In this document: positions 1 to 64,000 of the stretch, piece after piece | Position numbering within the stretch: position 1 is the stretch's first letter | Layout of the letters: each line of letters starts with the position of its first letter | Assembly (NCBI RefSeq): GCF_024494645.1 | Contig: NZ_JANHDJ010000002.1 | Coordinates: forward strand, 62,001-126,000 | From: Halohasta litorea | Lineage (GTDB): Archaea; Halobacteriota; Halobacteria; Halobacteriales; Haloferacaceae | Length of the DNA stretch: 64,000 bases | Direction of reading: 5' to 3' | Program-made: the position numbers and the translations under genes | The notes under the pieces: generated by a model | The model's input: only the letters and a program-made list of their open reading frames with translations | Told to the model about the DNA's origin: nothing | The model's database searches: none

Positions 1-1593
1 GGTCACCGATCCGAGTTCGACGTCATCGCTGGCCGTTCCCGTGATGGTCCCCTGTGACTCGACGGCGCTCCCGTTGGCCGGGTCGGTGATCGACACCGAT
101 GGGGAGTCCGTATCGATCGTGTAGCCGATCGGGTCGGCCTCCGCCGTGTTGTTCGCGCTGTCGGTCGCCGTGGCGGTTACGGTGTAGCTGTCGCCGCCGG
201 TCATTCCGGCGACGATGCGGTTCCACGCCTCCGAGTCGGTGTCGAAGGCACCGTCGTCAGCCGCCGCCGGGACAGTGGTCTCGCTGTCGACCCACCCCGA
301 GCCGTTCCAGTAGTCGCCGTCGCTGTCCCGCCGGATCGTCAGGTTCACTGCACGAACCGCGGCGTTGTCGGTGACGGTACCGTTGATAACCGCCTGTGGG
401 CGAACGACCGCTCCGTCGACTGGGTCGGTAATCGAGACGGTTGGATCGATCGTATCGAACAGATAGCTGTCGTTCAGCCCGCTGCCGTCGCCGGTGGTGC
501 CGCCGTTGTTCCCGGCGGCGTCGACGGCATCGGTGACGACAGCCTCGTAGGTTCCCCCGCCGTCGTTGTAGGCCCCTGTCGCCGCCAGCGAGTAGGTACC
601 GTCCTGTTCAGTGAACGCCGACTCGTCGAACGTGTAGATGCTGTCGGTGGTCGGCCCGTCGACGGTCACCGTGAGAGTGGCGAGCGTCTCGTCGGCGTCG
701 AACGATATGTCGAGAGTACCCGAGCCGTCGTTGGCCAGCGTGACGTTACTGACTGTCGGCGCGACGCCGTCCATCCCGGTGGCGGTGCCCGACCCCAACG
801 AGAGCGTGTTGCCCGCCATGTCGCTGATGCCGTCGGACTGCAGACTCACCTCGACCGTTTCGGCGTCGACCGGACCGGTAAGGTTGATTCGGGCTGTCCC
901 GCTGGCGTCGCCGTCGCTGATCGAACTCGTGTCGACGCCGCTGATCGTCCCCGCACTCAGGTCGAAATCGCTCGCCTCGATGGTCGCCGGATCGATGCCG
1001 CTGCCGCCATCCGACACCGCGACGTCGATGGTCGTGTCGTTGACGCGTGAGACGCCGTCGAGTGTGGGTGCGGTGGTGTCGACGAACTCGTAGCTGACAG
1101 AGCCGGTCGTCGAACCCTGACTGAGGCTGTACTGCAGTCCCGCCTGCTCGCCTGAGACAGTGCTCGTGTTGTGTGTCAATGTAATCGTAAGCGTTGGCGT
1201 GTACGGGTCCCCGCTGGCTACCCCTTCATAAAACCGGATGTCGACTTCGGCAGCACTGTCGATGTTGTCTCCAGCATAATAGACATTGTATCCTCCGTCA
1301 CCACTAATCGACACGTTCTCATTGCTGATACTGAGATTACTGCCTGCAGTGGTAGCAGTTGACACGTCGAGAATCAGCTGTTCATTAGAGTCCTCGTCCA
1401 AGACCCTCAACTCATACCTGAGTTCCTGTGTCACGGTGTCCTGACCGATTTCTACCGTTTCAGCGGACTCGCCGGTGATGTTTTCGACGGTCGCTCCTGC
1501 GGTCCCGGTAAAAGTGGCGACTCCAGCGACCGTCGACAGCGAGAGAGCAACAAGGAGCGCGGCCGCCCGAACCCGTATCGCTCCGTTATTCAT
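1..1593 (-). CDS. Secreted Ig-like repeat surface protein, C-terminus outside window
   Basis: The minus-strand frame is open from an ATG at 1593 to base 1, giving at least 531 codons with no stop. It begins MNNGAIRVRAAALLVALSLS and continues to TAGA, a Sec-type signal peptide with likely cleavage near residue 31. Residues of about 165-390 contain beta-rich segments typical of adhesins (DTTAPTLDGV, GVAPTVSNV), followed by two starts of a classic Ig-like repeat (ITDPVDGAVV and ITDPANGSAV). Several N-glycosylation sequons (NIT, NLT, NVT, NGS) fit an exported cell-surface protein. The ligand or role is not visible. The leader is long: a TATA-like box lies near 1709-1718 and a hairpin at 1660-1679. 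It is transcribed away from the aIF2-gamma cluster. Confidence 0.85.
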   Translation of the reverse strand, partial: MNNGAIRVRAAALLVALSLSTVAGVATFTGTAGATVENITGESAETVEIGQDTVTQELRYELRVLDEDSNEQLILDVSTATTAGSNLSISNENVSISGDGGYNVYYAGDNIDSAAEVDIRFYEGVASGDPYTPTLTITLTHNTSTVSGEQAGLQYSLSQGSTTGSVSYEFVDTTAPTLDGVSRVNDTTIDVAVSDGGSGIDPATIEASDFDLSAGTISGVDTSSISDGDASGTARINLTGPVDAETVEVSLQSDGISDMAGNTLSLGSGTATGMDGVAPTVSNVTLANDGSGTLDISFDADETLATLTVTVDGPTTDSIYTFDESAFTEQDGTYSLAATGAYNDGGGTYEAVVTDAVDAAGNNGGTTGDGSGLNDSYLFDTIDPTVSITDPVDGAVVRPQAVINGTVTDNAAVRAVNLTIRRDSDGDYWNGSGWVDSETTVPAAADDGAFDTDSEAWNRIVAGMTGGDSYTVTATATDSANNTAEADPIGYTIDTDSPSVSITDPANGSAVESQGTITGTASDDVELGSVT

Positions 1594-1659
1594 CCGTCAT
1601 GCTCACACTCCGAACCGCCTTCTCGAAATCCACCTAATCAACTACTTTGGTTCCCGGAA

Positions 1660-1679
1660 TTCCCACTCCGCAGTGGGAA
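1660..1679 (-). promoter_or_regulatory. Perfect inverted repeat in leader/promoter of surface-protein gene
   Basis: Arms TTCCCACT (1660-1667) and AGTGGGAA (1672-1679) are perfectly complementary around a 4-base loop. The repeat sits about 67 bases upstream of the start codon at 1593 and downstream of an AT-rich TATA-like stretch around 1709-1718, so it would form a leader hairpin or act as an operator. Which of these applies is inference. Confidence 0.4.
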
Positions 1680-1908
1680 GTGTATTGCGGCAAACTGGTA
1701 TGTGTACCTAAATAAAAATTAATGATTTAAAACAATGTCGGAATGGGTATTTAATTGACTCGTTCCGACCGGTCCGCCTCGGTCGACAACCACGGAGAAA
1801 GGGAACTCGACGCTGCCGTCACCGCGACCACGTCACGGTGTGACGAGACGCCGGGAGAACAGCAACTTTATCAGGCGTTCGGGGCGAATTTTCCACAAGA
1901 TTACTCCT

Positions 1909-1915
1909 AGGAGGT
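1909..1915 (+). promoter_or_regulatory. Shine-Dalgarno AGGAGGT for aIF2-gamma
   Basis: A strong anti-16S-complementary AGGAGGT ends two bases before ATG 1918 and five bases before GTG 1921. Normal spacing is about 5-8 bases, so this site favours GTG 1921 or leaves the start undecided. It is one of the few strong ribosome binding sites in a window of mostly leaderless genes. Confidence 0.6.
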
Positions 1916-1917
1916 CA

Positions 1918-3150
1918 ATGGTGACACAAGAGACAACACAACCGGAGGTGAACATCGGACTCGTCGGCCACGTCGATCACGGCAAGACGACGCTGGTCCA
2001 GGCGTTGAGCGGGTCGTGGACCGACCAGCACAGCGAAGAGATGAAACGCGGCATCTCGATCCGACTGGGGTATGCGGACGCGACGTTCCGCAAATTCCCC
2101 GACACGGACGAGCCCGAATGCTACACCGTCGAGGAGGAACGCCCGGACGGAACCAAAAGCGACCCCCTGCGGACGGTGTCGTTCGTCGACGCCCCCGGCC
2201 ACGAGACCCTGATGGCGACGATGCTGTCGGGTGCCTCGCTGATGGACGGCGCGGTGCTCGTCGTGAGTGCGACCGAAGACGTCCCCCAATCGCAGACCGA
2301 AGAGCACCTGATGGCGCTCGATATCATCGGCATCGAGAACATCGTCATCGCCCAGAACAAGGTCGATCTCGTCGACCGCGACCGCGCGGTCGACAACTAC
2401 CAACAGATCCAGGAGTTCGTCGAGGGGACGGTCGCCGAAGACGCCCCCATCGTCCCGATCAGCGCCCAACAGGGGGTTAATATGGATCTGCTGATCGGCG
2501 CGATCGAAGACGAGATCCCGACGCCCGAACGCACCGAAGGCGAGGACGCCCGAATGTACGTCGCCCGGAGCTTCGATATCAATCGGCCGGGAACGACCTG
2601 GGAGAACCTCTCCGGTGGCGTGATCGGCGGCAGTCTCGTCGCCGGTGAGTTCGAGAACGGCGACGAGATCCAGCTCCGTCCCGGCCGCGAGGTCGAGGAG
2701 GGCGGCAAAACCGAGTGGCAGTCGATCGAGACCTCGATCCGGTCGCTCCAGGCCGGGAGCGAAAACGTCGACTCGGTGACCCCCGGCGGCCTCATCGGTG
2801 TCGGGACCGGCCTCGACCCCAGTTTGGCCAAGGGCGATGCCCTCGGCGGCCAAGTGGCGGGGACGCCTGGAAGCCTCCCGCCGACGCGAAACGACTTCGA
2901 GATGGATGTCGAACTCCTGGATCGCGTCGTCGGCGAAAACGACGAGGTCGAGGAGATTTCGACCGGCGAGCCGCTGATGCTCACCGTCGGCACTGCGACC
3001 ACGGTTGGCGCGGTGACGAGCGCACGCACCGGCGAGTGTGAGGTCAAGCTCAAACGACCGGTCTGTGCGCCCGAGGGCGCGAAGATCGCCATCAACCGCC
3101 GTGTCGGCGCGCGGTGGCGGCTGATCGGCGTCGGCACGCTCACGGAGTAA
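1918..3150 (+). CDS. eif2g: Translation initiation factor aIF2 subunit gamma
   Basis: This GTPase subunit of archaeal initiation factor 2 delivers initiator Met-tRNA to the small ribosomal subunit. G1 (GHVDHGKT), G3 (DAPGHE) and G4 (NKVD) motifs are all present, with the domain II/III region through [18 protein letters not shown] typical of aIF2-gamma. The length of 410 residues matches the family. The start is ATG 1918, but the AGGAGGT at 1909-1915 is only two bases upstream; the adjacent GTG at 1921 has better Shine-Dalgarno spacing, so the first residue is uncertain. It heads a tight operon: the PIN gene follows after one base. S6e, a frequent upstream neighbour in archaea, is not here. 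Confidence 0.97.
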
Positions 3151-3151
3151 G

Positions 3152-3538
3152 ATGCCGACGGTTGGCATGGATACGAACGCGCTGATGATGCCGGTCGAAC
3201 TCGGCGTACGCGTCTTCGACGAGCTCAACCGGCTGTTCGGCCCCGGCATGGCCGAGTATTGCGTTCCCCAGCCCGTCATCGACGAGCTGAACGCGCTGGC
3301 CGACGGCAGCGGCGAGGAAGCCAAAGCCGCCAGCGTGGGAAAAGATCTTGCCAATCGGTGTCGTGTAGTCGAAACGAACGTCTCGTACGCTGACGATGCG
3401 GTGGTCGAACTCGCCACGGAGGGCGGGTTCGACTACGTCGTCACGAACGATCGCCCCTTGCGCGACCGCCTGCTGTCCCGCGGCGTGCGCGTCATCGGTG
3501 TCCGGGGCCAAAACAGACTCGGGATAACAGAACCATAA
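3152..3538 (+). CDS. PIN domain protein (FCF1/VapC-like fold)
   Basis: This 128-residue protein has the PIN-fold acidic signature: the MDTNALM motif near residue 6, an E in VIDELNAL, a D in ADDAVVEL and a terminal VVTNDRPLRDRL segment. PIN proteins are typically Mg/Mn-dependent RNases. It lies one base after aIF2-gamma and one base before RNA polymerase subunit E', an arrangement conserved in archaea, which suggests RNA processing or a ribosome-related role rather than a toxin; no antitoxin gene is adjacent. The biological substrate cannot be read from sequence. Confidence 0.85.
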   Translation: MPTVGMDTNALMMPVELGVRVFDELNRLFGPGMAEYCVPQPVIDELNALADGSGEEAKAASVGKDLANRCRVVETNVSYADDAVVELATEGGFDYVVTNDRPLRDRLLSRGVRVIGVRGQNRLGITEP

Positions 3539-3539
3539 T

Positions 3540-4118
3540 ATGTACAAACGGGTACGACTCAAAGATACGGTTGAAGTGCCGCCACGACAGTTGGCGGATG
3601 TGACGCCTGAGCGGGTCAAGCACCTGCTCCAGGACAAACTAGAAGGACGGATGGACGAGGATGTCGGCAGTGTCGTCAGTATCAGTGAGGTACACGACAT
3701 CGGCGAGGGAACGGTGCTTCCCAACCGGCCCGGCGTCTATTATGAGGCCGAATTCGACGCGATCACGTTCGACCCCGATATGCAGGAGGTCGTCGACGGC
3801 ACGGTCGTCGAGGTCGTCGAGTTCGGTGCCTTCGTCGGGATCGGTCCCGTCGACGGGCTGCTCCACGTCTCCCAGATTTCGGACGAATACCTCGCCTACG
3901 ACGGCGAGAACCAGCAGCTGGCCTCGACGGAGTCGAACCAGACGCTCGGCGTCGACGATCCCGTCCGAGTACGGATCGTCACCAAGAGCATCGACGAACG
4001 GAATCCCAGAGATTCCAAAATCGGCCTGACGGCCAAACAGCCCGGTCTCGGCAAACACGACTGGCTGGACTCCGAGCGCCGCAGCCGGACCCAAGAGGCC
4101 ACCTCGGAGGGGACCTAG
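3540..4118 (+). CDS. rpoE1: DNA-directed RNA polymerase subunit E' (Rpo7)
   Basis: This 192-residue homologue of eukaryotic Rpb7 is part of the stalk of archaeal RNA polymerase, which binds emerging RNA and aids open-complex formation. The N-terminal domain begins MYKRVRLKDTVEVPP; the S1/OB domain spans about residues 80-160, with the signature DGTVVEVVEFGAFVGIGPVDG. The acidic C-terminal tail is typical of halophiles. ATG 3540 overlaps nothing and follows the PIN stop by one base; its TAG is directly followed by the Spt4 ATG, indicating co-transcription. Confidence 0.96.
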   Translation: MYKRVRLKDTVEVPPRQLADVTPERVKHLLQDKLEGRMDEDVGSVVSISEVHDIGEGTVLPNRPGVYYEAEFDAITFDPDMQEVVDGTVVEVVEFGAFVGIGPVDGLLHVSQISDEYLAYDGENQQLASTESNQTLGVDDPVRVRIVTKSIDERNPRDSKIGLTAKQPGLGKHDWLDSERRSRTQEATSEGT

Positions 4119-4316
4119 ATGGCCAAATCGCGACTCGCCTGCCGGGAGTGCCACTTCGTCAACGACGCGGATATCCAGAACTGTACGAACTGTGGTTCAT
4201 CGAGCCTGACCGAAGACTGGGCGGGCTACGTGATCATCCCTCACCCCGAACAGAGCGAGATCGCAACCGAAATGAACGTTACCGAGCCCGGTAGCTACGC
4301 CCTCAAGGTCCGATAG
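4119..4316 (+). CDS. spt4: Transcription elongation factor Spt4 (RpoE'')
   Basis: This 65-residue zinc protein partners Spt5 in the processivity factor that clamps RNA polymerase. The zinc ligands are CRECH near residue 8 and CTNC near residue 22. The sequence between GSSSLTEDWAGYVIIPHPE and SYALKVR matches the archaeal Spt4/RpoE'' core and normal length. The start codon abuts the stop of rpoE1 and the next gene follows after two bases. Confidence 0.95.
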   Translation: MAKSRLACRECHFVNDADIQNCTNCGSSSLTEDWAGYVIIPHPEQSEIATEMNVTEPGSYALKVR

Positions 4317-4318
4317 CC

Positions 4319-4885
4319 GTGCTCCGGCTGCCCGACTCGCTCCGCGATGCTTTTAAAGAGCCGTTCGGGCCGGTGTACACCGAAACCGAGGCGCTACTCA
4401 CAGCCGTCGACGAGACGGCAGCCGAACCCGAGACAGCCACCAGCGACGCCGCTCTCGTTGCGGTCGGCGATATGGTTACCTACCACCTTTTAGAAGCGGG
4501 ACGACAGCCCGACGTGGCGGTGATCGACGGCAAGACCGAACGCGAGGCCGTCGACGAGGCGATTGCGGATGCCCTCGCTGACCCTGACGGACTGACGCAC
4601 CGCGTGTCGAACCCACCGGCCGAACTCTCCGAAGCGATGTTGGTCGCCCTTCGCGAGGCCATTGCGGCCGCCGAGCCGGTGACGATCATCGTCGACGGCG
4701 AGGAGGATCTGGCGACGCTTCCGGCGATCCTCGCGGCGCCGCGCGGATCGAGTGTTATCTACGGCCAGCCCGGCGCGGGGATGGTGCAGGTTGCGGTCAC
4801 CGAGGCCCAAACCGCCGAGGCCCGTCGCCTGCTCGCCGAGTTCGACGGCGACACCGCGGCCGCCCTCGACATAATCGGTGGCTAA
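4319..4885 (+). CDS. GTP-dependent dephospho-CoA kinase (DUF359 family)
   Basis: This 188-residue protein with a GTG start matches the archaeal DUF359 family, shown in Thermococcus (TK1697) to phosphorylate dephospho-CoA with GTP in the last step of CoA synthesis. Recognisable segments are LRLPDSLRDAFKEPFGP at the N-terminus, VGDMVTYHLL near residue 51, VIDGKTER near residue 68, and VDGEEDLATLPAIL near 125 followed by YGQPGAGMV. Its position between Spt4 and S24e is the standard archaeal context. It starts two bases after spt4 and is likely translationally coupled. Confidence 0.9.
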   Translation: MLRLPDSLRDAFKEPFGPVYTETEALLTAVDETAAEPETATSDAALVAVGDMVTYHLLEAGRQPDVAVIDGKTEREAVDEAIADALADPDGLTHRVSNPPAELSEAMLVALREAIAAAEPVTIIVDGEEDLATLPAILAAPRGSSVIYGQPGAGMVQVAVTEAQTAEARRLLAEFDGDTAAALDIIGG

Positions 4886-4925
4886 CGGCCATCGAGGCCG
4901 CCAGCCGATGGCGGGCTTCGAAATC

Positions 4926-4933
4926 CTTTTACA
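4926..4933 (+). promoter_or_regulatory. TATA box for rps24e
   Basis: CTTTTACA preceded by a BRE-like TTCGAAA lies about 31-38 bases before ATG 4964. That gives a very short leader and suggests S24e-kae1 can be transcribed independently of the upstream operon. Confidence 0.5.
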
Positions 4934-4963
4934 GCGTTCCCGAGGACATATAAGCAACTGACC

Positions 4964-5269
4964 ATGGACGTCACTATCATCTCCGAAGAGGAGAACCCGA
5001 TGCTGCACCGCACCGATATCCGATTCGAAACGGTCCACGACGAGACCACCCCCTCGCGACTCTCGGTCCGCGACAGCCTCGCGGCCAAACTCGACAAGGG
5101 CTCCGACGAGGTCGTCGTCCACGAACTCGACACCGCCTTCGGAATGCGGAAGACCGTCGGCTACGCGAAGGTCTACGATTCGCCCGAGTTCGCCCGTGAC
5201 GTCGAGCAGGACCATATGCTCGACCGCAACAAGATCGACGAGCCCGACGCCGAAGCCGAGGAAGCCTAA
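4964..5269 (+). CDS. rps24e: 30S ribosomal protein S24e
   Basis: This 101-residue small-subunit protein starts MDVTIISEEENPMLHR, has the family signature FGMRKTVGYAKVYDS near residue 60, and ends in an acidic halophile tail. It follows the dephospho-CoA kinase after 78 bases with its own promoter. In most archaea S27ae follows directly; here only eight bases separate its stop from kae1, so S27ae is not at this site. Confidence 0.96.
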   Translation: MDVTIISEEENPMLHRTDIRFETVHDETTPSRLSVRDSLAAKLDKGSDEVVVHELDTAFGMRKTVGYAKVYDSPEFARDVEQDHMLDRNKIDEPDAEAEEA

Positions 5270-5277
5270 CCGGCCGA

Positions 5278-6951
5278 ATGCGCGTTCTCGGCATCGAAGG
5301 AACGGCGTGGGCCGCAAGCGCCGCTCTGTATGACGATGCCGCGGACGATGTTTTCATCGAGAGCGATCCCTACCAACCCGATAGCGGCGGTATTCACCCG
5401 CGTGAGGCCGCCGAACACATGGGCGAGGCGATCCCACAGGTCGTCAGCACGGTCCTGAGCCGCGCGGCCGAGACGGCCACCACCGATGCGGGCGGCGATA
5501 GCGATGCTGTCGACCACAGCGGCAACCCATACGGGATCGACGCCGTCGCCTTCTCGCGGGGGCCGGGGCTCGGCCCCTGTCTCCGAACCGTCGGCACGGC
5601 CGCCCGCGCAGCGGCCCAACGGCTCGGCGTGCCGCTCGTCGGGGTCAACCACATGGTCGCCCACCTGGAGATTGGCCGACACCAGTCGGGCTTCGACTCG
5701 CCGGTCTGTCTCAACGCATCGGGGGCGAACGCTCACCTGCTTGGCTTCCACAACGGCCGGTACCGCGTGCTCGGCGAAACGATGGACACCGGCGTCGGCA
5801 ACGCCCTCGACAAGTTCACCCGCCACATCGGCTGGAACCACCCCGGCGGCCCGAAAGTCGAAGCAGCGGCCAAAGACGGCGAATTCATCGACCTCCCCTA
5901 CGTCGTCAAGGGGATGGATTTCTCCTTTTCGGGGATCATGAGCGCGGCCAAGCAGGCCGCAGACGACGGCGAAGCAGTTGAGGACATCTGTTTCTCCCTC
6001 CAGGAGCACGTCTTCGGGATGCTGACCGAAGTCGCCGAGCGCGCACTGTCGCTGACGGGCACCGATGAACTCGTCCTCGGCGGCGGGGTCGGCCAAAACG
6101 GGCGGCTCCAGGAGATGCTCGAAATGATGTGCGAGGCCCGCGGCGCGTCGTTCCACGCGCCCGACCCGCGCTTGTTGCGGGACAACGCCGGGATGATCGC
6201 GGTGTTGGGGGCCAAACAGTTCGCCGCCGGAGACACCCTCCCCATCGACGAGTCGACGGTCGACCCCAACTTCCGCCCCGACCAAGTCCCGGTCACGTGG
6301 CGGGCCGACGAACCGTCGGTCGCTCGCGGGCTGGCGGCTGCCGACGCAGCCACCGCGACCCAGCGCGGCGCGGAGGCCGTGGTCGACGAACTCGATCCGG
6401 CCGACGAGGGACTGAGCCTTCCGGGCCGGTGTGTCCGCAAGCGGCGCGTGCCGAAAGCCTACCGCCACCCGGAACTGGACGAGACGCTCCGGGCCGAGCG
6501 CACGACCGCCGAGGCCCGACTCACCTCGCAGGCCCGGCGGGCGGGCGTGCCGACGCCGTTGGTCTGGGACGTCGACACTCAAGACTCGACGATCTGGTTC
6601 GAACACGTCGGTGAGGCCGATCTGGCGGCCGCCCTCGCCGTCGAGCCGGTTCGCGCGGTCGGGAAACATCTCGCGACGATCCACGAGGTGGGATTCGTCC
6701 ACGGCGATCCGACTACCCGAAACGTCAGGATCGGCGACCGCACCTGGCTGATCGACTTCGGCCTCGGCTTTTATACCGGTCACGTCGAGGACCACGCGAT
6801 GGACCTCCACGTCTTCCGACAGAGCCTGGCGGCGACCGCCAACGATCCCGAGCCACTTACACGGGCCGTGCTGGCGGGCTACCGCGAGGTCGGCAGCGAG
6901 GCGGTTCTCGACCGGCTGGCGACGATCGAAGACCGTGGCCGGTACCAGTAA
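5278..6951 (+). CDS. kae1-bud32: Bifunctional Kae1-Bud32 (KEOPS tRNA t6A synthase and kinase)
   Basis: This is a 557-residue fusion. Kae1 (about 1-330) transfers threonylcarbamoyl to A37 of ANN-decoding tRNAs; its metal-binding HxxxH is H125/H129 (NHMVAHLE), and GGGVGQNGRL and RDNAGMIAVLG mark the ASKHA fold. Bud32 (about 345-557) is a small RIO-like kinase with catalytic-loop HGDPTTRN (H475, D477) and DFG at D493. The proteins are fused in haloarchaea and some methanogens. Both active sites look intact. It begins eight bases after rps24e and is presumably co-transcribed. Confidence 0.97.
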   Translation: MRVLGIEGTAWAASAALYDDAADDVFIESDPYQPDSGGIHPREAAEHMGEAIPQVVSTVLSRAAETATTDAGGDSDAVDHSGNPYGIDAVAFSRGPGLGPCLRTVGTAARAAAQRLGVPLVGVNHMVAHLEIGRHQSGFDSPVCLNASGANAHLLGFHNGRYRVLGETMDTGVGNALDKFTRHIGWNHPGGPKVEAAAKDGEFIDLPYVVKGMDFSFSGIMSAAKQAADDGEAVEDICFSLQEHVFGMLTEVAERALSLTGTDELVLGGGVGQNGRLQEMLEMMCEARGASFHAPDPRLLRDNAGMIAVLGAKQFAAGDTLPIDESTVDPNFRPDQVPVTWRADEPSVARGLAAADAATATQRGAEAVVDELDPADEGLSLPGRCVRKRRVPKAYRHPELDETLRAERTTAEARLTSQARRAGVPTPLVWDVDTQDSTIWFEHVGEADLAAALAVEPVRAVGKHLATIHEVGFVHGDPTTRNVRIGDRTWLIDFGLGFYTGHVEDHAMDLHVFRQSLAATANDPEPLTRAVLAGYREVGSEAVLDRLATIEDRGRYQ

Positions 6952-7049
6952 CGGCTCGCTGCGGCTGGCGGCCGTCGCTCGGCCCGCGGAGTATCAGAAG
7001 CGATTTTTGGATGACGGAGGCTTAAGCCGGTCGGCGTTACTCGTAGCGT

Positions 7050-7451
7050 ATGGTCCGTAATCGCTGCTCCCGGCGGTCACTGTTGGCCGCTGCCGTCGGT
7101 GCGACGAGTCTGGCGGGGTGTATCCAGGAGGGGAGCTGTCGGACCGTCCACGAGGGGACCGCCGAGGTTCGACGGAATGGCATGGAGATATATGACGCCG
7201 ACGCCGAGGCGGGGCAGCGACTCTACGTCCGGTTTCGCCGCGTCGACGGGCCACGGGCGAGCCTGTCGGTGTTCGATCCAAGCGAGGAGCCGCTGGTGAA
7301 CCGGGAGAACGTCGATCGGTTCGAGGAGGTCATCGAACTCACCGAGACGGGACAGTACGCAGTCGTCACGCGAAACGAATCGTCGGGTGATATCGGCCGG
7401 TGGGAGACGACGGTCGCCATCTACCGCGGCTGGTGTTCGGATGTGTATTAG
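7050..7451 (+). CDS. Putative Tat-exported lipoprotein
   Basis: This 133-residue protein has a twin-arginine SRRSLL motif, a short hydrophobic stretch and a lipobox LAGC with the lipidated cysteine at residue 24. The mature part is mostly beta strand (RLYVRFRRVDG, ASLSVFDPSEE, TGQYAVVTRNE) and may be a small beta-sandwich. A possible TATA (GCTTAAG) lies about 30 bases upstream. I do not recognise a named family. The next gene starts nine bases after its stop, so the two may form an operon. Confidence 0.75.
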   Translation: MVRNRCSRRSLLAAAVGATSLAGCIQEGSCRTVHEGTAEVRRNGMEIYDADAEAGQRLYVRFRRVDGPRASLSVFDPSEEPLVNRENVDRFEEVIELTETGQYAVVTRNESSGDIGRWETTVAIYRGWCSDVY

Positions 7452-7459
7452 GTGATCGA

Positions 7460-10315
7460 ATGACCCGGCTCATCGACGGACTGTGCTGGCTGTTCATCGG
7501 TGTCGCCACCGCCGGGCTCGTCCGGCTGACGCTTCCGCTGAATACTGTCTTCGCCCTCGGCCTGCTCGCGGGGGTCGCCATCGGCGGCCTGTACACCGCC
7601 CACAATCGACTGTCGCGGCCAACGCTCGCTACGCTCGTCGTCACGCTGTCGACCGGTCTCATCGTGGCGGCTGTCTCAGTGGCCGTGCTCTCGGCGTGGT
7701 GGCTGCCGTCGATCTGGACGGCGACCATCGGCTACGCCATCGGTATCGTCGCCACCTGGCTGCTGGTGAGCGGGCTCTCGTTCGACGAGCTGGGCGGCTT
7801 TGCCGCCATCGGGGGACTGGTGTTGGCGGTCGCTGGCGGTGCCGCGGGAATCCTCTACGCCCCGGATCTCCGACTGTTCATCGCCGTGCTGTTTGCCGGA
7901 CTCGCTGCCGGGTTCGTGGTGCCGTTCAGCAGCCTGCTGTTCGCGCTGCTCCGGGCCGATTCGCGCGGGCCACGCCGGTCGACCGACGAGAAGCTCACCC
8001 CAGCCACCCGGTTCGGGATCGAGGCGACGGCGATCGCGGCGCTGGCGATCGTCGTCCCCTTCGGCTCGCGGGGAGTTGCGCTGTTCGGCTACGGCAATCT
8101 CAGTGCGTTTCCGCTCGGGCTCGCGGTCGGCACGCTCCTCGGTGTCGGTCCCGTGGCGGTCGCCGGTGGTCGCTCCGAGCGACTCGACCGGCTCCGAAAC
8201 CGGTTCGTCGAGCGCGTCTACCGGCTGCTCGACCGTCTCACGGAGTGGCTCGACCGACGGCGTCGGGAGGGCACCGAACAGGGCCTCGATGAGTCGGCGA
8301 TGGGCAACGACGGCGGCGAAACCGCGGCGGCGGGCGACGATCCCGCCTCGCTGGCGGTCGCCTCCAACTTCGTCGAGGGCGTGGCTACCCGACTGACCGA
8401 CCACGAGTTGGTTATCGAGGCTGCCGAGGAGATCGAATCGCTCGTCGAGGCCAACAGCGGGCTCCAGGACCGCGTCAACCGTCTGTGGACTCGGTTCAGC
8501 GGGACCGTCGCTCGGACGGCCCGAAACTCCGGGCTGGCGCTCCAACTCTCGGCAGCCGAGGAGGCCCGCAGCCAGGGCGACACCGAGCGCGCCCAGTCGC
8601 TAACCGACGCCGCCCTCGAATTCGCCGCGCCGACGATCGGTTCGGTCGCCGCGGCCGTCATCCGCGGTCGGGGAGACGACCGCAGCGTCCTGGACTCCCT
8701 GGCCCCGCTGTTTGCGCGCATCGACCACCTCCTGGGCGAACGGCAGCTCCCCACTGACGATGACGATCCCGAACAGTTTCAGCTGATCCAGACGCTCCTC
8801 GAACGACTGATCGAGGAGGAGGCGGGCGAGGGGTTCGACACCGCGCTATCCCGTATTCGGGCGGCCGCAGCCGACGGCTGGTACTCGGTGCAGGCTGGCG
8901 ATGCGGCCCTCGAAGCCGGGGAGTACCGGCGCGCGCTGGTGGCCTATCTGGCCGGGATCGAGGCCTACCGTCGGGCCTACGACATCGCCGAGGAGTCGAA
9001 GACCGCCGCCACCAACGAGCGGCGGAGTCCCGACAGTTCAAGCGGTCCTGGCGACACTGACACCGACGCCGGTTCCGGCGGTGTCACCGCCTCGGCATCG
9101 ACCTACGCCTCGGAGGCCTCCAGGATCGCCACGGCTATCGAGGCCATCCTCCACGATACGGCGGCGGTCGTCGTCGCGGCCACCGACGATCTCTACGGGG
9201 CCCAGCCGCCGCCGACCGTCGACACCGAGGCCCGCCGAACCATCGTCCGGACGCTCCGCACGCTCCGACAGACCCGCACGCGGGTCGACGCCACCGTGCC
9301 GCCGATCGAGCTGGCCGACAAGCGCTACCAACACGCCGAGATCGCCCGGTCGATCGCCCGACTTCGCCGCCACCTGCGGACTGCCGACGACGCAGCCGCG
9401 TCCGGCAACACCGAAGCGGCGGTCGACCAGTACGAACGCGTCGCCGACCGCCTCGACGTCCTCAGCAACCGCGCGGGGAACAACGGTCTCGCCGAGCTCG
9501 CACGATCCTTAAAAAAGACGGCCGCCGGGATCGGCGCGGTCGCCCGCGAGCCGACGCCGGAGGCCGTCGCCGACCGCCCCGAGCTCTCGGTCCCTTCGAC
9601 CGACGACCACCGGACGCCGGAGGTCGCACCGGTCGGTCAGCGGCTCAGACGGACCTTCTGTCCCCCGGCGTTCGTCGACCTCTGGGAGTTCGTCGGCGAG
9701 GTGGGCGACCATTCGCTGCTCGACATCGCGGGCGAGCCCTACCCCGATCTGGTCGGCTCGGTCGGCGTGGCGCTGTCGGGGCTCGATCCCCTCTACAGCG
9801 AGCCGGACGTCGACTCGCTGCAGGAGTGGGTCTCGGAGCTCACCCTCGACGCGTTGTCGGCGGCCGTCGAGGATGTCGCCGCGGCCCACAGCGAGCTGGT
9901 CGACGGCGAGCCCGCGCCGCCACCGGCCTTTCGGGAGCCACCCGAGGTCCTCCAGGACAGCGACGTGACGACGCTCCCGACCGCCGATGTGGGGGCCTAC
10001 AGCGAGACGTGGCTCGAACGGGCGACCGCGCTGGTCGAGGCTGCCGACCGGATCGAACGCCAGCAGTCGGCCCTCGACGGTTTTGCCGCGCTCGAACCTC
10101 GTATCAGGAAGGCACTCCAGAGCGACGGTAGTCTCGACAGCTCACAGGTCACCGCCGAACTCCTGGAGGTGGCGGCCCACCATCTTTCGGGTGTCGAGTA
10201 CGATTCTGAGGCCGAACTGCTCACGAAGACGGGATCGATCTCGCGGCGTGCCAGTGCTGAGACATCGGCTCCGGTCGACACGGAGCAGCCAGCGCCTTCC
10301 GACAACCAATCCTAG
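7460..10315 (+). CDS. Large multipass membrane protein with cytosolic helical region
   Basis: A protein of 951 residues from ATG 7460; an in-frame extension to 7400 overlaps the lipoprotein and was rejected. The first about 240 residues hold roughly 7-9 hydrophobic helices (LIVAAVSVAVLSAWWLP, FIAVLFAGLAAGFVVPF). The remaining about 700 residues are soluble, acidic and strongly alpha-helical, with coiled-coil-like segments (EIARSIARLRRHLRTADD) and low-complexity linkers. It looks like a membrane-anchored helical scaffold. No catalytic motif is visible and I do not recognise the family. Confidence 0.8.
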   Translation: MTRLIDGLCWLFIGVATAGLVRLTLPLNTVFALGLLAGVAIGGLYTAHNRLSRPTLATLVVTLSTGLIVAAVSVAVLSAWWLPSIWTATIGYAIGIVATWLLVSGLSFDELGGFAAIGGLVLAVAGGAAGILYAPDLRLFIAVLFAGLAAGFVVPFSSLLFALLRADSRGPRRSTDEKLTPATRFGIEATAIAALAIVVPFGSRGVALFGYGNLSAFPLGLAVGTLLGVGPVAVAGGRSERLDRLRNRFVERVYRLLDRLTEWLDRRRREGTEQGLDESAMGNDGGETAAAGDDPASLAVASNFVEGVATRLTDHELVIEAAEEIESLVEANSGLQDRVNRLWTRFSGTVARTARNSGLALQLSAAEEARSQGDTERAQSLTDAALEFAAPTIGSVAAAVIRGRGDDRSVLDSLAPLFARIDHLLGERQLPTDDDDPEQFQLIQTLLERLIEEEAGEGFDTALSRIRAAAADGWYSVQAGDAALEAGEYRRALVAYLAGIEAYRRAYDIAEESKTAATNERRSPDSSSGPGDTDTDAGSGGVTASASTYASEASRIATAIEAILHDTAAVVVAATDDLYGAQPPPTVDTEARRTIVRTLRTLRQTRTRVDATVPPIELADKRYQHAEIARSIARLRRHLRTADDAAASGNTEAAVDQYERVADRLDVLSNRAGNNGLAELARSLKKTAAGIGAVAREPTPEAVADRPELSVPSTDDHRTPEVAPVGQRLRRTFCPPAFVDLWEFVGEVGDHSLLDIAGEPYPDLVGSVGVALSGLDPLYSEPDVDSLQEWVSELTLDALSAAVEDVAAAHSELVDGEPAPPPAFREPPEVLQDSDVTTLPTADVGAYSETWLERATALVEAADRIERQQSALDGFAALEPRIRKALQSDGSLDSSQVTAELLEVAAHHLSGVEYDSEAELLTKTGSISRRASAETSAPVDTEQPAPSDNQS

Positions 10316-10364
10316 GCCAACCGGAGGGCGAATTTTCATTACGTCGAAGCCCCTACAGGGATGT

Positions 10365-10649
10365 ATGGTAGACAAACCAGACTCCGGCCAAATTTTCGGG
10401 ATTCCGTACAACTTCGAGCGCCCCTCGATCGGGCGGATGCTATCGGCCTACTGGCAGCCCGGCAAAGGCATGCTCGTCAAAAAGCCGTTCGGCGTCGGCT
10501 ACACGCTGAACCTCGCCAACTGGCGGTCATTGGCCGTCCTGCTGGTCGCCGGTGGGCTCTACTACCAGGAACGCCGCTCGGGTTCCGCGGACGACACCGA
10601 CGAGGAGGTCGAGGCCGACGAGCCGGTCGAAGTCATCGTCGACGACTAA
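10365..10649 (+). CDS. DUF5808 family membrane-associated protein
   Basis: This 94-residue protein starts MVDKPDSGQIFGIPYNFERP and has the DUF5808 core RPSIGRMLSAYWQPGKGML followed by one hydrophobic helix (WRSLAVLLVAGGLYYQE) and an acidic tail. ATG 10365 was preferred to the out-of-frame ATG 10361. A possible TATA (ATTTTCATT) lies about 30 bases upstream. The function of DUF5808 is unknown. Confidence 0.85.
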   Translation: MVDKPDSGQIFGIPYNFERPSIGRMLSAYWQPGKGMLVKKPFGVGYTLNLANWRSLAVLLVAGGLYYQERRSGSADDTDEEVEADEPVEVIVDD

Positions 10650-10740
10650 CTCTTTTCAACACTCCCGCCGCAGCCGTCTCAGTGCCGTCCCAGCGCCGAA
10701 TCGACCGGATCAGCAACGCTTTGGGCTGTCGACCGACGAC

Positions 10741-10748
10741 GCTTTTGC
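10741..10748 (+). promoter_or_regulatory. TATA box for ITPase gene
   Basis: GCTTTTGC lies 22-29 bases before ATG 10770, the haloarchaeal leaderless arrangement seen repeatedly in this window. Confidence 0.45.
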
Positions 10749-10769
10749 CCGTCGACCGAACCGACGAGT

Positions 10770-11420
10770 ATGCTCCACTACGTGACGACTAACCCCGGCA
10801 AACTCGGGGAAGCCCGCGAGTATCTGGGCGACGAGACGATCACCGACTACGAGTACGACTACACCGAGATTCAAAGCGAGTCGCTCGAAACCATCGCCGC
10901 CGAGGGAGCCCGCGAAGCCTACCGCGAGGTCGGCGAGCCGGTGGTCGTCGACGACTCCGGCCTCTTTATCGAGTCGTTTGATGGCTTTCCGGGCCCCTAC
11001 TCCTCGTATGTCGAAGACAAGCTCAGCATTGAGACGGTGTGGGACCTCGCCCAAATCGTCGACGACCGTGCGGCGTCGTTCCGGTGTGTGATGGCCTACT
11101 GCGATGGCGAGCCGTTTGCAGCCTCACCCGATCCCGTCGACCGGGAAGATCGCGCGGCCGCTGCCGCAGAGGACTCCGCTGCAGCAGCCAGCGGTGCCGA
11201 AAGCGACAGCGAAGCAGACGAATCGCTCCCGGTGAAACTGTTCGTCGGCTCGGTCCGCGGCACGATCGTCGAACCGCGGGGAACGGGCGGCTTTGGCTAC
11301 GATCCGATCTTCGAACACGACGGGACGACGTTCGCCGAACTCAGTTCCGAGGAAAAAAACGCCCTCTCACACCGCGGTCGCGCGCTGGCGAAGTTCGCCG
11401 ACTGGTACGCCCAACGGTAG
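10770..11420 (+). CDS. Non-canonical purine NTP pyrophosphatase (RdgB/HAM1)
   Basis: This enzyme hydrolyses ITP, dITP and XTP to monophosphates and so cleans the nucleotide pool. Family motifs are TTNPGKLGEAR (residue 6), VDDSGLFIESFDGFPGPYS (60-78), GGFGYDPIF (173-181) and SHRGRALAKF near the C-terminus. Residues of about 117-152 form an Ala/Glu/Asp-rich insertion in a surface loop, absent from typical 185-residue members and explaining the 216-residue length. In many haloarchaea this gene follows kae1-bud32; here three genes intervene. Confidence 0.95.
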   Translation: MLHYVTTNPGKLGEAREYLGDETITDYEYDYTEIQSESLETIAAEGAREAYREVGEPVVVDDSGLFIESFDGFPGPYSSYVEDKLSIETVWDLAQIVDDRAASFRCVMAYCDGEPFAASPDPVDREDRAAAAAEDSAAAASGAESDSEADESLPVKLFVGSVRGTIVEPRGTGGFGYDPIFEHDGTTFAELSSEEKNALSHRGRALAKFADWYAQR

Positions 11421-11693
11421 GTACCGATCGTCTCGCTGAACCTCCCAGCCGCCTGTTCTTCATCAATATTATACGTAATCTGATGTATCTATACTGTCGG
11501 TGCCATGATATCAAACACCCTTCAACCGGGCCGCAGTCTTGCTATGGGTCAGTGACACAGGGGTTATCTGGTTACACTTATGTCCGGAAAGCGATATAAG
11601 ATGCTAGCCTGTATGGGGTACTGTAATGCAACGACGATCTACGCACGGGCAGCATCGGTTCGAACTGAGTGCCGGAACCGCGGTGAGTGCCTG

Positions 11694-12110
11694 ATGATGT
11701 TCGAAGCCGCAGGCGCAGCCGAACTGTTTTTGCTGGCACGGATTCTCTTCGGCGGCGTCCTCGCGTTCACCGGACTGAACCACTTCATGGATACTGATTC
11801 GATGGCTGGCTACGCCGAGTTCAAAGGCCTCCCGGCCCCACGCGCATCGGTCCTGCTGAGCGGCGGCCTCCTGATCTTCGGCGGGCTCTCGCTGGTCGCT
11901 GGCATCTATCCCACCATCGGGGCGGGCGCACTTGCGGTCTTCCTGTTGGCCTCGGGCATCGCCATGCACGACTTCTGGGCTGTCGACGAGGAAGACGCCC
12001 AAACCGAGATGACGCAGTTCCTGAAAAACGTCTACGGGACGGGGGCTGCGGTCGCCTTCCTTATCGTCGCCACCGTGCCGTGGCCGTACGCGCTCAACAT
12101 CGGCCTCTAA
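11694..12110 (+). CDS. DoxX family membrane protein
   Basis: This 138-residue protein has four hydrophobic helices, with LLARILFGGVLAFTGLNHF, the YAEFKGLPAP loop and LSGGLLIFGGLSLVAGIYP typical of the DoxX/DoxD family. Start ATG 11694 (or 11697) was chosen because the upstream extension to 11580 is hydrophilic and family members begin just before the first helix. DoxX proteins are linked to membrane redox or thiol stress, but substrate is not established. The 273 bases upstream contain AT-rich DNA and no gene that I can support. Confidence 0.88.
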   Translation: MMFEAAGAAELFLLARILFGGVLAFTGLNHFMDTDSMAGYAEFKGLPAPRASVLLSGGLLIFGGLSLVAGIYPTIGAGALAVFLLASGIAMHDFWAVDEEDAQTEMTQFLKNVYGTGAAVAFLIVATVPWPYALNIGL

Positions 12111-12165
12111 GGTTCGAACGGTAGTTGACGGCTACTTTTAAACTAATTATACCGACACCCCGAGG

Positions 12166-12768
12166 CTACGCTCGCGGGTCGCGGTCGGGGCCGGGATACT
12201 CGCCGGACTGTTCGGCCGCATAGAGGCTCTCGGGATCGAACAGCAGTGTGAACGCGTCGGGCTGGCGGAGGCTGACCGGAAACCGGTTGTGGAGTGCCGC
12301 TCCGGCCGCCGAACCGGTGAGTTCCTCGTCGAAGGCGAGCAGATGCATCGCGCCGCCGCGGTAGGCAGAGGCTACCGCCGGATGATCCCCGGCGGGCTGG
12401 TCGACCGGCTCGCGCCACGCTTCGATGCAGTCGCGCCAGTCGGCGGCCAGCGACCGGTCGGCCACCGACTCGATGACCGCCTCGGCCTCAGCGAGCAACT
12501 GGTCGCTGGCGACCAGCGTCGTCCAGGAGTGCTGGCGGAGGAGATCGAGTGCAGCTCTCGCCTCGCCGTCGAGACAGCAATCCGCCGCCAACACGTCGGC
12601 GTCGGCGACGATTCGCGTCGGACTTGGCTCCGGTGGGTCGCTGACCGTTCCCGTCCCGTCGGCGGAGCCGTCACTCTCGCTGGCTGTGCGGTGGGCGGCG
12701 AGAGCCTCCCTGATATCCGCGAGGGTCACGCCTTCAGGGGCCTGTGCGAAGCAGTCGGCCCAGCTCAT
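12166..12768 (-). CDS. PIN-like nuclease-fold protein (DUF7384-like)
   Basis: This 200-residue acidic protein has a variable N-terminal 45 residues followed by a PIN-like core: ADADVLAAD near residue 55, conserved acid in LAEAEAVIE near residue 95, PAGDHPAVASAYRGGAMHLLAFDEEL near residue 128 and the terminal YPGPDRDPRA. PIN domains are metal-dependent RNases; the acidic positions are retained, but activity is not proven. Its ATG overlaps the TGA of the TrkA-N gene by four bases, showing translational coupling. I believe the family has been catalogued as DUF7384, from memory. Confidence 0.75.
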   Translation of the reverse strand: MSWADCFAQAPEGVTLADIREALAAHRTASESDGSADGTGTVSDPPEPSPTRIVADADVLAADCCLDGEARAALDLLRQHSWTTLVASDQLLAEAEAVIESVADRSLAADWRDCIEAWREPVDQPAGDHPAVASAYRGGAMHLLAFDEELTGSAAGAALHNRFPVSLRQPDAFTLLFDPESLYAAEQSGEYPGPDRDPRA

Positions 12769-13424
12769 TCCGCACCGAGCAGGAGCGATTCGGCCTCGTC
12801 GATGGCCTCCTGTTCGGTGACGAGCGCCAGCCGGTCGCCAGCCTCGACGGTCGTCGTCGGCAGCGGAATCGTCATCGGATCGCGCTCCCGGCCGTGGGCA
12901 TACAGCCGGGCGGCCGACGGGAGGTCGATCTCCGAGATTCGCTTCCCGACCACCGGCGAGTCGTGGTCGACCGTAAACACCGTCAGCTGGAGCTGTTCGG
13001 TCAGGTCGCCGATCGCATTGAGGCTCCCGCCGAGGAGGGCGGTTTTGGCCCCGGCCGCGCCGAGGCGCTGGGGGTAGATGACCTCGTCGGCATCGGTGAC
13101 GTAGGTTTCGTAGACATCAGTGCTCACGTCCTCGCTGATCCGCATTACGGTCCGGCAGCCGTACTCCTTCCCGATGAGACAGATCTGGTGATTGATGTCG
13201 ACGTCGCCGGTGATCCCGCCGAGGGCATCGGCGTTTTCGATGCCCGCTTCTTTTAAAACCGACTCGTCGGTGCCATCCCCTTCGACGACGGTCAGCCCCT
13301 GCTCACGGGCACGTTCAACCTTGAGGTGGTCGTTGTCGACCACTACCACGTCGTATCCCTCCTCGGCGAGCACACGGGCAGTGCGGGAGCCGACACGACC
13401 GTAGCCAACGACAATGATTTGCAT
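12765..13424 (-). CDS. TrkA-N/RCK potassium-channel regulatory protein
   Basis: This 219-residue NAD-binding protein starts MQIIVVGYGRVGSRTARVL, the GxGxxG Rossmann signature, with EGDGTDESVLKEAGIENAD in the nucleotide-binding half (about 1-130) and a TrkA-C domain (about 140-215, IPLPTTTVEAGDRLALV). Such proteins gate K+ uptake or efflux systems. ATG 13424 was preferred over GTG 13430. The overlap with the PIN-like gene indicates an operon. No Trk channel gene is adjacent. Confidence 0.9.
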   Translation of the reverse strand: MQIIVVGYGRVGSRTARVLAEEGYDVVVVDNDHLKVERAREQGLTVVEGDGTDESVLKEAGIENADALGGITGDVDINHQICLIGKEYGCRTVMRISEDVSTDVYETYVTDADEVIYPQRLGAAGAKTALLGGSLNAIGDLTEQLQLTVFTVDHDSPVVGKRISEIDLPSAARLYAHGRERDPMTIPLPTTTVEAGDRLALVTEQEAIDEAESLLLGAE

Positions 13425-13480
13425 ACACACAGTAGAACCGTCGAGCGCAAAAAGGTGTGTCCCCGTCGGCGGGTCGGCAA

Positions 13481-14077
13481 CTACAGCTCGACCGGCTCGT
13501 TTTCGGGGCGGCTCAACAGCTGCGACAGCGTCTCGTTGACCTGCGAGGGGTTGGGAACAGCATTGAATTCGATATTCAGCGTGTCGCTACCCGCGGTGTA
13601 GGCGACCACGTCGCCGTAGCCGAGAAATCGCTCCAGGATCGACTGGGAGAGTTGGGTGTTCTGGATGCGGGCGAGCCGGATCTGGTCGACGTCCAGCGAG
13701 ACGAACCCGCGTTTGATGTACACCTGCGTCGAGGTGATCACATAGCGCACACGGTACCATCGCAGCAGCACGACCGCCAGTATCGAGAGCGCACCGAGCG
13801 GCGGCAGGAGTCGGACGACCGCCGGAACCCCGTCGACGACCGAATCGAGCGCCCCAACGGCGAGTGCGCCGCCGATCCCGACGACAACCGCAACCAGGAG
13901 CTGTGGTGTGATCGTAAACAGTGATGGTCGGCCGGTCCATTCGATCCGCTCGTCGCCCGAGAGGGTGAGCCAGTCGGCCGACGCGACGCGTTCGGAGGAG
14001 GGCATTCGGAGTCGACTGTCGGTCCGCATGCTATTCGGTGTTCGTACCGGTCGGATTGTCGACTGGTCAGCGGTCAT
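13481..14077 (-). CDS. PH domain-containing membrane protein (bPH2)
   Basis: This 198-residue protein has a charged N-terminus with ERIEWTGRPSLFTITPQ, two hydrophobic helices (LLVAVVVGIGGALAVGALD and LSILAVVLLRW), then a bacterial PH domain (about 105-190) recognisable by YRVRYVITSTQVYIKRGFVS, DQIRLARIQNTQ and GYGDVVAYTAG. Members are membrane-associated with unknown ligand. Several in-frame ATGs (14077, 14029, 14005) are possible starts. It follows the upstream gene by 15 bases. Confidence 0.88.
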   Translation of the reverse strand: MTADQSTIRPVRTPNSMRTDSRLRMPSSERVASADWLTLSGDERIEWTGRPSLFTITPQLLVAVVVGIGGALAVGALDSVVDGVPAVVRLLPPLGALSILAVVLLRWYRVRYVITSTQVYIKRGFVSLDVDQIRLARIQNTQLSQSILERFLGYGDVVAYTAGSDTLNIEFNAVPNPSQVNETLSQLLSRPENEPVEL

Positions 14078-14092
14078 CTGTCTTAGGTTCGA

Positions 14093-14971
14093 TCAGGTCC
14101 GTTCCTCGAAGGCCGCAAGGACGACCACATGGCCGCCCGAATCGAGCGCTCCGACGGCGTAGGCGGTGGGGTACCAGCCCGCAGTGGGGTAACGATCGGG
14201 TTGGGCGACCGGTCGGCGATCGACGGCGCTGAGTCCCCGCAGGTGCTCGACGGTCACCATCGGCTCGACGAAGTGGAGTTCGGGGCCCGCCGAGTCGTCG
14301 ACGTCGGCAGCGCCCCAGATGAGCGTGTTGGAGAACTCCCCGTCGTTGAATTCGGGCGTCTCTGCCGGAGCGAGGTGGGCTCCCATCTTCGGGATAACCG
14401 CGCCGTCTTCGGCCAGCATATACCCCTCGGGAACGATTCGGTCGGGTAGCTCGTCGATCACGCCCTTGTCGATAGTCGACACCGTGTCGGGACTCTCGAA
14501 GTGGAAATGAAAGTCGAAGTGTGGGACGTTCCAGACACCTCTCGGCGGGTGGCCCTCGGGATTCCAGCCGAAGCCGACGTGGTCGAACGGCGGCGGGGCC
14601 GCCTCGGGCAGCGGGAGCCGAAATGGCAGCGACCACAGCCCCTGATGGTCGACGCTTCGGTCGTTCGCAGCCACGTCGTCGGCTGTTGGCAATCCCTCGA
14701 GCGCGCCCGCCGAGAGGTGGACACCGACGGACGTCGGTTTGCCATCGGCTGTGGTTGTGACGAAGCTACTCAGGTCACCATTGCCGAGCGATCGGGTCTT
14801 GGATCGGTGTATCGTCGCTGTCGACGCACTCTCCCCTGCTTCGGCCACCGTCGACGAACTGAGGACGCTCGTGCCACCGACAACAGCCCCAGCAGTTCGC
14901 AGAACGGTCCGTCTGTGAGTCGTGAAAACCGAGGTTCGGGACACACCTCTGCGTGTCCTCGTCCGCCGCAT
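14093..14971 (-). CDS. Tat-exported protein, DUF5602/TTHB210-like
   Basis: A 292-residue protein with a twin-arginine signal near residues 20-45 (HRRTVLRTAG, then SSSTVAEAGE). The mature domain contains the unusual histidine-rich motif VPHFDFHFHFES near residue 150 and GYMLAEDG and YPTAGWYPTAYAVG later. The PHFDFHF motif is characteristic of DUF5602 (from memory), an exported family possibly binding metal. It is 31 bases downstream of a BBE-type FAD oxidase on the same strand, suggesting an operon and perhaps a shared oxidative function, which is inference. Confidence 0.75.
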   Translation of the reverse strand: MRRTRTRRGVSRTSVFTTHRRTVLRTAGAVVGGTSVLSSSTVAEAGESASTATIHRSKTRSLGNGDLSSFVTTTADGKPTSVGVHLSAGALEGLPTADDVAANDRSVDHQGLWSLPFRLPLPEAAPPPFDHVGFGWNPEGHPPRGVWNVPHFDFHFHFESPDTVSTIDKGVIDELPDRIVPEGYMLAEDGAVIPKMGAHLAPAETPEFNDGEFSNTLIWGAADVDDSAGPELHFVEPMVTVEHLRGLSAVDRRPVAQPDRYPTAGWYPTAYAVGALDSGGHVVVLAAFEERT

Positions 14972-15002
14972 TGAACGTTTAGTCGCCTATCGAAACTGTT
15001 GG

Positions 15003-16463
15003 TTAGGCCGAGTCGACGCCGCCATCGGTGGCTGGCTCGCCGTTTCCGCCGTCGGCCGCCGGGGCTGGCTCGACGTTCTGGTTGACCCGGAACACGTTGT
15101 CGGGGTCGTATTTCGCCTTTAGCTCGGCCAGCCGTGCGTAGTTGTCGCGGTAGGCCAGCGACTCCTCGCCGTCGGCCTCGCTGATGAAGTTGACGTAGAC
15201 CCCGCCGGTCGCATGCGGGGCCATCTCCGCGAAGAACTTCCGAGCCCACTGGATACAGTCGTCGTCCATGGCGGGGTCCTCCCAGCGGGTGTGGACGTTC
15301 ATCATGTACCGCGTCTCGCGGTGAGGGTAGGCCATCGCCTCGGGGTCGACGCGTTCGGTCGCGCCGCCGATCTGACCGAAGAAGATCTCCGAGAGTTCCG
15401 TCGGGAGATCCGCCGCGTAGTCGACGGCGATGTCGATCGCCTCGTCCGACAGCTCGGCGAAGTTGTGTGACTTCCAGTAGTTCCGTGCGCCGGGCTCCAA
15501 CAGCGGGTCGAACGACTGCTGGAACTCGGTGTACTGATGGGGTGTGATGGCGTCCGCAATCGGGGTGCCGAACTCCCGCAGCGGGGCGAGGACGGCTTCG
15601 CCATCGACCATCTCGCCCGCGTAGAACGCTACGAGAATGAGGACGTTCGTCCCATGGACCGATTCATCGAGGAACGGTAGCGGCGGGGCCTTTCGCAACA
15701 CCAACCAGACCACGCAATCCTCGGGCGACTCCCGGTTGAAATCTCGGACAAACCGCATCACCTCACGAGCGTCTTCGTGCGCGTACACGAGTGGACCGCA
15801 GAGCACCTCGGGACCGACCGGGTGAAGATCGAACTCGAAGTTGGTGACGACGCCGAAGTTGCCGCTGCCGCCGCGGACCGCCCAGAAGAGGTCGGGGTTC
15901 GTCTCCTCGCTGGCGTGAACGAACTCGCCGTCGGCGGTGACGAGGTCGACCGACCGGAGGTTGTCGATCGTCATCCCGTACTTGCGGCTGAGCCAGCCGC
16001 CGCCCCCGCCGAGTGTGAGCCCCGCGATCCCGGTCGTGGAGTTGATGCCGGTGGGGACTGCGAGGCCGAACGCCTGTGTTTCGTGGTCGACGTCCGCCAG
16101 CAGCGCACCGGCCTCGACGCGGGCGGTCCGGGCCTTTGGGTCGACGACGACCGACCGCATTTGCGAGCAGTCGACGACGATCCCGTCGTCACAGACCGCG
16201 TTGCCGGCGATGTGGTGACCGCCGCCGCGGACCGCCACCGGGAGCTCCTGCTCGCGGCCGAAGTCGACCGCAGCCATCACGTCGCTGACGCCCGCACAGC
16301 GGGCGATGACGGCTGGATACTTGTCGATCATCCCGTTCCAGACGGCACGGGCGTCGTCGTAGTCCTCGTCGTCGGGCAGGATGAGATCTCCTCGGAAGCC
16401 GGTTCGGAGCGTTGTGACCGTCGACTCGCTGTCGCTGTTGGGTGTGGGGGCAGTGCGTGACAT
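15003..16463 (-). CDS. FAD-binding oxidase, berberine-bridge-enzyme type
   Basis: A 486-residue flavoprotein. The FAD-binding type 4 domain (about 45-215) has RGGGHHIAGNAVCDDG, whose first His is the usual 8-alpha covalent FAD ligand, and GLTLGGGGGWLSRKYG. The cysteine that forms the second covalent FAD bond in plant enzymes is replaced in GIAGLTLGGG, so monocovalent FAD is predicted. The BBE domain is at the C-terminus (YRDNYARLAELKAKYDPDNV). Such enzymes oxidise sugars, alcohols or phenolics with O2; the substrate is unknown. Family-normal length. Confidence 0.93.
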   Translation of the reverse strand: MSRTAPTPNSDSESTVTTLRTGFRGDLILPDDEDYDDARAVWNGMIDKYPAVIARCAGVSDVMAAVDFGREQELPVAVRGGGHHIAGNAVCDDGIVVDCSQMRSVVVDPKARTARVEAGALLADVDHETQAFGLAVPTGINSTTGIAGLTLGGGGGWLSRKYGMTIDNLRSVDLVTADGEFVHASEETNPDLFWAVRGGSGNFGVVTNFEFDLHPVGPEVLCGPLVYAHEDAREVMRFVRDFNRESPEDCVVWLVLRKAPPLPFLDESVHGTNVLILVAFYAGEMVDGEAVLAPLREFGTPIADAITPHQYTEFQQSFDPLLEPGARNYWKSHNFAELSDEAIDIAVDYAADLPTELSEIFFGQIGGATERVDPEAMAYPHRETRYMMNVHTRWEDPAMDDDCIQWARKFFAEMAPHATGGVYVNFISEADGEESLAYRDNYARLAELKAKYDPDNVFRVNQNVEPAPAADGGNGEPATDGGVDSA

Positions 16464-16648
16464 GGGGGTTCCTACCGCGAGAAACGTTTCTACAGCTCAT
16501 AGTGATATAGTGTACCATACGTACTGTTGGTGACTGGAGAGCGGTTTATATCGCCCGACAGCGGTTCGATGGCTCCGATATAGAGACCGGATCCGTCACG
16601 CACTGGCCGTCGACCGACCACCTGTTGTCGCCCGCCGTGAACAGGGCG

Positions 16649-17941
16649 TTACAACGAATCGCTCGCCGCGATCTCGCGGATTGACGCCGAGAGCACGTCG
16701 ATTGCAACCGCGATATCCCGCTCCTCGACGTCGAACGTCGGGGTATGGTGGCCGCCGGGATGGTCGGTGCCGACGCCGACGTAGGCTGCCAGCCCACCCT
16801 GATTCTGGACGTGTTGCATCAGGAAGGTGGCGTCCTCGCTGCCGCCGAGGCTGTCGCGGTCGAGCACGTCGTCGACGCCTGCGGTCCGCCCGGCGACCTC
16901 GCCGACGATGTCGACCAGCGCTTGGTCGCTTTCGGCACTTGGGGCCTCGCCGAGCATCTGAATGTCGGCCTCGCAGGCGTGCATCTCGGCGGCCGACTCG
17001 ATGACGCGCTGGGCGTGATCCCACATATAGGCCATCAGTTTGGTGGTCTCGCCACGGACTTCGCCTTTTATAAATGCGTGTTCGGGGACGATGTTGTCGG
17101 CGGTGCCGCCGCCGACGCGGCCAGCGTTGACGCGGGTCGCGCCCTCGGAGTGGCGAGGAATCGAATACAGGTTCTGGACCGCCGCCGCCATCGCCTGGAC
17201 CGCGTTCGCACCCGATTCGGGGCGTGCTCCGGCGTGGGCCGATTCGCCTGCGAACTCGGCGCGGAACTGCGTGACCGCCAGAAAGTCGTCGATCCCGGCG
17301 ACCACTTGGCCCGAGGGGTGATCGAGGCCGATGTGGAGCGCGAGCAGATAATCGACGTCATCGATGATCCCGGAGTCGGCCATCGGCTTGCCGCCCGAAA
17401 TCTGTTCCTCGCTGGGCTGGAAGATCAGTTTAAACGTGCCCGAAAAGTCGCTCTCTAGGATCGCATCCAGGACACCAAGCCCGATCGTCGCGTGGGCGTC
17501 GTGGCCGCAGGCGTGCATATAGCCCTCGTTCTCGGAGCGGAACCCTTCGGCTGCGGGGTGATGGTCGGCGTCGTCGGCTTCGGTGATCGGGAGGGCGTCG
17601 ATATCGACCCGGAGGGCGATGGTTGGGCCGGAGCCGCGGTCGACCACGGCGACTGCGCCGGTGAAGCTCTCGCCGATTTCATTTAAAATCTCCTCGTCGG
17701 CTCCGGCCTCGCGGGCCCGATCGAGCCACTCGGTGCGGGTGGCCTCCTCTGGGAGGTTGAGCCGCTTTTCGGCGGCGTGGATCTCCCGGCCGTAGTGGAT
17801 GGCGTCGACATCGCGGGCTCGTAGCTCCTCGATCAGGCGGGCGGTCGTATAAAACTCACACCACGCCGGTTCGGGATGCCGGTGGAGGTCCCGGCGCAGG
17901 GCTCGGAGTTCGTCGTCCGTCTGGACTGCTGTGTCGCTCAT
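16649..17941 (-). CDS. M20D amidohydrolase, AbgA-like
   Basis: This 430-residue metallo-amidohydrolase has HACGHDAH near residue 155, QPSEEQISGGKPMAD near 185, HIGLDHPSGQVV, and GTDHPGGHHTPTFD near the C-terminus: the full dinuclear-zinc set. The long N-terminal segment (EFYTTARLIEEL, YGREIHAAEKRLNLPEE) is specific to the p-aminobenzoyl-glutamate hydrolase A branch rather than to IAA-amino acid hydrolases. No partner AbgB or AbgT is adjacent, so the substrate may be another N-acyl amino acid. It stands alone with 185 non-coding bases downstream. Confidence 0.9.
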   Translation of the reverse strand: MSDTAVQTDDELRALRRDLHRHPEPAWCEFYTTARLIEELRARDVDAIHYGREIHAAEKRLNLPEEATRTEWLDRAREAGADEEILNEIGESFTGAVAVVDRGSGPTIALRVDIDALPITEADDADHHPAAEGFRSENEGYMHACGHDAHATIGLGVLDAILESDFSGTFKLIFQPSEEQISGGKPMADSGIIDDVDYLLALHIGLDHPSGQVVAGIDDFLAVTQFRAEFAGESAHAGARPESGANAVQAMAAAVQNLYSIPRHSEGATRVNAGRVGGGTADNIVPEHAFIKGEVRGETTKLMAYMWDHAQRVIESAAEMHACEADIQMLGEAPSAESDQALVDIVGEVAGRTAGVDDVLDRDSLGGSEDATFLMQHVQNQGGLAAYVGVGTDHPGGHHTPTFDVEERDIAVAIDVLSASIREIAASDSL

Positions 17942-18035
17942 ACGTAGCCGAGACGATGTGGGAAAATAAACCTAGAGAACCCGCGGTGGTCGACGTTCGC
18001 CTCGCAACGACGATCTGCCCACTGTTCGACCGCGC

Positions 18036-18368
18036 TTAGTTACCCTTGTGACCCAGCGGCTTTTTCTGTTCGACTTCGATCTCGACGTGGACCGAGTCGG
18101 GGAAATCCATGTGGCCGACTTCGCGGGCGATGTGGTCCGCGCCGTGGATCTCGACCCGACGGTTGTAGACGGTGTACTCCCAGTCGGAAAACATCCCACC
18201 CGGCTGGAGGGTTCGGTACTGTGGCACCCGGAGCTTGTCGGCCGGATCTGTGTGGGGGCCCTTACACTGGCCGCCCTTGCGCTCGACCATCTCTTTGAGC
18301 GAGGTGACGGTGTCTTCGAGCACGGCCCGGTCGCCCGACTGGAAGGTGAGTTTCGTGACGAACGTCAT
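18036..18368 (-). CDS. uS10/mL48-type ribosomal protein S10 paralogue
   Basis: This 110-residue protein resembles uS10 in fold cues: N-terminal TFVTKLTFQSGDRAVLEDTV, a basic loop with KGPHTDPADKLRVPQYRTLQ and the C-terminal strand DSVHVEIEVEQKKPL. It differs from canonical archaeal S10, which sits in the EF-Tu operon, and I know it as a haloarchaeal paralogue of unknown role. It may bind ribosome or RNA. It is transcribed alone, divergent from the Nudix gene. Confidence 0.75.
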   Translation of the reverse strand: MTFVTKLTFQSGDRAVLEDTVTSLKEMVERKGGQCKGPHTDPADKLRVPQYRTLQPGGMFSDWEYTVYNRRVEIHGADHIAREVGHMDFPDSVHVEIEVEQKKPLGHKGN

Positions 18369-18613
18369 AGTGACTACAAACGAGTGTGGCCGCGAACACT
18401 AAAAACGCATCTACCGCCCTCCGGACTGTGAGTTCCTCCCACGAGCGACTGTGTCGACCGATTCGTGTGGCCGACCCTCTCCCCGTAGTGAGTGACTACT
18501 GCCGAGTAGCGGGCGGCTACTGACACTGACGACTGGCAGAACGGGGTACTCACGACGGTCGACTGGTACAGCCTCCGACACCCTCTTAACAGACCGCTGC
18601 ATAGCGGTTGCTA

Positions 18614-19057
18614 ATGACGGTCGATGCGACAAGTGCTGGTGCGATCCTCTTCCGCGACACCCGCGGCCGACGGGAGTATTTGCTCCTGAAGAGCCGTCCG
18701 GGGGACTGGGAGTTCCCCAAAGGCGGGGTCGAAGGGAACGAGGAGCTCCAGCAGACAGCGATCAGGGAGGTCTCCGAGGAGGCCGGTATCGAGGAGTTTC
18801 GACTCATCAATGGGTTCCGCGAGGATTACGACTACGTCTTTCAGGCCAACGGGAAGACGATCCACAAGACGGTCCATCTGTTTATCGCCCACTCCTTCGA
18901 GGCGAGCGCCGAACTCTCGAAGGAACACCGGGATCTCCAGTGGCGCGACTACGAGCAGGCGCTCAACACGATTACCCAAGACGGTCCCCGGGAGATCCTC
19001 GAAGAGGCCCACGAGTTCCTCGACGAACTGAAAGACGACGACGGCGAGTACATTTAG
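18614..19057 (+). CDS. Nudix hydrolase (Ap4A-type)
   Basis: A 147-residue protein with a complete Nudix box in residues of about 37-59 (G-x5-E-x7-REVSEEAGI). The flanks KSRPGDWEFPKGGVEG and the sequence up to YVFQANGKTIHKTVHLF match bis(5'-nucleosyl)-tetraphosphatase-like Nudix enzymes that cleave dinucleoside polyphosphates. ATG 18614 was chosen over an ORF extension to 18608. The DUF5787 gene starts three bases after its stop, so the two are co-expressed. Confidence 0.92.
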   Translation: MTVDATSAGAILFRDTRGRREYLLLKSRPGDWEFPKGGVEGNEELQQTAIREVSEEAGIEEFRLINGFREDYDYVFQANGKTIHKTVHLFIAHSFEASAELSKEHRDLQWRDYEQALNTITQDGPREILEEAHEFLDELKDDDGEYI

Positions 19058-19060
19058 GGC

Positions 19061-20059
19061 GTGCCGACCGGCCGCTCGGAGTTCGTCTACGAACTGCAGG
19101 TCTGCCGGTGGGCCGAACTCGCCTGGCCACCCGACGGAGAAACACCGACCCACCTCGTCGCCCGCCAACTCGGTACCAAGCGGCGGCGCTGGGATACAGT
19201 CGTTGTCGAGGCCGACCCCGAAAAACTGGCCGCCCGCCAGCAGTTCGGCGAGCGCGAACTCGATTCCGACCTCCTGCATATCGTCCGCCACGCTCCGGCC
19301 GACTGGGCCTTTTACCGTGACGCACTTCCCGACCCTGGCTACCCGTGGCGCTACGTCCGCGAGGCAATTCATCGCGCCGACGACCGTGGAGTCATCCGGA
19401 CGCGACGCGACGGCAACAAAATCGAAATCAAGCGTATTGCGCCGTTTCCCGACTGGGTCGACCGCCTGATCGCCATCGAGAACAAACCCGACTTGGATGC
19501 CAGTGCGGCCCGCCAGTTGGCCGACCAGCTCCAACACGATGTCGATACCGCGCTGGCCGACGAGGTCTGGGTGGCGACCGCCAAGACGGGGCGACGGGTC
19601 GAACCAGCCCTCCTGGAGTCACTCCCGGTCGAGGCCGGGATTCTGACCACAGCGTTCGATGGTGGTGTCGACGCCGACGCCGCCAGCGTGGAGTGGTATC
19701 CGACGCGGCTCACTGGGACCGACAGCAACGGTTCCGGTACCGACGCGGACCGCCACAGCAGACGGCTCGAACTCGCAGAGCGGGCCTACGGTCGCGGCTG
19801 GCGCAACTACGACCGGACGATGCGGCCGGACTGTCGGTTCTTCGAACTCCGACGGGACGGGCGGGCCCTCCTGCCGTGGTGTGCGGCCAAGGAGTGCCAC
19901 CAGTCGTCGACGGTCTGTGGGAGTTCCTGCGGGGAGTTCCAGCCGGAGCCACCGGCCTGGCGCACCCGCGGCTGGCCGATCAAGGGGGGTCCTGGAAAGG
20001 GAATCAAAGCGTTGCTGGCTGACCGTCGCGAACGGGAAAACCGGTCGGGGAGGGACTGA
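19061..20059 (+). CDS. DUF5787 protein, possible Fe-S PD-(D/E)XK nuclease
   Basis: A 332-residue protein with GTG start, three bases after the Nudix gene. I recognise it as haloarchaeal DUF5787, for which I know no function. What I see: FPDWVDRLIAIENKPDL around residues 129-145 has the D...E-x-K pattern (D131 or D134, E140, K142) of the PD-(D/E)XK fold, followed by helix RQLADQLQHDV with Q152/Q156 and then strand DEVWVATAK. A lone Cys at 15 precedes the core, and C258, C274, C279, C286 and C290 follow it, as in Cas4/AddB-type iron-sulfur nucleases. A nuclease assignment is inference. Confidence 0.7.
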   Translation: MPTGRSEFVYELQVCRWAELAWPPDGETPTHLVARQLGTKRRRWDTVVVEADPEKLAARQQFGERELDSDLLHIVRHAPADWAFYRDALPDPGYPWRYVREAIHRADDRGVIRTRRDGNKIEIKRIAPFPDWVDRLIAIENKPDLDASAARQLADQLQHDVDTALADEVWVATAKTGRRVEPALLESLPVEAGILTTAFDGGVDADAASVEWYPTRLTGTDSNGSGTDADRHSRRLELAERAYGRGWRNYDRTMRPDCRFFELRRDGRALLPWCAAKECHQSSTVCGSSCGEFQPEPPAWRTRGWPIKGGPGKGIKALLADRRERENRSGRD

Positions 20060-20080
20060 CTACGGTCGTGTAGACACAGA

Positions 20081-20599
20081 CTACTCGTCGTCAGTGGTCT
20101 CGACATCGACCGACTCGCGGTCGACACAGAGCCGGAAGGTGGGGACGGTCCGATAGATAACTTCGACGACGCCTTTGCGTTTGAGACTCTGGAGGGCCCG
20201 CCGTACGTCGCCAGCCTCGGGGTCGATGTCGTAGGTCTCCCGCAGGTCGTTGAGCACGCTAACGACGCTCTCGGAGCGGTCGTCGGGACCGGCGACGGTC
20301 TCGAACACTCTGGACTCCAGGAGGGACACGCGGATCGAACTCGGGGGCTCGTCGGTGCCCTGGCCCTCGGTCGGCGGTTCGACACCCGGCTCGACACCCG
20401 TGAGTTCGACGGCCTCGGCGGTCGACCGAATGAGACTGTCATCGTCCCGGAAATAGTAGTCTTTGAGGTGGCCCTCTAGGTACTGGTGGACCTCACTGCC
20501 GCTGTCGAGCCCCCAGCGGTCCTGGAGCTCCTTGTTCTTCGTTGGCTGGAGTTCGACGATGTCTCCCAACCGGTCTACCTCCTCGTCTGTGAGGCTCAT
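20081..20599 (-). CDS. DUF5797 family protein (winged-helix-like)
   Basis: A 172-residue protein from ATG 20599; the frame extends upstream to 20950 but that part is antisense to the DUF5789 gene. It matches DUF5797 with MSLTDEEVDRLGDIVELQPT, the SGSEVHQYLEGHLKDYYFRD segment and a C-terminal winged-helix-like half (DVRRALQSLKRKGVVEVIYR) suggestive of DNA or RNA binding. The linker between the two halves is proline- and acid-rich. Function unknown. It converges with DUF5787 with 21 bases between. Confidence 0.85.
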   Translation of the reverse strand: MSLTDEEVDRLGDIVELQPTKNKELQDRWGLDSGSEVHQYLEGHLKDYYFRDDDSLIRSTAEAVELTGVEPGVEPPTEGQGTDEPPSSIRVSLLESRVFETVAGPDDRSESVVSVLNDLRETYDIDPEAGDVRRALQSLKRKGVVEVIYRTVPTFRLCVDRESVDVETTDDE

Positions 20600-20710
20600 C
20601 GCCCGGTAGTTACGGCTCGCCGTATATCGGGGTTCCGGGTTCGGTTCGAAAGTGGTACTGTCAGGAAATCCTCCAGAGCGGCTAAGTCGTGTGGAACCGT
20701 TATACACCCT

Positions 20711-20968
20711 GTGACAGAACGTATCAAAATCAACCGTGTGACAAACGTGCTCGACCGGGTCGACTACCCGATAGGGCGGGACGACGCCGCAGCCGAGTTC
20801 GACGACGTGACGCTGATCTTCGCCGACGGTGAGACGAACCTCGGCGAGCTGATCGCCAACTGCGACCGCGAGGAGTTCGGCTCGGCCGACGATCTCGACA
20901 CCGAACTCAACAACGTGATGCCGATCGAGGCGGTCGGCGAGCCGGGCCAATCCGACGGTGACGCCTAA
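20711..20968 (+). CDS. DUF5789 family protein
   Basis: A 85-residue acidic protein with GTG 20711 start, preceded by a TATA-like GTTATACACC within about 12 bases; a start at a later GTG is possible. The sequence RVTNVLDRVDYPIGRDDAAAEF, LIFADGETNLGELI and NNVMPIEAVGEP matches DUF5789, a small haloarchaeal family of unknown function. It is divergent from DUF5797. Confidence 0.8.
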   Translation: MTERIKINRVTNVLDRVDYPIGRDDAAAEFDDVTLIFADGETNLGELIANCDREEFGSADDLDTELNNVMPIEAVGEPGQSDGDA

Positions 20969-21045
20969 CCCCCGCGTTTCGGCCGTCCTCTGACCGAGAG
21001 GAGTGACTACCGAATAGGTATCGGCTGACGGTCGACGTTGTGGGC

Positions 21046-21057
21046 TATTTATATTAT
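21046..21057 (+). promoter_or_regulatory. TATA-rich promoter of HTH_10 gene
   Basis: The AT-rich TATTTATATTAT tract lies about 50-60 bases before ATG 21105, allowing a leader of about 30 bases. That leader carries a GGAGG at 21094-21098, seven bases before the ATG. A short inverted repeat (TATTA/TAATA) follows the TATA region and might bind a regulator. Confidence 0.4.
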
Positions 21058-21104
21058 CAGACTAATAGTACGAGTGATATGATCACGCGGCAGGGAGGAC
21101 AGCG

Positions 21105-21770
21105 ATGGCGGGGGAACTGATCAGCGCGCGGTTCCGGATGCCGATCCCCGACGGCGTCTGGACGAAGGAGGTCTCGATGTCGTTTCCGGAGGCCCGGTTT
21201 CGGCTGTTGGCTGGCGTGCCGACCGACGAGGAGGCGATGTGTCTCGGCGAAGTCATCGGCGACAAAGCCGCGGCTGCCGGTGAAGCCATTCGGGACCACT
21301 CCGAAATCGTCGACTACGACGAGCTGTATACGGACGCCCAGCGGACGATCGCCCAATATAAAGGGACCAAACGCCCGTTTTTCGATCTGTTCGGCAGCAC
21401 GTCGCTGCCGCCTGAGTTCCCGACCGTCGCCAGAAACGGCACCGTGGAGTTCGACGTGACCGTCACCCGCGAGCAGTTCGAGCAGCTCGGGGCGGTCCTG
21501 GAAGACCGTGGCGTGGCGTACGAACTGGTTTCGGTCGTGCGGGATCGGGAGTCCGAATCCGTCCTCACTGAGCGGCAACGCGAGTGTCTCTCAGTTGCGC
21601 TCGGAGCGGGCTACTTTCAGGTGCCGCGTGAGTGTACGCTGGCCGACGTGGCCGAGCGACTGGGCGTCGACAAATCGACCGCGAGCAAGACGATCCGCCG
21701 CGGTGCGGCCCGCGTCCTCGAATGGTTCCTGATCGGCCAGCGGTCCCACACCGATCCACAGCTGCCGTGA
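21105..21770 (+). CDS. HTH_10 (Bat-type) transcriptional regulator
   Basis: A 221-residue regulator. The N-terminal about 150 residues form a haloarchaeal sensor-like domain (FRMPIPDGVWTKEVSMSFPE, TVEFDVTVTREQFEQLGAVL). The C-terminal HTH_10 domain starts at LTERQRECLSVALGAGYFQVPRE and reads through TLADVAERLGVDKSTASKTI to RGAARVLEWFL, the signature of the bacterio-opsin activator family. No PAS or GAF domain is present. Ligand and regulon cannot be deduced. A ribosome binding site (GGAGG) is well spaced before the ATG. Confidence 0.92.
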   Translation: MAGELISARFRMPIPDGVWTKEVSMSFPEARFRLLAGVPTDEEAMCLGEVIGDKAAAAGEAIRDHSEIVDYDELYTDAQRTIAQYKGTKRPFFDLFGSTSLPPEFPTVARNGTVEFDVTVTREQFEQLGAVLEDRGVAYELVSVVRDRESESVLTERQRECLSVALGAGYFQVPRECTLADVAERLGVDKSTASKTIRRGAARVLEWFLIGQRSHTDPQLP

Positions 21771-21834
21771 GGCTGGTCCCGCTCGGCGCGCCCCGAGACG
21801 CAGCAGCCGATCGACCCCCAACCGAATCCCGGCG

Positions 21835-21841
21835 TTTAAGT
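21835..21841 (+). promoter_or_regulatory. TATA box for tfs
   Basis: GTTTAAG lies 26-32 bases upstream of ATG 21867, consistent with an essentially leaderless transcript. Confidence 0.4.
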
Positions 21842-21866
21842 ATCTCAGTCGACTTTCGATTCGCTA

Positions 21867-22184
21867 ATGGAGTTCTGTGACGACTGCGGTTCGATGATGA
21901 AGACGGAGGGAGATCAGTGGGTCTGTTCCTGTGGGTTCGAAAAGCCACGCGACGAAAAACAGGAACAGGCGATGACGACCACACAGGGCCAGGTCAGCAC
22001 CGAAATCGTCGACGTGAGCGACGCCGAGGATCAGGGCCTCCCGAGCACGAAAGCCCAGTGTCCACAGTGTGACAACGACATGGCCTACTGGTATATGCAA
22101 CAGATCCGGGCGGCAGACGAGTCCGAGACACGGTTCTTCATCTGTACCGAGTGTGAACACAAGTGGCGCGAGGACGACCACTGA
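21867..22184 (+). CDS. tfs: Transcription factor S (TFS)
   Basis: A 105-residue homologue of TFIIS/Rpb12-like cleavage factors that rescues backtracked RNA polymerase by stimulating transcript cleavage. It has two zinc ribbons: FCDDCGSMM...CSCGFEK (residues 3-29) and CPQCDNDMAYWYMQQIRAADE...CTECEHKW (about 66-102). The acidic pair in the RAADE loop corresponds to the catalytic DE of TFIIS. A gene of unknown function starts ten bases downstream. Confidence 0.97.
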   Translation: MEFCDDCGSMMKTEGDQWVCSCGFEKPRDEKQEQAMTTTQGQVSTEIVDVSDAEDQGLPSTKAQCPQCDNDMAYWYMQQIRAADESETRFFICTECEHKWREDDH

Positions 22185-22194
22185 ACGGTCGACA

Positions 22195-22830
22195 ATGGAT
22201 ATCCCGCCCCCGTCGGTTCCCGAATCGCGGCTGACCGACTGGCGGCAGACCGATCAGACGGTCGACTCACCGTTTTCGACCCCCGTAGTGTCGGTTCATA
22301 CTCATACTCGTGTTTACGAGGAGTCGACGGAACGCGAGCAGATCCGTGAGCAGACCGGCATCGACCACCCATGGCGGTTCTTTTTTATTAGTCGAGTCCG
22401 GCTCGATCCACCGCAGCCGCCGAACCCGATGTTAACCTCGTTGCTTCGCCAACGCGTCGCCTCGGCGTTCGTCGACCGGCTTGACGGTCGTGGACTTACC
22501 GATATCACGAAACAGACCCGGAGTCGAATCTCGGTCGGGGATGCTGACGGCGTTCAACGACGATACCACGCGCGGCTTCAACTGTCGGCCGACGATCTCG
22601 CAACTGAACTGCGCGTCGACGACACTGACCCCGACCGGCTGTCGCTGCCGATCGAGGCGCTGTTGGTCGTCTGGGCTGACGGTGACTACTACGTCGCCGG
22701 AGGCGCGTATCCCGCTGGGCCACCCGAGTGCGGTTCCGACGAACTCGTGGCGGCACTCCGAGCGGAGATCGATCCTGCCGCTGCCCGCCGGGAGCTGGTG
22801 GCACTAATAAAAGGCTGCGACCAGCAGTAG
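22195..22830 (+). CDS. Haloarchaeal hypothetical protein
   Basis: A 211-residue protein beginning MDIPPPSVPESRLTDWRQTD, ten bases after tfs and likely co-transcribed. It has alternating strands and helices (PVVSVHTHTRVYEES, PWRFFFISRVRL) and the RYHARLQLSADDLATELRVDD segment; it has no membrane helix and no cysteine cluster. I do not recognise a family or any catalytic motif. The frame extends back over tfs to 22069, but that part is a shadow. Confidence 0.7.
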   Translation: MDIPPPSVPESRLTDWRQTDQTVDSPFSTPVVSVHTHTRVYEESTEREQIREQTGIDHPWRFFFISRVRLDPPQPPNPMLTSLLRQRVASAFVDRLDGRGLTDITKQTRSRISVGDADGVQRRYHARLQLSADDLATELRVDDTDPDRLSLPIEALLVVWADGDYYVAGGAYPAGPPECGSDELVAALRAEIDPAAARRELVALIKGCDQQ

Positions 22831-22864
22831 GTCGGATCGACCACTTGGGGTCGGTGGCCGCCGT

Positions 22865-23353
22865 CTACGTGTCGCTGCTATTGTCGCCGTCCGAGTCGGT
22901 CGAACACTCCCCGCCGCTCACGTCGGTCAGAATCGAGAGTTCGCCCTCGCGGGAGATTAATACGACCAGTTCCAGACAGTCGTGGTCCGGGAGGTCCGCC
23001 GAGGACACCCCGGCTCGGGTGTCGTCGTCGCTAAGTCGTACGGTCAGCTGGAACTCTCCGGGATCGGTCGGCCACTCGCCGTCGAGAGTGAGGCTACTGT
23101 CGCTTTCGCCGATCGCGCCCAAGTCGTGTGTCTCCCAGTACTCGATATCGTCTCCCCACTGGGCGATGACGTCCACCGTCCGGGCATCATCGTCGAGGTT
23201 CTCCAGTGAAATCGTTTCGAGCACCGATCCCGTCGCCGACTCGCCTTCGGCAGCGGTTTCGGCGGCGTTCTCCGGCCCCGAACAGCCCGCGACCGCTCCG
23301 GCTGTGATCGCCCCACCCAGCGCGAGCAGCCGACGGCGTGTATATGCAGTCAT
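22865..23353 (-). CDS. Tat-exported lipoprotein of unknown function
   Basis: A 162-residue protein with a twin-arginine signal (TRRRLLALGG) and lipobox VAGC with Cys at residue 24, followed by a low-complexity Ala/Glu linker. The mature part is beta-rich, reminiscent of an Ig-like or CARDB sandwich (LETISLENLDDDARTVDVIA, EFQLTVRLSDDD). Function is unknown. It is transcribed alone. Confidence 0.75.
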   Translation of the reverse strand: MTAYTRRRLLALGGAITAGAVAGCSGPENAAETAAEGESATGSVLETISLENLDDDARTVDVIAQWGDDIEYWETHDLGAIGESDSSLTLDGEWPTDPGEFQLTVRLSDDDTRAGVSSADLPDHDCLELVVLISREGELSILTDVSGGECSTDSDGDNSSDT

Positions 23354-23406
23354 TGCTACTGGTTCACCAACGAGACCGTATAACCCTTTGTCAGACGCTC
23401 GCCCGG

Positions 23407-23772
23407 TCAGTGCCAGCGTCCTCGCCCAGCGGCCTGCAGGACCCCCGCGAGGTCGACCCGAAATGGGCCGAATCCGAGGCGGTCGGCGAGCCAGCCAGCC
23501 GATCTGGTGGGCTCGTAGTGGGCGACCGGAACCCCGCGGACACGAACGAGCACCGGCGTCTCGATGGTGAGGGGACTATCGCGGCTGCGCTCCCGAAGCC
23601 AGCCGCCGACCTCGCCCGTGGCGGCTGCTCGGAGTTCGCGGAGTGCGTCGAAGTCGGGAGCTTCGACGTATAGGGTGTCGCCTTCGCTGTGGAGCCGGAG
23701 CGACGATTCCTGGAGGCCGACGGTCAACTCGGCCTCGACGCGGAGTCCGCGCGGTTCGTCGGTGGGAGTCAC
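23407..23772 (-). CDS. Small haloarchaeal protein, second gene of a coupled pair
   Basis: A 121-residue protein with GTG 23772 start; the GTGA overlaps the stop of the upstream gene by four bases, the reason this start was chosen over a longer frame. It reads VEAELTVGLQESSLRLHSEG, FDALRELRAAATGEVGGWLRE and VRVRGVPVAHYEPTRSAGWL. The pattern is mixed alpha/beta. I do not recognise a family. Confidence 0.65.
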   Translation of the reverse strand: MTPTDEPRGLRVEAELTVGLQESSLRLHSEGDTLYVEAPDFDALRELRAAATGEVGGWLRERSRDSPLTIETPVLVRVRGVPVAHYEPTRSAGWLADRLGFGPFRVDLAGVLQAAGRGRWH

Positions 23773-23990
23773 TCGTCGCTGTCGCGTTCGCGGGCTCGGA
23801 TCTTGACCGTGCCGTCGAGTCGCCACTCGGCGTGGTCGGCGTCCTCGCCGATCCGGTCGGGGACGTCGATCCGCATCTCGTCGAACTCGTAGGTGATCTC
23901 GGCTCCGCGCCCGGTGAGCCGCTCGTAGAGGCCGATCGCCAGCTCCGGCCACGTCTCGGTCTGCTCGACAGTGGAATCGTTCGTCGACAT
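23769..23990 (-). CDS. Small acidic protein, first gene of a coupled pair
   Basis: A 73-residue protein from ATG 23990, beginning MSTNDSTVEQTETWPELAIG. It has one amphipathic helix (ELAIGLYERLTGRG) and a beta hairpin (AEITYEFDEMRIDVPD, EWRLDGTVKIRARE). It resembles small amphi-Trp-like haloarchaeal proteins in layout, but I would not assign it. Translationally coupled to the next gene through a GTGA overlap. Confidence 0.6.
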   Translation of the reverse strand: MSTNDSTVEQTETWPELAIGLYERLTGRGAEITYEFDEMRIDVPDRIGEDADHAEWRLDGTVKIRARERDSDE

Positions 23991-24048
23991 CGTATCTGTA
24001 CAGAAGTGGGCTGATATAAAGAGTCTGGCGTCGTTTCCGTTGCCAACG

Positions 24049-24777
24049 CTAGCTGTGCCGCGCGAAGGTGAGATAGCCAGTGTGGCCGACGCCCGCCGTC
24101 GACGGTCGAGAGCCACGGTCGTCGAAGGTCATCTCTCGTTGGATGGTCTCGATCGTCTCGACCCCCGACAGTCCGGCCTCTTCGGCGGCCGCGACGGTCT
24201 TTCGGGAGTTCTCGATAAACGGCGAGTAAACCGCAACGTAGCCGCCGTCGGCCAGCAAGTTGGGGGCCGACGCGACGATCTCGGGGGCGTCCTCCGTATC
24301 GAGCGTCAACAGATCGAACGGCTCGCCCCCGGTGAGTGAGTCGAGGTCATCGGTAATGTCGCCGGTGCGGACGTCGACCCGGTCTTCGACGCCTGCTGTG
24401 ACCATGTTTTCGCGGGCGACCTCGGCGAACTCGGGGTCCTGCTCGTAGGTGGTGACCGAGGCACCGAGCCGACCCAGATACGCCGACAGCACCCCGGTTC
24501 CGGTCCCGGCGTCGAGCACCCGGTCATCGGCGGCCGCGCCGGTGTGGCCGACGACGAGGCCGATATCCCGGGGCATCATCGGCGCGCCGGTACGTTCGAG
24601 ATGGTTGAACAGGTCAGGGCCCCGGAGCTCGCGGGCGACGAACTCCGTGCCGAGATGTGTCTCCAGGACGTCCCCGTTTTCGACGTCGTCGGGGACGGTC
24701 AACATCCCGAGGTCGGTGTGGAGCTCCGCGCCGGGCGCACGGAGATACTCCCGATCACCGTGACAGAGGAGAATCAC
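24049..24777 (-). CDS. trmI: tRNA (adenine-58 N1)-methyltransferase TrmI
   Basis: A 242-residue SAM-dependent methyltransferase of the GCD14/TrmI family. The N-terminal domain (residues 1-60) begins MILLCHGDREYLRAPG. The Rossmann domain has motif I VLDAGTGTGVLSAYLGRLGA near residue 88, acidic YEQDPEF in motif II and the catalytic-region LLTLDTEDAPEIV. It makes m1A in tRNA (positions 57/58 in archaea). The GTG start overlaps the NAC stop by four bases, a conserved nac-trmI couple in haloarchaea. Confidence 0.92.
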   Translation of the reverse strand: MILLCHGDREYLRAPGAELHTDLGMLTVPDDVENGDVLETHLGTEFVARELRGPDLFNHLERTGAPMMPRDIGLVVGHTGAAADDRVLDAGTGTGVLSAYLGRLGASVTTYEQDPEFAEVARENMVTAGVEDRVDVRTGDITDDLDSLTGGEPFDLLTLDTEDAPEIVASAPNLLADGGYVAVYSPFIENSRKTVAAAEEAGLSGVETIETIQREMTFDDRGSRPSTAGVGHTGYLTFARHS

Positions 24778-25154
24778 CCGAGGCGGGAGATCGCCGCGGC
24801 GAGATCGCCGTCTTCGGCTTCGAGGGCCTCGCGGGCGTCGCTTTTCGAGACGCTGGCCTGCGAGGCGACGAGTTTGATATCGTCTTCCGGGATTCCCTCG
24901 TCGGCCGCGTCGGCCTCGCTCCCGTCGTCGACTGCGCCTGCCGTTGCCTCTTGTGTTTCGGGCTCGCCGACGATCTGGTAGGTCTGGCTCCCCTGGGCGT
25001 CCATTCGGGTGACATCCGGGGCCTCAAAGACGAGCTGCTCGCCGTCGGTCGTGGTGATGGTGACCGTCTCGGCGTCGAGCTCGGTGACGTCGATCCCCAT
25101 CTGTTTCATCATCTGTTGCATCTTCCGCGGGTTCATACCGCCGCCTCCAAACAT
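24774..25154 (-). CDS. nac: Nascent polypeptide-associated complex protein (aNAC)
   Basis: A 126-residue ribosome-associated chaperone that binds nascent chains near the exit tunnel. It begins MFGGGGMNPRKMQQMMKQMG, has the NAC beta domain (VTITTTDGEQLVFEAPDVTRM), a variable acidic linker and a C-terminal UBA domain (IKLVASQASVSKSDAREALE). An in-frame extension runs to 26432 but is antisense to the DUF4397 gene. Coupled to trmI by a GTGA overlap. Confidence 0.95.
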   Translation of the reverse strand: MFGGGGMNPRKMQQMMKQMGIDVTELDAETVTITTTDGEQLVFEAPDVTRMDAQGSQTYQIVGEPETQEATAGAVDDGSEADAADEGIPEDDIKLVASQASVSKSDAREALEAEDGDLAAAISRLG

Positions 25155-25349
25155 ACCTAGGCGGTCTCGGGGGACGACGAAAAGCGTGGCGAAGCCAACC
25201 GCCGTGCCGACCGATCGCGTCACGATCTCCGACCGCGGCGATCTGTCGACTCGATCGGCCCCACATCCTGACACACGGGTCGACCTGAGAGTCACAGGTA
25301 CTATAAAAAACGGTACATGTCTGTCGGCCGAATCGGACCCTGATTGTTC

Positions 25350-26387
25350 ATGAGCCACACACGACGCAGGGACGTACTCAAGACAGCGGGCATGGTCGTC
25401 GCTGTCGGGGGATTGGCGGGCTGTGCCGACACCGGCGAGCCAGCCGATGACGGAGAGGGCGAGACACCGGCCGACGACGAGGGGCAACCACAGACCGAAG
25501 ACGGCGAGCAGGGTGCGCTGCGGGTCGCCCACGCCTCGCCGGACGCGCCGAACGTCGACGTCTACATCGACGGCGAGGCGGCCATCGAGGATCTCGCCTT
25601 CGGCGAGGTCAGCCCCTACGCGGCGCTCGATCCAGGAACCTACCAGGTCCAGGTCACGGCGGCCGGTGACCAGGAGACGGTCGTCTTCGACGAGGAGATC
25701 GAGCTCGATGCCGGGGTCACACAGACCGCTGTCGCCTTCGGCGAGGCTGCCGGTGGCCCCGATACCGGCTTCCAGATCGAGCTTCTCGACGACGATCTCA
25801 CCGATCCCGGCGAGGGGATGAGTCGGCTTCGGCTGTTTCATGCCGTCCCTGATGCCGGGACCGTCGACATCGTCGCCGTCGACGTTCCCGACGCCGAGGG
25901 CGACGGCGATGGCGGCGATCAGTCGGCCGACGTACCCTCGGAGGGCGAGCCGCTGTTCGCGGGCGTCGAGTTCGGCGGGACGGTCGCCGAGTCGATCCCG
26001 GCGGGCGACTACACGCTGGGGGTCGTCCCCGCAGGCGGTGGGGGCGAATCGACAAACGATACGAACATGACCCAAGGGGAGAACGACACCCAGGAGGCAA
26101 ACGATACGCTGGGAGAAAACGACACGCAAGGGGAGAATGACACCCAAGAAGGGAACAACACGACGGACCAAGGGACCGACGACCAGCAGGCCGACGGCCC
26201 GGCCGCGGAGATCGACCTGGAGGCCGATGGACAGACCGTCTACACGGCCTTCGCGATCGGCTACCTCGATCCCGAAGCCGTCGGCTCGGAGGCGGGCTTC
26301 GAGGTCGTCACCGTCACCGATGCCAGCGAGGGTGAGCGTGCCCAGGGTGGCACCGACAGCGGAGCGATGTTCAGCCCGACCGCGTAG
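25350..26387 (+). CDS. DUF4397 Tat-lipoprotein with glycosylation-sequon repeat
   Basis: A 345-residue exported protein. Signal TRRRDVLKTAG with lipobox LAGC (Cys 25), then an acidic linker. Two DUF4397 repeats follow: RVAHASPDAPNVDVYIDGE near residue 53 and RLFHAVPDAGTVDIVAVDVP near 160. A repeat-rich insert (residues of about 236-272) splits the second unit with many NDT sequons. DUF4397 proteins are cell-surface beta-sandwich proteins of unknown ligand. ATG 25350 was preferred to TTG 25344. Divergent from nac. Confidence 0.88.
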   Translation: MSHTRRRDVLKTAGMVVAVGGLAGCADTGEPADDGEGETPADDEGQPQTEDGEQGALRVAHASPDAPNVDVYIDGEAAIEDLAFGEVSPYAALDPGTYQVQVTAAGDQETVVFDEEIELDAGVTQTAVAFGEAAGGPDTGFQIELLDDDLTDPGEGMSRLRLFHAVPDAGTVDIVAVDVPDAEGDGDGGDQSADVPSEGEPLFAGVEFGGTVAESIPAGDYTLGVVPAGGGGESTNDTNMTQGENDTQEANDTLGENDTQGENDTQEGNNTTDQGTDDQQADGPAAEIDLEADGQTVYTAFAIGYLDPEAVGSEAGFEVVTVTDASEGERAQGGTDSGAMFSPTA

Positions 26388-26435
26388 ACCGCCTACCGCT
26401 CGCTCGTCGGTCCCGTCGTTGTTCCCCGCCAACTG

Positions 26436-26443
26436 CTTTTAAC
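26436..26443 (+). promoter_or_regulatory. TATA box for methylmalonyl-CoA mutase gene
   Basis: CTTTTAAC lies 26-33 bases before ATG 26469, giving a near-leaderless transcript. Confidence 0.5.
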
Positions 26444-26468
26444 ACGCCACGCCTCGTGGCTCTCGACA

Positions 26469-28145
26469 ATGTTCGACGACGAGGACCTCGCGACGATCCG
26501 CGAGGCCAAAGCCGAGTGGGAAACCGAGACGCTGGGGCCGACGCTCGACCGCTTCGGCGAGCGCGCCGAGGCCTTCGACACCGACACCGGGGGCCAGTCC
26601 GTCGACCGCCTCTATACGCCCGCGGATGTCGCCGATCTCGACTATAGCGAGGACCTCGGCTTTCCGGGCCAAGAGCCCTACACGCGGGGCGTCTACCCGA
26701 CGATGCACCGGGGGCGACTGTGGACGATGCGGCAGTACGCCGGGATGGGAACCGCCCGTGAGACCAACGAGCGTTTTAATTATTTGATCGACCAGGGCTC
26801 CTCGGGGCTCTCGATGGCCTTCGATCTCCCAACCCAGATGGGCTACGATTCGGACGCCGCGATGGCCGCCGGTGAGGTCGGCAAGGCCGGGGTCGCTATC
26901 GACACGCTCGCTGACTTCGAGACCGTCTTCGATGGGATTCCACTCGACGAGGTTTCGACCAGCATGACGATCAACGCCCCGGCGGTCGTCCTGTTGGCGA
27001 TGTACATCGCGGTCGGCGACAAGCAGGGCGTCGACCGCACCCAGCTCCGCGGGACGGTCCAAAACGACATCATGAAGGAGTACATCGCCAGAAACCTCTT
27101 TATATACCCGCCGGAGCCCTCGATGCGGCTGGTCACCGACACCTTCGCGTTTGCGGCCGACGAGGTCCCCAACTTCAACACGATCTCGATTTCGGGCTAC
27201 CACATCCGCGAGGCCGGATCGACGGCGGCCCAGGAGATCGGCTTCACGCTCGCCAACGGGATCGAGTACGTCGAGGCTGCCATCGAGGCCGGACAGGACG
27301 TCGACGCGTTCGCGCCACAGCTCTCCTTCTTTTTCAATGCCCACAACAATATCTTCGAGGAGGTCGCCAAGTTCCGAGCGGCCCGGCGGCTCTGGGCCAC
27401 AATTATGGACGAGCGGTTCGGCGCTGAAAATCCAAAATCCAAACAGTTGAAGTTCCACACCCAGACCGGCGGCTCGACGCTCACCGCCCAGCAGATCGAG
27501 AACAACGTCGTTCGGGTGGGGTATCAGGCACTCGCCGCAGTCCTCGGTGGCACCCAGAGTCTCCATACGAACGGCAAGGACGAAGCCCTCTCGCTGCCGA
27601 CCGAGCAGTCGGTCCGCACCGCGCTGCGAACCCAGCAGATCCTCGCCCACGAATCCGGGGCGGCCGACACCATCGACCCGCTGGCGGGGAGCTACTACGT
27701 CGAATCGCTGACCGACGAGGTCGAGGCCGACGCCCGCGAGATCATCGACACCGTCGACGAACGCGGCGGGATGCTCCGGGCGGTCGACACGGGGTACGTC
27801 CAACAGCAGATCCAGGACGTGGCCTACGAGCGCCAACAGGAGATCGAGTCTGGCGAGCGGATCATCGTCGGGGTCAACGAGTTCGAGGTCGACGAAGATC
27901 CCGAGATGGAGCTGGAGACGGTCGACGAGGAGGACGAACAGCGACAGATCGACCGGCTGGAGCAGGTCAAAGCCGAGCGGGATGGAGCGGCGGTCGACGA
28001 GGCGCTGGCGGCGGTAGCCGATGCGGCGGCCAGTGGTGATAACGTCCTCCCGCCGACCATCCAGGCGGTCAAAGCCTACGCCACAGTCCAGGAGATCTGT
28101 GACGTGTTCCGCGATGAGTTCGGCGAGTACCAACCCGGCATCTGA
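26469..28145 (+). CDS. Methylmalonyl-CoA mutase, large (catalytic) subunit
   Basis: A 558-residue TIM-barrel subunit that interconverts methylmalonyl-CoA and succinyl-CoA using adenosylcobalamin. The family signature [20 protein letters not shown] (near residue 75), [31 protein letters not shown] and [17 protein letters not shown] are all intact. It lacks the cobalamin-binding domain, as in archaeal enzymes with a separate small subunit; that gene is not in the window. The epimerase gene lies 353 bases downstream, placing both in propionyl-CoA or 3-hydroxypropionate-type carbon flow. Confidence 0.97.
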
Positions 28146-28159
28146 GGCGTTAACGGCGG

Positions 28160-28396
28160 TTAGCCCAGCGAGACGGCCGTTCCGTAGGCCAGGACCTCCG
28201 CGGCTCCCTCCGTGTCGCTACCGGTCATGAACCGCACGCCGACGATGGCGTCCGCGCCCATCGACTTCGCTTCGGCTTCCATTCGCTTTTCGGCGCGCTC
28301 GCGGGACTCGGTGCTGAGTTCGGTGTAGCCACGGACGATGCCGTGGGTGCGTCTGATCTTTCGACCGGGGACCGTGTCAGTCGTTGTAACGATCAT
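28160..28396 (-). CDS. YbjQ/UPF0145 family protein
   Basis: A 78-residue protein, shorter than the usual about 105 but with the core features: MIVTTTDTVPGRKI, GIVRGYTELSTESRERAEKR and MGADAIVGVRF. The family forms oligomeric rings and has been called a heavy-metal-binding domain, though function is not settled. It is inverted between the mutase and the epimerase genes, converging on the mutase with 14 bases between stops. Confidence 0.88.
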   Translation of the reverse strand: MIVTTTDTVPGRKIRRTHGIVRGYTELSTESRERAEKRMEAEAKSMGADAIVGVRFMTGSDTEGAAEVLAYGTAVSLG

Positions 28397-28467
28397 ACTG
28401 ATCGATTCTCACTAAAGGCTATAATTTTGTTGGGAACCTGATGGCTCCGGGCGGTGTTCTCGCTGTC

Positions 28468-28475
28468 ATTTATAC
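28468..28475 (+). promoter_or_regulatory. TATA box for methylmalonyl-CoA epimerase
   Basis: ATTTATAC lies 23-30 bases before ATG 28498. It supports that start rather than the in-frame ATG at 28441, which would lie upstream of the promoter. Confidence 0.55.
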
Positions 28476-28497
28476 GGCCTGGCGTCGACCGCTCGGT

Positions 28498-28884
28498 ATG
28501 CGTTTCCACCACGCCGGGATCGCGACCGATGACGCCGCGGGCCTGGCCGAGCGTTACGGCGAGCTGTTCGACGCACCGCTGGTCCACCAGGAGGCCGTCG
28601 ACGGGATGGAGGTCCTGTTTCTCGATCTCGATGGCGCGTATTTCGAACTGTTAGAGCCACACGAACCGGGGCCTATCGAGAGCTACCTCGACAGTCACGG
28701 TCCAGGAATCCACCACCTTGCTCTCGAGACCGACGACATCGACGCCGCGCTGTCGACGGCCCGAGAGTGCGGTGTGGAGTTGATCGACGACGAACCTCGC
28801 CCCGGTGCGTGGGGTCATGAGGTCGCTTTCCTCCATCCGAAGTCGACTGGTGGGGTGTTGGTGGAGTTCGTCACACATGGCTGA
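28498..28884 (+). CDS. mce: Methylmalonyl-CoA epimerase
   Basis: A 128-residue glyoxalase/bleomycin-fold enzyme that interconverts (S)- and (R)-methylmalonyl-CoA, feeding the mutase. It starts MRFHHAGIATDD and has FLDLDGAYFELLEPHE, the metal-binding GPGIHHLALETDDID and a terminal STGGVLVEFVTHG; metal ligands (His near residue 4, Glu in FELLE, His in IHHLA, Glu in VEF) are present. Its own promoter places it as a separate unit. Confidence 0.95.
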   Translation: MRFHHAGIATDDAAGLAERYGELFDAPLVHQEAVDGMEVLFLDLDGAYFELLEPHEPGPIESYLDSHGPGIHHLALETDDIDAALSTARECGVELIDDEPRPGAWGHEVAFLHPKSTGGVLVEFVTHG

Positions 28885-29014
28885 CACGGTGGCGCAGTGG
28901 ACCACTGCTATCCCAGTCGTTCGCACATAGCTGTTCTCGATTGGTGCTCATCATATATTCTGAGAAAATATATAATTCATAAACTATATTTGGGTGTGAG
29001 AATTTCATTCGGCT

Positions 29015-29728
29015 ATGTTCGAAGATGGAATGTCGTACCCAGTGCGCGGCGAATGGTTCGGACGAACCGTAATTGGCGGTCTGTTGTTCCTGTTTTCGGT
29101 TCTCCTGATTCCGGCGTTTTTCGCCATGGGATATCTGATCAATGTCCTCAAAACGACCGTTGAGGGTGCTGAGGAACCGCCAGCGTTCGACGATTGGGGT
29201 GACCTGTTTATCAAAGGGCTCGTCGGGACCGTGATTTCGTTCGTCTACTCGGTCGTTCCGTTCGTCGTCTTCGGGATCATTGGCTTCGTTCTGTTCGGCA
29301 TCGTTGGAGTTGCTGGTGGGGCCGGTGGCAACGGTGGGGGGATCGTCGCTGGTCTCGGGCTGACAGCAATCATGCTGCTGGGCGTGCTGTTTCTGCCAGT
29401 TGTGTTCCTCGTCTACTACATGGTGCCTGCGGCGCTCACGAACTACGCTATCGAGGAAAAACTCGGAGCAGCTTTCGACTTCCAGACGATCAAACCCATT
29501 CTGCTGAGCAGTGAGTACCTCATTGCCGTCCTGCTGCCACTCGTTGTGGCAGTGTTCCTCTGGATCGCAACGAGTATTTTGAGTATCACAGTGGTTGGCC
29601 TCCTGTTGGTCCCGTTCCTCCAGTTCTACGGGCAGGTGGCGGTGTTCAGAATGTTCGGCACTGCCTTCGCAAGCGTCGCACACAAATCACGGGCTGGTGC
29701 CTCGTCGGCTGGCGTTACGGCGGACTAA
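29015..29728 (+). CDS. DUF4013 membrane protein
   Basis: A 237-residue protein with about five hydrophobic helices. The start MFEDGMSYPVRGEWFGRTVI matches the DUF4013 opening, and VPAALTNYAIEEKLGAAFDF near residue 145 matches the family core. Function unknown; members occur in multiple copies in haloarchaea, and another lies at 41579-42706. Base use is slightly richer in AT than neighbours. A strong hairpin follows at 29771-29810. Confidence 0.85.
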   Translation: MFEDGMSYPVRGEWFGRTVIGGLLFLFSVLLIPAFFAMGYLINVLKTTVEGAEEPPAFDDWGDLFIKGLVGTVISFVYSVVPFVVFGIIGFVLFGIVGVAGGAGGNGGGIVAGLGLTAIMLLGVLFLPVVFLVYYMVPAALTNYAIEEKLGAAFDFQTIKPILLSSEYLIAVLLPLVVAVFLWIATSILSITVVGLLLVPFLQFYGQVAVFRMFGTAFASVAHKSRAGASSAGVTAD

Positions 29729-29770
29729 CACCCACGGTCGGTCCGATTTCCGTTTCTCACTGAACTCCGA

Positions 29771-29832
29771 CTGGGTGGCGAACCTCCCCTGTATTTTCGA
29801 GGTCACCCAGCCTACACGTAGTGATCGATCAC
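29771..29832. terminator. Strong hairpin plus adjacent palindrome after DUF4013 gene
   Basis: CTGGGTG (29771-29777) pairs with CACCCAG (29804-29810), and inside it ACCTC (29782-29786) pairs with GAGGT (29799-29803), with one 4-base bulge. Eleven bases downstream lies the 12-base perfect palindrome GTGATCGATCAC (29821-29832). The hairpin could be a transcript end or structured RNA, and the palindrome an operator. Haloarchaeal terminators are usually U-runs, so the role is uncertain. Confidence 0.35.
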
Positions 29833-29967
29833 GACGACAATCAAAAATCAGACAGGTCAGTCGGGGTGATCGCCCTCGACAGCCGATTTCTACCTCTCAA
29901 TAGTGATTAAGTGATGCAAATATTCATTAGCGACGGTACCAAGATCCGTATGGAATGGTGACCGGTT

Positions 29968-30693
29968 GTGTCCAGTGACAGTCCCGAGTCGTCGACTGTC
30001 GAGGCGGCCCTGGAGTCGGTGCGGTTCGTCGGGCCAGCGACAGCCGCCGTCCTGGAGCGCGAGGGGTACGACGCCACAGCCATCACCGACAAACGTGTCT
30101 CCTTTCGAATGCTGGTCGAGGCCGGAGTGAATCCGGGCGTCGCCGCGAAGATCCGCCGGGAGCACTCGCTGTCGTGGTCCTTCGACTCCGGCGGCGACCT
30201 CGACCGCCGGTCGGCACAGATCCGCGGGCTCGGCAGCGCCGAAGCCGAGTGGATCGCCGCCTCGGCGGGCGACTGGGAGGCTGACTCGACTGGTGGCGAC
30301 CACACCGCGGTCGACGACTCCGCAGTCGACGACGAATCCGACGGTCAGGCCGACGACACCTGGCCTAACGAGCCGACGCCGTGGCCGACCCACGGCGAGT
30401 CCGAAGCCGTCACCAGTGCCGCCGCCGACAGCACCGCGGCCGATACCGCCACCACCGACGGCAGCGGCGACGCGATCAGCGCCGAGGCCGCCTGGCGGGC
30501 CCGAAGCAAACCGACGCCCGTCGAGGACCTGGCGGCGATCGACACGGCGGCCGCCGAGCAGCTCGCGGAGGCGGGGATTACCTCGGTGCGAAGCCTTGCG
30601 ACCGCCGATGCCGAACACGTCGCGGACGTCCTGGAGCTTTCACAAGCGGTTGTCGACGAGTGGTATCAGGCGGCACGGGATGCCTACGAATAG
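29968..30693 (+). CDS. Helix-hairpin-helix domain protein
   Basis: A 241-residue protein with GTG start. The N-terminus carries a HhH-like segment (VEAALESVRFVGPATAAVLE) and the C-terminus another (VEDLAAIDTAAAEQLAEAGI, then VRSLATADAEHVADVLELSQ), typical of DNA-binding HhH modules. Between them lies a long Asp/Ala/Thr-rich low-complexity linker (about residues 95-180). It may bind nucleic acid non-specifically; partners are not evident. Confidence 0.75.
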   Translation: MSSDSPESSTVEAALESVRFVGPATAAVLEREGYDATAITDKRVSFRMLVEAGVNPGVAAKIRREHSLSWSFDSGGDLDRRSAQIRGLGSAEAEWIAASAGDWEADSTGGDHTAVDDSAVDDESDGQADDTWPNEPTPWPTHGESEAVTSAAADSTAADTATTDGSGDAISAEAAWRARSKPTPVEDLAAIDTAAAEQLAEAGITSVRSLATADAEHVADVLELSQAVVDEWYQAARDAYE

Positions 30694-31035
30694 TTGGTGA
30701 TGTGAAAACGGGTAGCAGCCAGCGGCAGATACAGCATCAGAATATCAGTATCCCAGCTGTTAATCACCAAACCCAGCGAGACAGTTATAAATAAATAATA
30801 TCAGATTGATAATTCAGTGGGCTGGGGATCTATAATGAACAATACAGTTATTTATCTCATGATTGTGTGATTGTTTGCTTACAAAATCGGGTTAGAAAAG
30901 CAATCTCTTCGAAGTTTTTACTACAAACAGAAGTAACGCTCTGGAGGCGAAAACGGGCCTACGGGAGTCTCTAACGTATCAGATCGGCAGGATTGACCAC
31001 AGTGTTTTTATGGTAGATTACGGGACATACTACTG
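30694..31035. other. 342-base AT-rich intergenic region upstream of aldolase operon
   Basis: No ORF or RNA gene that I can support lies here. The middle is AT-rich with a repeated ACAGTTAT (about 30780 and 30842), and a TATA-like TTTTTATG at 31005-31012 lies about 24-31 bases before the aldolase ATG at 31036. Its size suggests regulatory sites for the gluconeogenic operon. Confidence 0.5.
31005..31012 (+). promoter_or_regulatory. TATA box of class I aldolase-FBPase operon
   Basis: TTTTTATG lies 24-31 bases upstream of ATG 31036, giving a short leader. Regulation by a TrmB or GlpR type factor is plausible for gluconeogenic genes in haloarchaea, but I found no clear operator. Confidence 0.45.
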
Positions 31036-31860
31036 ATGATCCCACACGCTGACGAGGCGATAACCCGCGACGGCAAGTCGCTGATCCTCGCCTACGACCA
31101 CGGCCTGGAGCACGGCCCCGTCGACTTCGAACCGAACCCCGCCACGGCGGACCCCGATCGCGTCTTCGAGATCGGTACCCACAGCGCGGTGACCGCCGTC
31201 GCCGTCCAGAAGGGGATCGCCGAGGCCTACTACCCCGCGTATGAGGACGAGGTCACGCTCCTTGCGAAACTCAACGGCACCTCCAACCTCTGGATGGGCG
31301 AGCCCAATTCGGCCGTCAACTGGACGGTCGAAAACGCCGCCGAGGTCGGCGCCGACGCGATCGGCTTTACGGTCTACGGTGGCTCGAACCACGAAATCGA
31401 GATGGTCGAGGAGTTCCGCGACGCCCAGGAGGCCGCCCGCGAACACGACCTCGGCGTCGTCATGTGGTCCTACCCGCGCGGCCAGGGCCTCAAGAACGCG
31501 ACCACGCCCGACACTATCGCCTACTCGACCCGGCTCGGTCTGGAGCTTGGTGCCGACATCACGAAGGTCAAGTATCCAGGATCACCCGAGGCGATGAGCC
31601 ACGCCGTGAACATGGCCGCCGACTCGAAGGTCGTCATGAGCGGCGGCTCGAAGACCGACGATCAGGACTTCCTCTCGACGGTCAAAAGCGCGATGGACGC
31701 CGGTGCAGACGGGCTGGCGGTGGGCCGGAACGTCTTCCAGCGTGACAACCCCGAACAGATCCTCGATGGGCTCGAAGCGGTGATCTTCGAGGAAGCAAGC
31801 GTGAAAGAGGCACTCGACGTGATGGGATCCGAACCAACCGATCCGGCGGCACTCGACTAA
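31036..31860 (+). CDS. Fructose-bisphosphate aldolase, archaeal class I (FbaB/DeoC type)
   Basis: A 274-residue TIM-barrel aldolase. The start SLILAYDHGLEHGPVDF holds the substrate-binding DHG, and ADITKVKYPGSPEAM near residue 173 carries the Schiff-base lysine. Related enzymes make a shikimate-pathway precursor (ADH synthase), but direct overlap with the fructose-1,6-bisphosphatase gene argues for fructose-1,6-bisphosphate aldolase in gluconeogenesis. TAA overlaps the ATG of the next gene by one base. Confidence 0.9.
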   Translation: MIPHADEAITRDGKSLILAYDHGLEHGPVDFEPNPATADPDRVFEIGTHSAVTAVAVQKGIAEAYYPAYEDEVTLLAKLNGTSNLWMGEPNSAVNWTVENAAEVGADAIGFTVYGGSNHEIEMVEEFRDAQEAAREHDLGVVMWSYPRGQGLKNATTPDTIAYSTRLGLELGADITKVKYPGSPEAMSHAVNMAADSKVVMSGGSKTDDQDFLSTVKSAMDAGADGLAVGRNVFQRDNPEQILDGLEAVIFEEASVKEALDVMGSEPTDPAALD

Positions 31861-32735
31861 TGAGCTCACCTACTGCAGACCACGACTCCGCGGAGGTGCT
31901 CGACGATATCTTCGAAACGCTCGCCGAACTCGCACCCGAGATCCGGGACTCGCTGCCCGGTCGACGGACCAAGAGCGACGAGGTCAACCCCAGCGGCGAG
32001 ACCCGCATGGAGGCCGACGCCTACGCCGACGAGCTCCTGGAGGAGGCCCTCGGCGGGATCGACGGCGTCGGCTGGTATGCCAGCGAGGAGCAGGCCGAGC
32101 CGATCGACCACGGCGAGGGCGTTTCGGTCGCTCTCGACCCTCTCGACGGCTCGTCGAACCTCAAGCCCAACAGCCCGATGGGGACGATCATCGCGGTCTA
32201 CGACGGCGAGCTCCCGGCAGGTGGCGACGACCTCCTGGCCGCGGGGTTCGTCCTCTTCGGCCCGATTCTGACGATGGTCGTTGCCCGCGACGGGCGGCTG
32301 ACCGAGTCGGTCGTCGAAAACGGCGAGATCGACGTGATCGACGACGACGTGACGATTCCCGAGGAGCCGACCGTCTACGGGATGGGCGGCCGTGTCCCCG
32401 ACTGGACCGAGGGCTTTGCGGCGTTCATCGACGAGATCGAAGACGAGTACAAGCTCCGCTACGGCGGCTCGATGGTCGCCGACGTGAACCAGGTGCTGAC
32501 CTACGGTGGGATCTTCTCGTACCCCGCCCTTCAGTCGGCGCCGAACGGTAAACTCCGATTGGCGTTCGAAGGGATTCCGATGGCCTACATCATCGAGTGT
32601 GCTGGCGGCGTTTCCTCGGACGGAACCCAGTCGATCCTGGATGTCGAGGCCACCGATCTCCACCAGCGTGTGCCGGTCCACCTCGGCAACGAGGAACTCA
32701 TCGACCGCGTCGAGGCTCACCTCGCCGACGAGTAA
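31860..32735 (+). CDS. fbp: Class 1 fructose-1,6-bisphosphatase
   Basis: A 291-residue enzyme that removes the 1-phosphate in gluconeogenesis. DPLDGSSNL near residue 93 is the class 1 metal-binding signature, and KLRYGGSMVADVNQVLTYGG and the IIECAGG motif complete the active site. ATG 31860 overlaps the aldolase stop codon by one base, so the two consecutive gluconeogenic steps are translationally linked. Confidence 0.96.
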   Translation: MSSPTADHDSAEVLDDIFETLAELAPEIRDSLPGRRTKSDEVNPSGETRMEADAYADELLEEALGGIDGVGWYASEEQAEPIDHGEGVSVALDPLDGSSNLKPNSPMGTIIAVYDGELPAGGDDLLAAGFVLFGPILTMVVARDGRLTESVVENGEIDVIDDDVTIPEEPTVYGMGGRVPDWTEGFAAFIDEIEDEYKLRYGGSMVADVNQVLTYGGIFSYPALQSAPNGKLRLAFEGIPMAYIIECAGGVSSDGTQSILDVEATDLHQRVPVHLGNEELIDRVEAHLADE

Positions 32736-32849
32736 CCGATCGACCGTCGAATTCGATTCGAACCGGGTAGTTGTCGACACGGCCCGTTTTGTAGCCGAAT
32801 ACCGCTATCATCGCCGTTGCTTTTCCGACCTCCGAGCGTTGCTTCCGTT

Positions 32850-33602
32850 ATGGGTGAGTCGAGCCACAGTGAGGTCGACCCGACGGATGCCGACCAGCGG
32901 GAGATCGGTGGCGAGATGGTCGACGACAGCAGTGGCCTCGGCTCGGTGATGGCCCACGCCTACCGTGGCGAGATCGACCGGGTGGGAACCTGGCGGCAGC
33001 GCCTCGATCAGACGACGACCTGGGCAGTGACGCTGATGGCAGCGATCCTGACGTGGGCGTTTTCGAGCCCCGACAATCCGCACTATCTCTTGTTGGTCGG
33101 TATCAGCGTCGTCACCGTGTTTCTGGGGATCGAAGCCCGGCGCTATCGGGATTACGACGTCTTCCGAGCGCGTGTGCGACTGCTCCAGGAGAACCTCTTT
33201 GCAAACGCGCTCGATCCCGCTGCGGATGTGCCGAGACACGACTGGCGAGTCCAACTGAGTGCGGATTACCGCGACCCCACGGTGACAGTGCCGGTGGGCG
33301 AAGCACTCTCGAATCGGCTTCGGCGGGTTTATCTCTGGCTGCTGGGGGTGCTCCTGTTGGCATGGCTGTTCAGAATCACGGCGTTCACGCCGCGTCAAGA
33401 CTGGGTCACAGCCGCCGAGATCGGTCGGCTTCCGGGCACTGCTGTGGTTGTGCTCGTCGCCGTGTTCTATGCTGTTCTGCTTGGGATCACACTGTGGCCC
33501 CGCGAACGCCACGCCAAAGGTGAGTTCCGTACGGACGAAACGGACGATTGGAAAGAATCTCAAAACGAGACTTCTAGAGACGAGACCTCACCCGACGGAT
33601 AG
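32850..33602 (+). CDS. DUF2270 membrane protein
   Basis: A 250-residue protein with four predicted membrane helices (WAVTLMAAILTWAFSS, YLLLVGISVVTVFLGIEA, LGVLLLAWLFRITAF, VVVLVAVFYAVLLGITLW). AHAYRGEIDRVGTWRQRLDQ and EARRYRDYDVFRARVRLLQE match DUF2270, function unknown. ATG 32850 was chosen over 32817 because the domain begins shortly after. Acidic termini are cytosolic. Confidence 0.88.
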   Translation: MGESSHSEVDPTDADQREIGGEMVDDSSGLGSVMAHAYRGEIDRVGTWRQRLDQTTTWAVTLMAAILTWAFSSPDNPHYLLLVGISVVTVFLGIEARRYRDYDVFRARVRLLQENLFANALDPAADVPRHDWRVQLSADYRDPTVTVPVGEALSNRLRRVYLWLLGVLLLAWLFRITAFTPRQDWVTAAEIGRLPGTAVVVLVAVFYAVLLGITLWPRERHAKGEFRTDETDDWKESQNETSRDETSPDG

Positions 33603-33615
33603 TCGAAGACGCGCC

Positions 33616-34740
33616 CTATGTTTCCGAGGCGGCGGCCTCGTCTTTTTCTGAGCCAGCAGCCTCGTCCTCTTCGAACACGAACGTCCCATCCTCTTGGACG
33701 ACCTCGCCGTCGAGTTCGATTTTCGAATCCTGGCTCATATCGACGATCATATCGACGTGTTCGGCCGACTCGTTGCGCTCGTTGTCCTCGCCGACGGTCT
33801 CTTTATAAGCCGACCCCACAGCGAGATGGATCGTATCGCCCATCTTCTCGTCGAACAGCATGTTGTAGGTCACCTGATCGATCGCGCGGTTCATCCCGAC
33901 GCCGAACTCGCCGATGCGGCGCGCGCCGTCGTCGGTCTCCAGGATCTCGGTCAGCAGGTCCTCGCCGACGGCCGCATTGTGGTCGACGACCTCGCCATTT
34001 TCGAAGGTGAGCCGCACGTCTTTGATCTCGCGGCCCTGCCGGTAGAGCGGGATATCGAAGTAGACCGACCCCTCGACGCTGTCGGCCACTGGCGCGGTGA
34101 ACACCTCACCACCGGGAAGGTTCTTCTCGCCATAGTCGTTGAGCGTCTCGTTGCCCTCGACCGAGAAGGTGAGGTCGGTTTCGTCGCCCGCGACGATCCG
34201 GACCTCGCTCGCCTCGTCGAGGCGGTCGACCATTTCGGCCTGAAACTCCCGCTGAGCGTCCCAGTCGAGACTCACGGCGTCCCAGACGAAGTTCTGGTAG
34301 GCTTCGGTGCTCATTCCCGCGAGTTGGGCGTGGCCGCTGGTCGGGAACTGCGTGAGACACCAGCGTTTCGAGAGCCGTTCCTCCTGGACGGGTTTGACTG
34401 CCCGGCGGTAGGCCGCGTTGTTCTCGGGTGGCACGTCGCTGGTCTCGGTGACGTTCGCGCCGCCGCGGGCGATGATGAACGCGTCGGTCTCCTCGTAGAG
34501 GGCCTGCTGGTGGTCGGGCGTTTCGTACTCCGTCCCGCCGTTCCGGAGATAGGCCCTGGAGGCCCGCTCGGAGTGGGCGATCCAGACCGGGATCGCGCCG
34601 CGCTCGCCACATAGTTCGTGGAGGGCGACCGCGAGGTCTTCGGCCTCGCTTGGTAGTTGGATAACGACACGGTCGCCCTCCTGGATGTCGACCGAGTGGT
34701 CGACGATCGTTTCGGCGTGTTCGCGGATTCGTGGGTCCAT
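33616..34740 (-). CDS. Aminopeptidase, M29 family
   Basis: A 374-residue dizinc aminopeptidase. The N-terminal domain begins MDPRIREHAETIVDHSV; the C-terminal catalytic part has LPGGEVFTAP, GEFGVGMNRAID, HLAVGSAYKE and HVDMIVDM, the E/E/H/Y/H/D ligand set of the AmpS/M29 family. Peptide trimming or amino-acid recovery is the likely role. ATG 34740 was preferred to an in-frame start at 34806. The C-terminus has an acidic, Ala-rich tail. Confidence 0.93.
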   Translation of the reverse strand: MDPRIREHAETIVDHSVDIQEGDRVVIQLPSEAEDLAVALHELCGERGAIPVWIAHSERASRAYLRNGGTEYETPDHQQALYEETDAFIIARGGANVTETSDVPPENNAAYRRAVKPVQEERLSKRWCLTQFPTSGHAQLAGMSTEAYQNFVWDAVSLDWDAQREFQAEMVDRLDEASEVRIVAGDETDLTFSVEGNETLNDYGEKNLPGGEVFTAPVADSVEGSVYFDIPLYRQGREIKDVRLTFENGEVVDHNAAVGEDLLTEILETDDGARRIGEFGVGMNRAIDQVTYNMLFDEKMGDTIHLAVGSAYKETVGEDNERNESAEHVDMIVDMSQDSKIELDGEVVQEDGTFVFEEDEAAGSEKDEAAASET

Positions 34741-35003
34741 ACAGCCCGTAGTGAACGGATGAATAAAATACGCGCTGTCTGGGAGCACGTCGCTACCATG
34801 ACTCAAGGTTCTGTGAGCGATTTAACTGGCGACCGTAGACCGCCCAGTTCAACGGTCGCTCATAGAGATCTCCGATCAGCGTTTCCACTAGAGTGAACAC
34901 CTGACTGATCACTGAACTGATCCGAAAACCCGATACTATACTTCTTATCCAATAGTAGTCGGTAAAATAATGTGGATGCTCAATAAGTTGCGCATATACT
35001 CGG

Positions 35004-35210
35004 ATGGATATTCTTATTTTTCTGACCGTGTTCATAATACTGGTATTTGGATTCGCTGTCGGTGTACTCGTGCTTATATATCCTACCCGGTATGTGGAAT
35101 ATCACACTGATTTAGGAGCAGGCGATGAAACTGTCGCCAAATTGGTAGCCATTCCGCTTATTGTGTTGTCTTTGTTTTTGTTTTCGTTTCTACTGTTGTT
35201 GTATCTATAG
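35004..35210 (+). CDS. Small two-helix membrane protein
   Basis: A 68-residue product beginning MDILIFLTVFIILVFGFAVG with a second helix near the C-terminus (IPLIVLSLFLFSFLLLLYL) and a short acidic loop between. Base composition is clearly AT-richer than neighbours and the gap around it (34741-35342) is AT-rich. I know no family; it could be a young or transferred gene, or a non-coding ORF. No strong promoter is visible. Confidence 0.45.
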   Translation: MDILIFLTVFIILVFGFAVGVLVLIYPTRYVEYHTDLGAGDETVAKLVAIPLIVLSLFLFSFLLLLYL

Positions 35211-35310
35211 CTTCTGCGTATCTGTCATAGGTTCGAAAATATATCCACCAGGATGATGTCGTGGCGTCGTCAAATGGCCACGACTACCGTCGGCAGCCCG
35301 TCGTCGGAAC

Positions 35311-35318
35311 GCTTTTGC
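35311..35318 (+). promoter_or_regulatory. TATA box for alaS
   Basis: GCTTTTGC lies 25-32 bases before ATG 35343, supporting that start over the in-frame ATG at 35253. Confidence 0.45.
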
Positions 35319-35342
35319 GGTGTCATCGGCCACAGAACAGTA

Positions 35343-38111
35343 ATGAGTAGCTTAGAACAGGAGTACCGCCTTGAGTACTTCGAGGAGGAAAACTTCGTCC
35401 GCCGGGAGTGTTCGTCGTGTGGGGCACACTTCTGGACGCGCGACCACGACCGCGAACTCTGTGGGGAGCCACCGTGTGAGGACTACCGCTTTATCGACGA
35501 CCCGAGTTTCGACGAGGAGTACAGCCTCGAAGAGATGCGCGAGGCGTTCCTCTCGTACTTCGAGGACCACGGCCACGAACGCATCGATCCCTACCCGGTC
35601 GCGGCCAACCGCTGGCGCGACGACGTGCTGTTGACCCAGGCTTCTATCTACGATTTCCAGCCGCTGGTCACCAGCGGCGAGACGCCGCCACCGGCCAACC
35701 CGCTGACGATCAGCCAGCCGTGTATCCGGATGCAAGACATCGACAACGTGGGCAAGACGGGCCGCCATACGATGGCCTTCGAGATGATGGCCCACCACGC
35801 GTTCAACGCCCGCGAGGACGCAGAGGGCGAGTACGCCTACGAGGGCGAGGTCTACTGGAAGGACGAAACCGTCGAATACTGTGACGGCCTCTTCGAGTCC
35901 CTCGGCGCTGATCTCGACGAAATTACCTACATCGAGGACCCGTGGGTCGGCGGCGGCAACGCCGGACCCGCTATCGAGGTCATTTATAAAGGTGCGGAGC
36001 TGGCCACGCTCGTCTTCATGAGTCTGGAGCAGGACCCCGACGGCGAGTACGAGATGAAAGACGGCAATCGGTACAGTCCGATGGATACCTACGTCGTCGA
36101 CACCGGCTACGGCCTCGAACGCTGGACGTGGATGAGCCAGGGCACGCCCACTGTCTACGAGGCGGTCTACCCCGAGATGATCGCCTTCCTCAAGGAGCAC
36201 GCCGGGATCGAGCATAGCGACGAGGAGGAACAACTCATCCACCGGACCGCCAAGCTCGCGGGCCACATGGATATCGACGAGGCCGAGGATATGGAGACCG
36301 CGCGGACGGAGATCGCCGACCGACTCGATGTCCCTGTTGACGAACTCACCGACCTGATGGAGCCCCTGGAGGACATCTACGCAATCGCCGACCACTGCCG
36401 CGCACTCGCGTATATGTTCGGCGACGGCATCGTCCCCTCGAACGTCGGCACGGGCTACCTCGCCCGGATGGTCCTCCGGCGAACCAAGCGGCTGGTCGAC
36501 AACGTCGGCGTCGACGCGCCGCTGGACGAACTGGTCGATATGCAGGCCGCCCGACTCGAATACGAGAACCGCGATACGATCCGCGACATCGTCCGCACCG
36601 AGGAGGCCAAATACCGCGAGACGCTCGACCGGGGCTCCAGGAAGGTCGAACAGCTCGCCGAGGAGTACGCCGGGAGCGATACACCGATTCCGGTCGACCA
36701 GCTGCTCGAACTGTACGACTCCCACGGCATCCAGCCGGATATGGTCGCCGAGATCGCCGCCGACCACGAGGCTCGCGTCGAGATTCCCGACGACTTCTAC
36801 TCGCTTGTCGCCGCCCGCCACGACGACGCCGGTGGGGCCGCGGTCGAGACCGAGCGCGACGAGCGACTCGACGACCTCCCGGAGACGGACAAACTCTACT
36901 ACGACAACCAAGAGCGGATGGAGTTCGAGGCGGTCGTCCTCGACGTCTTCGAGGCCGAGGAGGGGTACGACGTGGTGCTCGACCAGACGATGTTCTACCC
37001 CGAGGGCGGTGGCCAGCCCGCCGATCACGGGACCTTGACGAGCGAAGACGCCACCGCCGAGGTGACCGACGTCCAGATCGACGGCGATGTCGTCCTCCAC
37101 CGGACCGACCGCAACCCCGGCAAAGGCGAGTTCGTCCGCGGCCAGATCGACAGCGAGCGCCGCCAGCGGCTGATGGCCCACCACACGGCGACCCACATCA
37201 TCGGCCATGCGACCCGACAGGTGCTGGGCGACCACATCCGCCAGGCCGGGGCTCAGAAGGGCGTCGACTCCTCGCGGCTCGACGTGCGCCACTACGAGCG
37301 GATTACCCGCGAAGACGTCCAGGAGATCGAACGCATCGCCAACGAGATGGTGCGGGACAACATCCCGGTCCGACAGGAGTGGCCCCACCGCAATGACGCC
37401 CAGGCGGAACACGGCTTCGACCTCTATCAGGGTGGGATTCCGCCGGGAACCAACATTCGACTCATTCACATCGGCGAGGACGTCCAGGCCTGTGGTGGCA
37501 CCCACGTGGGTCGGACCGGCAACGTCGGCGCGATCAAGATCTTGAAGACCGAGCCCGTCCAGGACGGCGTCGAGCGAATCGTCTTCGCGGCGGGCGCGGC
37601 GGCCATCGAGTCGACCCAGCGCACCGAGGACGCCCTCAACGAGGCCGCCGACGTGCTCGACGTCAATCCACAGGAAGTACCGGAGACCGCCGAGCGTTTC
37701 TTCACCGAGTGGAAGGACCGCGGCAAGCAGATCGACCGGCTGAAGGACGAACTCGCGGAGGCACGGGCCGCCGCGGAGGCCGACGAGATCGAGGTCGGCG
37801 ACCAGTCGGCGGTCGTCCAGCGGCTCGACGCCGACGTGGGCGAACTCCGAGCGACCGCCAACGCACTCGTCGAGGATGGCACCATCGCGGTCCTCGGCAG
37901 CGGCGAGGGCGGCAGCGCGGTGTTCGTTGTCGGCGTGCCTGATGAGGCAGGCATCAACGCCGGGGAAGTCGTCGGCGAACTCGCGAGCAAGGTCGGCGGG
38001 GGTGGCGGCGGCCCGCCGGACTTCGCCCAAGGCGGGGGCCCCGATGTCGATGCCCTTGACGACGCGCTTGACGACGCTCCAGAAATCCTCCGCGGCGTGC
38101 TGAACGCGTAG
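35343..38111 (+). CDS. alaS: Alanyl-tRNA synthetase (archaeal type)
   Basis: A 922-residue class II synthetase that charges tRNA-Ala and clears Ser/Gly mischarging. The archaeal zinc-like N-terminal insertion ([20 protein letters not shown]) precedes the catalytic domain. The editing domain has HHTATH (H613, H618) and CGGTHVG (C717, H721), all intact. The C-terminal domain contains coiled coil and a Gly-rich segment ([14 protein letters not shown]). A T-run (38130-38134) right after its stop is a likely terminator. Confidence 0.97.
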
Positions 38112-38129
38112 CGACTGACCGCAGAGACG

Positions 38130-38134
38130 TTTTT
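38130..38134 (+). terminator. T-run terminator between convergent alaS and GDT1-like genes
   Basis: TTTTT directly after the alaS stop, at the convergent end of the GDT1-like gene. U-runs are the usual haloarchaeal termination signal. Confidence 0.4.
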
Positions 38135-38825
38135 AAATGATCGTGAGTACGATAGCCGAAATTCGATCGATGGCCGTCTCCCAGATCGAGAACCCCGTCG
38201 CGATCTGAAGGATCGTATCGACGGCGAACAGCCCGAATATCCCCGCTCCCGTGAGGTGGGCTTTCCGGCGGTCGAACCGGTCTGAAAACCGATGGAAAAA
38301 CAGCGCGTTGGCGGCGCTCACCGGGATGATAGCGAGCATCTCGCCCGCCCAGATCGCGGGATGGGCCCCGTACTGTGCGGCCAGCCCGATCGTGACGAGT
38401 TGGGTTTTGTCGCCGAACTCCCCCGCAGCCATCAGCGCGAAGATCGGGAGGAACCCGCGGAGATACGACGGAACCTCATACCCTCGGATCGAGAGATCGA
38501 TCTCCGCCGGATTGGTGAGACCGCCATCACCTATCGATTGGCCGCTCGGCTCGGGGGCCGACCGGAGGAGTTGCACCGCGAAGAGCAAAAAGAGGGTGGC
38601 AGTGATCGTATCGAGGTAGACGGGATCGAGCGCGCTGTTGATCGCCTCCCCGAGGAGGATCTCCAGGACGGTCCAACCGGCAAACGCGCTGCCCGCGGCC
38701 GTAACTACGATCCACGGGTCGTAGCGCGTCGACAATCCGGCGATGATGAACTGCACCTTCTCGCCGGGCAGCACCGACAGCTGGAGGACGAACGCAACGA
38801 CGAGGATTTCGACCCACCCCGTCAT
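38133..38825 (-). CDS. TMEM165/GDT1 (UPF0016) family cation transporter-like protein
   Basis: A 230-residue protein with about 6 membrane helices in two halves. The second half has the family motif in AAGEFGDKTQLVTIGLAAQY near residue 135. In the first half the equivalent motif is degenerate: LSVLPGEKVQFIIAGL lacks the E-x-G-D order. The family transports Mn2+/Ca2+; the asymmetry could change ion selectivity or coupling. ATG 38825 (MTGWVEILVV) was preferred to 38840. Confidence 0.85.
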   Translation of the reverse strand: MTGWVEILVVAFVLQLSVLPGEKVQFIIAGLSTRYDPWIVVTAAGSAFAGWTVLEILLGEAINSALDPVYLDTITATLFLLFAVQLLRSAPEPSGQSIGDGGLTNPAEIDLSIRGYEVPSYLRGFLPIFALMAAGEFGDKTQLVTIGLAAQYGAHPAIWAGEMLAIIPVSAANALFFHRFSDRFDRRKAHLTGAGIFGLFAVDTILQIATGFSIWETAIDRISAIVLTII

Positions 38826-39135
38826 CGCTGCCACCAACACAACAGGCGGTCGACGAGTCCAGACATACCGATATTAGTCGGGTCAAAATTGACGTTTTGG
38901 CTTGATAAATCCGGTGTTTCCCCCAACGGTTGATCGGCCGAGGGAGACCACAACAGATTGACAACATATTCATGGCTGGTCATTCTCTCGGGGATCGCGA
39001 ATACCGCCGATTTGCACCGTTTTAACCCCTCACCGTCTCATAAGTTATGAGTTGGATTTTCTTACCACTCATAGTGGGTTCGTGTGTACCACGAGAAAGA
39101 ATTATATACATAGTTCCCGTAGTATGTCATGTATT
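38826..39135. other. 310-base intergenic region with palindromes
   Basis: No gene is supported here. It contains the perfect inverted repeat CTCATAA-G-TTATGAG (39037-39051), a shorter CCACT-CAT-AGTGG soon after, and an AT-rich GAATTATATACAT near 39100-39113 that can serve as TATA for the small membrane-protein gene at 39136. The inverted repeats may be operator sites. Confidence 0.45.
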
Positions 39136-39354
39136 ATGACTCGGTACTACGACTACGTGCTTGGCCTGATTCCGGTCGTGCTGTTCGGACTGACTGCGAT
39201 CCTCCTTTTCGCAGGCATACAGCTGACACTGGCCGTGCCGGTCGGTGCCGGGGCTGCAGTGCTCGTTATCGGACACGCGCTGTTCGTCAACGTTCCCGGT
39301 CAGGTCGAGCCGATGGCAGAACAGCGATCGACCGTCCACCCCAACACGGACTGA
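39136..39354 (+). CDS. Small two-helix haloarchaeal membrane protein
   Basis: A 72-residue protein beginning MTRYYDYVLGLIPVVLFGLT with a second helix LAVPVGAGAAVLVIGHALFV. It resembles a widespread uncharacterised haloarchaeal membrane protein. ATG 39136 is preferred over 39124 because family members begin MTRYYDYVLG. A TATA-like tract lies near 39100-39113. Confidence 0.7.
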   Translation: MTRYYDYVLGLIPVVLFGLTAILLFAGIQLTLAVPVGAGAAVLVIGHALFVNVPGQVEPMAEQRSTVHPNTD

Positions 39355-39435
39355 TCGGCCTTCGGCCCGCCGCCCGGTAGCCCTCGGGTCCGAGCGGGAG
39401 AGCTTTTGAGGCTTCCGCCACTCCGTTGAGCCACG

Positions 39436-40434
39436 ATGACCGACACCCTGTTTTTGAGCAGTAGCGCTATCGCGGGACTCGCCGAGCCAGTCGACTACGT
39501 TGCGGCGGTTGAGGCGGGCTACCGGCAGCGTGGCGAGGGTGCGCCAGCCGAGCCGCGAACCAAACTCATCAACGAGTCACCGCCGGGCATGCTCACCGAG
39601 TATGCGGCGATCCTCCAGGAGTCGGGCTACATGGGCGGCTACACCTACTCGGCCGGGTTCGGCGAGCGTGATGCGTGGTTCATGACGCCGCTGTTCGACG
39701 CCGACAGCGGCGCGCCGCTGGCCTTGCTGGACGGCGCGAGCATGAACCCGTTCAAAACAGGTGCGGCCGGGGCGGTCGGCGTCGACTACCTTGCCCGCGC
39801 CGACAGCGAAACGGTCGGCATCATCGGCTCGGGGGCCCAAGCCCGCGGCCAGCTCCGGGCGACTGCTACTGTTCGGGACCTCTCCGAGGTCCGCGTCTAC
39901 TCTCCGACACGGGCCAACCGCGAGGCGTTCGCCGAGGAGATGACAGCGCGGCTCGACTGCGAGGTGACTGCCGTCGACGCCAGTGCCGACGCCGTGGTCG
40001 ACGCCGACATCGTCATCACAGCAACCAACGCCTCGGAGCCGGTGTTCGACGGCGAGCTGCTGGCTCCCGGTGCGCACGTCACTGCGATGGGCCAGTACAA
40101 CCCCACCAAACGCGAACTCGATACAACGACTATCGAACGGAGCACGTACGTTCCCGACCTGCGCGAGCGGGTCATGCAGGACGCTGGCTCATTTATACAT
40201 GCAGTCGACGAGGGAGCCGTCGACGAGTCCCACATCCACGCCGAACTCGGCGCGGTCGTTGCTGGCACCGCGGTCGGCCGCGAGACTCCCGACGAGATCA
40301 CCGTCTTCGACAGCGGCGGCACCGGCATCGAAACCGTCGCTGCTGCCGGGATGCTCTACGAGCGGGCCAAAGAGCAGGGACTCGGGTCGACGATCTCCTT
40401 TGCTCCGGCTAGTGAGGCCCTAACGGGCCAGTAG
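39436..40434 (+). CDS. Ornithine cyclodeaminase/mu-crystallin family dehydrogenase
   Basis: A 332-residue NAD(P)-binding enzyme. AGYRQRGEGAPAEPRTKL and the substrate-binding K in KTGAAGAVGVDYLAR are followed by VGIIGSGAQARGQLRATATV near residue 126, the Rossmann signature, and GTGIETVAAAG near the C-terminus. Archaeal members act as alanine dehydrogenase, ornithine cyclodeaminase or related imino-acid reductases; the sequence alone does not decide. TATA-like AGCTTTTGAG lies near 39401-39410. Confidence 0.9.
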   Translation: MTDTLFLSSSAIAGLAEPVDYVAAVEAGYRQRGEGAPAEPRTKLINESPPGMLTEYAAILQESGYMGGYTYSAGFGERDAWFMTPLFDADSGAPLALLDGASMNPFKTGAAGAVGVDYLARADSETVGIIGSGAQARGQLRATATVRDLSEVRVYSPTRANREAFAEEMTARLDCEVTAVDASADAVVDADIVITATNASEPVFDGELLAPGAHVTAMGQYNPTKRELDTTTIERSTYVPDLRERVMQDAGSFIHAVDEGAVDESHIHAELGAVVAGTAVGRETPDEITVFDSGGTGIETVAAAGMLYERAKEQGLGSTISFAPASEALTGQ

Positions 40435-40450
40435 CTGGTGACTACTCGTC

Positions 40451-41518
40451 CTACTGCAGTCGGTACCGAAGCAACGCCGCGATCCCGCCGAGGTTTTTCA
40501 GTTGTTGGCCCGGCTGGAACTCCTTCGAGAAGACGGTGATCTCGCCGCCCTTCTGTTCGACCGAGTCGATGACCCCGTTGACATCGATCTCCCAGTCGCC
40601 TTCGGCCTGCCGCTCGTCGCGGAGTCGCTCGTCCAGAATTAGGAGTTCCTCGACCGCGCCGAACTCCGCGGCCTCCTGGACCGCCTCGATCCCGTAGGCT
40701 GCCTTCGCGCCGTCGCCGATCCGTACCATCAGTTCGTCGATGGTCTCGGCCTCGCGGGCGATTCTGGTCTCGTCCTGGACCTCCTCGACCGCACCCCTTT
40801 TCAGTACCTCGTGAACGCCGCGGCCGCCCGCACTGGAGGTGTCGACCACGGTGATGAGCTCTTCGAGGTCCCTGTGGTTCTCGACGATGTAGTCGCGGGC
40901 GTCCTGTTTCGTGAACCCTGGTCCGGCGAGGATGATCGCGTCGGTGTCGAGATGGCCGAGTGCGCTTCCCAGCTCCCCAAAGAGTTCCTCACGGGGGCGG
41001 GAGTACTCTCCCTTCCCAGTGGGTTTCGTGAAGGAGGCGTACTCGTCGACACCGTACTCCTTGACCAGATGAATGTAGGCCTCGCCCTCCTCGACGGTGG
41101 CGATGGCGACATCGGGATTGTCGGCGGCGGCCTCGGCCTCCTCGATCCGCTCGATCTGGTCGGCTTTGAAGTGTTTTTCAATAGTAAGCTCCTCGTGCTG
41201 TTCGACGTTGAGCGTGTGGTGGAGCCCGAGCTGATCCTCCCGCGAGCAGCCGGTGATGACGCCACCGACGCGGAGGCGGTTGGCGAAGCGGGCGAACTCG
41301 ACGCTCTCGACTTCGATGGTGACCGAGATGTGTTCGCGTTCACCGCCGGTGTCGCGCATCTGGTCGTCGTTGCGCTGGATGCGGCGGGTAGTGTCGCCGG
41401 AGACGAGATCGCCGGGTTCGAGGACGTAGGAGAGATGCCAGAGGTCGTCGACGGTTTCGGGAACGAGCGTCATCCGCTCTCGGCCCTCCTCGCCACGACC
41501 GCGGCTCGCGATTCGCAT
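40451..41518 (-). CDS. pelA: mRNA surveillance protein Pelota (Dom34)
   Basis: A 355-residue protein with the three-domain order of eRF1 relatives: an Sm-like N-terminal domain ([20 protein letters not shown] onward), a central domain ([20 protein letters not shown]) and a C-terminal domain ending [19 protein letters not shown]. It lacks the GGQ of release factors, as expected. With aEF1A-type GTPase and ABCE1 it dissociates stalled ribosomes. ATG 41518 was chosen over an extension to 41578. RqcH, acting on the split 50S, is encoded about 4.2 kb away. Confidence 0.96.
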
Positions 41519-41578
41519 ATCCCCCTCTTCGACCGACCGGCTAACAACCCTTCCGTTTGAACCGCAGACGGCCACCAC

Positions 41579-42706
41579 CTACTGTGAGTCGTTTCCGTCG
41601 ACGCCCCAGACGAACCCGGAGTCGTCCTCGTCGTCGAGCTCCCGCCGGTCCGCCGACTCGGCAGTCTCTCCGTCTTGCTCGCCGGTGTCCCCCCCGTGGT
41701 CGACAGTGCCCGCGTCGTGGTCGACGGTCTCGCTGGCTTCGTTCGGTGTTGGCTCGGGGGCGGTCGTCTCGCTGGCCGACCGCTCGGGCCGACTCACGTC
41801 GACGGTTCGGCCCGTCTGGACCAGCGGGTCGACCTCGGCCGAGCCGCCGTCGAGCTCCGGCATCGCCCGCCTCTCCAGGACGACCCCGGTATCATCGGTC
41901 GCCGGATCGGGCTCGCTTGCAGCGGGGTACAGCCTGTCGAGTCCGACGGCGGCCCCTCGGCCGGTCGACCAGGCTGCCGACACGCGGACGACGAACGCCA
42001 AGCCGACCGCGAGGATGAACGTCACCAGGACGATCACCGCCGCGACCGGCGGCGAGAGCAGCCCGACCAGCGCTGCGACGACCAACAGCGGCAGCAAGAG
42101 AGTCGGGCCGAGCGCCAACAGTCCGCTGGCGATCAGCCACCCAGTGAGGAACTCACCGCTCGCGGCCAGCCGGAAGACGCGGCGGACGCCGAGAGCCGCC
42201 CGAAGCGAGCCGGTGGCGGCGAACACCACCCGCGCCGCGGGTCGCACGTAGAGATACACCAGCCCGTAGATCAGCAGCCCGAACCCCGAAATCAGGATGA
42301 GCAGCCCGGCCAGCGCCTGGGCCGTCTCGCCGACCTCCGATGGCGGGACCACCGTTGCCACCCCGCCGACGGCGAGGCCACAGAGAACTACCCCGGGTAG
42401 GAGATACAGCACCGAGACGAGTACCGACTTCGAGCCTGCCCGGACGAGTGACCCCCATTCGACGAACGACGAGACGGTCGGCTCGTTTTCGATCCCGTCT
42501 TCGACGACCGAAATCAGGTAGCCCCGCATCACGAGACTCGGCAGCGCGACGACGGGTATCAGCGCGGGGCCCAGGGGCCACACTGCCAGCAGTACCACCC
42601 ACACTGCCAGCAACACTCCGGAGAGAAGCGTCAGCACCGAGCCGACGAGGATCGTCCCGAAGGCGTCGTCGGCACGGTAGGGCACCCGGAGCGACTCGCT
42701 CAGCAT
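41579..42706 (-). CDS. DUF4013 membrane protein with acidic C-terminal tail
   Basis: A 375-residue protein with about six hydrophobic helices in the first 245 residues and a 130-residue acidic, low-complexity cytosolic tail. The opening MLSESLRVPYRADDAFGTIL and PSLVMRGYLISVVEDGIENE match DUF4013. It is longer than the member at 29015-29728. Function unknown. Its stop is 61 bases before the pelA start; possible co-transcription. Confidence 0.85.
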   Translation of the reverse strand: MLSESLRVPYRADDAFGTILVGSVLTLLSGVLLAVWVVLLAVWPLGPALIPVVALPSLVMRGYLISVVEDGIENEPTVSSFVEWGSLVRAGSKSVLVSVLYLLPGVVLCGLAVGGVATVVPPSEVGETAQALAGLLILISGFGLLIYGLVYLYVRPAARVVFAATGSLRAALGVRRVFRLAASGEFLTGWLIASGLLALGPTLLLPLLVVAALVGLLSPPVAAVIVLVTFILAVGLAFVVRVSAAWSTGRGAAVGLDRLYPAASEPDPATDDTGVVLERRAMPELDGGSAEVDPLVQTGRTVDVSRPERSASETTAPEPTPNEASETVDHDAGTVDHGGDTGEQDGETAESADRRELDDEDDSGFVWGVDGNDSQ

Positions 42707-42986
42707 TGGCTATACCCAGTAGCTCCTTGGTCTTATAACGATTGCAAGACTCACATCTCGATTCGTGGCGGCGGCTGAAGACGACACGGCTCAGCCACTG
42801 GGCGTGTGTCGGTTCTATCGACTCCGAGCCGGTTGCTGTAACCGAAATTCATGATGTTTGACAATGATTAGCACATATCTATTTGTAGATCGAAAATACA
42901 CAGTATCAAATAATGTCCTCCACAGCCAGCCGACAGCACGACCATCGGGCAGTCACGCGGCGCGACTCCGGGGTGTGTTGTATCAG

Positions 42987-44642
42987 ATGACTACCGATTC
43001 AGTGACCCCACAGGAGGCCAGAGAGGAACTCTACGACTGTATTCGTGGTGAGGGGTCGTTCGAATCGAAAGCCCGAGCGGCCCTCGAGGTTGGCACACGC
43101 TTTCTGGATGCCGACAGCGGCTACCTCGCCCGCGTCGACACCGAGACGGAACACTGGGAACTGTTGGTCTCCGCCGAGTCAGTCGACGGCGAGCCACTCA
43201 CCGACCAGGGGCTCGACTTCGAGGTGTCCTACTGTCGGCGCACCGTCGGTGCCGATGCGGGCCAGATTGCTCTTCACGATGCGCCTGCTCAAGGGTGGGC
43301 CGACGATCCGGCCTTCCAGGAACAGGGATTCCACTGTTATCACGGGACGACACTCATCGTCGACGGCGAACCCTACGGGACGGTCTGTTTCGTCGCCGAA
43401 GGCCCCCGCGAGGAGTTCAGCGACTGTGAGTGTTTGTTCGCCGAGCTGATCGCCCGGCTGCTCGAACGCGAACTCGAACGGCAGCAACACGAGACCGAAC
43501 TCACCCGCCAGGCCAACCTCGCGACCGTGCTCAACCGCGTGCTTCGCCACAACCTCCGGAACAAACTCTCGGTGATTCGGGGGTACACACAGCTGTTGGC
43601 CGATTCTGTCGACGACGCGGCCGCCGCGCCTACTGACGACGCAACCGCCGCCCCCACTGACGACGCAACCGCCGCACCCACCGACGACGCGACTGCTGTG
43701 TCCGCCAACCCGGCGGCCGACTCGGCTGTCGGCGAGACTGCCCTCGACACCATCGACAGCCTGATCGAACTCAGCGAGAAGGCCCGCAAACTGGATCACA
43801 TCATCGGTGCGGACACCGATCCCGAAACGGCCGATCTGTCGGCGCTCGCCGAATCGATCGCCGGGACGGTCGCCTGCCAGTATCCCGCGGCGACCATCCA
43901 AATCGATGCCGAGGAGTCGGTCACCGGCCAGGTGTTGCCGAGCATCGAGCGCGCGCTGACCGAGTTGGTCGAGAACGCCGCCAAACACGGCGGCGAGGCT
44001 CCTTCGGTACGAATCGATGTCGAAGCCGCTGGGAACGATATCGAGATCCGAATCGCCGACGACGGGCCGGGGATCGCCGCCCACGAGGTATCGGTCCTCG
44101 AAAACGGGGCCGAATCGCCGCTGACCCACGGCAGCGGGCTCGGACTCTGGTTGGCCCACTGGATCGTGAGTAGCCACGGTGGCTCCATCGAGGCGACGGT
44201 CTCGGATGCCGGGACGACGATGACCGTCCGCCTCCAGGAGACGCTCGACCAGCCCACCACCGATGGGGCCGCCGACCTCACCCGGACCGCCGATCAGTAT
44301 CAGGCGGCCTTCGAGGAGTCCTCCGACGCGATGGTGATCGTCGATACGGAGGGCCGAATCATCGAGGCCAATCCGGCGGCAACCGACGTCTATGGGATCG
44401 AAAGCCAGCAGCTACTCGGGCGGTCGATCGCCGAGTTCCTCCCCGAGGAGTTCGATTTCGAGGCCGCATGGCGGCGGTTCCAAACCCGTGATTCCAAACA
44501 CGATACGGTCACCATCGTCGGCGGCGACGGCGTCGAACGACGTGTCGAATACACCGGGACAACGGACATCATCCCCGGCCATCATCTCATCGTCAGCCGG
44601 GAACTGAGCAAGTGGTCGGTCGAGGAACGTCGCGTTAGTTGA
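42987..44642 (+). CDS. GAF-histidine kinase with C-terminal PAS domain
   Basis: A 551-residue sensor kinase from ATG 42987; an in-frame extension to 42858 looks non-coding. Order: GAF (about 10-165), DHp with phosphoacceptor His in [10 protein letters not shown] (H188), HATPase_c ([13 protein letters not shown]-box; [19 protein letters not shown]), then PAS (about 440-551, [20 protein letters not shown]). The DHp helices are separated by a 4x8-residue tandem repeat (209-240). No membrane helix: cytosolic. A PAS after the ATPase with no further output domain is unusual. No response regulator is adjacent. It overlaps the converging aldolase gene by eight bases. Confidence 0.93.
43611..43706 (+). 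repeat. 4 x 24-base tandem repeat in histidine kinase gene
   Basis: Four units of 24 bases at 43611-43634, 43635-43658, 43659-43682 and 43683-43706 encode [24 protein letters not shown] and the diverged DDATAVSA. Units 2 and 3 are nearly identical in DNA, so the array is probably recent and length-variable. Confidence 0.9.
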
Positions 44643-45627
44643 ATTTGCTGCGCCCGGCGCTTCCGGCGACCTCGGCGAGGTCGGCGTAGACGTCGGCGAT
44701 CCGGTCGCGGATGTTCCGCCCCGCAACCCGGGGGTCGAAGCGGTCCTTGTTCGGGGCCCAGTCGACGTCGTTGAAGAACGTATCGCGGTGGTCCTCGATC
44801 CCCTCCGGCGGGACGATCTCGTCGGTCGCCTCCCGGTAGAGATCGAAGGCCGTCCGGGTGTACTCGTACTGATAGCGGGTGTCCTTGTTGACTTTGCAGA
44901 TGCCGTGTTGCAGCATCTCCTGGAGCTGTTCGGGCTGGACACCCGACGAGCCATGCAGGACCAGCGGCGTGTCGAGGCCGTGGTCCCGCAGCGCCATGCG
45001 GATATCCTCGGTCAAATCCGGCCGGAGTTCGAGGTCCTTGCCTTTGGCAACGCCGTGTTGGGTGCCCACCGAGATCGCCAGCAGGTCACAGCCCGTGCGG
45101 TCGACGAACTCGACGGCCTGCTCCGGATCGGTATAAAAGGCCTCGTCGGCGACGATCTCGTCTTCGACCCCCTTGATCGTCCCGAGTTCGGCCTCGACGA
45201 GGATGTCGGCGTCGGCCTCGTCGACCCAGTCGACGACCTGTTTGCTCTTTTCGACGTTCTCCTCGAAGGGGTCATGAGAGGCGTCGATCATGATCGAGGA
45301 GGGGATTTCGAGCTCGATCTGTTTCCGGATCGTATCGAGGTTGGTCTGGTGGTCCATATTCAGGAAGACCCCGATATCGTACTGGTCGGCGATGAGGTCG
45401 ATGTAGTTGCCCATCGCCTGGAGCCCCGTGATCGGATCGCCGTTGCCAGCGAAGCTACAGGCTCCGTTGGACATCTGCAGGAGGAGATCGGAGTCGACGC
45501 GCTGTGCGCCCTGCATCAACCCCATCATCGTGTTCGGTTCCGCGATGTTGCTTGCGATCAGGCCGAACCCTTCGCCGAGCGCATCGTCGTACACTGTCGC
45601 CAGGTCGGAGCCGCCGTGAAAGGTCAT
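44635..45627 (-). CDS. fba: Fructose-bisphosphate aldolase, class II
   Basis: A 330-residue metal-dependent aldolase. [20 protein letters not shown] near residue 88 has the catalytic Asp and a zinc His; [38 protein letters not shown] and [13 protein letters not shown] complete the active site. This is the typical haloarchaeal glycolytic/gluconeogenic enzyme; the window also encodes a class I aldolase. A perfect inverted repeat overlaps its TATA box at 45640-45658. Confidence 0.96.
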
Positions 45628-45639
45628 GCTGTGTAAGGA

Positions 45640-45658
45640 TTATTTTGAAGCAAAATAA
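45640..45658 (-). promoter_or_regulatory. Promoter with TATA-overlapping palindrome of class II aldolase
   Basis: Perfect 8-base arms TTATTTTG (45640-45647) and CAAAATAA (45651-45658) flank AAG. On the minus strand this covers the TATA-like GTTTATTTTG about 24-34 bases before ATG 45627. A repressor bound here would block TBP, so it is a credible operator; which regulator is unknown. Confidence 0.5.
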
Positions 45659-45734
45659 ACCCCCATCGTGGTCGTTGCCCGACCGCGGATGAGTCGGGCG
45701 GTTCGCAGCCACGCACTTGACCCGTTTTCGATCC

Positions 45735-47855
45735 TCAGTCGACCTGTTCGCTGCCACCGGCCGGGAGGTGTTCCTGGATCAGATCCGGGCTGGCGACCTT
45801 TCGGACGAACCCCTCGTCGGTGAACCGCTCTTTGAGCTCGCGGTAACACCGCTTTGCCATGTCGTTTTGGGCGAACTTGCCGGGGTGGAGCCGAAGGTGG
45901 GTCGCCGCGTTTTCTTCGACCGCCGGGGTCGGCCCGCCGACGACCCGGGTCTGTGGCTCACACTGGATGCCGACCGCGAGATCGACTGCGGTATCGTCGA
46001 AGTAGGTCCGGTCGCCGCGAATCACGAAGCTCCCCTTTTCAATGTACTCGCCGCTCTCGGGCGTCTTCGAGACCTGATCGGGGTCGACCATATACACGTC
46101 CCCGGAGTACTGGCCCGCCTTCCACACCGAGGAGTGTGAGACCGCGAAGGTGGCTGCTTGGTTAAGCGTCGATTCGGGGAAGTCGATCTCTTTTGCTGCT
46201 TCGCTGGGACCGGTCGCCTTGAGAATCGTCACCGGCGCGCCGTGAGCCTGTGCGTGGAAGAACTTGTCCCCGCGGCTCATGTACTTCTTGACGAGTTCCT
46301 CGTTCTGGTCGGCGTTGCGGCCGCCAATCACGAGGAAGCCGTCGGTGGTGTGGAACCAGCGGAACCGCTCGTACCACTGCTCGTTGCGCTTGATGGGAAC
46401 CGATTGGCGGGCCGTCCAGTCGACCTCGTCGTATTCGTCCTCAGCGTCGGCCTCGTCATCGCCCTCCTCGTCTTGGTCTTCGGCTTCCCACGCCTCGCGT
46501 CGGGCCTTGACGGCCTCGAGGTCCTCGCGGGTGTTCTCGATGGCCGCCTTCGCGCCCTCCTTTTTCTCTTCTACTCTCTTGGCCTCTTTATAAAGCTCGT
46601 CGGCGTTCTTTTCGACGCCAGTGGTCGCGTCGATCGTCGCCCGCGTCTCGTCGAGGTCGATCGTCACCGTGCCGTTCGAGCCGTCGACGTCCACCACGGC
46701 CTCGGCCGCCGGGATTCCCTGCTCGGCTCCCGCTGCGAGCGTCTCGCCGATCTCGTCCCAGGGGACGCCCTCGTCGCGGGCGTTTTGAATCGTCGTCAGG
46801 ATCTCGTCGACCAGATCGTAGTTCGCATACAGCGCCTCTGCCTTCGCCCGCTCGGCGTCGGCCTGCTCGTCGAACCCTTCGATGGCCTGCTGTTGCTGTT
46901 CGATAATCCGCTTCTGTTTGGCGATCTCGCTTTCGAAATCCGGTTTGCTGGTCGTCGGCTCGGTGTCGTCGGTTTCCTCCTCCGAGCGGTCAAATCGGTA
47001 AAAGTACTCGTCGACGGCGTCGTTGAAATTATCGTAGGCCTCCTCGCTTAGCTCCTCGGCTTCGCGTTCGGCCAGTGGGAACGGGGTGACGTCGACCACT
47101 CTGTCCTCGTCGAGATACAGCCGCGGGTCGAAGTCGCCCGCCTTGACGCGGGTTGCGAGATCATCGAGGGCGTCGTAGACCGCCCGATAGGTCGACTCGT
47201 CGGCCGTCTCGATGTCGAGTTCCTTCTCGACGCCCGCCCGTGTACAGACCTCCTCGGCGTACAGTCCCCCGAGGTTGAGCTGGGTTGCGAGGGTTCGGAC
47301 CACGTCGGTCGACGACGCGGCCATCTCCCGTTCGAAGGCGTCGTAACTCACCGCAAGTGGGTCGATCCGCGAGTCGGGGAACTCGTACTGTGAGCCGGGG
47401 GCGACAGTTCGGGATTTCAGCCGTACGGTTTCGAGGCTCTGGACGACCTCGCCGTGTTCGTCGAGCACCGCGATATTACCCTGGCCGAACAGTTCCGCGA
47501 CGATCGTCGTGTTGGCGTCGGGGCGCTCGAACTCGAAGACCAAGATTCGATCGAACTCGTACTGGGAGACGCCCGCGAAATCCGCCCCGCCCAGCCGATT
47601 GCGGATCATCTTGGCGAAGTTGGGCGGTCGCCCCGGCGCATCGGAGACGTGGTCCGGGTCGGCCATGTGGGCGCGTTTGACGTCGCCGACCTCGATCATG
47701 AGTTCGATCCGCCCGCGGTCGTAGTCCCGCATCTTGAGCCGCAGTAGATCGTCGCCGTAGAGATACGCCTTGTCGACCTTCGCACCCTCGTACCGCCCGA
47801 GTTCGGTGACGAGGGCCGCAAGGTCGATGCTCGAAAGCTCCCGCTTGGGGTCCAT
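45735..47855 (-). CDS. rqcH: Ribosome rescue protein RqcH (NFACT family)
   Basis: A 706-residue protein homologous to eukaryotic Rqc2/NEMF and bacterial RqcH, which binds split large subunits carrying peptidyl-tRNA. NFACT-N (1-210) begins MDPKRELSSIDLAALVTELG and keeps the tRNA-interacting DR at D102/R103 (FDRILVFEF). Long coiled coils (about 300-460, EIAKQKRIIEQQQQAIEGFD) with an acidic linker lead to NFACT-R (YERFRWFHTTDGFLVIGGRN). Residues for C-terminal tailing are therefore retained. It is divergent from the ZIP gene. Confidence 0.95.
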   Translation of the reverse strand: MDPKRELSSIDLAALVTELGRYEGAKVDKAYLYGDDLLRLKMRDYDRGRIELMIEVGDVKRAHMADPDHVSDAPGRPPNFAKMIRNRLGGADFAGVSQYEFDRILVFEFERPDANTTIVAELFGQGNIAVLDEHGEVVQSLETVRLKSRTVAPGSQYEFPDSRIDPLAVSYDAFEREMAASSTDVVRTLATQLNLGGLYAEEVCTRAGVEKELDIETADESTYRAVYDALDDLATRVKAGDFDPRLYLDEDRVVDVTPFPLAEREAEELSEEAYDNFNDAVDEYFYRFDRSEEETDDTEPTTSKPDFESEIAKQKRIIEQQQQAIEGFDEQADAERAKAEALYANYDLVDEILTTIQNARDEGVPWDEIGETLAAGAEQGIPAAEAVVDVDGSNGTVTIDLDETRATIDATTGVEKNADELYKEAKRVEEKKEGAKAAIENTREDLEAVKARREAWEAEDQDEEGDDEADAEDEYDEVDWTARQSVPIKRNEQWYERFRWFHTTDGFLVIGGRNADQNEELVKKYMSRGDKFFHAQAHGAPVTILKATGPSEAAKEIDFPESTLNQAATFAVSHSSVWKAGQYSGDVYMVDPDQVSKTPESGEYIEKGSFVIRGDRTYFDDTAVDLAVGIQCEPQTRVVGGPTPAVEENAATHLRLHPGKFAQNDMAKRCYRELKERFTDEGFVRKVASPDLIQEHLPAGGSEQVD

Positions 47856-47913
47856 ACGGCTGTTTCACCACGACATGAAAAAGGGGTGTCGCTCCGCCCG
47901 CTGTATCAGACGT

Positions 47914-47921
47914 TTTTTATT
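47914..47921 (+). promoter_or_regulatory. TATA box for ZIP transporter gene
   Basis: TTTTTTAT lies 22-29 bases before ATG 47943, in the 87-base divergent gap with rqcH. It excludes the longer in-frame start at 47886. Confidence 0.45.
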
Positions 47922-47942
47922 ACTCCCTACTCCAGTCGAATT

Positions 47943-48728
47943 ATGGTAACGGTGGTCGACGTGACGTTCATCGCGCTGTTGGCTGGCGCGGCCACCGGCA
48001 TCGGCGCGCTGCCGATCCTCGTGACCGGCCGGGTGAGCCACCGCGTCTACGACGGCGCGCTCGGCCTCGCGGCGGGAATCATGGTCGGTGCGGCCGTCTT
48101 CGCCCTGGTCGTCCCCGGCCTCGAACTCGGGACGCTCACGGAGGTCACCGGCGGCCTGATCGTCGGCGGCGGCTTCCTCTTGGCGGCGAACTGGGCGATT
48201 CCCCACGCACATATGCTGTTCGGCGGCACCAACGGCGACGAGTTTCCCGAGTCTGAATCCGTCGACGAGACCGACGAGGACCTCCGGCAGGCGATCCTCA
48301 TCGGGAGTTCGATCACGATCCACAACGTCCCCGAAGGGCTGGCCATCGGGATCGCCTTCGCCAGCGGCTTCGAGGAGGTCGGCATCGCACTCGCGGGGGC
48401 GATCGCCGTCCAGAACATCCCCGACGGCTTCGCGATGGCGGTCCCGGCGAGCCAGACCGGCCTCTCGAAGTTCAAGACGATCCTTTATACGACGCTCTCG
48501 GGGGCGATTCCGGAACCGATCGCCGCGGCCGCGGGGTTCGCACTCGTCGCGGTAGTCACCGGCGTTTTCCCGGCGGCCGCAGGGTTCGCCGCCGGGGCGA
48601 TGATGGCGGTCGTCTTCCGCGAACTCATCCCCGAGAGCCACAGTCACGGCTACGCCGACACGGCGACGATCACCTTTATTCTCGGCTTCGGCGTCATGCT
48701 CGGTGTCGACGTTGGACTCGCCGTGTAA
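47943..48728 (+). CDS. ZIP family divalent metal transporter
   Basis: A 261-residue membrane protein with about eight helices. HNVPEGLAIGIAFASGFEE near residue 120 and QNIPDGFAMAVPASQ near residue 155 match the metal-site helices IV and V of ZIP transporters; an acidic loop (DEFPESESVDETDED) replaces the usual His-rich loop. Likely imports Zn2+, Fe2+ or Mn2+. Start ATG 47943 has its own TATA box. It converges with the gene at 48730 with one base between stops. Confidence 0.93.
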   Translation: MVTVVDVTFIALLAGAATGIGALPILVTGRVSHRVYDGALGLAAGIMVGAAVFALVVPGLELGTLTEVTGGLIVGGGFLLAANWAIPHAHMLFGGTNGDEFPESESVDETDEDLRQAILIGSSITIHNVPEGLAIGIAFASGFEEVGIALAGAIAVQNIPDGFAMAVPASQTGLSKFKTILYTTLSGAIPEPIAAAAGFALVAVVTGVFPAAAGFAAGAMMAVVFRELIPESHSHGYADTATITFILGFGVMLGVDVGLAV

Positions 48729-48729
48729 C

Positions 48730-50964
48730 TCACATATTCACGTCTTCGATCTTTTCGTTGACGACGACGTGGCCCAGCCCGGTCAGCACGGCCCCGTTGT
48801 CGCTCATCCGGACGAGCCCGACCTGGCCCAGCGACGACAGCAGCTCCTGGAGCTCGTCGGCGGGTTTGTCGATGATCATCGAGATATCGAACTCGTCGCC
48901 CGCCGAATACAGCGCGACCAGCACCTCCTTGTAGGCCTCGGTGAGCGTCAGTCCCTCGATTTTCCGTTTCCGTTCCCGGTAGCCCCGCCGGACGAACCGC
49001 TGGAAGAGCTTGTGCTTTCGTTCGTCCCGCACCGCGATCGTCGTCTTGATCGCGACCCCCGACTCATCGAGATGCCGCACCGAGAGGCTGCGGAACCGTT
49101 GTTCCTCGAAGGTCTGTTTCTCCAGTTCGAAGTAGATGATGTCCGACAGCTGGATCGTGAACGCCCCCTCGTTCGCCTCGTCTTCGTCATCGACCGTGAT
49201 CGATACTGATCGATCGTCGACTGACAGCGTGCCGCCAGCGGCCGCGGTATTGAGCACACGACCACCCCGCCGTGCGGGATGGGTGACGACGATCCGACAG
49301 GCCGAGAGGATCTGCTTGAAAACCGCGTTCACAAAGCCGCGCTGTCTGTTGCCGCTCAGCTCGACGATCGCCAGCCGCTGGCGGTCGCCCTCGTCGTAGG
49401 CGAGCGTCACCGCCGACTCGAAGGCGTCTTCGAGCTGTGACGGCAGGTGGTCCAGCGACTGGTCGACGACCGCCGAGAGCTCGATACGGGTGTGCTCGGG
49501 CGTCATCGAGTCATCGCTCCGGACGAACAACAGCTCCTGGGGGCCGAGAAACACGCGCGCACTCGTCGGCTGGCCGTCGGCGAACGCCGAACAGGCGACC
49601 GTGGTCTCGACGGTCACTACGGGTGAGCCGCTGAGTTGGTCCCGCGGGTCGAACACGGAGGCATCGTCGATTGTCGGGGTCGACTCGCTGGCCGTCTCGC
49701 CGTTTCGACTGCCCTCACCGCCGCCGGTCGTGTTTTTTGTCGGCGACTGCTCGCCTGCGGACGGCGGCGCTCCGGACTGCTCTCTCGGTGGCCTCGGAGA
49801 TTGGGACTGCTCGCTCGCTCCCGACGCTGACTCGGCCGAAGCCGACCCTGATTGACCGCCCGACGCCGATGGCGACTGTTGACTCACCGAGCCCTCTGTC
49901 GTGTCGCTCGGCGATGGATCAGCGTGACCGGCGGCTGGCGACTGCTGTGATGCCGTCTCAGCTCGGGAGATCTCCGCCCGGCGCTCGGCGTCTCGTCCGT
50001 TCACCCACCGCCCGAGCTGTACTGCGGCGTTCGTCTCGTCGACGAGCTCGCTTTCGGGATCGAGATACGAGCGCGTCCCGAGATCGGCGGCATCCAGGAC
50101 GTCCTCGACTGAGCTGCTCATCGGTCGGGGGTTGCGGACCCTTTCGGGCTTGCTCGATCGACTGTGGGCGCGAGCCTGCCGCCACTCGGCGTCGTAGGTT
50201 TGGGGATCGAACGGCTCCCGGTCGAACGGTTTGGGGTTCGCCAACAGCGTGTAGTCCTCACCGGGGTCGGCTTCCGAGCCGCCGAACAGCGCCGCGAGCT
50301 GCTGGCGAGCGTCGCTGCCCATCCGTTGACCCATCGCCCGTGTGTGGTCGTCTTCCCCAAGCAGACTCCCGACCCGCTGTGGCGAAAACCCTGCGTCGGC
50401 GAAGAACATGGCTGCTGTCGCCCTGAGGCTCCGAAAGTCGATGGCCTCGTCGTCGAGCCCCTCGGCGTGGGAGGCGCTCCGTTCGACCAGCCGTCCCATC
50501 GCCTCCGCCGACAGTGTGAGGTACTCTTCGGCTTCGCAGAGCCGCGCGAGGATCGCCGTCAGCCGCTCCGACCACGCGAAGGGGATCGTCCGGCCCGCGC
50601 TGGGCGGCGACCACATCGACTCGGTGAGGATCTCCCGAAGGGTGCGACCGTCGCCAGCCCGCTGGGCGTGGCGGGCGGTCTCCCAACACTGCTGGCAGGC
50701 ACAGGGGTCCCGCTCGGGGATCGTCAGCTCGCCGCGGCCCCAGTCGATCCACTCCTCGTGGAGATGCTGGATCTCGCCCGGACGGAGTCCGAGCCGACCG
50801 CCGAGCATGAGCACGGAGCTGGCTCGAAGCCGTCGCTGTCGGTCATCGAACGACAACCCACCCAGATACAGGCTGTAGAATGCCGACGGCTCAAGCGCCT
50901 TCGATGGCGGTATCGACGCCAGCAACTGTGCTCCTGTTGGGCCCGACCGTGTAGGCTCTCCCAT
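48730..50964 (-). CDS. Fusion: inactive-looking tyrosine recombinase domain plus CheF-like domain
   Basis: A 744-residue protein in three parts. Residues 20-230 resemble haloarchaeal XerC/D integrases (LGGRLGLRPGEIQHLHEEW with R61; AGRTIPF; FRSLRATAAMFFADAGF near 177-193; a DPCACQQC Cys cluster). The catalytic H of HxLR is R178 and no nucleophilic Tyr appears after LLGEDDHTRAMGQ, so strand transfer is unlikely. Residues 285-430 are a low-complexity Ser/Gln/Glu linker. Residues 440-744 resemble the archaellum chemotaxis adaptor CheF (RIVVTHPARRGGRVLN; terminal HTH-like TEAYKEVLVALYSAGDEFDI). No che or arl genes are near. Both assignments are by pattern; the fusion is inference from one continuous frame. 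Confidence 0.7.
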   Translation of the reverse strand: MGEPTRSGPTGAQLLASIPPSKALEPSAFYSLYLGGLSFDDRQRRLRASSVLMLGGRLGLRPGEIQHLHEEWIDWGRGELTIPERDPCACQQCWETARHAQRAGDGRTLREILTESMWSPPSAGRTIPFAWSERLTAILARLCEAEEYLTLSAEAMGRLVERSASHAEGLDDEAIDFRSLRATAAMFFADAGFSPQRVGSLLGEDDHTRAMGQRMGSDARQQLAALFGGSEADPGEDYTLLANPKPFDREPFDPQTYDAEWRQARAHSRSSKPERVRNPRPMSSSVEDVLDAADLGTRSYLDPESELVDETNAAVQLGRWVNGRDAERRAEISRAETASQQSPAAGHADPSPSDTTEGSVSQQSPSASGGQSGSASAESASGASEQSQSPRPPREQSGAPPSAGEQSPTKNTTGGGEGSRNGETASESTPTIDDASVFDPRDQLSGSPVVTVETTVACSAFADGQPTSARVFLGPQELLFVRSDDSMTPEHTRIELSAVVDQSLDHLPSQLEDAFESAVTLAYDEGDRQRLAIVELSGNRQRGFVNAVFKQILSACRIVVTHPARRGGRVLNTAAAGGTLSVDDRSVSITVDDEDEANEGAFTIQLSDIIYFELEKQTFEEQRFRSLSVRHLDESGVAIKTTIAVRDERKHKLFQRFVRRGYRERKRKIEGLTLTEAYKEVLVALYSAGDEFDISMIIDKPADELQELLSSLGQVGLVRMSDNGAVLTGLGHVVVNEKIEDVNM

Positions 50965-51182
50965 ACGTGAAAACCGTATTACAGAATAACAGAATTATTA
51001 TTAATAAATTACGGTCGAATTACACTATATTCCCAGTTGGGTCGACGCAGTCACGAACCCAGGCCAGCGGATACGACACAGCAGCACGCCCTCGGCGTTC
51101 CGTAGCAATATCCCACTGCGGCTCCCGATAGCAGTCGCTGTGCCTCGATGCGGCGTCGATAAAAGATCAGTTTCGGTGAGAC
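50965..51182 (-). promoter_or_regulatory. AT-rich promoter region of recombinase-CheF gene
   Basis: The gap has an AT-rich core (about 50985-51015) in which the minus strand reads TTTATTAATAATAATT about 25-45 bases before ATG 50964, a TATA candidate. The repeated ACAGAAT motif in the same stretch could be a protein site. No gene is seen. Confidence 0.4.
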
Positions 51183-53357
51183 CTACTCGAACTGTTCGGC
51201 GGCGGCCGCAAGCACCGCGTCCTTGGCGGCCTCGCGTTTGCCAGCGAGGAACTCGATGCGACCCTCGCGGACGCCGCGGGCGGTGATTCCGGCCTCGGGA
51301 GCGGCTTCGGCGGCGGCCTCGGCGACCGCACGAATATCGAGCGGTTCGGTGCTCCGGAGGTAGAGTTCGTCCATCCCGATGCCGACAGTGACGAACGCTT
51401 CGCCCTCGCGCTCGGCGCGGTGGAGTTCGTCGAGCAGGAGTTCAGTCGAGGGGAAGTCGAAGCGGTGACTGAACTGCTCGGTGTCCAGGACGGCCATCGA
51501 GACGCCCGCCCGCTCGTCGGCCTCCAGGTTGGCCTGGGCGGTCGAGAGCTCGGTATCGAGCTTCTCGCGGAACTGCTCGGCGATGTGGCCAGCGAGGCCA
51601 CCGGCGTCGTCGAACAGCAAATCCGTGATGAGTTCGCGTTTGTCCTGGTAGGACTGGTAGTATGCTTCGAGGGCGACCGCCTCGCGGATGTCGGTCACCT
51701 GCTCGGCGTCGTAGCCTGCCGCCTCGGCCGCGTCGGTGTAGGCCTCCGGGGTGTTCTCCCAGTAGCTCACTGCGGGGAGGTGCTGCATATCCTCGGCCAC
51801 GTCGGTGTTCAGGGCCGCCGCCAGCGTTGCGGTCAGCGCGCCGACCGAGAGATCGGTCGCGTTCTGCCGGGCAGTGACGACCTGCTCGGCGGCGTCGTCG
51901 ACGTCCGTGTCGGCAGCGATCGAATCGAGAACGATCCGTTCAGCGCCGTAGACGCCCAGCAGGCCGAGACCATCGGCCGAATCGGCGGTGCTTGCAGCAC
52001 CGACGAAGCAGAACAGCGGCAGTTTCTCGTCGTGCCGGTCGCGGTCCTGGAGCATCCGGGTTGCGTCCTTGGTCGCGGCATCCATTCCGTAGATCGCGTC
52101 GTCGAGCGGTCGCCGGACGATGTAGTGGTACTCGGCATCCGAGCGGGCGTGTTCCTCGCGGACCAACGGAAGAACCGCGCGCTCGATGGCCGCACCGGCG
52201 ACGTAGCCGTCGGCGGTTGCGGGGTGGCGGATGACGACCGGCCGGGATTCCAGCACTGCTCGGCGGATCGCTTCGGCCACGTCGAGGAGTGGCTCTTCCA
52301 TCGCGGCAACCGCGTCGTGGTCGCCGATCGGTTCGAGGCTGTCGGGTCGGGCGCGGTCGGTCAGTGCGTCGGCCAGTCGACCAGTCACGGCCTCGCGCTC
52401 GTCGTCTTCGAGGACGACCAGTTCGTCGGTCTCGACCTGGAGTTCGCCGCGGCGGCGTTCGACCTCGCCGTCGAGGCGGACGATGTCGCCGAGTTCGACC
52501 TCGGGGTAGGCCCGTACCCCGGCCTCGACGAAGGCCGCACAGTCGACGACGCCGGTTTCGTCGCGGAGTTCGAAGACGGTCGGGCCGCCGGTCTGGCGAA
52601 TCGAGACGATCTCGCCGTCAAGGCGGACGCGCTCGTCGACGCGGTCGTTGAGCGATTCGATGCTGACCTCCTCGTAGCCCTCGGCGACGCTTTCGCTGGC
52701 TGCGTCGGTCGCGTCGGCCTCGCGTTCGGAGACGGTGACTGCACCGGCCGAGGAGTTACTGCTCGGCGTGCTGTCGGTCTCGCCGCCGATGACGGCCTCG
52801 GTCTCGCTGGCGGTGTCGGCACCGTGGCTCGGTGTCACCGATTCGGTCTCGGCTTCGTCGTCGGTGGCTGATGCGTCGCTCTCCTCGTTGGCGGTGTCGT
52901 CGGACTCTTCGAGGGCTGGCTCGCCCTCGTCGTCGGTGTCGTCGGTATCGTCGGTGTCGTCATCGTCGTCGAGATCGGCCGGGAGGAGTTCGTCGGTGCC
53001 GTCGAGGATGAGTTTCCCGCGGAACTCGCGGTCGGACTGGCGGATCGACTTGCCGAGGTCGATGTTGCCGTTGTCCCGAACGTTGTTCACCCGGACACAG
53101 ACGGTGTCGCCGGGTTCCCAGTTGAGGCTCTCTAGGCGTCGGTCCAACTCGCTGCGGTGCAGGAGTCCAGTAACGCCGGGCGAGAGGTCGATGAAGACGC
53201 CGAAATCGGCGTAGCCGTCGACCGTGCCTTCGTAGAATCGGTTGTCGATAAGTTGCGATGCGTGGTTGCCGCGGAACTCGAAAAGGACGTCTTCCTGATG
53301 ACTGTCACAGACGTGACCGCCATCAACAGGGATGCCACAAATGATACACGAACCCAT
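51183..53357 (-). CDS. Zinc-S1-OB-RecJ-like (DHH) nucleic-acid-binding protein, active site degenerate
   Basis: A 724-residue protein. N-terminal zinc site C4, C7, C17, H20; S1 domain about 36-112 (FYEGTVDGYADFGVFIDLSP); acidic low-complexity linker about 125-235; OB-fold about 240-325 (RVRLDGEIVSIRQTGGPTVF); then a RecJ/DHH-like region to the C-terminus. The DHH catalytic motifs look eroded: IRHPATADGYVAGAAIERAV near 375-393 and IVLDSIAADTDVDDA where VVVDHH-type acids are expected. Likely binds single-stranded nucleic acid without exonuclease activity, as for other haloarchaeal RecJ3/RecJ4-type proteins. Confidence 0.85.
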   Translation of the reverse strand: MGSCIICGIPVDGGHVCDSHQEDVLFEFRGNHASQLIDNRFYEGTVDGYADFGVFIDLSPGVTGLLHRSELDRRLESLNWEPGDTVCVRVNNVRDNGNIDLGKSIRQSDREFRGKLILDGTDELLPADLDDDDDTDDTDDTDDEGEPALEESDDTANEESDASATDDEAETESVTPSHGADTASETEAVIGGETDSTPSSNSSAGAVTVSEREADATDAASESVAEGYEEVSIESLNDRVDERVRLDGEIVSIRQTGGPTVFELRDETGVVDCAAFVEAGVRAYPEVELGDIVRLDGEVERRRGELQVETDELVVLEDDEREAVTGRLADALTDRARPDSLEPIGDHDAVAAMEEPLLDVAEAIRRAVLESRPVVIRHPATADGYVAGAAIERAVLPLVREEHARSDAEYHYIVRRPLDDAIYGMDAATKDATRMLQDRDRHDEKLPLFCFVGAASTADSADGLGLLGVYGAERIVLDSIAADTDVDDAAEQVVTARQNATDLSVGALTATLAAALNTDVAEDMQHLPAVSYWENTPEAYTDAAEAAGYDAEQVTDIREAVALEAYYQSYQDKRELITDLLFDDAGGLAGHIAEQFREKLDTELSTAQANLEADERAGVSMAVLDTEQFSHRFDFPSTELLLDELHRAEREGEAFVTVGIGMDELYLRSTEPLDIRAVAEAAAEAAPEAGITARGVREGRIEFLAGKREAAKDAVLAAAAEQFE

Positions 53358-53411
53358 TTGCTAGGAAGATATGGGGCCTCCCTTTAACGGTTGTCGAAAC
53401 GCGCTGAGCCG

Positions 53412-54029
53412 TTAGCCGCCGAACGCCTTGATGGCCATCCGCCCTCCCCGGACCGCGCCGAACCCTACCCCGAAGACGAGCACTGCGGGCAGTACTCCGG
53501 CGAGGGCGGCCCGAACCAGCGTCGTTCGGTGGACGACTGCCAACCCGACGATCAACAGGCCGGTCCCGTACAGCCCACAGAGGGCCGCCACGCCCGGCAC
53601 CGGAATCCACGCGAACACACAGGGGGCGGTCGCATAGCCGATGACCTGGACCGTCTCGCTGACGCCCGCGCGGTCCTCGACCAGGCCCATCAGAACCACG
53701 GTCTGAATCGCCGACACGAGATGGAGAAGCGCGGGCGCGGCGACAACCGCCGTCACCAGCAGAACGAAGACGGCAGTCAGCCCGACGCTGTCGGCGATAA
53801 TCGGGATTCGGTCCTCGGCAAACACCCGGTCGGGCTGGACTGCCAGCAGCCCCCCGACGTAGGTCAGTGCGACGACGATCGCAAAACTCAGTCCTGGAGC
53901 CTGATCGCCCGGCGCGACGCCGTTGGCGAAAAACCGACGTGGACGGGTGAGAACTTCGCCCCACGCCCGCACCATGCCACCCGGCCCTCGATCACGGCCG
54001 CCGCCCGGCGTCTCGACCCACGTTGTCAC
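53412..54029 (-). CDS. YIP1 family membrane protein
   Basis: A 205-residue protein with about five hydrophobic helices. TWVETPGGGRDRGPGGMVRA then EVLTRPRRFFANGVAPGDQA is the haloarchaeal YIP1 opening. GTG 54029 was chosen because members begin at this position; the frame extends to 54074. Function is unknown; relation to eukaryotic Yip1 membrane-traffic proteins is remote. Divergent from DUF309 with 89 bases between. Confidence 0.85.
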   Translation of the reverse strand: MTTWVETPGGGRDRGPGGMVRAWGEVLTRPRRFFANGVAPGDQAPGLSFAIVVALTYVGGLLAVQPDRVFAEDRIPIIADSVGLTAVFVLLVTAVVAAPALLHLVSAIQTVVLMGLVEDRAGVSETVQVIGYATAPCVFAWIPVPGVAALCGLYGTGLLIVGLAVVHRTTLVRAALAGVLPAVLVFGVGFGAVRGGRMAIKAFGG

Positions 54030-54118
54030 GGTCGACCGGAGGGCTGGCGGCTGTATCAGCGTTACTATCGCCACCCGGAGTCCACGGATTTTTCACTGCC
54101 GGTAGCACCCTGTTCGGT

Positions 54119-54748
54119 ATGGAGGCCCAACTCCGCGCCGGGATCGCGATTTATAATGCTGGAGCCACCCACGCGGCCCATGACGCCTGGGAGGACGTGT
54201 GGCTCGACCTCTCCGAGGGTACTAACGACGAGCGGTTGCTCCACGGACTGATCCAGTTTACTGCGGCAGTGCACCACGCCCACAACCGCAACTGGAGCGG
54301 CGCGGTCGGCCTTGCCGAAAGCGGTCGGGAGTATCTAAGCGGGGTACCGTCGACCTACCGCGGTGTCGACCTGTCGGTAGTCACTGACTATTTACAAGGC
54401 CTACAAACCGATCCCGAGCGGATCGAACGCGCTGGGCCACCCGCGCTCAGTTATAACGATCGGCGGCTGTCGGCGGCCGACCTCGAACTCGACGCGATCA
54501 CCATTGCGGCCGCAGTGCTCGCCGAGGAGTTCGACCGGTACGACGAGACAGTCATCGACGCCGCGGCCGACTACGCCCGCGAGGAGGTCGACGGCAGCCA
54601 AACGCAGTTCATCGGCTTGCTCACAACGTTCGTCGACGAGTCGACCCACCGGGGGATCGTCTACGACCGGTTGGCCGCCCAGGTCGAACGTCGGCAACGA
54701 AAAGAACGGGATGTGGCTGGGTTGTTCGATCCCGCAGATGAGGAGTAG
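54119..54748 (+). CDS. DUF309 family protein
   Basis: A 209-residue protein with the DUF309 core AAHDAWEDVWLDLSEG and LLHGLIQFTAAVHHAHNRNW near residues 20-60, whose His/Glu/Asp pattern suggests a metal-binding helical hairpin. ATG 54119 removes a non-conserved N-terminal extension. The C-terminal about 100 residues are additional to the small core. Function unknown. Confidence 0.85.
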   Translation: MEAQLRAGIAIYNAGATHAAHDAWEDVWLDLSEGTNDERLLHGLIQFTAAVHHAHNRNWSGAVGLAESGREYLSGVPSTYRGVDLSVVTDYLQGLQTDPERIERAGPPALSYNDRRLSAADLELDAITIAAAVLAEEFDRYDETVIDAAADYAREEVDGSQTQFIGLLTTFVDESTHRGIVYDRLAAQVERRQRKERDVAGLFDPADEE

Positions 54749-54755
54749 CCAGCGC

Positions 54756-56126
54756 CTAATACTTCGGTTCCGCGCCGGTCGCCTCGTAGATCGTCTCCAT
54801 CAGGTCATCCCGTTGGCGCTGCCAGGTCACAAGCGCTTCGGGCGTGGAGGGATACCGTTCGTAGTGGTTGATCAGTTTCTCGGCGAGCTGTTTGACCTTG
54901 TAGAAGTCGACGATCTGTCGCCAGTAGCCGAAGCTGTCGATGGCGGTCCGCGCCGCCAGCAGCGGCCCCATCGACGTTTTGCCGGTATAGAGGGCCTCAG
55001 CCAGCTTTTCGCCCGGAAGCGCAGCCAGCAAGCCCATCAGGTCGTCGATGTCGACCGCCGTCGAGAGGATGTTGTAGACGTCGAGTCCGGCGTACCGGGA
55101 GCCGAAGTGGTCCATCACCCGCTCGTTGTACCGCCAGAGGGCCTCCTCGCTGACGTCGCCCGCTTCGATGGCCTCGACGGCCTGCTCGGCAGCGTACTGC
55201 CCGGCGTAGGCTGCGCCCGCGATCCCGCCGCCGGTCGTGGGGTTGACGTGGGCGGCGGCGTCGCCGACCGCCATGTAGCCGGGGGCAACCGCTGAATCGT
55301 AGACGCGGCGTGTCGGGAGAGCCGCGCCGAGTTTGTCGGTGACCTCGGCGTTCTCGAACTCCTCGCGGTCTTTGAGGTCTTCCTTGAGGTCGTCGATCAT
55401 CTGCATCGGCTCCTCGTTCATCTGGAAGCCGAGCCCGGCGTTGATCGTCGTCGAGGTCCGCGGGAAGTACCAGAGGTAGCCCGCCGCGCGTTTGGTCGGT
55501 TTAAATACGAGCGCGTCGTCCCACTCGACCTCGTCTTCGACTTCGACGATCTCGCGGTAGGCCGAACAAAATTGGGAGTAGCGGACGTTGGTGTCGAAAG
55601 TCGTGTCTTCGAAGTCGACTTTGTCCTGGAGCAACGACAGTGCGCCCGCGCCGTCGATGACGATTTCGACGTCGTACTCGACGGGATCGCCCTTTCGGAT
55701 GCCCGTGACGCCCGTGACGGTGCCGTCGTCGGCCTGGGTGACGTCCTGGACGACGGTATCGTAGTGGAACTCGACGCCGGATTCCTCCGCGCCCTCGATG
55801 AGGAGTTTTCCGTACTTCAGTCGATCAATCACGGCGAGTTCGCCGGGGACAGGGATCTCCAGGACGGTGTCGTGGCTCGGGATCTCGAAGCGGCCGTGGT
55901 CGACGTCCGTATTCGTGAAGGCGGGCTCGATCTTCGATTTCGGGATCGCCTCGGGGAAGTCGTTGGCGCCTTTTAAGGCATCGCCGCAGGCGATGTGACC
56001 GGCTTCCGCTTCGTCTTTCCGTTCGATGATGACGACATCGAGACCGGCGTTGGCGGCGGTCGCCGCGGCATAACAGCCCGACGTGCCTGCGCCGACGACG
56101 GCGATATCGTACTCGTGGGTAGTCAT
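54756..56126 (-). CDS. ggr: Geranylgeranyl reductase (archaeal lipid saturation)
   Basis: A 456-residue FAD protein. DIAVVGAGTSGCYAAATAAN near residue 9 is the GxGxxG site; GHIACGDALKGAN and the C-terminal FAD motif YMAVGDAAAHVNPTTGGGIA near residue 295 with YPxTP-like segments match the digeranylgeranylglycerophospholipid reductase family. These enzymes hydrogenate isoprenoid chains of archaeal lipids. ATG 56126 was preferred to TTG 56135. Confidence 0.92.
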   Translation of the reverse strand: MTTHEYDIAVVGAGTSGCYAAATAANAGLDVVIIERKDEAEAGHIACGDALKGANDFPEAIPKSKIEPAFTNTDVDHGRFEIPSHDTVLEIPVPGELAVIDRLKYGKLLIEGAEESGVEFHYDTVVQDVTQADDGTVTGVTGIRKGDPVEYDVEIVIDGAGALSLLQDKVDFEDTTFDTNVRYSQFCSAYREIVEVEDEVEWDDALVFKPTKRAAGYLWYFPRTSTTINAGLGFQMNEEPMQMIDDLKEDLKDREEFENAEVTDKLGAALPTRRVYDSAVAPGYMAVGDAAAHVNPTTGGGIAGAAYAGQYAAEQAVEAIEAGDVSEEALWRYNERVMDHFGSRYAGLDVYNILSTAVDIDDLMGLLAALPGEKLAEALYTGKTSMGPLLAARTAIDSFGYWRQIVDFYKVKQLAEKLINHYERYPSTPEALVTWQRQRDDLMETIYEATGAEPKY

Positions 56127-56380
56127 TGGCAGCAATCCATGCTCCGTGGCGAAAACTCTTTATCTCGAAATCAGTCGTCTCCTATCCGACGTATAACTGG
56201 TAGCGAACGGACTGATTGCTGTGGCACCCTCGTACTCGCCTTGATCGAAACAAACGATGACGGGGTGGGAGGCGGTCTCGACCACGGACGACGAGCGCGC
56301 ACGATCCCGATGGAACACGGCCGATGACGCTGCGTCTGCCCGGTTCGAGGCCGTGTCTCGTGGCTGGACATCGCGTCGGC

Positions 56381-56689
56381 CTACAGTACTGTCCGGAGCG
56401 CGAGGATCGCGACGATGCCGGTCCCCAGCGAGATCGTGATGCTGTCGGTCCGCCAGGCGACGACGAGGACGACCGCCGCGGCGAGCCACGTCGCGAGCGT
56501 GCCGCCGACCAGTTCGGGAGCCAGAATCGAGACGATGATCGCGCCGGGCAGGATTTCGAGGCCGGATTCGACCCGCGGCGAGAGGTCGACTTTCCCCAGC
56601 AGCCACAGCCCTCCAGCTTTGGTCACGTAGGTAGCGACGGTCATCGCCGCGATGACCGCGACGACGAGTGGGTCAAGCTCAATCGTCAT
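56381..56689 (-). CDS. azlD: AzlD family branched-chain amino acid export subunit
   Basis: A 102-residue protein with four short hydrophobic helices, VAVIAAMTVATYVTKAGGLW near the N-terminus and LEILPGAIIVSILAPELVG in the middle, the AzlD signature. It pairs with AzlC, whose gene overlaps it by 11 bases upstream. In bacteria AzlCD exports branched-chain amino acids and azaleucine; the substrate here is inference. The 245 bases downstream (56136-56380) show no gene. Confidence 0.9.
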   Translation of the reverse strand: MTIELDPLVVAVIAAMTVATYVTKAGGLWLLGKVDLSPRVESGLEILPGAIIVSILAPELVGGTLATWLAAAVVLVVAWRTDSITISLGTGIVAILALRTVL

Positions 56690-57410
56690 ACCGGATCATC
56701 TCCACGCCCGCCCCTGCGAGCCCGCCGAAGAGGATGTACCACTCGCCGCCCAGCAGCTGTGCGGTGCCGACCGCGACGCCAGCGGCGACGAGCCACGGAA
56801 GGAGATCCGACCGACCCTCCCAAAGGCCGACCGCGATGGTGACGAACACCGCCGTCAGCATGAAGTCGAGCCCGTAGGTTTCGGGGTCGTCGATTACGCC
56901 ACCCGCGGCCGCACCCAGCACCGTCGAAAGGACCCAGAACAGCCAGATCGCGATCCCCGACCCCAAGAGGAACGCGCCCGCCGGGTTCCCGGATCGGAGC
57001 TCCTGGATCGTCAGTGCCCAGTTCTCGTCGGCCATGACGAACACGCTGCCGTAGGCCTGCAGCGGCGAGAGCTTCTCGAACCACGGGCGAAGCGACGCAC
57101 CCATCAACAGGTACCGGAGGTTCACGATGAACACGGTGCCGACGACCACCGCCACGGGGATCGGCTGGTCCCACACCCCGATGGCGATCACCTGGGCTGC
57201 CCCGGCGACCACGGTGGCGCTCATCAGCGTCGACTCGGCGATACTCAACCCCGCCTGCCGGGCGAGCACGCCGAACAATACGCCGTAGCCCGCGACTCCG
57301 AGGGCGACTGGCACACAGGCAATAAACCCCTTCCGAGCCCCTGCAAACGAAAACGTGGTCGACTTCGGAGCGGTCTCGTCGCCCTGCTTGCCGGTGGTTT
57401 CGCTGCCCAT
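56679..57410 (-). CDS. azlC: AzlC family branched-chain amino acid export subunit
   Basis: A 243-residue protein with six to seven helices. FAGARKGFIACVPVALGVAG, FGVLARQAGLSIAESTLMSA and VFIVNLRYLLMGASLRPWFE are AzlC hallmarks. ATG 57410 replaces an upstream start at 57530 whose extra 40 residues are not family-like. It overlaps azlD by 11 bases, so the two are translated together. Confidence 0.92.
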   Translation of the reverse strand: MGSETTGKQGDETAPKSTTFSFAGARKGFIACVPVALGVAGYGVLFGVLARQAGLSIAESTLMSATVVAGAAQVIAIGVWDQPIPVAVVVGTVFIVNLRYLLMGASLRPWFEKLSPLQAYGSVFVMADENWALTIQELRSGNPAGAFLLGSGIAIWLFWVLSTVLGAAAGGVIDDPETYGLDFMLTAVFVTIAVGLWEGRSDLLPWLVAAGVAVGTAQLLGGEWYILFGGLAGAGVEMIRYDD

Positions 57411-57552
57411 ATTGATGCTGTCCGGTCGCGTTTCTTGACTGTTTGGACTCGGTGCTGGGTCTGAGAACAGAACGGCCTCGATGACAAGCGAAAACATCCT
57501 CGTTGCGTATCTCAATGCAGTCATCGACACCGAAGAGAGCTTCTAACTGACG

Positions 57553-58938
57553 TTAGGCGTCGACTACCGATCCGATTACGCCTTCCGCCGTTTCGACGAG
57601 CGCGTCGACATCGTCGCTTTCGGCGTAGAGCCGGATGTATGGCTCCGTTCCCGATGGTCGGACCAGCAGCCACGAGTCGTCGGCAAAGGTCAACCGGATG
57701 CCGTGGGCGAACGATACATCAGCCTCGGGGAACTGTTCGGGGAGATCGTCTTCGAGCTGTTCCATTGCGACCGATTTTCGCTCATCGGGGCACTCACAGC
57801 TCACCTTTCGGTAGGGTCGTTCGGTGATCGGCTCCCGGAGCGCCGGTAATCCCTCGTCGGCGACCAGTCGTGCGATGACTGCCGCGCTGGCAACCCCATC
57901 GATCCAACCCCCGAGCTGGGGATGGATGTGTTTCCACGGCTCGGCGGCGAAGACGACCGACTCGTCGTCGCCTGTGGCGACGATTCCTTCATGGAGCCCG
58001 CCCAGTCGAACGCGGTCGACGCGTCCCCCGGCAGCGGTCACCTGCTCGTCGATTCGCCCCGACGCGTTCGGCGTCGTAACTACGACCGGCGTCGGCGCGT
58101 CCGCGCTGTGCTCGGCGACGTACTGCCGAGTGTAGTAGCCCGCGAGGATCGCGAGGACCGTGTCCTCGTGGACGATCTCGCCCTCGCTGTCGACGATGAC
58201 GATCCGATCCCCGTCGCCGTCGTGGGCGATACCGAGATCGAACGCCCCGTCGGCCAAGAGTTGACGGAACTCCGAGAGCGTCTCGGGGGTCGGCTTGCTC
58301 GGCCGGGCCGAGAAGTGGCCGTCGACGGTCGCGTTAACGCCGATCACGGTCGCCCCGAGTTCGCGGAGGACCGCCGGTGTCGCGTTCGCAGCAACCCCTG
58401 TTCCGCAGTCGACGGCGATCCGTAGTCCATCACAGTCCCCTCCGAACGCGCGGCTGTAGTCGGCGACCGCTTCGCGGTATGCGGGCAGGCGGTCGGCTCG
58501 CACTGTCGACTGCCACCGGTCCCACTCGGCCGGTGGTGCGTCTTCGTCGACGAACTCCTCGATCTGTCGTTCCTGTTCTCTGTCGAACTCCGAGCCATCG
58601 GCGAAACATTTGATCCCGTTGTCGGTCGGCGGGTTGTGGGAGGCAGTAAGCATCAGCCCGTGGCGACCACGGGAGGCGAACGCCAGCGTCGGCGTCGGGA
58701 CCTGTCCGATCCGTACCGGCCGCACGCCCGCCGCCGCCACCCCGGCCTCGGCGGCCGCCGCCAGTGCCGACCCGGTCGTGCGACCGTCGCGCCCAATGAC
58801 GACTTCGGGCGGCGACCGGTCTCCTGACTCTGTTTCAGTCACGATTCGCGCGACTGCCTGCCCGACTGCGAGCGCCACCGCCGGAGTGGCGTGGTCGACA
58901 ACGCTCCCGCGAACCCCCGCCGTTCCGAACTCAACCAT
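57553..58938 (-). CDS. Phosphohexomutase (phosphoglucosamine/phosphomannomutase type)
   Basis: A 461-residue alpha-D-phosphohexomutase. The phosphoserine loop LTASHNPPTDNGIK near residue 98, metal loop HDGDGDRIVIVDSEG near residue 245, sugar-binding loop FAAEPWKHIHPQLGGWIDG near residue 330 and phosphate-binding RPSGTEPYIRLYAESD near 430 are all complete. The short GEWK-like variant AEPWKH blurs the choice between GlmM, PMM and PGM. Likely supplies activated sugars for surface glycans. Confidence 0.92.
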   Translation of the reverse strand: MVEFGTAGVRGSVVDHATPAVALAVGQAVARIVTETESGDRSPPEVVIGRDGRTTGSALAAAAEAGVAAAGVRPVRIGQVPTPTLAFASRGRHGLMLTASHNPPTDNGIKCFADGSEFDREQERQIEEFVDEDAPPAEWDRWQSTVRADRLPAYREAVADYSRAFGGDCDGLRIAVDCGTGVAANATPAVLRELGATVIGVNATVDGHFSARPSKPTPETLSEFRQLLADGAFDLGIAHDGDGDRIVIVDSEGEIVHEDTVLAILAGYYTRQYVAEHSADAPTPVVVTTPNASGRIDEQVTAAGGRVDRVRLGGLHEGIVATGDDESVVFAAEPWKHIHPQLGGWIDGVASAAVIARLVADEGLPALREPITERPYRKVSCECPDERKSVAMEQLEDDLPEQFPEADVSFAHGIRLTFADDSWLLVRPSGTEPYIRLYAESDDVDALVETAEGVIGSVVDA

Positions 58939-59001
58939 ACGCTACCCATTCGGTCACCACCATTAGAAGCCGCTGGTCGACCGCCGCTGCGCGTGTCGAC
59001 C

Positions 59002-59009
59002 GTTTATTT
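59002..59009 (+). promoter_or_regulatory. TATA box for acylphosphatase
   Basis: GTTTATTT lies 25-32 bases before ATG 59034, in the 95-base divergent gap with the phosphohexomutase. Confidence 0.45.
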
Positions 59010-59033
59010 GACAGGCGGTCGAAGCCGGTAGCG

Positions 59034-59318
59034 ATGACTGAATCAGACCGTGTTCGTGCCCATGTCTTCGTTAGTGGCCGTGTACAGGGAGTCTACTACC
59101 GAGCCAGCACGCGCGACAAAGCCCGCGAGGAGGGCGTCGACGGCTGGGTCCGAAACCTCGACGACGGGCGTGTCGAGGCCGTCTTCGAGGGGTCCGAGGC
59201 GGCGGTCGACGCGATGGTCGAATGGTGTCACACGGGGAGCCGAGCGGCCGATGTCGAGGCCGTCGAGGTCACGATGACGGAGCCCGAAGGAGAATCCGGG
59301 TTCGAGGTTCGGCGGTGA
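59034..59318 (+). CDS. acyP: Acylphosphatase
   Basis: A 94-residue enzyme that hydrolyses carboxyl-phosphate bonds. FVSGRVQGVYYRAS contains the catalytic Arg (near residue 23), and GWVRNLDDGRVEAVFEGS holds the catalytic Asn (near residue 41). Normal length and fold; it is transcribed alone. Confidence 0.95.
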   Translation: MTESDRVRAHVFVSGRVQGVYYRASTRDKAREEGVDGWVRNLDDGRVEAVFEGSEAAVDAMVEWCHTGSRAADVEAVEVTMTEPEGESGFEVRR

Positions 59319-59874
59319 AAAGCGGGCAACCGGATAAAAAACGGCGGCGGCGAAACGAGTTGGAGTGTAGGGTGGACGCGGAATGGGGGCGTGTCGTCAA
59401 ACGCCGTCCCATCGGGCAAACCACACGCGGATGAGCCGAACTCAGGGCAGTCGAGCGACGTGTCGATCGGAGAACAACCTCGAATGTTGTGATGGGGCTC
59501 TCTTAGTTTCACCTCCGCTGTGTGATTGTCCAGACATATGTGATTCTACCACATATAGTCCGGGTTATAACCGATACACGAAGCCGTTATACAATATATA
59601 TTGAGGATATGTGTCCGGATGTCCGATTACTATTCACCAGTCGGCGTGAGCCGGAGCCGCAACTGAGATCGCTGTTCCTGGAAGCGGTAGGTGCGAAGAG
59701 ACGAGCCGAGGTGGCCCCCGAACCTCGGCGCGTCGTCGGGTCCGACCAGACCCGAAGCGACTGGGATGGGCGCGGCAGCGTTCTTGCCGACGGTGACGAG
59801 AAAAGCGTCGATACGTCGGCGTTCTCTTTTGGTATCTGGTACTGATAAATGCACCGTCCTCCGTCCGCCAGATA
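59319..59874. other. 556-base gap with promoter-like and hairpin-rich sequence
   Basis: No convincing protein gene lies here. A 7-base inverted repeat ATATGTG/CACATAT (59536-59542, 59550-59556) and an AT-rich TATA-like tract (59586-59600) are followed by three adjacent hairpins: GCCGAGGT/ACCTCGGC (59705-59712 with 59722-59729), extended by GACGA/TCGTC (59700-59704 with 59733-59737); CGGGTC/GACCCG (59737-59742 with 59749-59754, sharing base 59737 with the extension); and CGGCA/TGCCG (59773-59777 with 59785-59789). A minus-strand GTG frame of 74 codons (59630-59854) overlaps them and looks weak. Confidence 0.5.
59620..59830 (+). ncRNA. Candidate structured RNA (unverified)
   Basis: A plus-strand transcript starting about 25 bases after the TATA-like tract (59586-59600) would carry the hairpin row at 59700-59789 and reach a weak T-run (TCTTTT near 59824). 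I tried and failed to match it to tRNA, RNase P or SRP RNA. Ends are guesses. Confidence 0.25.
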
Positions 59875-60690
59875 TCAGTCACGCCGGTCGTCCAATGCCG
59901 GGAACGATCCCCGAACATCACGGACCTGCTGGGGGTCGACCGACACCGTCAGCCGTGTCGGCTCGTCGCCGACACTGCCCACGGTGGTCCCCCACGGATC
60001 GTAGACGGTCGACCGGCCACAGAGCGTCGTCTCGGCGTCGGGGAACGTTCCCGAGCCGTTGGTAGTCGCCACATAACAGAGGTTCTCGATGGCTCGGGCC
60101 CGCCCCAGCGTCTTCCAGTGTTCAACCCGTGGGTAGGGCCACGCGCTTGGGACGACGATCAGCTCGACCCCCTTGTCGACCAGCCGCCGATACAGTTCGG
60201 GAAACCGCAGGTCGTAGCAGGTCGTCATTCCGACGGTCAGCCCCTCGAAGTCGACGGTCGGGAGCTGTTGGCCGGGGACTAACAGCTCCGATTCGGCCGA
60301 TTCGTAGCCGAACAGGTGGTGTTTCCGGTAGACGCCCCGTTGGTTTCCGTCGCGGTCGAAGAAAACGGCCGTATTTGCATAGCCCTCGGTGGCCGGGACA
60401 TCGTAGCCCGCCGCCGCGCTGGCGGCGAGATCTTCGACGGTCGTTCCGGCAACCAGTCCGACGTCGTTGTCGGCGGCCATCGCCGCGAGACGGTCGAAAA
60501 GCGGATCGTCGAGCCCCGCGGCGTGGGTCGGGTAGTCATCGAAGGCAAAAAAGCCGACCACGAACTGCTCGGGAAGGACGACGAGATCTGCGCCCTCGGT
60601 GGCGGCGGCCGCAACGGCCTCGGCGGCCCGCGCGAGGTTCGCCTCGATTTCGCCCGGCTCGATTTCGAGTTGGGCGAGCGCGAGATCCAT
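59875..60690 (-). CDS. Nitrilase-superfamily carbon-nitrogen hydrolase
   Basis: A 271-residue hydrolase with the complete Glu-Lys-Cys triad: LVVLPEQFVVGFFAF (E near residue 42), YRKHHLFGYESAESE (K near 123) and VGMTTCYDLRFPELYR (C near 157). The ELLVPGQQLPTVDFEG segment fits the omega-amidase/carbamoylase-like branch. Substrate unresolved. The stop of the SRPBCC gene is two bases upstream of its start, suggesting one operon. Confidence 0.92.
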   Translation of the reverse strand: MDLALAQLEIEPGEIEANLARAAEAVAAAATEGADLVVLPEQFVVGFFAFDDYPTHAAGLDDPLFDRLAAMAADNDVGLVAGTTVEDLAASAAAGYDVPATEGYANTAVFFDRDGNQRGVYRKHHLFGYESAESELLVPGQQLPTVDFEGLTVGMTTCYDLRFPELYRRLVDKGVELIVVPSAWPYPRVEHWKTLGRARAIENLCYVATTNGSGTFPDAETTLCGRSTVYDPWGTTVGSVGDEPTRLTVSVDPQQVRDVRGSFPALDDRRD

Positions 60691-60692
60691 CG

Positions 60693-61121
60693 TTAGGCGG
60701 TGTCTTCGAGGTCCGCCCGCAGCGCGTCTTCGAGGTTGTCCATCTCTTTGTCGAGGTTACGCTTAAAAAAGCGCTCGACGCCGGGGAGTTTGCCGTCGAC
60801 GACGAACTCGTTTGTGAGGGTACAGCCGGTGTCGGTCTCGGTGATGGTGTGTTCGCCGGTCACGTTGAGTGCTTTCGAGCGCCCGGAGAACTTGACGCGG
60901 GTGGGTGGCTCCCGGTTGACGTCTTCGGTTTTGACCTGAACCGTCGAGTTGATAAGCGGGATCGGCAGTTTGACGTGCCAGATCGCCCGGTTCTCGCCGC
61001 GGAGCTCGTAGGAGTCGACGACGCTGATCGCGCCCGCCCGCTTTTCGGCGTCGGCGATGAACTCCCAGATCCGCTCACCGGGCACATCGAACTCGAAGGT
61101 CCGTGATACACGGACTGTCAT
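60693..61121 (-). CDS. SRPBCC (CoxG/polyketide cyclase-like) protein
   Basis: A 142-residue START/Bet v 1-fold protein with a hydrophobic ligand cavity. Segments TVRVSRTFEFDVPGERIWEF, SYELRGENRAIWHVKLPIPL and TGCTLTNEFVVDGKLPGVER, with a long C-terminal helix ending EDALRADLEDTA, match the CoxG-like group. Ligand unknown. First gene of a probable two-gene unit with the nitrilase. Confidence 0.88.
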   Translation of the reverse strand: MTVRVSRTFEFDVPGERIWEFIADAEKRAGAISVVDSYELRGENRAIWHVKLPIPLINSTVQVKTEDVNREPPTRVKFSGRSKALNVTGEHTITETDTGCTLTNEFVVDGKLPGVERFFKRNLDKEMDNLEDALRADLEDTA

Positions 61122-61178
61122 TGGTACTGAATCGACTGGCGAAGGTAAAAAGGACGCGGAAGGGGCACCGACGGCGGG

Positions 61179-61409
61179 TTATTCGGGGGTGACACGCCAG
61201 GTTGTCGACTTGGCCCGACTCCACTTTTCGATCTGGACATCGTCGGATTTCTCGGCGAGCCGCGGGAGCCGTACACCGACCTGCTTCGAGGACAGACCGA
61301 TGGCCTCGGCGATGGTTTTCGCCCGGAAGTATCGTTCACCCCGCGAGACGCTGTCGCGGAGATAGGCGACGATCCGCTTTTCCTCGTCGGTGTAGGAGGT
61401 CATTGCCAT
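61179..61409 (-). CDS. Small winged-helix/HTH protein
   Basis: A 76-residue protein from ATG 61409 (or 61403). RIVAYLRDSVSRGERYFRAK and TIAEAIGLSSKQVGVRLPRL form a clear helix-turn-helix, followed by a wing (VQIEKWSRAKSTTWRVT). It looks like a haloarchaeal DNA-binding regulator; targets unknown. I know it as a DUF7123-like haloarchaeal family, from memory. Confidence 0.75.
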   Translation of the reverse strand: MAMTSYTDEEKRIVAYLRDSVSRGERYFRAKTIAEAIGLSSKQVGVRLPRLAEKSDDVQIEKWSRAKSTTWRVTPE

Positions 61410-61478
61410 CGTATAGGGCTGTGACGGGCTTAACAATTACGTCCCGCGAACGCCGACAGATGTCGACTCGGCTGACGG

Positions 61479-61661
61479 TCACTCGTAGAGATGGATGACG
61501 GCGACTGAGAGGGCGGCGGTGAGCAGTGCGGCAGCGAATCCCCACGCCTTCATGAGTTGTGTCGGGCCGCCGAACATGAGCAGCGCGCCCAGGACGGCGA
61601 GCACGCCGAAGGCCATCGAGACGCCGAGCGCCTTGTCGGAGTCGACTGATCCGGTTTCCAT
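61479..61661 (-). CDS. Small two-helix membrane protein
   Basis: A 60-residue protein METGSVDSDKALGVSMAFGV with two hydrophobic helices separated by GGPTQLMKAWG. Related small membrane proteins occur across haloarchaea. It lies 42 bases downstream of nothing obvious and 54 bases from the PhoU gene end. Function unknown. Confidence 0.7.
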   Translation of the reverse strand: METGSVDSDKALGVSMAFGVLAVLGALLMFGGPTQLMKAWGFAAALLTAALSVAVIHLYE

Positions 61662-61715
61662 ACGGGATGCTTCGACGGTGACTACTTAATATATTCGTCC
61701 CACAGCGGGAATCAG

Positions 61716-62747
61716 CTACTTTATTTCGACGTGTTCGGACTCCTCGTCGAGTGCGAGGTTGGCCGCGATTTCGGCGTTCCGAACGGCGTACTCGGCGGTC
61801 TGCTGGAGACTTACGAGTACTTCGCGCACCCGGAGCAGCTCCGTGTTCGACAGCTCCGGCAGATCGTTGAGGATCTCCTGTTCGCGGTCGGCGATCTCGC
61901 CGAACAGATACCGGCATTTGATCGTGAGATCGTAATCCCGTTCGACGACCGCCCGGACGGCGAGTTCGGTCATCCCGTCGACCTGATCGGTGAACTCCCG
62001 GATTCGGCGCATCGTCGAACTGTCGATATCCAGCCCCTCGCCCTCGGCGTCCATCACGATCTCGGCGATATCCTCGGCGTTGTCCGCGGTGAGTTCGAGG
62101 TTTTTGGCCACCGAACGGTAGCCGATCAGTGGGAAACTGGAGTCGAGACCGACGGCCCGACAGAGGTTGGGATTCTGGTGGGCCGTGAAGATCAGCCGCA
62201 GCAGGAGGACGAAGATCTTGTTGGCCTGTCGCTCGCGGTTGAGCGCCCGCTGGGCGAGATCCGCGTTGTCATGGGCCAGCGCCTTGATCGCCTCGCCACG
62301 CATCGTGCTGCCGGTGTTTTCCAGCCGTTCCAGGAGGTTGTCGAGCGTGAAGTCCTCTGGGTCGACCGAACACCGGATGGCAATGGACTCGGGCGTTTCT
62401 TCGATCACGCCGAGGCCCATCAGCTGGGTTTCGGCCTTATAAACGGCGTTGATGTGTTCGGAGTCGAGTGCGCCCTCGGATTTCTCGACGTGAATCACGC
62501 GCCGACCGAGGACGTACTGGGCGACGATCGCCCGTTCGAGCGCCCCGGCATCGAGGTTGTCGGCGTTGATGATCGCCTCGCTTTCCTCGGTGCTTGCGGA
62601 CTCCGGCAGGACGGTGAGCGTCCCTTTGCCACCCATTCGAATCGACACCTCATCACCTTTTTCGACGTCGTGAGCCTTTGCCCACTCCGCTGGGAGGGTC
62701 ATCGCCAGCGTTGATGGCCCCAACCGTTGGACTTTCCGTGTTTCCAT
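61716..62747 (-). CDS. AbrB-PhoU phosphate-response regulator
   Basis: A 343-residue protein. Residues 1-50 form a SpoVT/AbrB swapped-hairpin DNA-binding domain (TRKVQRLGPSTLAMTLPAEW, KGDEVSIRMGGKGTLTVLPE); residues of about 115-335 hold two PhoU three-helix bundles (EAIKALAHDNADLAQRALNR, MTELAVRAVVERDYDLTIKC). Such haloarchaeal proteins control phosphate uptake or Pho-regulon expression. No pst genes are adjacent. A 6-base inverted repeat lies in its promoter (62788-62806). Confidence 0.92.
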   Translation of the reverse strand: METRKVQRLGPSTLAMTLPAEWAKAHDVEKGDEVSIRMGGKGTLTVLPESASTEESEAIINADNLDAGALERAIVAQYVLGRRVIHVEKSEGALDSEHINAVYKAETQLMGLGVIEETPESIAIRCSVDPEDFTLDNLLERLENTGSTMRGEAIKALAHDNADLAQRALNRERQANKIFVLLLRLIFTAHQNPNLCRAVGLDSSFPLIGYRSVAKNLELTADNAEDIAEIVMDAEGEGLDIDSSTMRRIREFTDQVDGMTELAVRAVVERDYDLTIKCRYLFGEIADREQEILNDLPELSNTELLRVREVLVSLQQTAEYAVRNAEIAANLALDEESEHVEIK

Positions 62748-62787
62748 ACTTCTAGGTTGTCTCGTATCTGCTTAATTGTGTCTATAC

Positions 62788-62806
62788 ACATAGTATTGAC
62801 CTATGT
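62788..62806 (-). promoter_or_regulatory. Inverted repeat in AbrB-PhoU promoter
   Basis: ACATAG (62788-62793) and CTATGT (62801-62806) flank a 7-base spacer, about 41-59 bases before the start at 62747 and near an AT-rich TATA candidate. It could be an autoregulatory site for the AbrB domain, which is inference. Confidence 0.3.
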
Positions 62807-62906
62807 AAACACGATTGACTGTTGCTCTCCGAATTTCCTTGGTATGTGGTTATTTAGCACACTATTATCTGACATAGCGACGAACCAGTAGTTGAACGCC
62901 GATCGA

Positions 62907-64000
62907 TCAGTGAAGATCAATCTCGGTGACTTCGAACCGTGCCCCGCCACTAGAGCCGTTTTTCACGTTGATCTCCCAGCCGTGAGCTTCGACGATTCCC
63001 TTGACGATCGAGAGCCCATAGCCGCTACCCTGTCTCGTCGTTGTGTACCCGCGGTCGAAGACGGCCTCCTGGTCGTCGTCCGGGATACCGGGGCCGTCGT
63101 CTTCGATGTAGAAGCCGTCATCCGATTCGAGAATGCCAGCAGTGATCGTGATCGACTCCCCTCCGTGTTCGAGTGCGTTCCGGAACAGGTTTTCGAGCGC
63201 CTCCCTGACTCGTGCCGGATCGCAGTTGAGCGTCGCTCGCCCCTCGATTTCGAGTGTTGCCTTCGGCATCACGATGTTTTTCTGGCCCTCCCTGAGGAGT
63301 TCGGCAAACGAAATCACCGAGCGGTCGTCGATCTCTTCGCCCTCCTTGGCGAGAGCGAGCAGCTCGTCGATGAGGGTGTCCATCTGTGTGACCGCGTCGC
63401 GGGCTGTCTCCAGATGCTCGCTATCACACTCCGTGGCGGCGAGTTCGAGGGTCCCATCGGCGACGTTCAGGGGGTTTCGGAGGTCGTGTGCGACCGTCCC
63501 GGTGAACTCGCTGAGCTGTTCGTTTTTGACTAGTAGTTCTGCTTCGTGTTCCTTCCGGTTGGTGATCTCTTTGGTGTAGCCTGCAAGACACTGGATCTGG
63601 CCGTCGTCGTCCCGAACCGGCTTGCAACGCGATTCGACCCACGCCGTGAGTGCCTCGGACCGTTCGACGCGGTACTCGATCTGTACTTTCTGCCCCGCAA
63701 TAGCTCGACTCATTGCCTGTTTTACCCGGTCGACGTCGTCGGGATGCAGGTGGTTCAGAAACGACTGTGGCTCGGCGTCCAGCCGCTCGGTGGATTGGCC
63801 GAAGAGCTGCTCGTGGGCGGAGTTGACGAACAGCAGCTCCTCCCAGTCGGATGAGAACACCCAGAACGCGTCGGAGGTCGTCTCGACGAGCTGGCGGAAC
63901 CGCCGGTTCTCCTGTTCGATGCGCTGCTGTTGGCGTCGGTACTCAACGTGGGTCGTGATCTTCTGGACAAGCAGTGCCGACTGATTACCGATCGTCTCTT
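62907..64000 (-). CDS. PAS-type histidine kinase, N-terminus outside window
   Basis: The minus-strand frame is open from the right edge to 62907, at least 364 codons; the first Met-like codon at 63860 lies inside a PAS domain, so it is not the start. Order seen: end of an unknown domain and helix (QKITTHVEYRRQQQRIEQEN), PAS (about 40-160), DHp with AHDLRNPLNVADGTLEL, HATPase_c (LFRNALEHGG; DDGPGIPDDD; GSGYGLSIVKGIV). Complete catalytic core. The residue string before PAS looks like the end of a receiver or second PAS domain. Partner regulator not seen. Confidence 0.92.
   Translation of the reverse strand, partial: ETIGNQSALLVQKITTHVEYRRQQQRIEQENRRFRQLVETTSDAFWVFSSDWEELLFVNSAHEQLFGQSTERLDAEPQSFLNHLHPDDVDRVKQAMSRAIAGQKVQIEYRVERSEALTAWVESRCKPVRDDDGQIQCLAGYTKEITNRKEHEAELLVKNEQLSEFTGTVAHDLRNPLNVADGTLELAATECDSEHLETARDAVTQMDTLIDELLALAKEGEEIDDRSVISFAELLREGQKNIVMPKATLEIEGRATLNCDPARVREALENLFRNALEHGGESITITAGILESDDGFYIEDDGPGIPDDDQEAVFDRGYTTTRQGSGYGLSIVKGIVEAHGWEINVKNGSSGGARFEVTEIDLH

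Follow-up and report, generated by a model that had tools for sequence, protein, structure and literature searches.

On the minus strand of the window, the whole 64,000-nucleotide stretch of Halohasta litorea DNA analysed here, a single uninterrupted ORF of 744 aa occupied positions 48730-50964. A preliminary description of this DNA had read the locus as one continuous frame joining an inactive tyrosine recombinase to a CheF-like adaptor, and the ORF had exactly these limits. The features of the locus were as follows.

48730..50964, minus strand: fused integrase-CheF gene, 744 aa, continuous ORF; the same fusion occurs in 14 other genomes
50275..50901, minus strand: residues 22-230, degenerate tyrosine-recombinase catalytic domain (phrog_216, AlphaFold2 with Foldseek, residue table)
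49960..50274, minus strand: residues 231-335, linker carrying EPFDP and NPRP as conserved motifs (family profile matches and sequences)
49654..49959, minus strand: residues 336-437, low-complexity linker rich in Ser/Ala/Gly/Pro/Gln (composition)
48976..49572, minus strand: residues 465-663, CheF-arch domain consisting of two PH-like domains (PF04283, E 2.2e-30; match of the model to 7ovp)
48730..48975, minus strand: residues 664-744 and stop, CheF C-terminal domain ending in EDVNM, which in solved CheF serves dimerisation and CheY-P binding (profile match to 7ovp and 7od9; 10/10 subtype-invariant residues)
50993..51008, minus strand: TATA-like element TTTATTAATAATAATT, which may act as a promoter, about 29-44 nt before the ATG; the same element lies upstream of the fused gene in G001 (Halohasta salina)

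CheF (DUF439, PF04283) is the archaeal adaptor between CheY-P and ArlCDE (PMC2666748, PMC9126983). CheY-P binds its C-terminal domain, where the terminal carboxylate touches the CheY active site, and its PH domains probably bind ArlCDE (PMC9126983). The preliminary assignment of the C-terminal half to CheF was borne out by profile and by structure prediction. Residues 465-663 matched CheF-arch with 106.5 bits against a cut-off of 25, and this was the sole Pfam domain found. The AlphaFold2 model of residues 438-744, for which aligned relatives were supplied, had a pLDDT of 90.7, its top Foldseek match was the solved CheF 7ovp (E 1e-12), and it contained the two PH-like domains and the C-terminal domain of the CheF fold. 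The profile of this half matched both 7ovp and 7od9, the latter being the C-terminal domain of CheF from its complex with CheY.

As a C-terminal signature, we used the residues at least 90% conserved in one haloarchaeal CheF subtype (10 residues). The window protein had all ten, and 8 of 11 fused proteins had at least eight, with erosion in G026, G138, and G280. The EDVNM chain end stood at the same position as the end of the subtype and left the C-terminus free, so that the predicted CheY-P-binding C-terminal region was accompanied by a free C-terminus. The HTH-like C-terminus mentioned earlier held as a fold, the profile of the domain resembling MarR-type winged helices, but not as an added module. 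A DNA-binding HTH domain appended to the C-terminus was rejected, as this region is the C-terminal domain of CheF itself. Fold and sequence both make the window protein a CheF paralogue. The genome carries two further CheF genes, which makes the fused gene its third paralogue, and the fused CheF half shared about 23-39% identity per subdomain with the genome's own CheF. N-terminal additions are compatible with CheF function because GFP-CheF complements in Haloferax volcanii, GFP being tolerated at the N-terminus of CheF and not at its C-terminus (PMC9126983). By analogy, the fused topology, with an N-terminal addition and a free C-terminus, would be the compatible one, and the CheF half appears usable.

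Residues 45-203 matched the viral integrase profile phrog_216 in a search of PHROGs (E 8.9e-7). The AlphaFold2 model of residues 1-335, built with an alignment of relatives as input, had a pLDDT of 78.5, and the Foldseek matches listed for it were tyrosine recombinases, with a best E of 5e-4. A single-sequence search of the PDB with the window protein gave no match, whereas the profile searches did. The fold, the profile similarity, and a tree shared with active relatives agree on recombinase descent of the catalytic domain. The N-terminal half is a tyrosine recombinase by descent, not by function.

We surveyed relatives of the fused gene. A single-sequence scan of named genomes gave no match, and an alignment-based scan gave two records. 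In a survey of 391 genomes of the class with a profile of the integrase half of the family, 11 genomes scored above 186 bits and everything else below 126 bits. A second family was also involved, in which a search of 146 genomes added four fused members. The family thus comprised 15 haloarchaeal genomes from 7 genera and 2 families, including Halohasta salina GSL13 (G001) from the same genus as the window genome. All 11 members from the class survey exceeded the curated PF04283 cut-off, and the four later members scored 241-374 bits with the CheF profile of the family.

The fusion was intact in 13 genomes and split in two, both by frameshift. In G003, a congener with a single-contig genome (L007:1450-3581), the frameshift lay just before the conserved RNPRP motif and left two overlapping ORFs; in the MAG G410 (L130:500-2597), it lay inside the integrase half. 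These different positions could reflect decay, phase variation, or sequencing error. The preliminary description had named two separate genes, joined here by a sequencing error, as the case against its reading. The two overlapping ORFs in the congener speak for such an artefact of sequencing or assembly. The split in G003 is, however, a derived state, because the shifted frame still reads through RNPRP, and both split cases look like derived states. With intact fusions in 13 genomes, independent of one another, a sequencing-error join of separate genes was excluded, and an artefact of this kind has practically no chance of being correct.

The active site was compared in an alignment of the fused proteins with 30 free-standing relatives. 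In the window protein, R61 in GLRPGE, earlier proposed as the integrase Arg, corresponds to canonical Arg I, and R181 is Arg II. R178 stands at the position of the HxxR His and M211 at that of the nucleophilic Tyr, as the preliminary description had seen for the His and for the missing Tyr; the catalytic Lys (replaced by P121) and the Trp/His (replaced by E204) were additional losses. The free-standing relatives kept Arg I, Lys, Arg II, Trp or His, and Tyr in 30/30 cases and the HxxR His in 28/30. Of the 15 fused proteins, all had lost the Lys and the Trp/His, 14 the HxxR His, and 12 the Tyr; Arg II was also gone in G026, G294, and G155. Nine non-catalytic residues (R57, H67, W72, C88, C90, C93, W118, R125, and R134) were kept in all of the first 11 fused proteins. 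Judging from these residues, the fused integrase half has lost its chemistry and kept its scaffold, because the catalytic residues are gone while the nine neighbouring structural residues are kept 11/11. The proposed loss of catalysis with domestication is thereby supported by a family of 15 members.

The window integrase domain retained Cys88, Cys90, and Cys93. H67, C88, C90, and C93 (within 50275-50901) were invariant in both fused and free-standing integrases, and form a candidate metal site of this integrase group.

In a maximum-likelihood tree, the fused integrase halves formed one clade with support of 98/99, which showed that they have a single origin. The nearest active relatives by profile score were proteins of 479-531 aa, with 229-246 bits against at most 142 for the short ones. 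These long integrases share post-catalytic motifs with the fused proteins, namely EPFDP and NPRP of the linker at residues 231-335, and end in a hydrophobic segment; positions 257-268 of the 270-position family profile were reached only by fused and long integrases. Since these integrases with their hydrophobic tail are the closest active proteins, the fusion resembles a tail swap, and we infer that the ancestor was such an integrase, whose tail was replaced by a copy of CheF. Long integrases with an apparently intact active site were located at L120:8369-9814, L121:7700-9145, L122:8024-9463, L123:8838-10277, and L074:1069-2664. Their C-terminal segment had a mean hydropathy of 1.96-2.82 over 19 residues, and the integrases are possibly membrane-anchored. 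In the L120 case, genes for a resolvase and a helicase-nuclease lay nearby.

Within the CheF tree, the fused proteins were placed on the side of one CheF subtype, which ends in EDVN or similar, and their CheF halves represent an additional paralogue of that subtype. The sole non-fused sequence among the fused CheF halves was a CheF-only gene adjoining the fused gene of G138 (L085:10221-11183). It looked like a partial duplicate lacking the integrase half, a placement that is uncertain with its long branches.

Pairwise dN/dS (Nei-Gojobori) in four pairs of intact genes lay between 0.20 and 0.52 in the integrase half and between 0.15 and 0.31 in the CheF half, below 1 on both. The low-complexity linker at residues 336-437 was poorly conserved, with a pN/pS of 0.86 against G001. 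These values bear on the explanation that a chance fusion is drifting to a pseudogene. The frameshifts in G003 and the MAG G410, the fast evolution, and the patchy distribution would all suit a decaying relic, but dN/dS of 0.15-0.52 in the four pairs and long open frames in 13 genomes of two families argue against one, and we regard decay as unlikely.

In published surveys, CheF genes lay almost exclusively in che regions, the exceptions being two H. marismortui paralogues whose role is unknown (PMC2666748). The fused gene was outside che and arl loci in the neighbourhoods examined and thus lacked the chemotaxis surroundings of a typical CheF gene. Its neighbours in the window were RecJ-like, ZIP, and NFACT genes. 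Synteny around fused genes was conserved within genera only, and a conserved operon context was rejected on this ground. One of the other CheF genes of the window genome stood beside genes that looked by sequence like cheA, cheB, cheR, and a HEAT-repeat gene. Every one of the 11 genomes checked had genes of the archaellin family and carried one or more other CheF genes. Because 234 of the 391 class genomes have CheF anyway, this co-occurrence is weak; when five genera were counted as independent, the value for co-occurrence with motility genes was about 0.08. The association is suggestive, and weak after allowing for shared ancestry. The earlier idea of a role in motility stays plausible, given the intact CheF half and the co-occurring archaellins and CheF genes, but no proximity to che/arl genes was found in these neighbourhoods. 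Usually one or two CheF paralogues are discussed per haloarchaeon. In the class survey, some haloarchaea had up to seven CheF-like matches (for example G089, G245, and G138).

The preliminary description had further proposed that the DNA-binding fold was retained while catalysis was lost. The fold and the catalytic loss stood; DNA binding by the domain is putative. Active tyrosine recombinases usually, though not universally, have a separate N-terminal core-binding domain. None was found in the window protein, where Arg I comes as early as residue 61 and the alignment to phrog_216 (301 positions) begins at profile position 73; the short active relatives likewise lack this domain. The mean net charge of the integrase domain was -10 in the fused proteins, compared with -1 for the short active relatives and -5 for those with a tail, so that the fused domains are on average more acidic than their active relatives. 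Neither the charge nor the domain content decides for or against the putative DNA binding of the window protein.

Our leading interpretation, to which we give a probability of about 0.45, is that the window gene specifies a third CheF paralogue to which a domesticated, catalytically dead integrase is permanently attached, and that the product serves as an adaptor responsive to CheY-P, with its output redirected by the integrase domain. The CheF C-terminal domain would dimerise and bind CheY-P as in ordinary CheF, and the PH-like domains may have kept their docking on ArlCDE. The integrase-derived domain would be a binding module for a DNA or nucleoprotein partner, and would therefore deliver the taxis signal to, or tether the motor to, a target beyond the motor switch alone. 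This interpretation draws on the fold and profile of both halves and on a family of 15 members in one clade (98/99), with catalytic losses in 12-15 of 15 and the nine structural residues in 11/11. It also draws on the C-terminal signature, complete (10/10) in the window protein and kept to 8/10 or better in 8 of 11 members, on dN/dS of 0.20-0.52 and 0.15-0.31 for the two halves, and on the archaellins and additional CheF in 11/11 genomes checked. Against it stand the missing core-binding domain and the acidity of the fused domains (-10 vs -1 and -5), the position outside che/arl loci, the erosion of CheF C-terminal residues in G026, G138, and G280, and the frameshifts in two members. A more specific version, in which the chemotaxis pathway directly controls the domesticated integrase domain on the chromosome through a CheY-P-gated, DNA-bound protein, is doubtful; if true, tactic signals would reach gene expression or chromosome positioning besides the archaellum motor.

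The protein could instead be an auxiliary CheF adaptor only, in which the integrase-derived domain stays off DNA and forms a cap for protein interaction or oligomerisation, tuning CheF where it acts on the archaellum switch. An acidic domain without a core-binding domain and a complete CheF half would fit such a cap, as would the tolerance of CheF for N-terminal fusions (PMC9126983). The invariance of Arg 57, 125, and 134 and of the whole recombinase scaffold is more than a cap seems to need, and we hold this account as possible at odds short of even. Descent from mobile-element integrases also raises the idea of a competitor, a dead integrase that would block the attachment sites of related active integrases while CheF adds only dimerisation or signal input. 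Fused genes and long active integrases occurred, however, in different genomes of the survey, and CheF would be a costly dimeriser, yet the CheY-P-binding signature is kept; we consider a competitor very improbable.

CheF has been characterised as an adaptor dedicated to coupling CheY-P to the archaellum switch. A conserved family of CheF proteins bearing a dead mobile-element integrase would represent domestication in archaea for which the parent can be traced, and would allow a direct test, in culturable Halohasta, of whether taxis signalling connects to the binding of DNA or nucleoprotein. The fused family is also relevant to the extra CheF paralogues of haloarchaea, which are unexplained, and hints that movement signalling may be tied, in a way not suspected before, to a domesticated protein from a mobile element. 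No description of an integrase-CheF fusion was found in the open-access collection searched, which omits most subscription papers.

Compared with known systems, the fused protein shares with ordinary CheF the two PH-like domains, the predicted CheY-P-binding C-terminal domain, and the C-terminal end of one haloarchaeal subtype. It differs in its extra N-terminal recombinase domain (about 230 aa) and linker, in its divergence, and in its place outside che loci. With the haloarchaeal integrases of the phrog_216 type (short ones of about 230 aa, long ones of 479-531 aa), it shares the fold, the Cys cluster, and the conserved Arg residues, and with the long ones also the linker motifs; these relatives keep the catalytic residues that the fused proteins have lost, and the long ones carry a hydrophobic tail where the fused proteins carry CheF. 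Domesticated tyrosine-recombinase domains are known from eukaryotes in ALOG proteins (PMC3537659) and Crypton-derived genes (PMC3212892). There, too, the host has put a recombinase-derived domain to new use in binding or regulation, but in another domain of life and another lineage, and without a chemotaxis domain.
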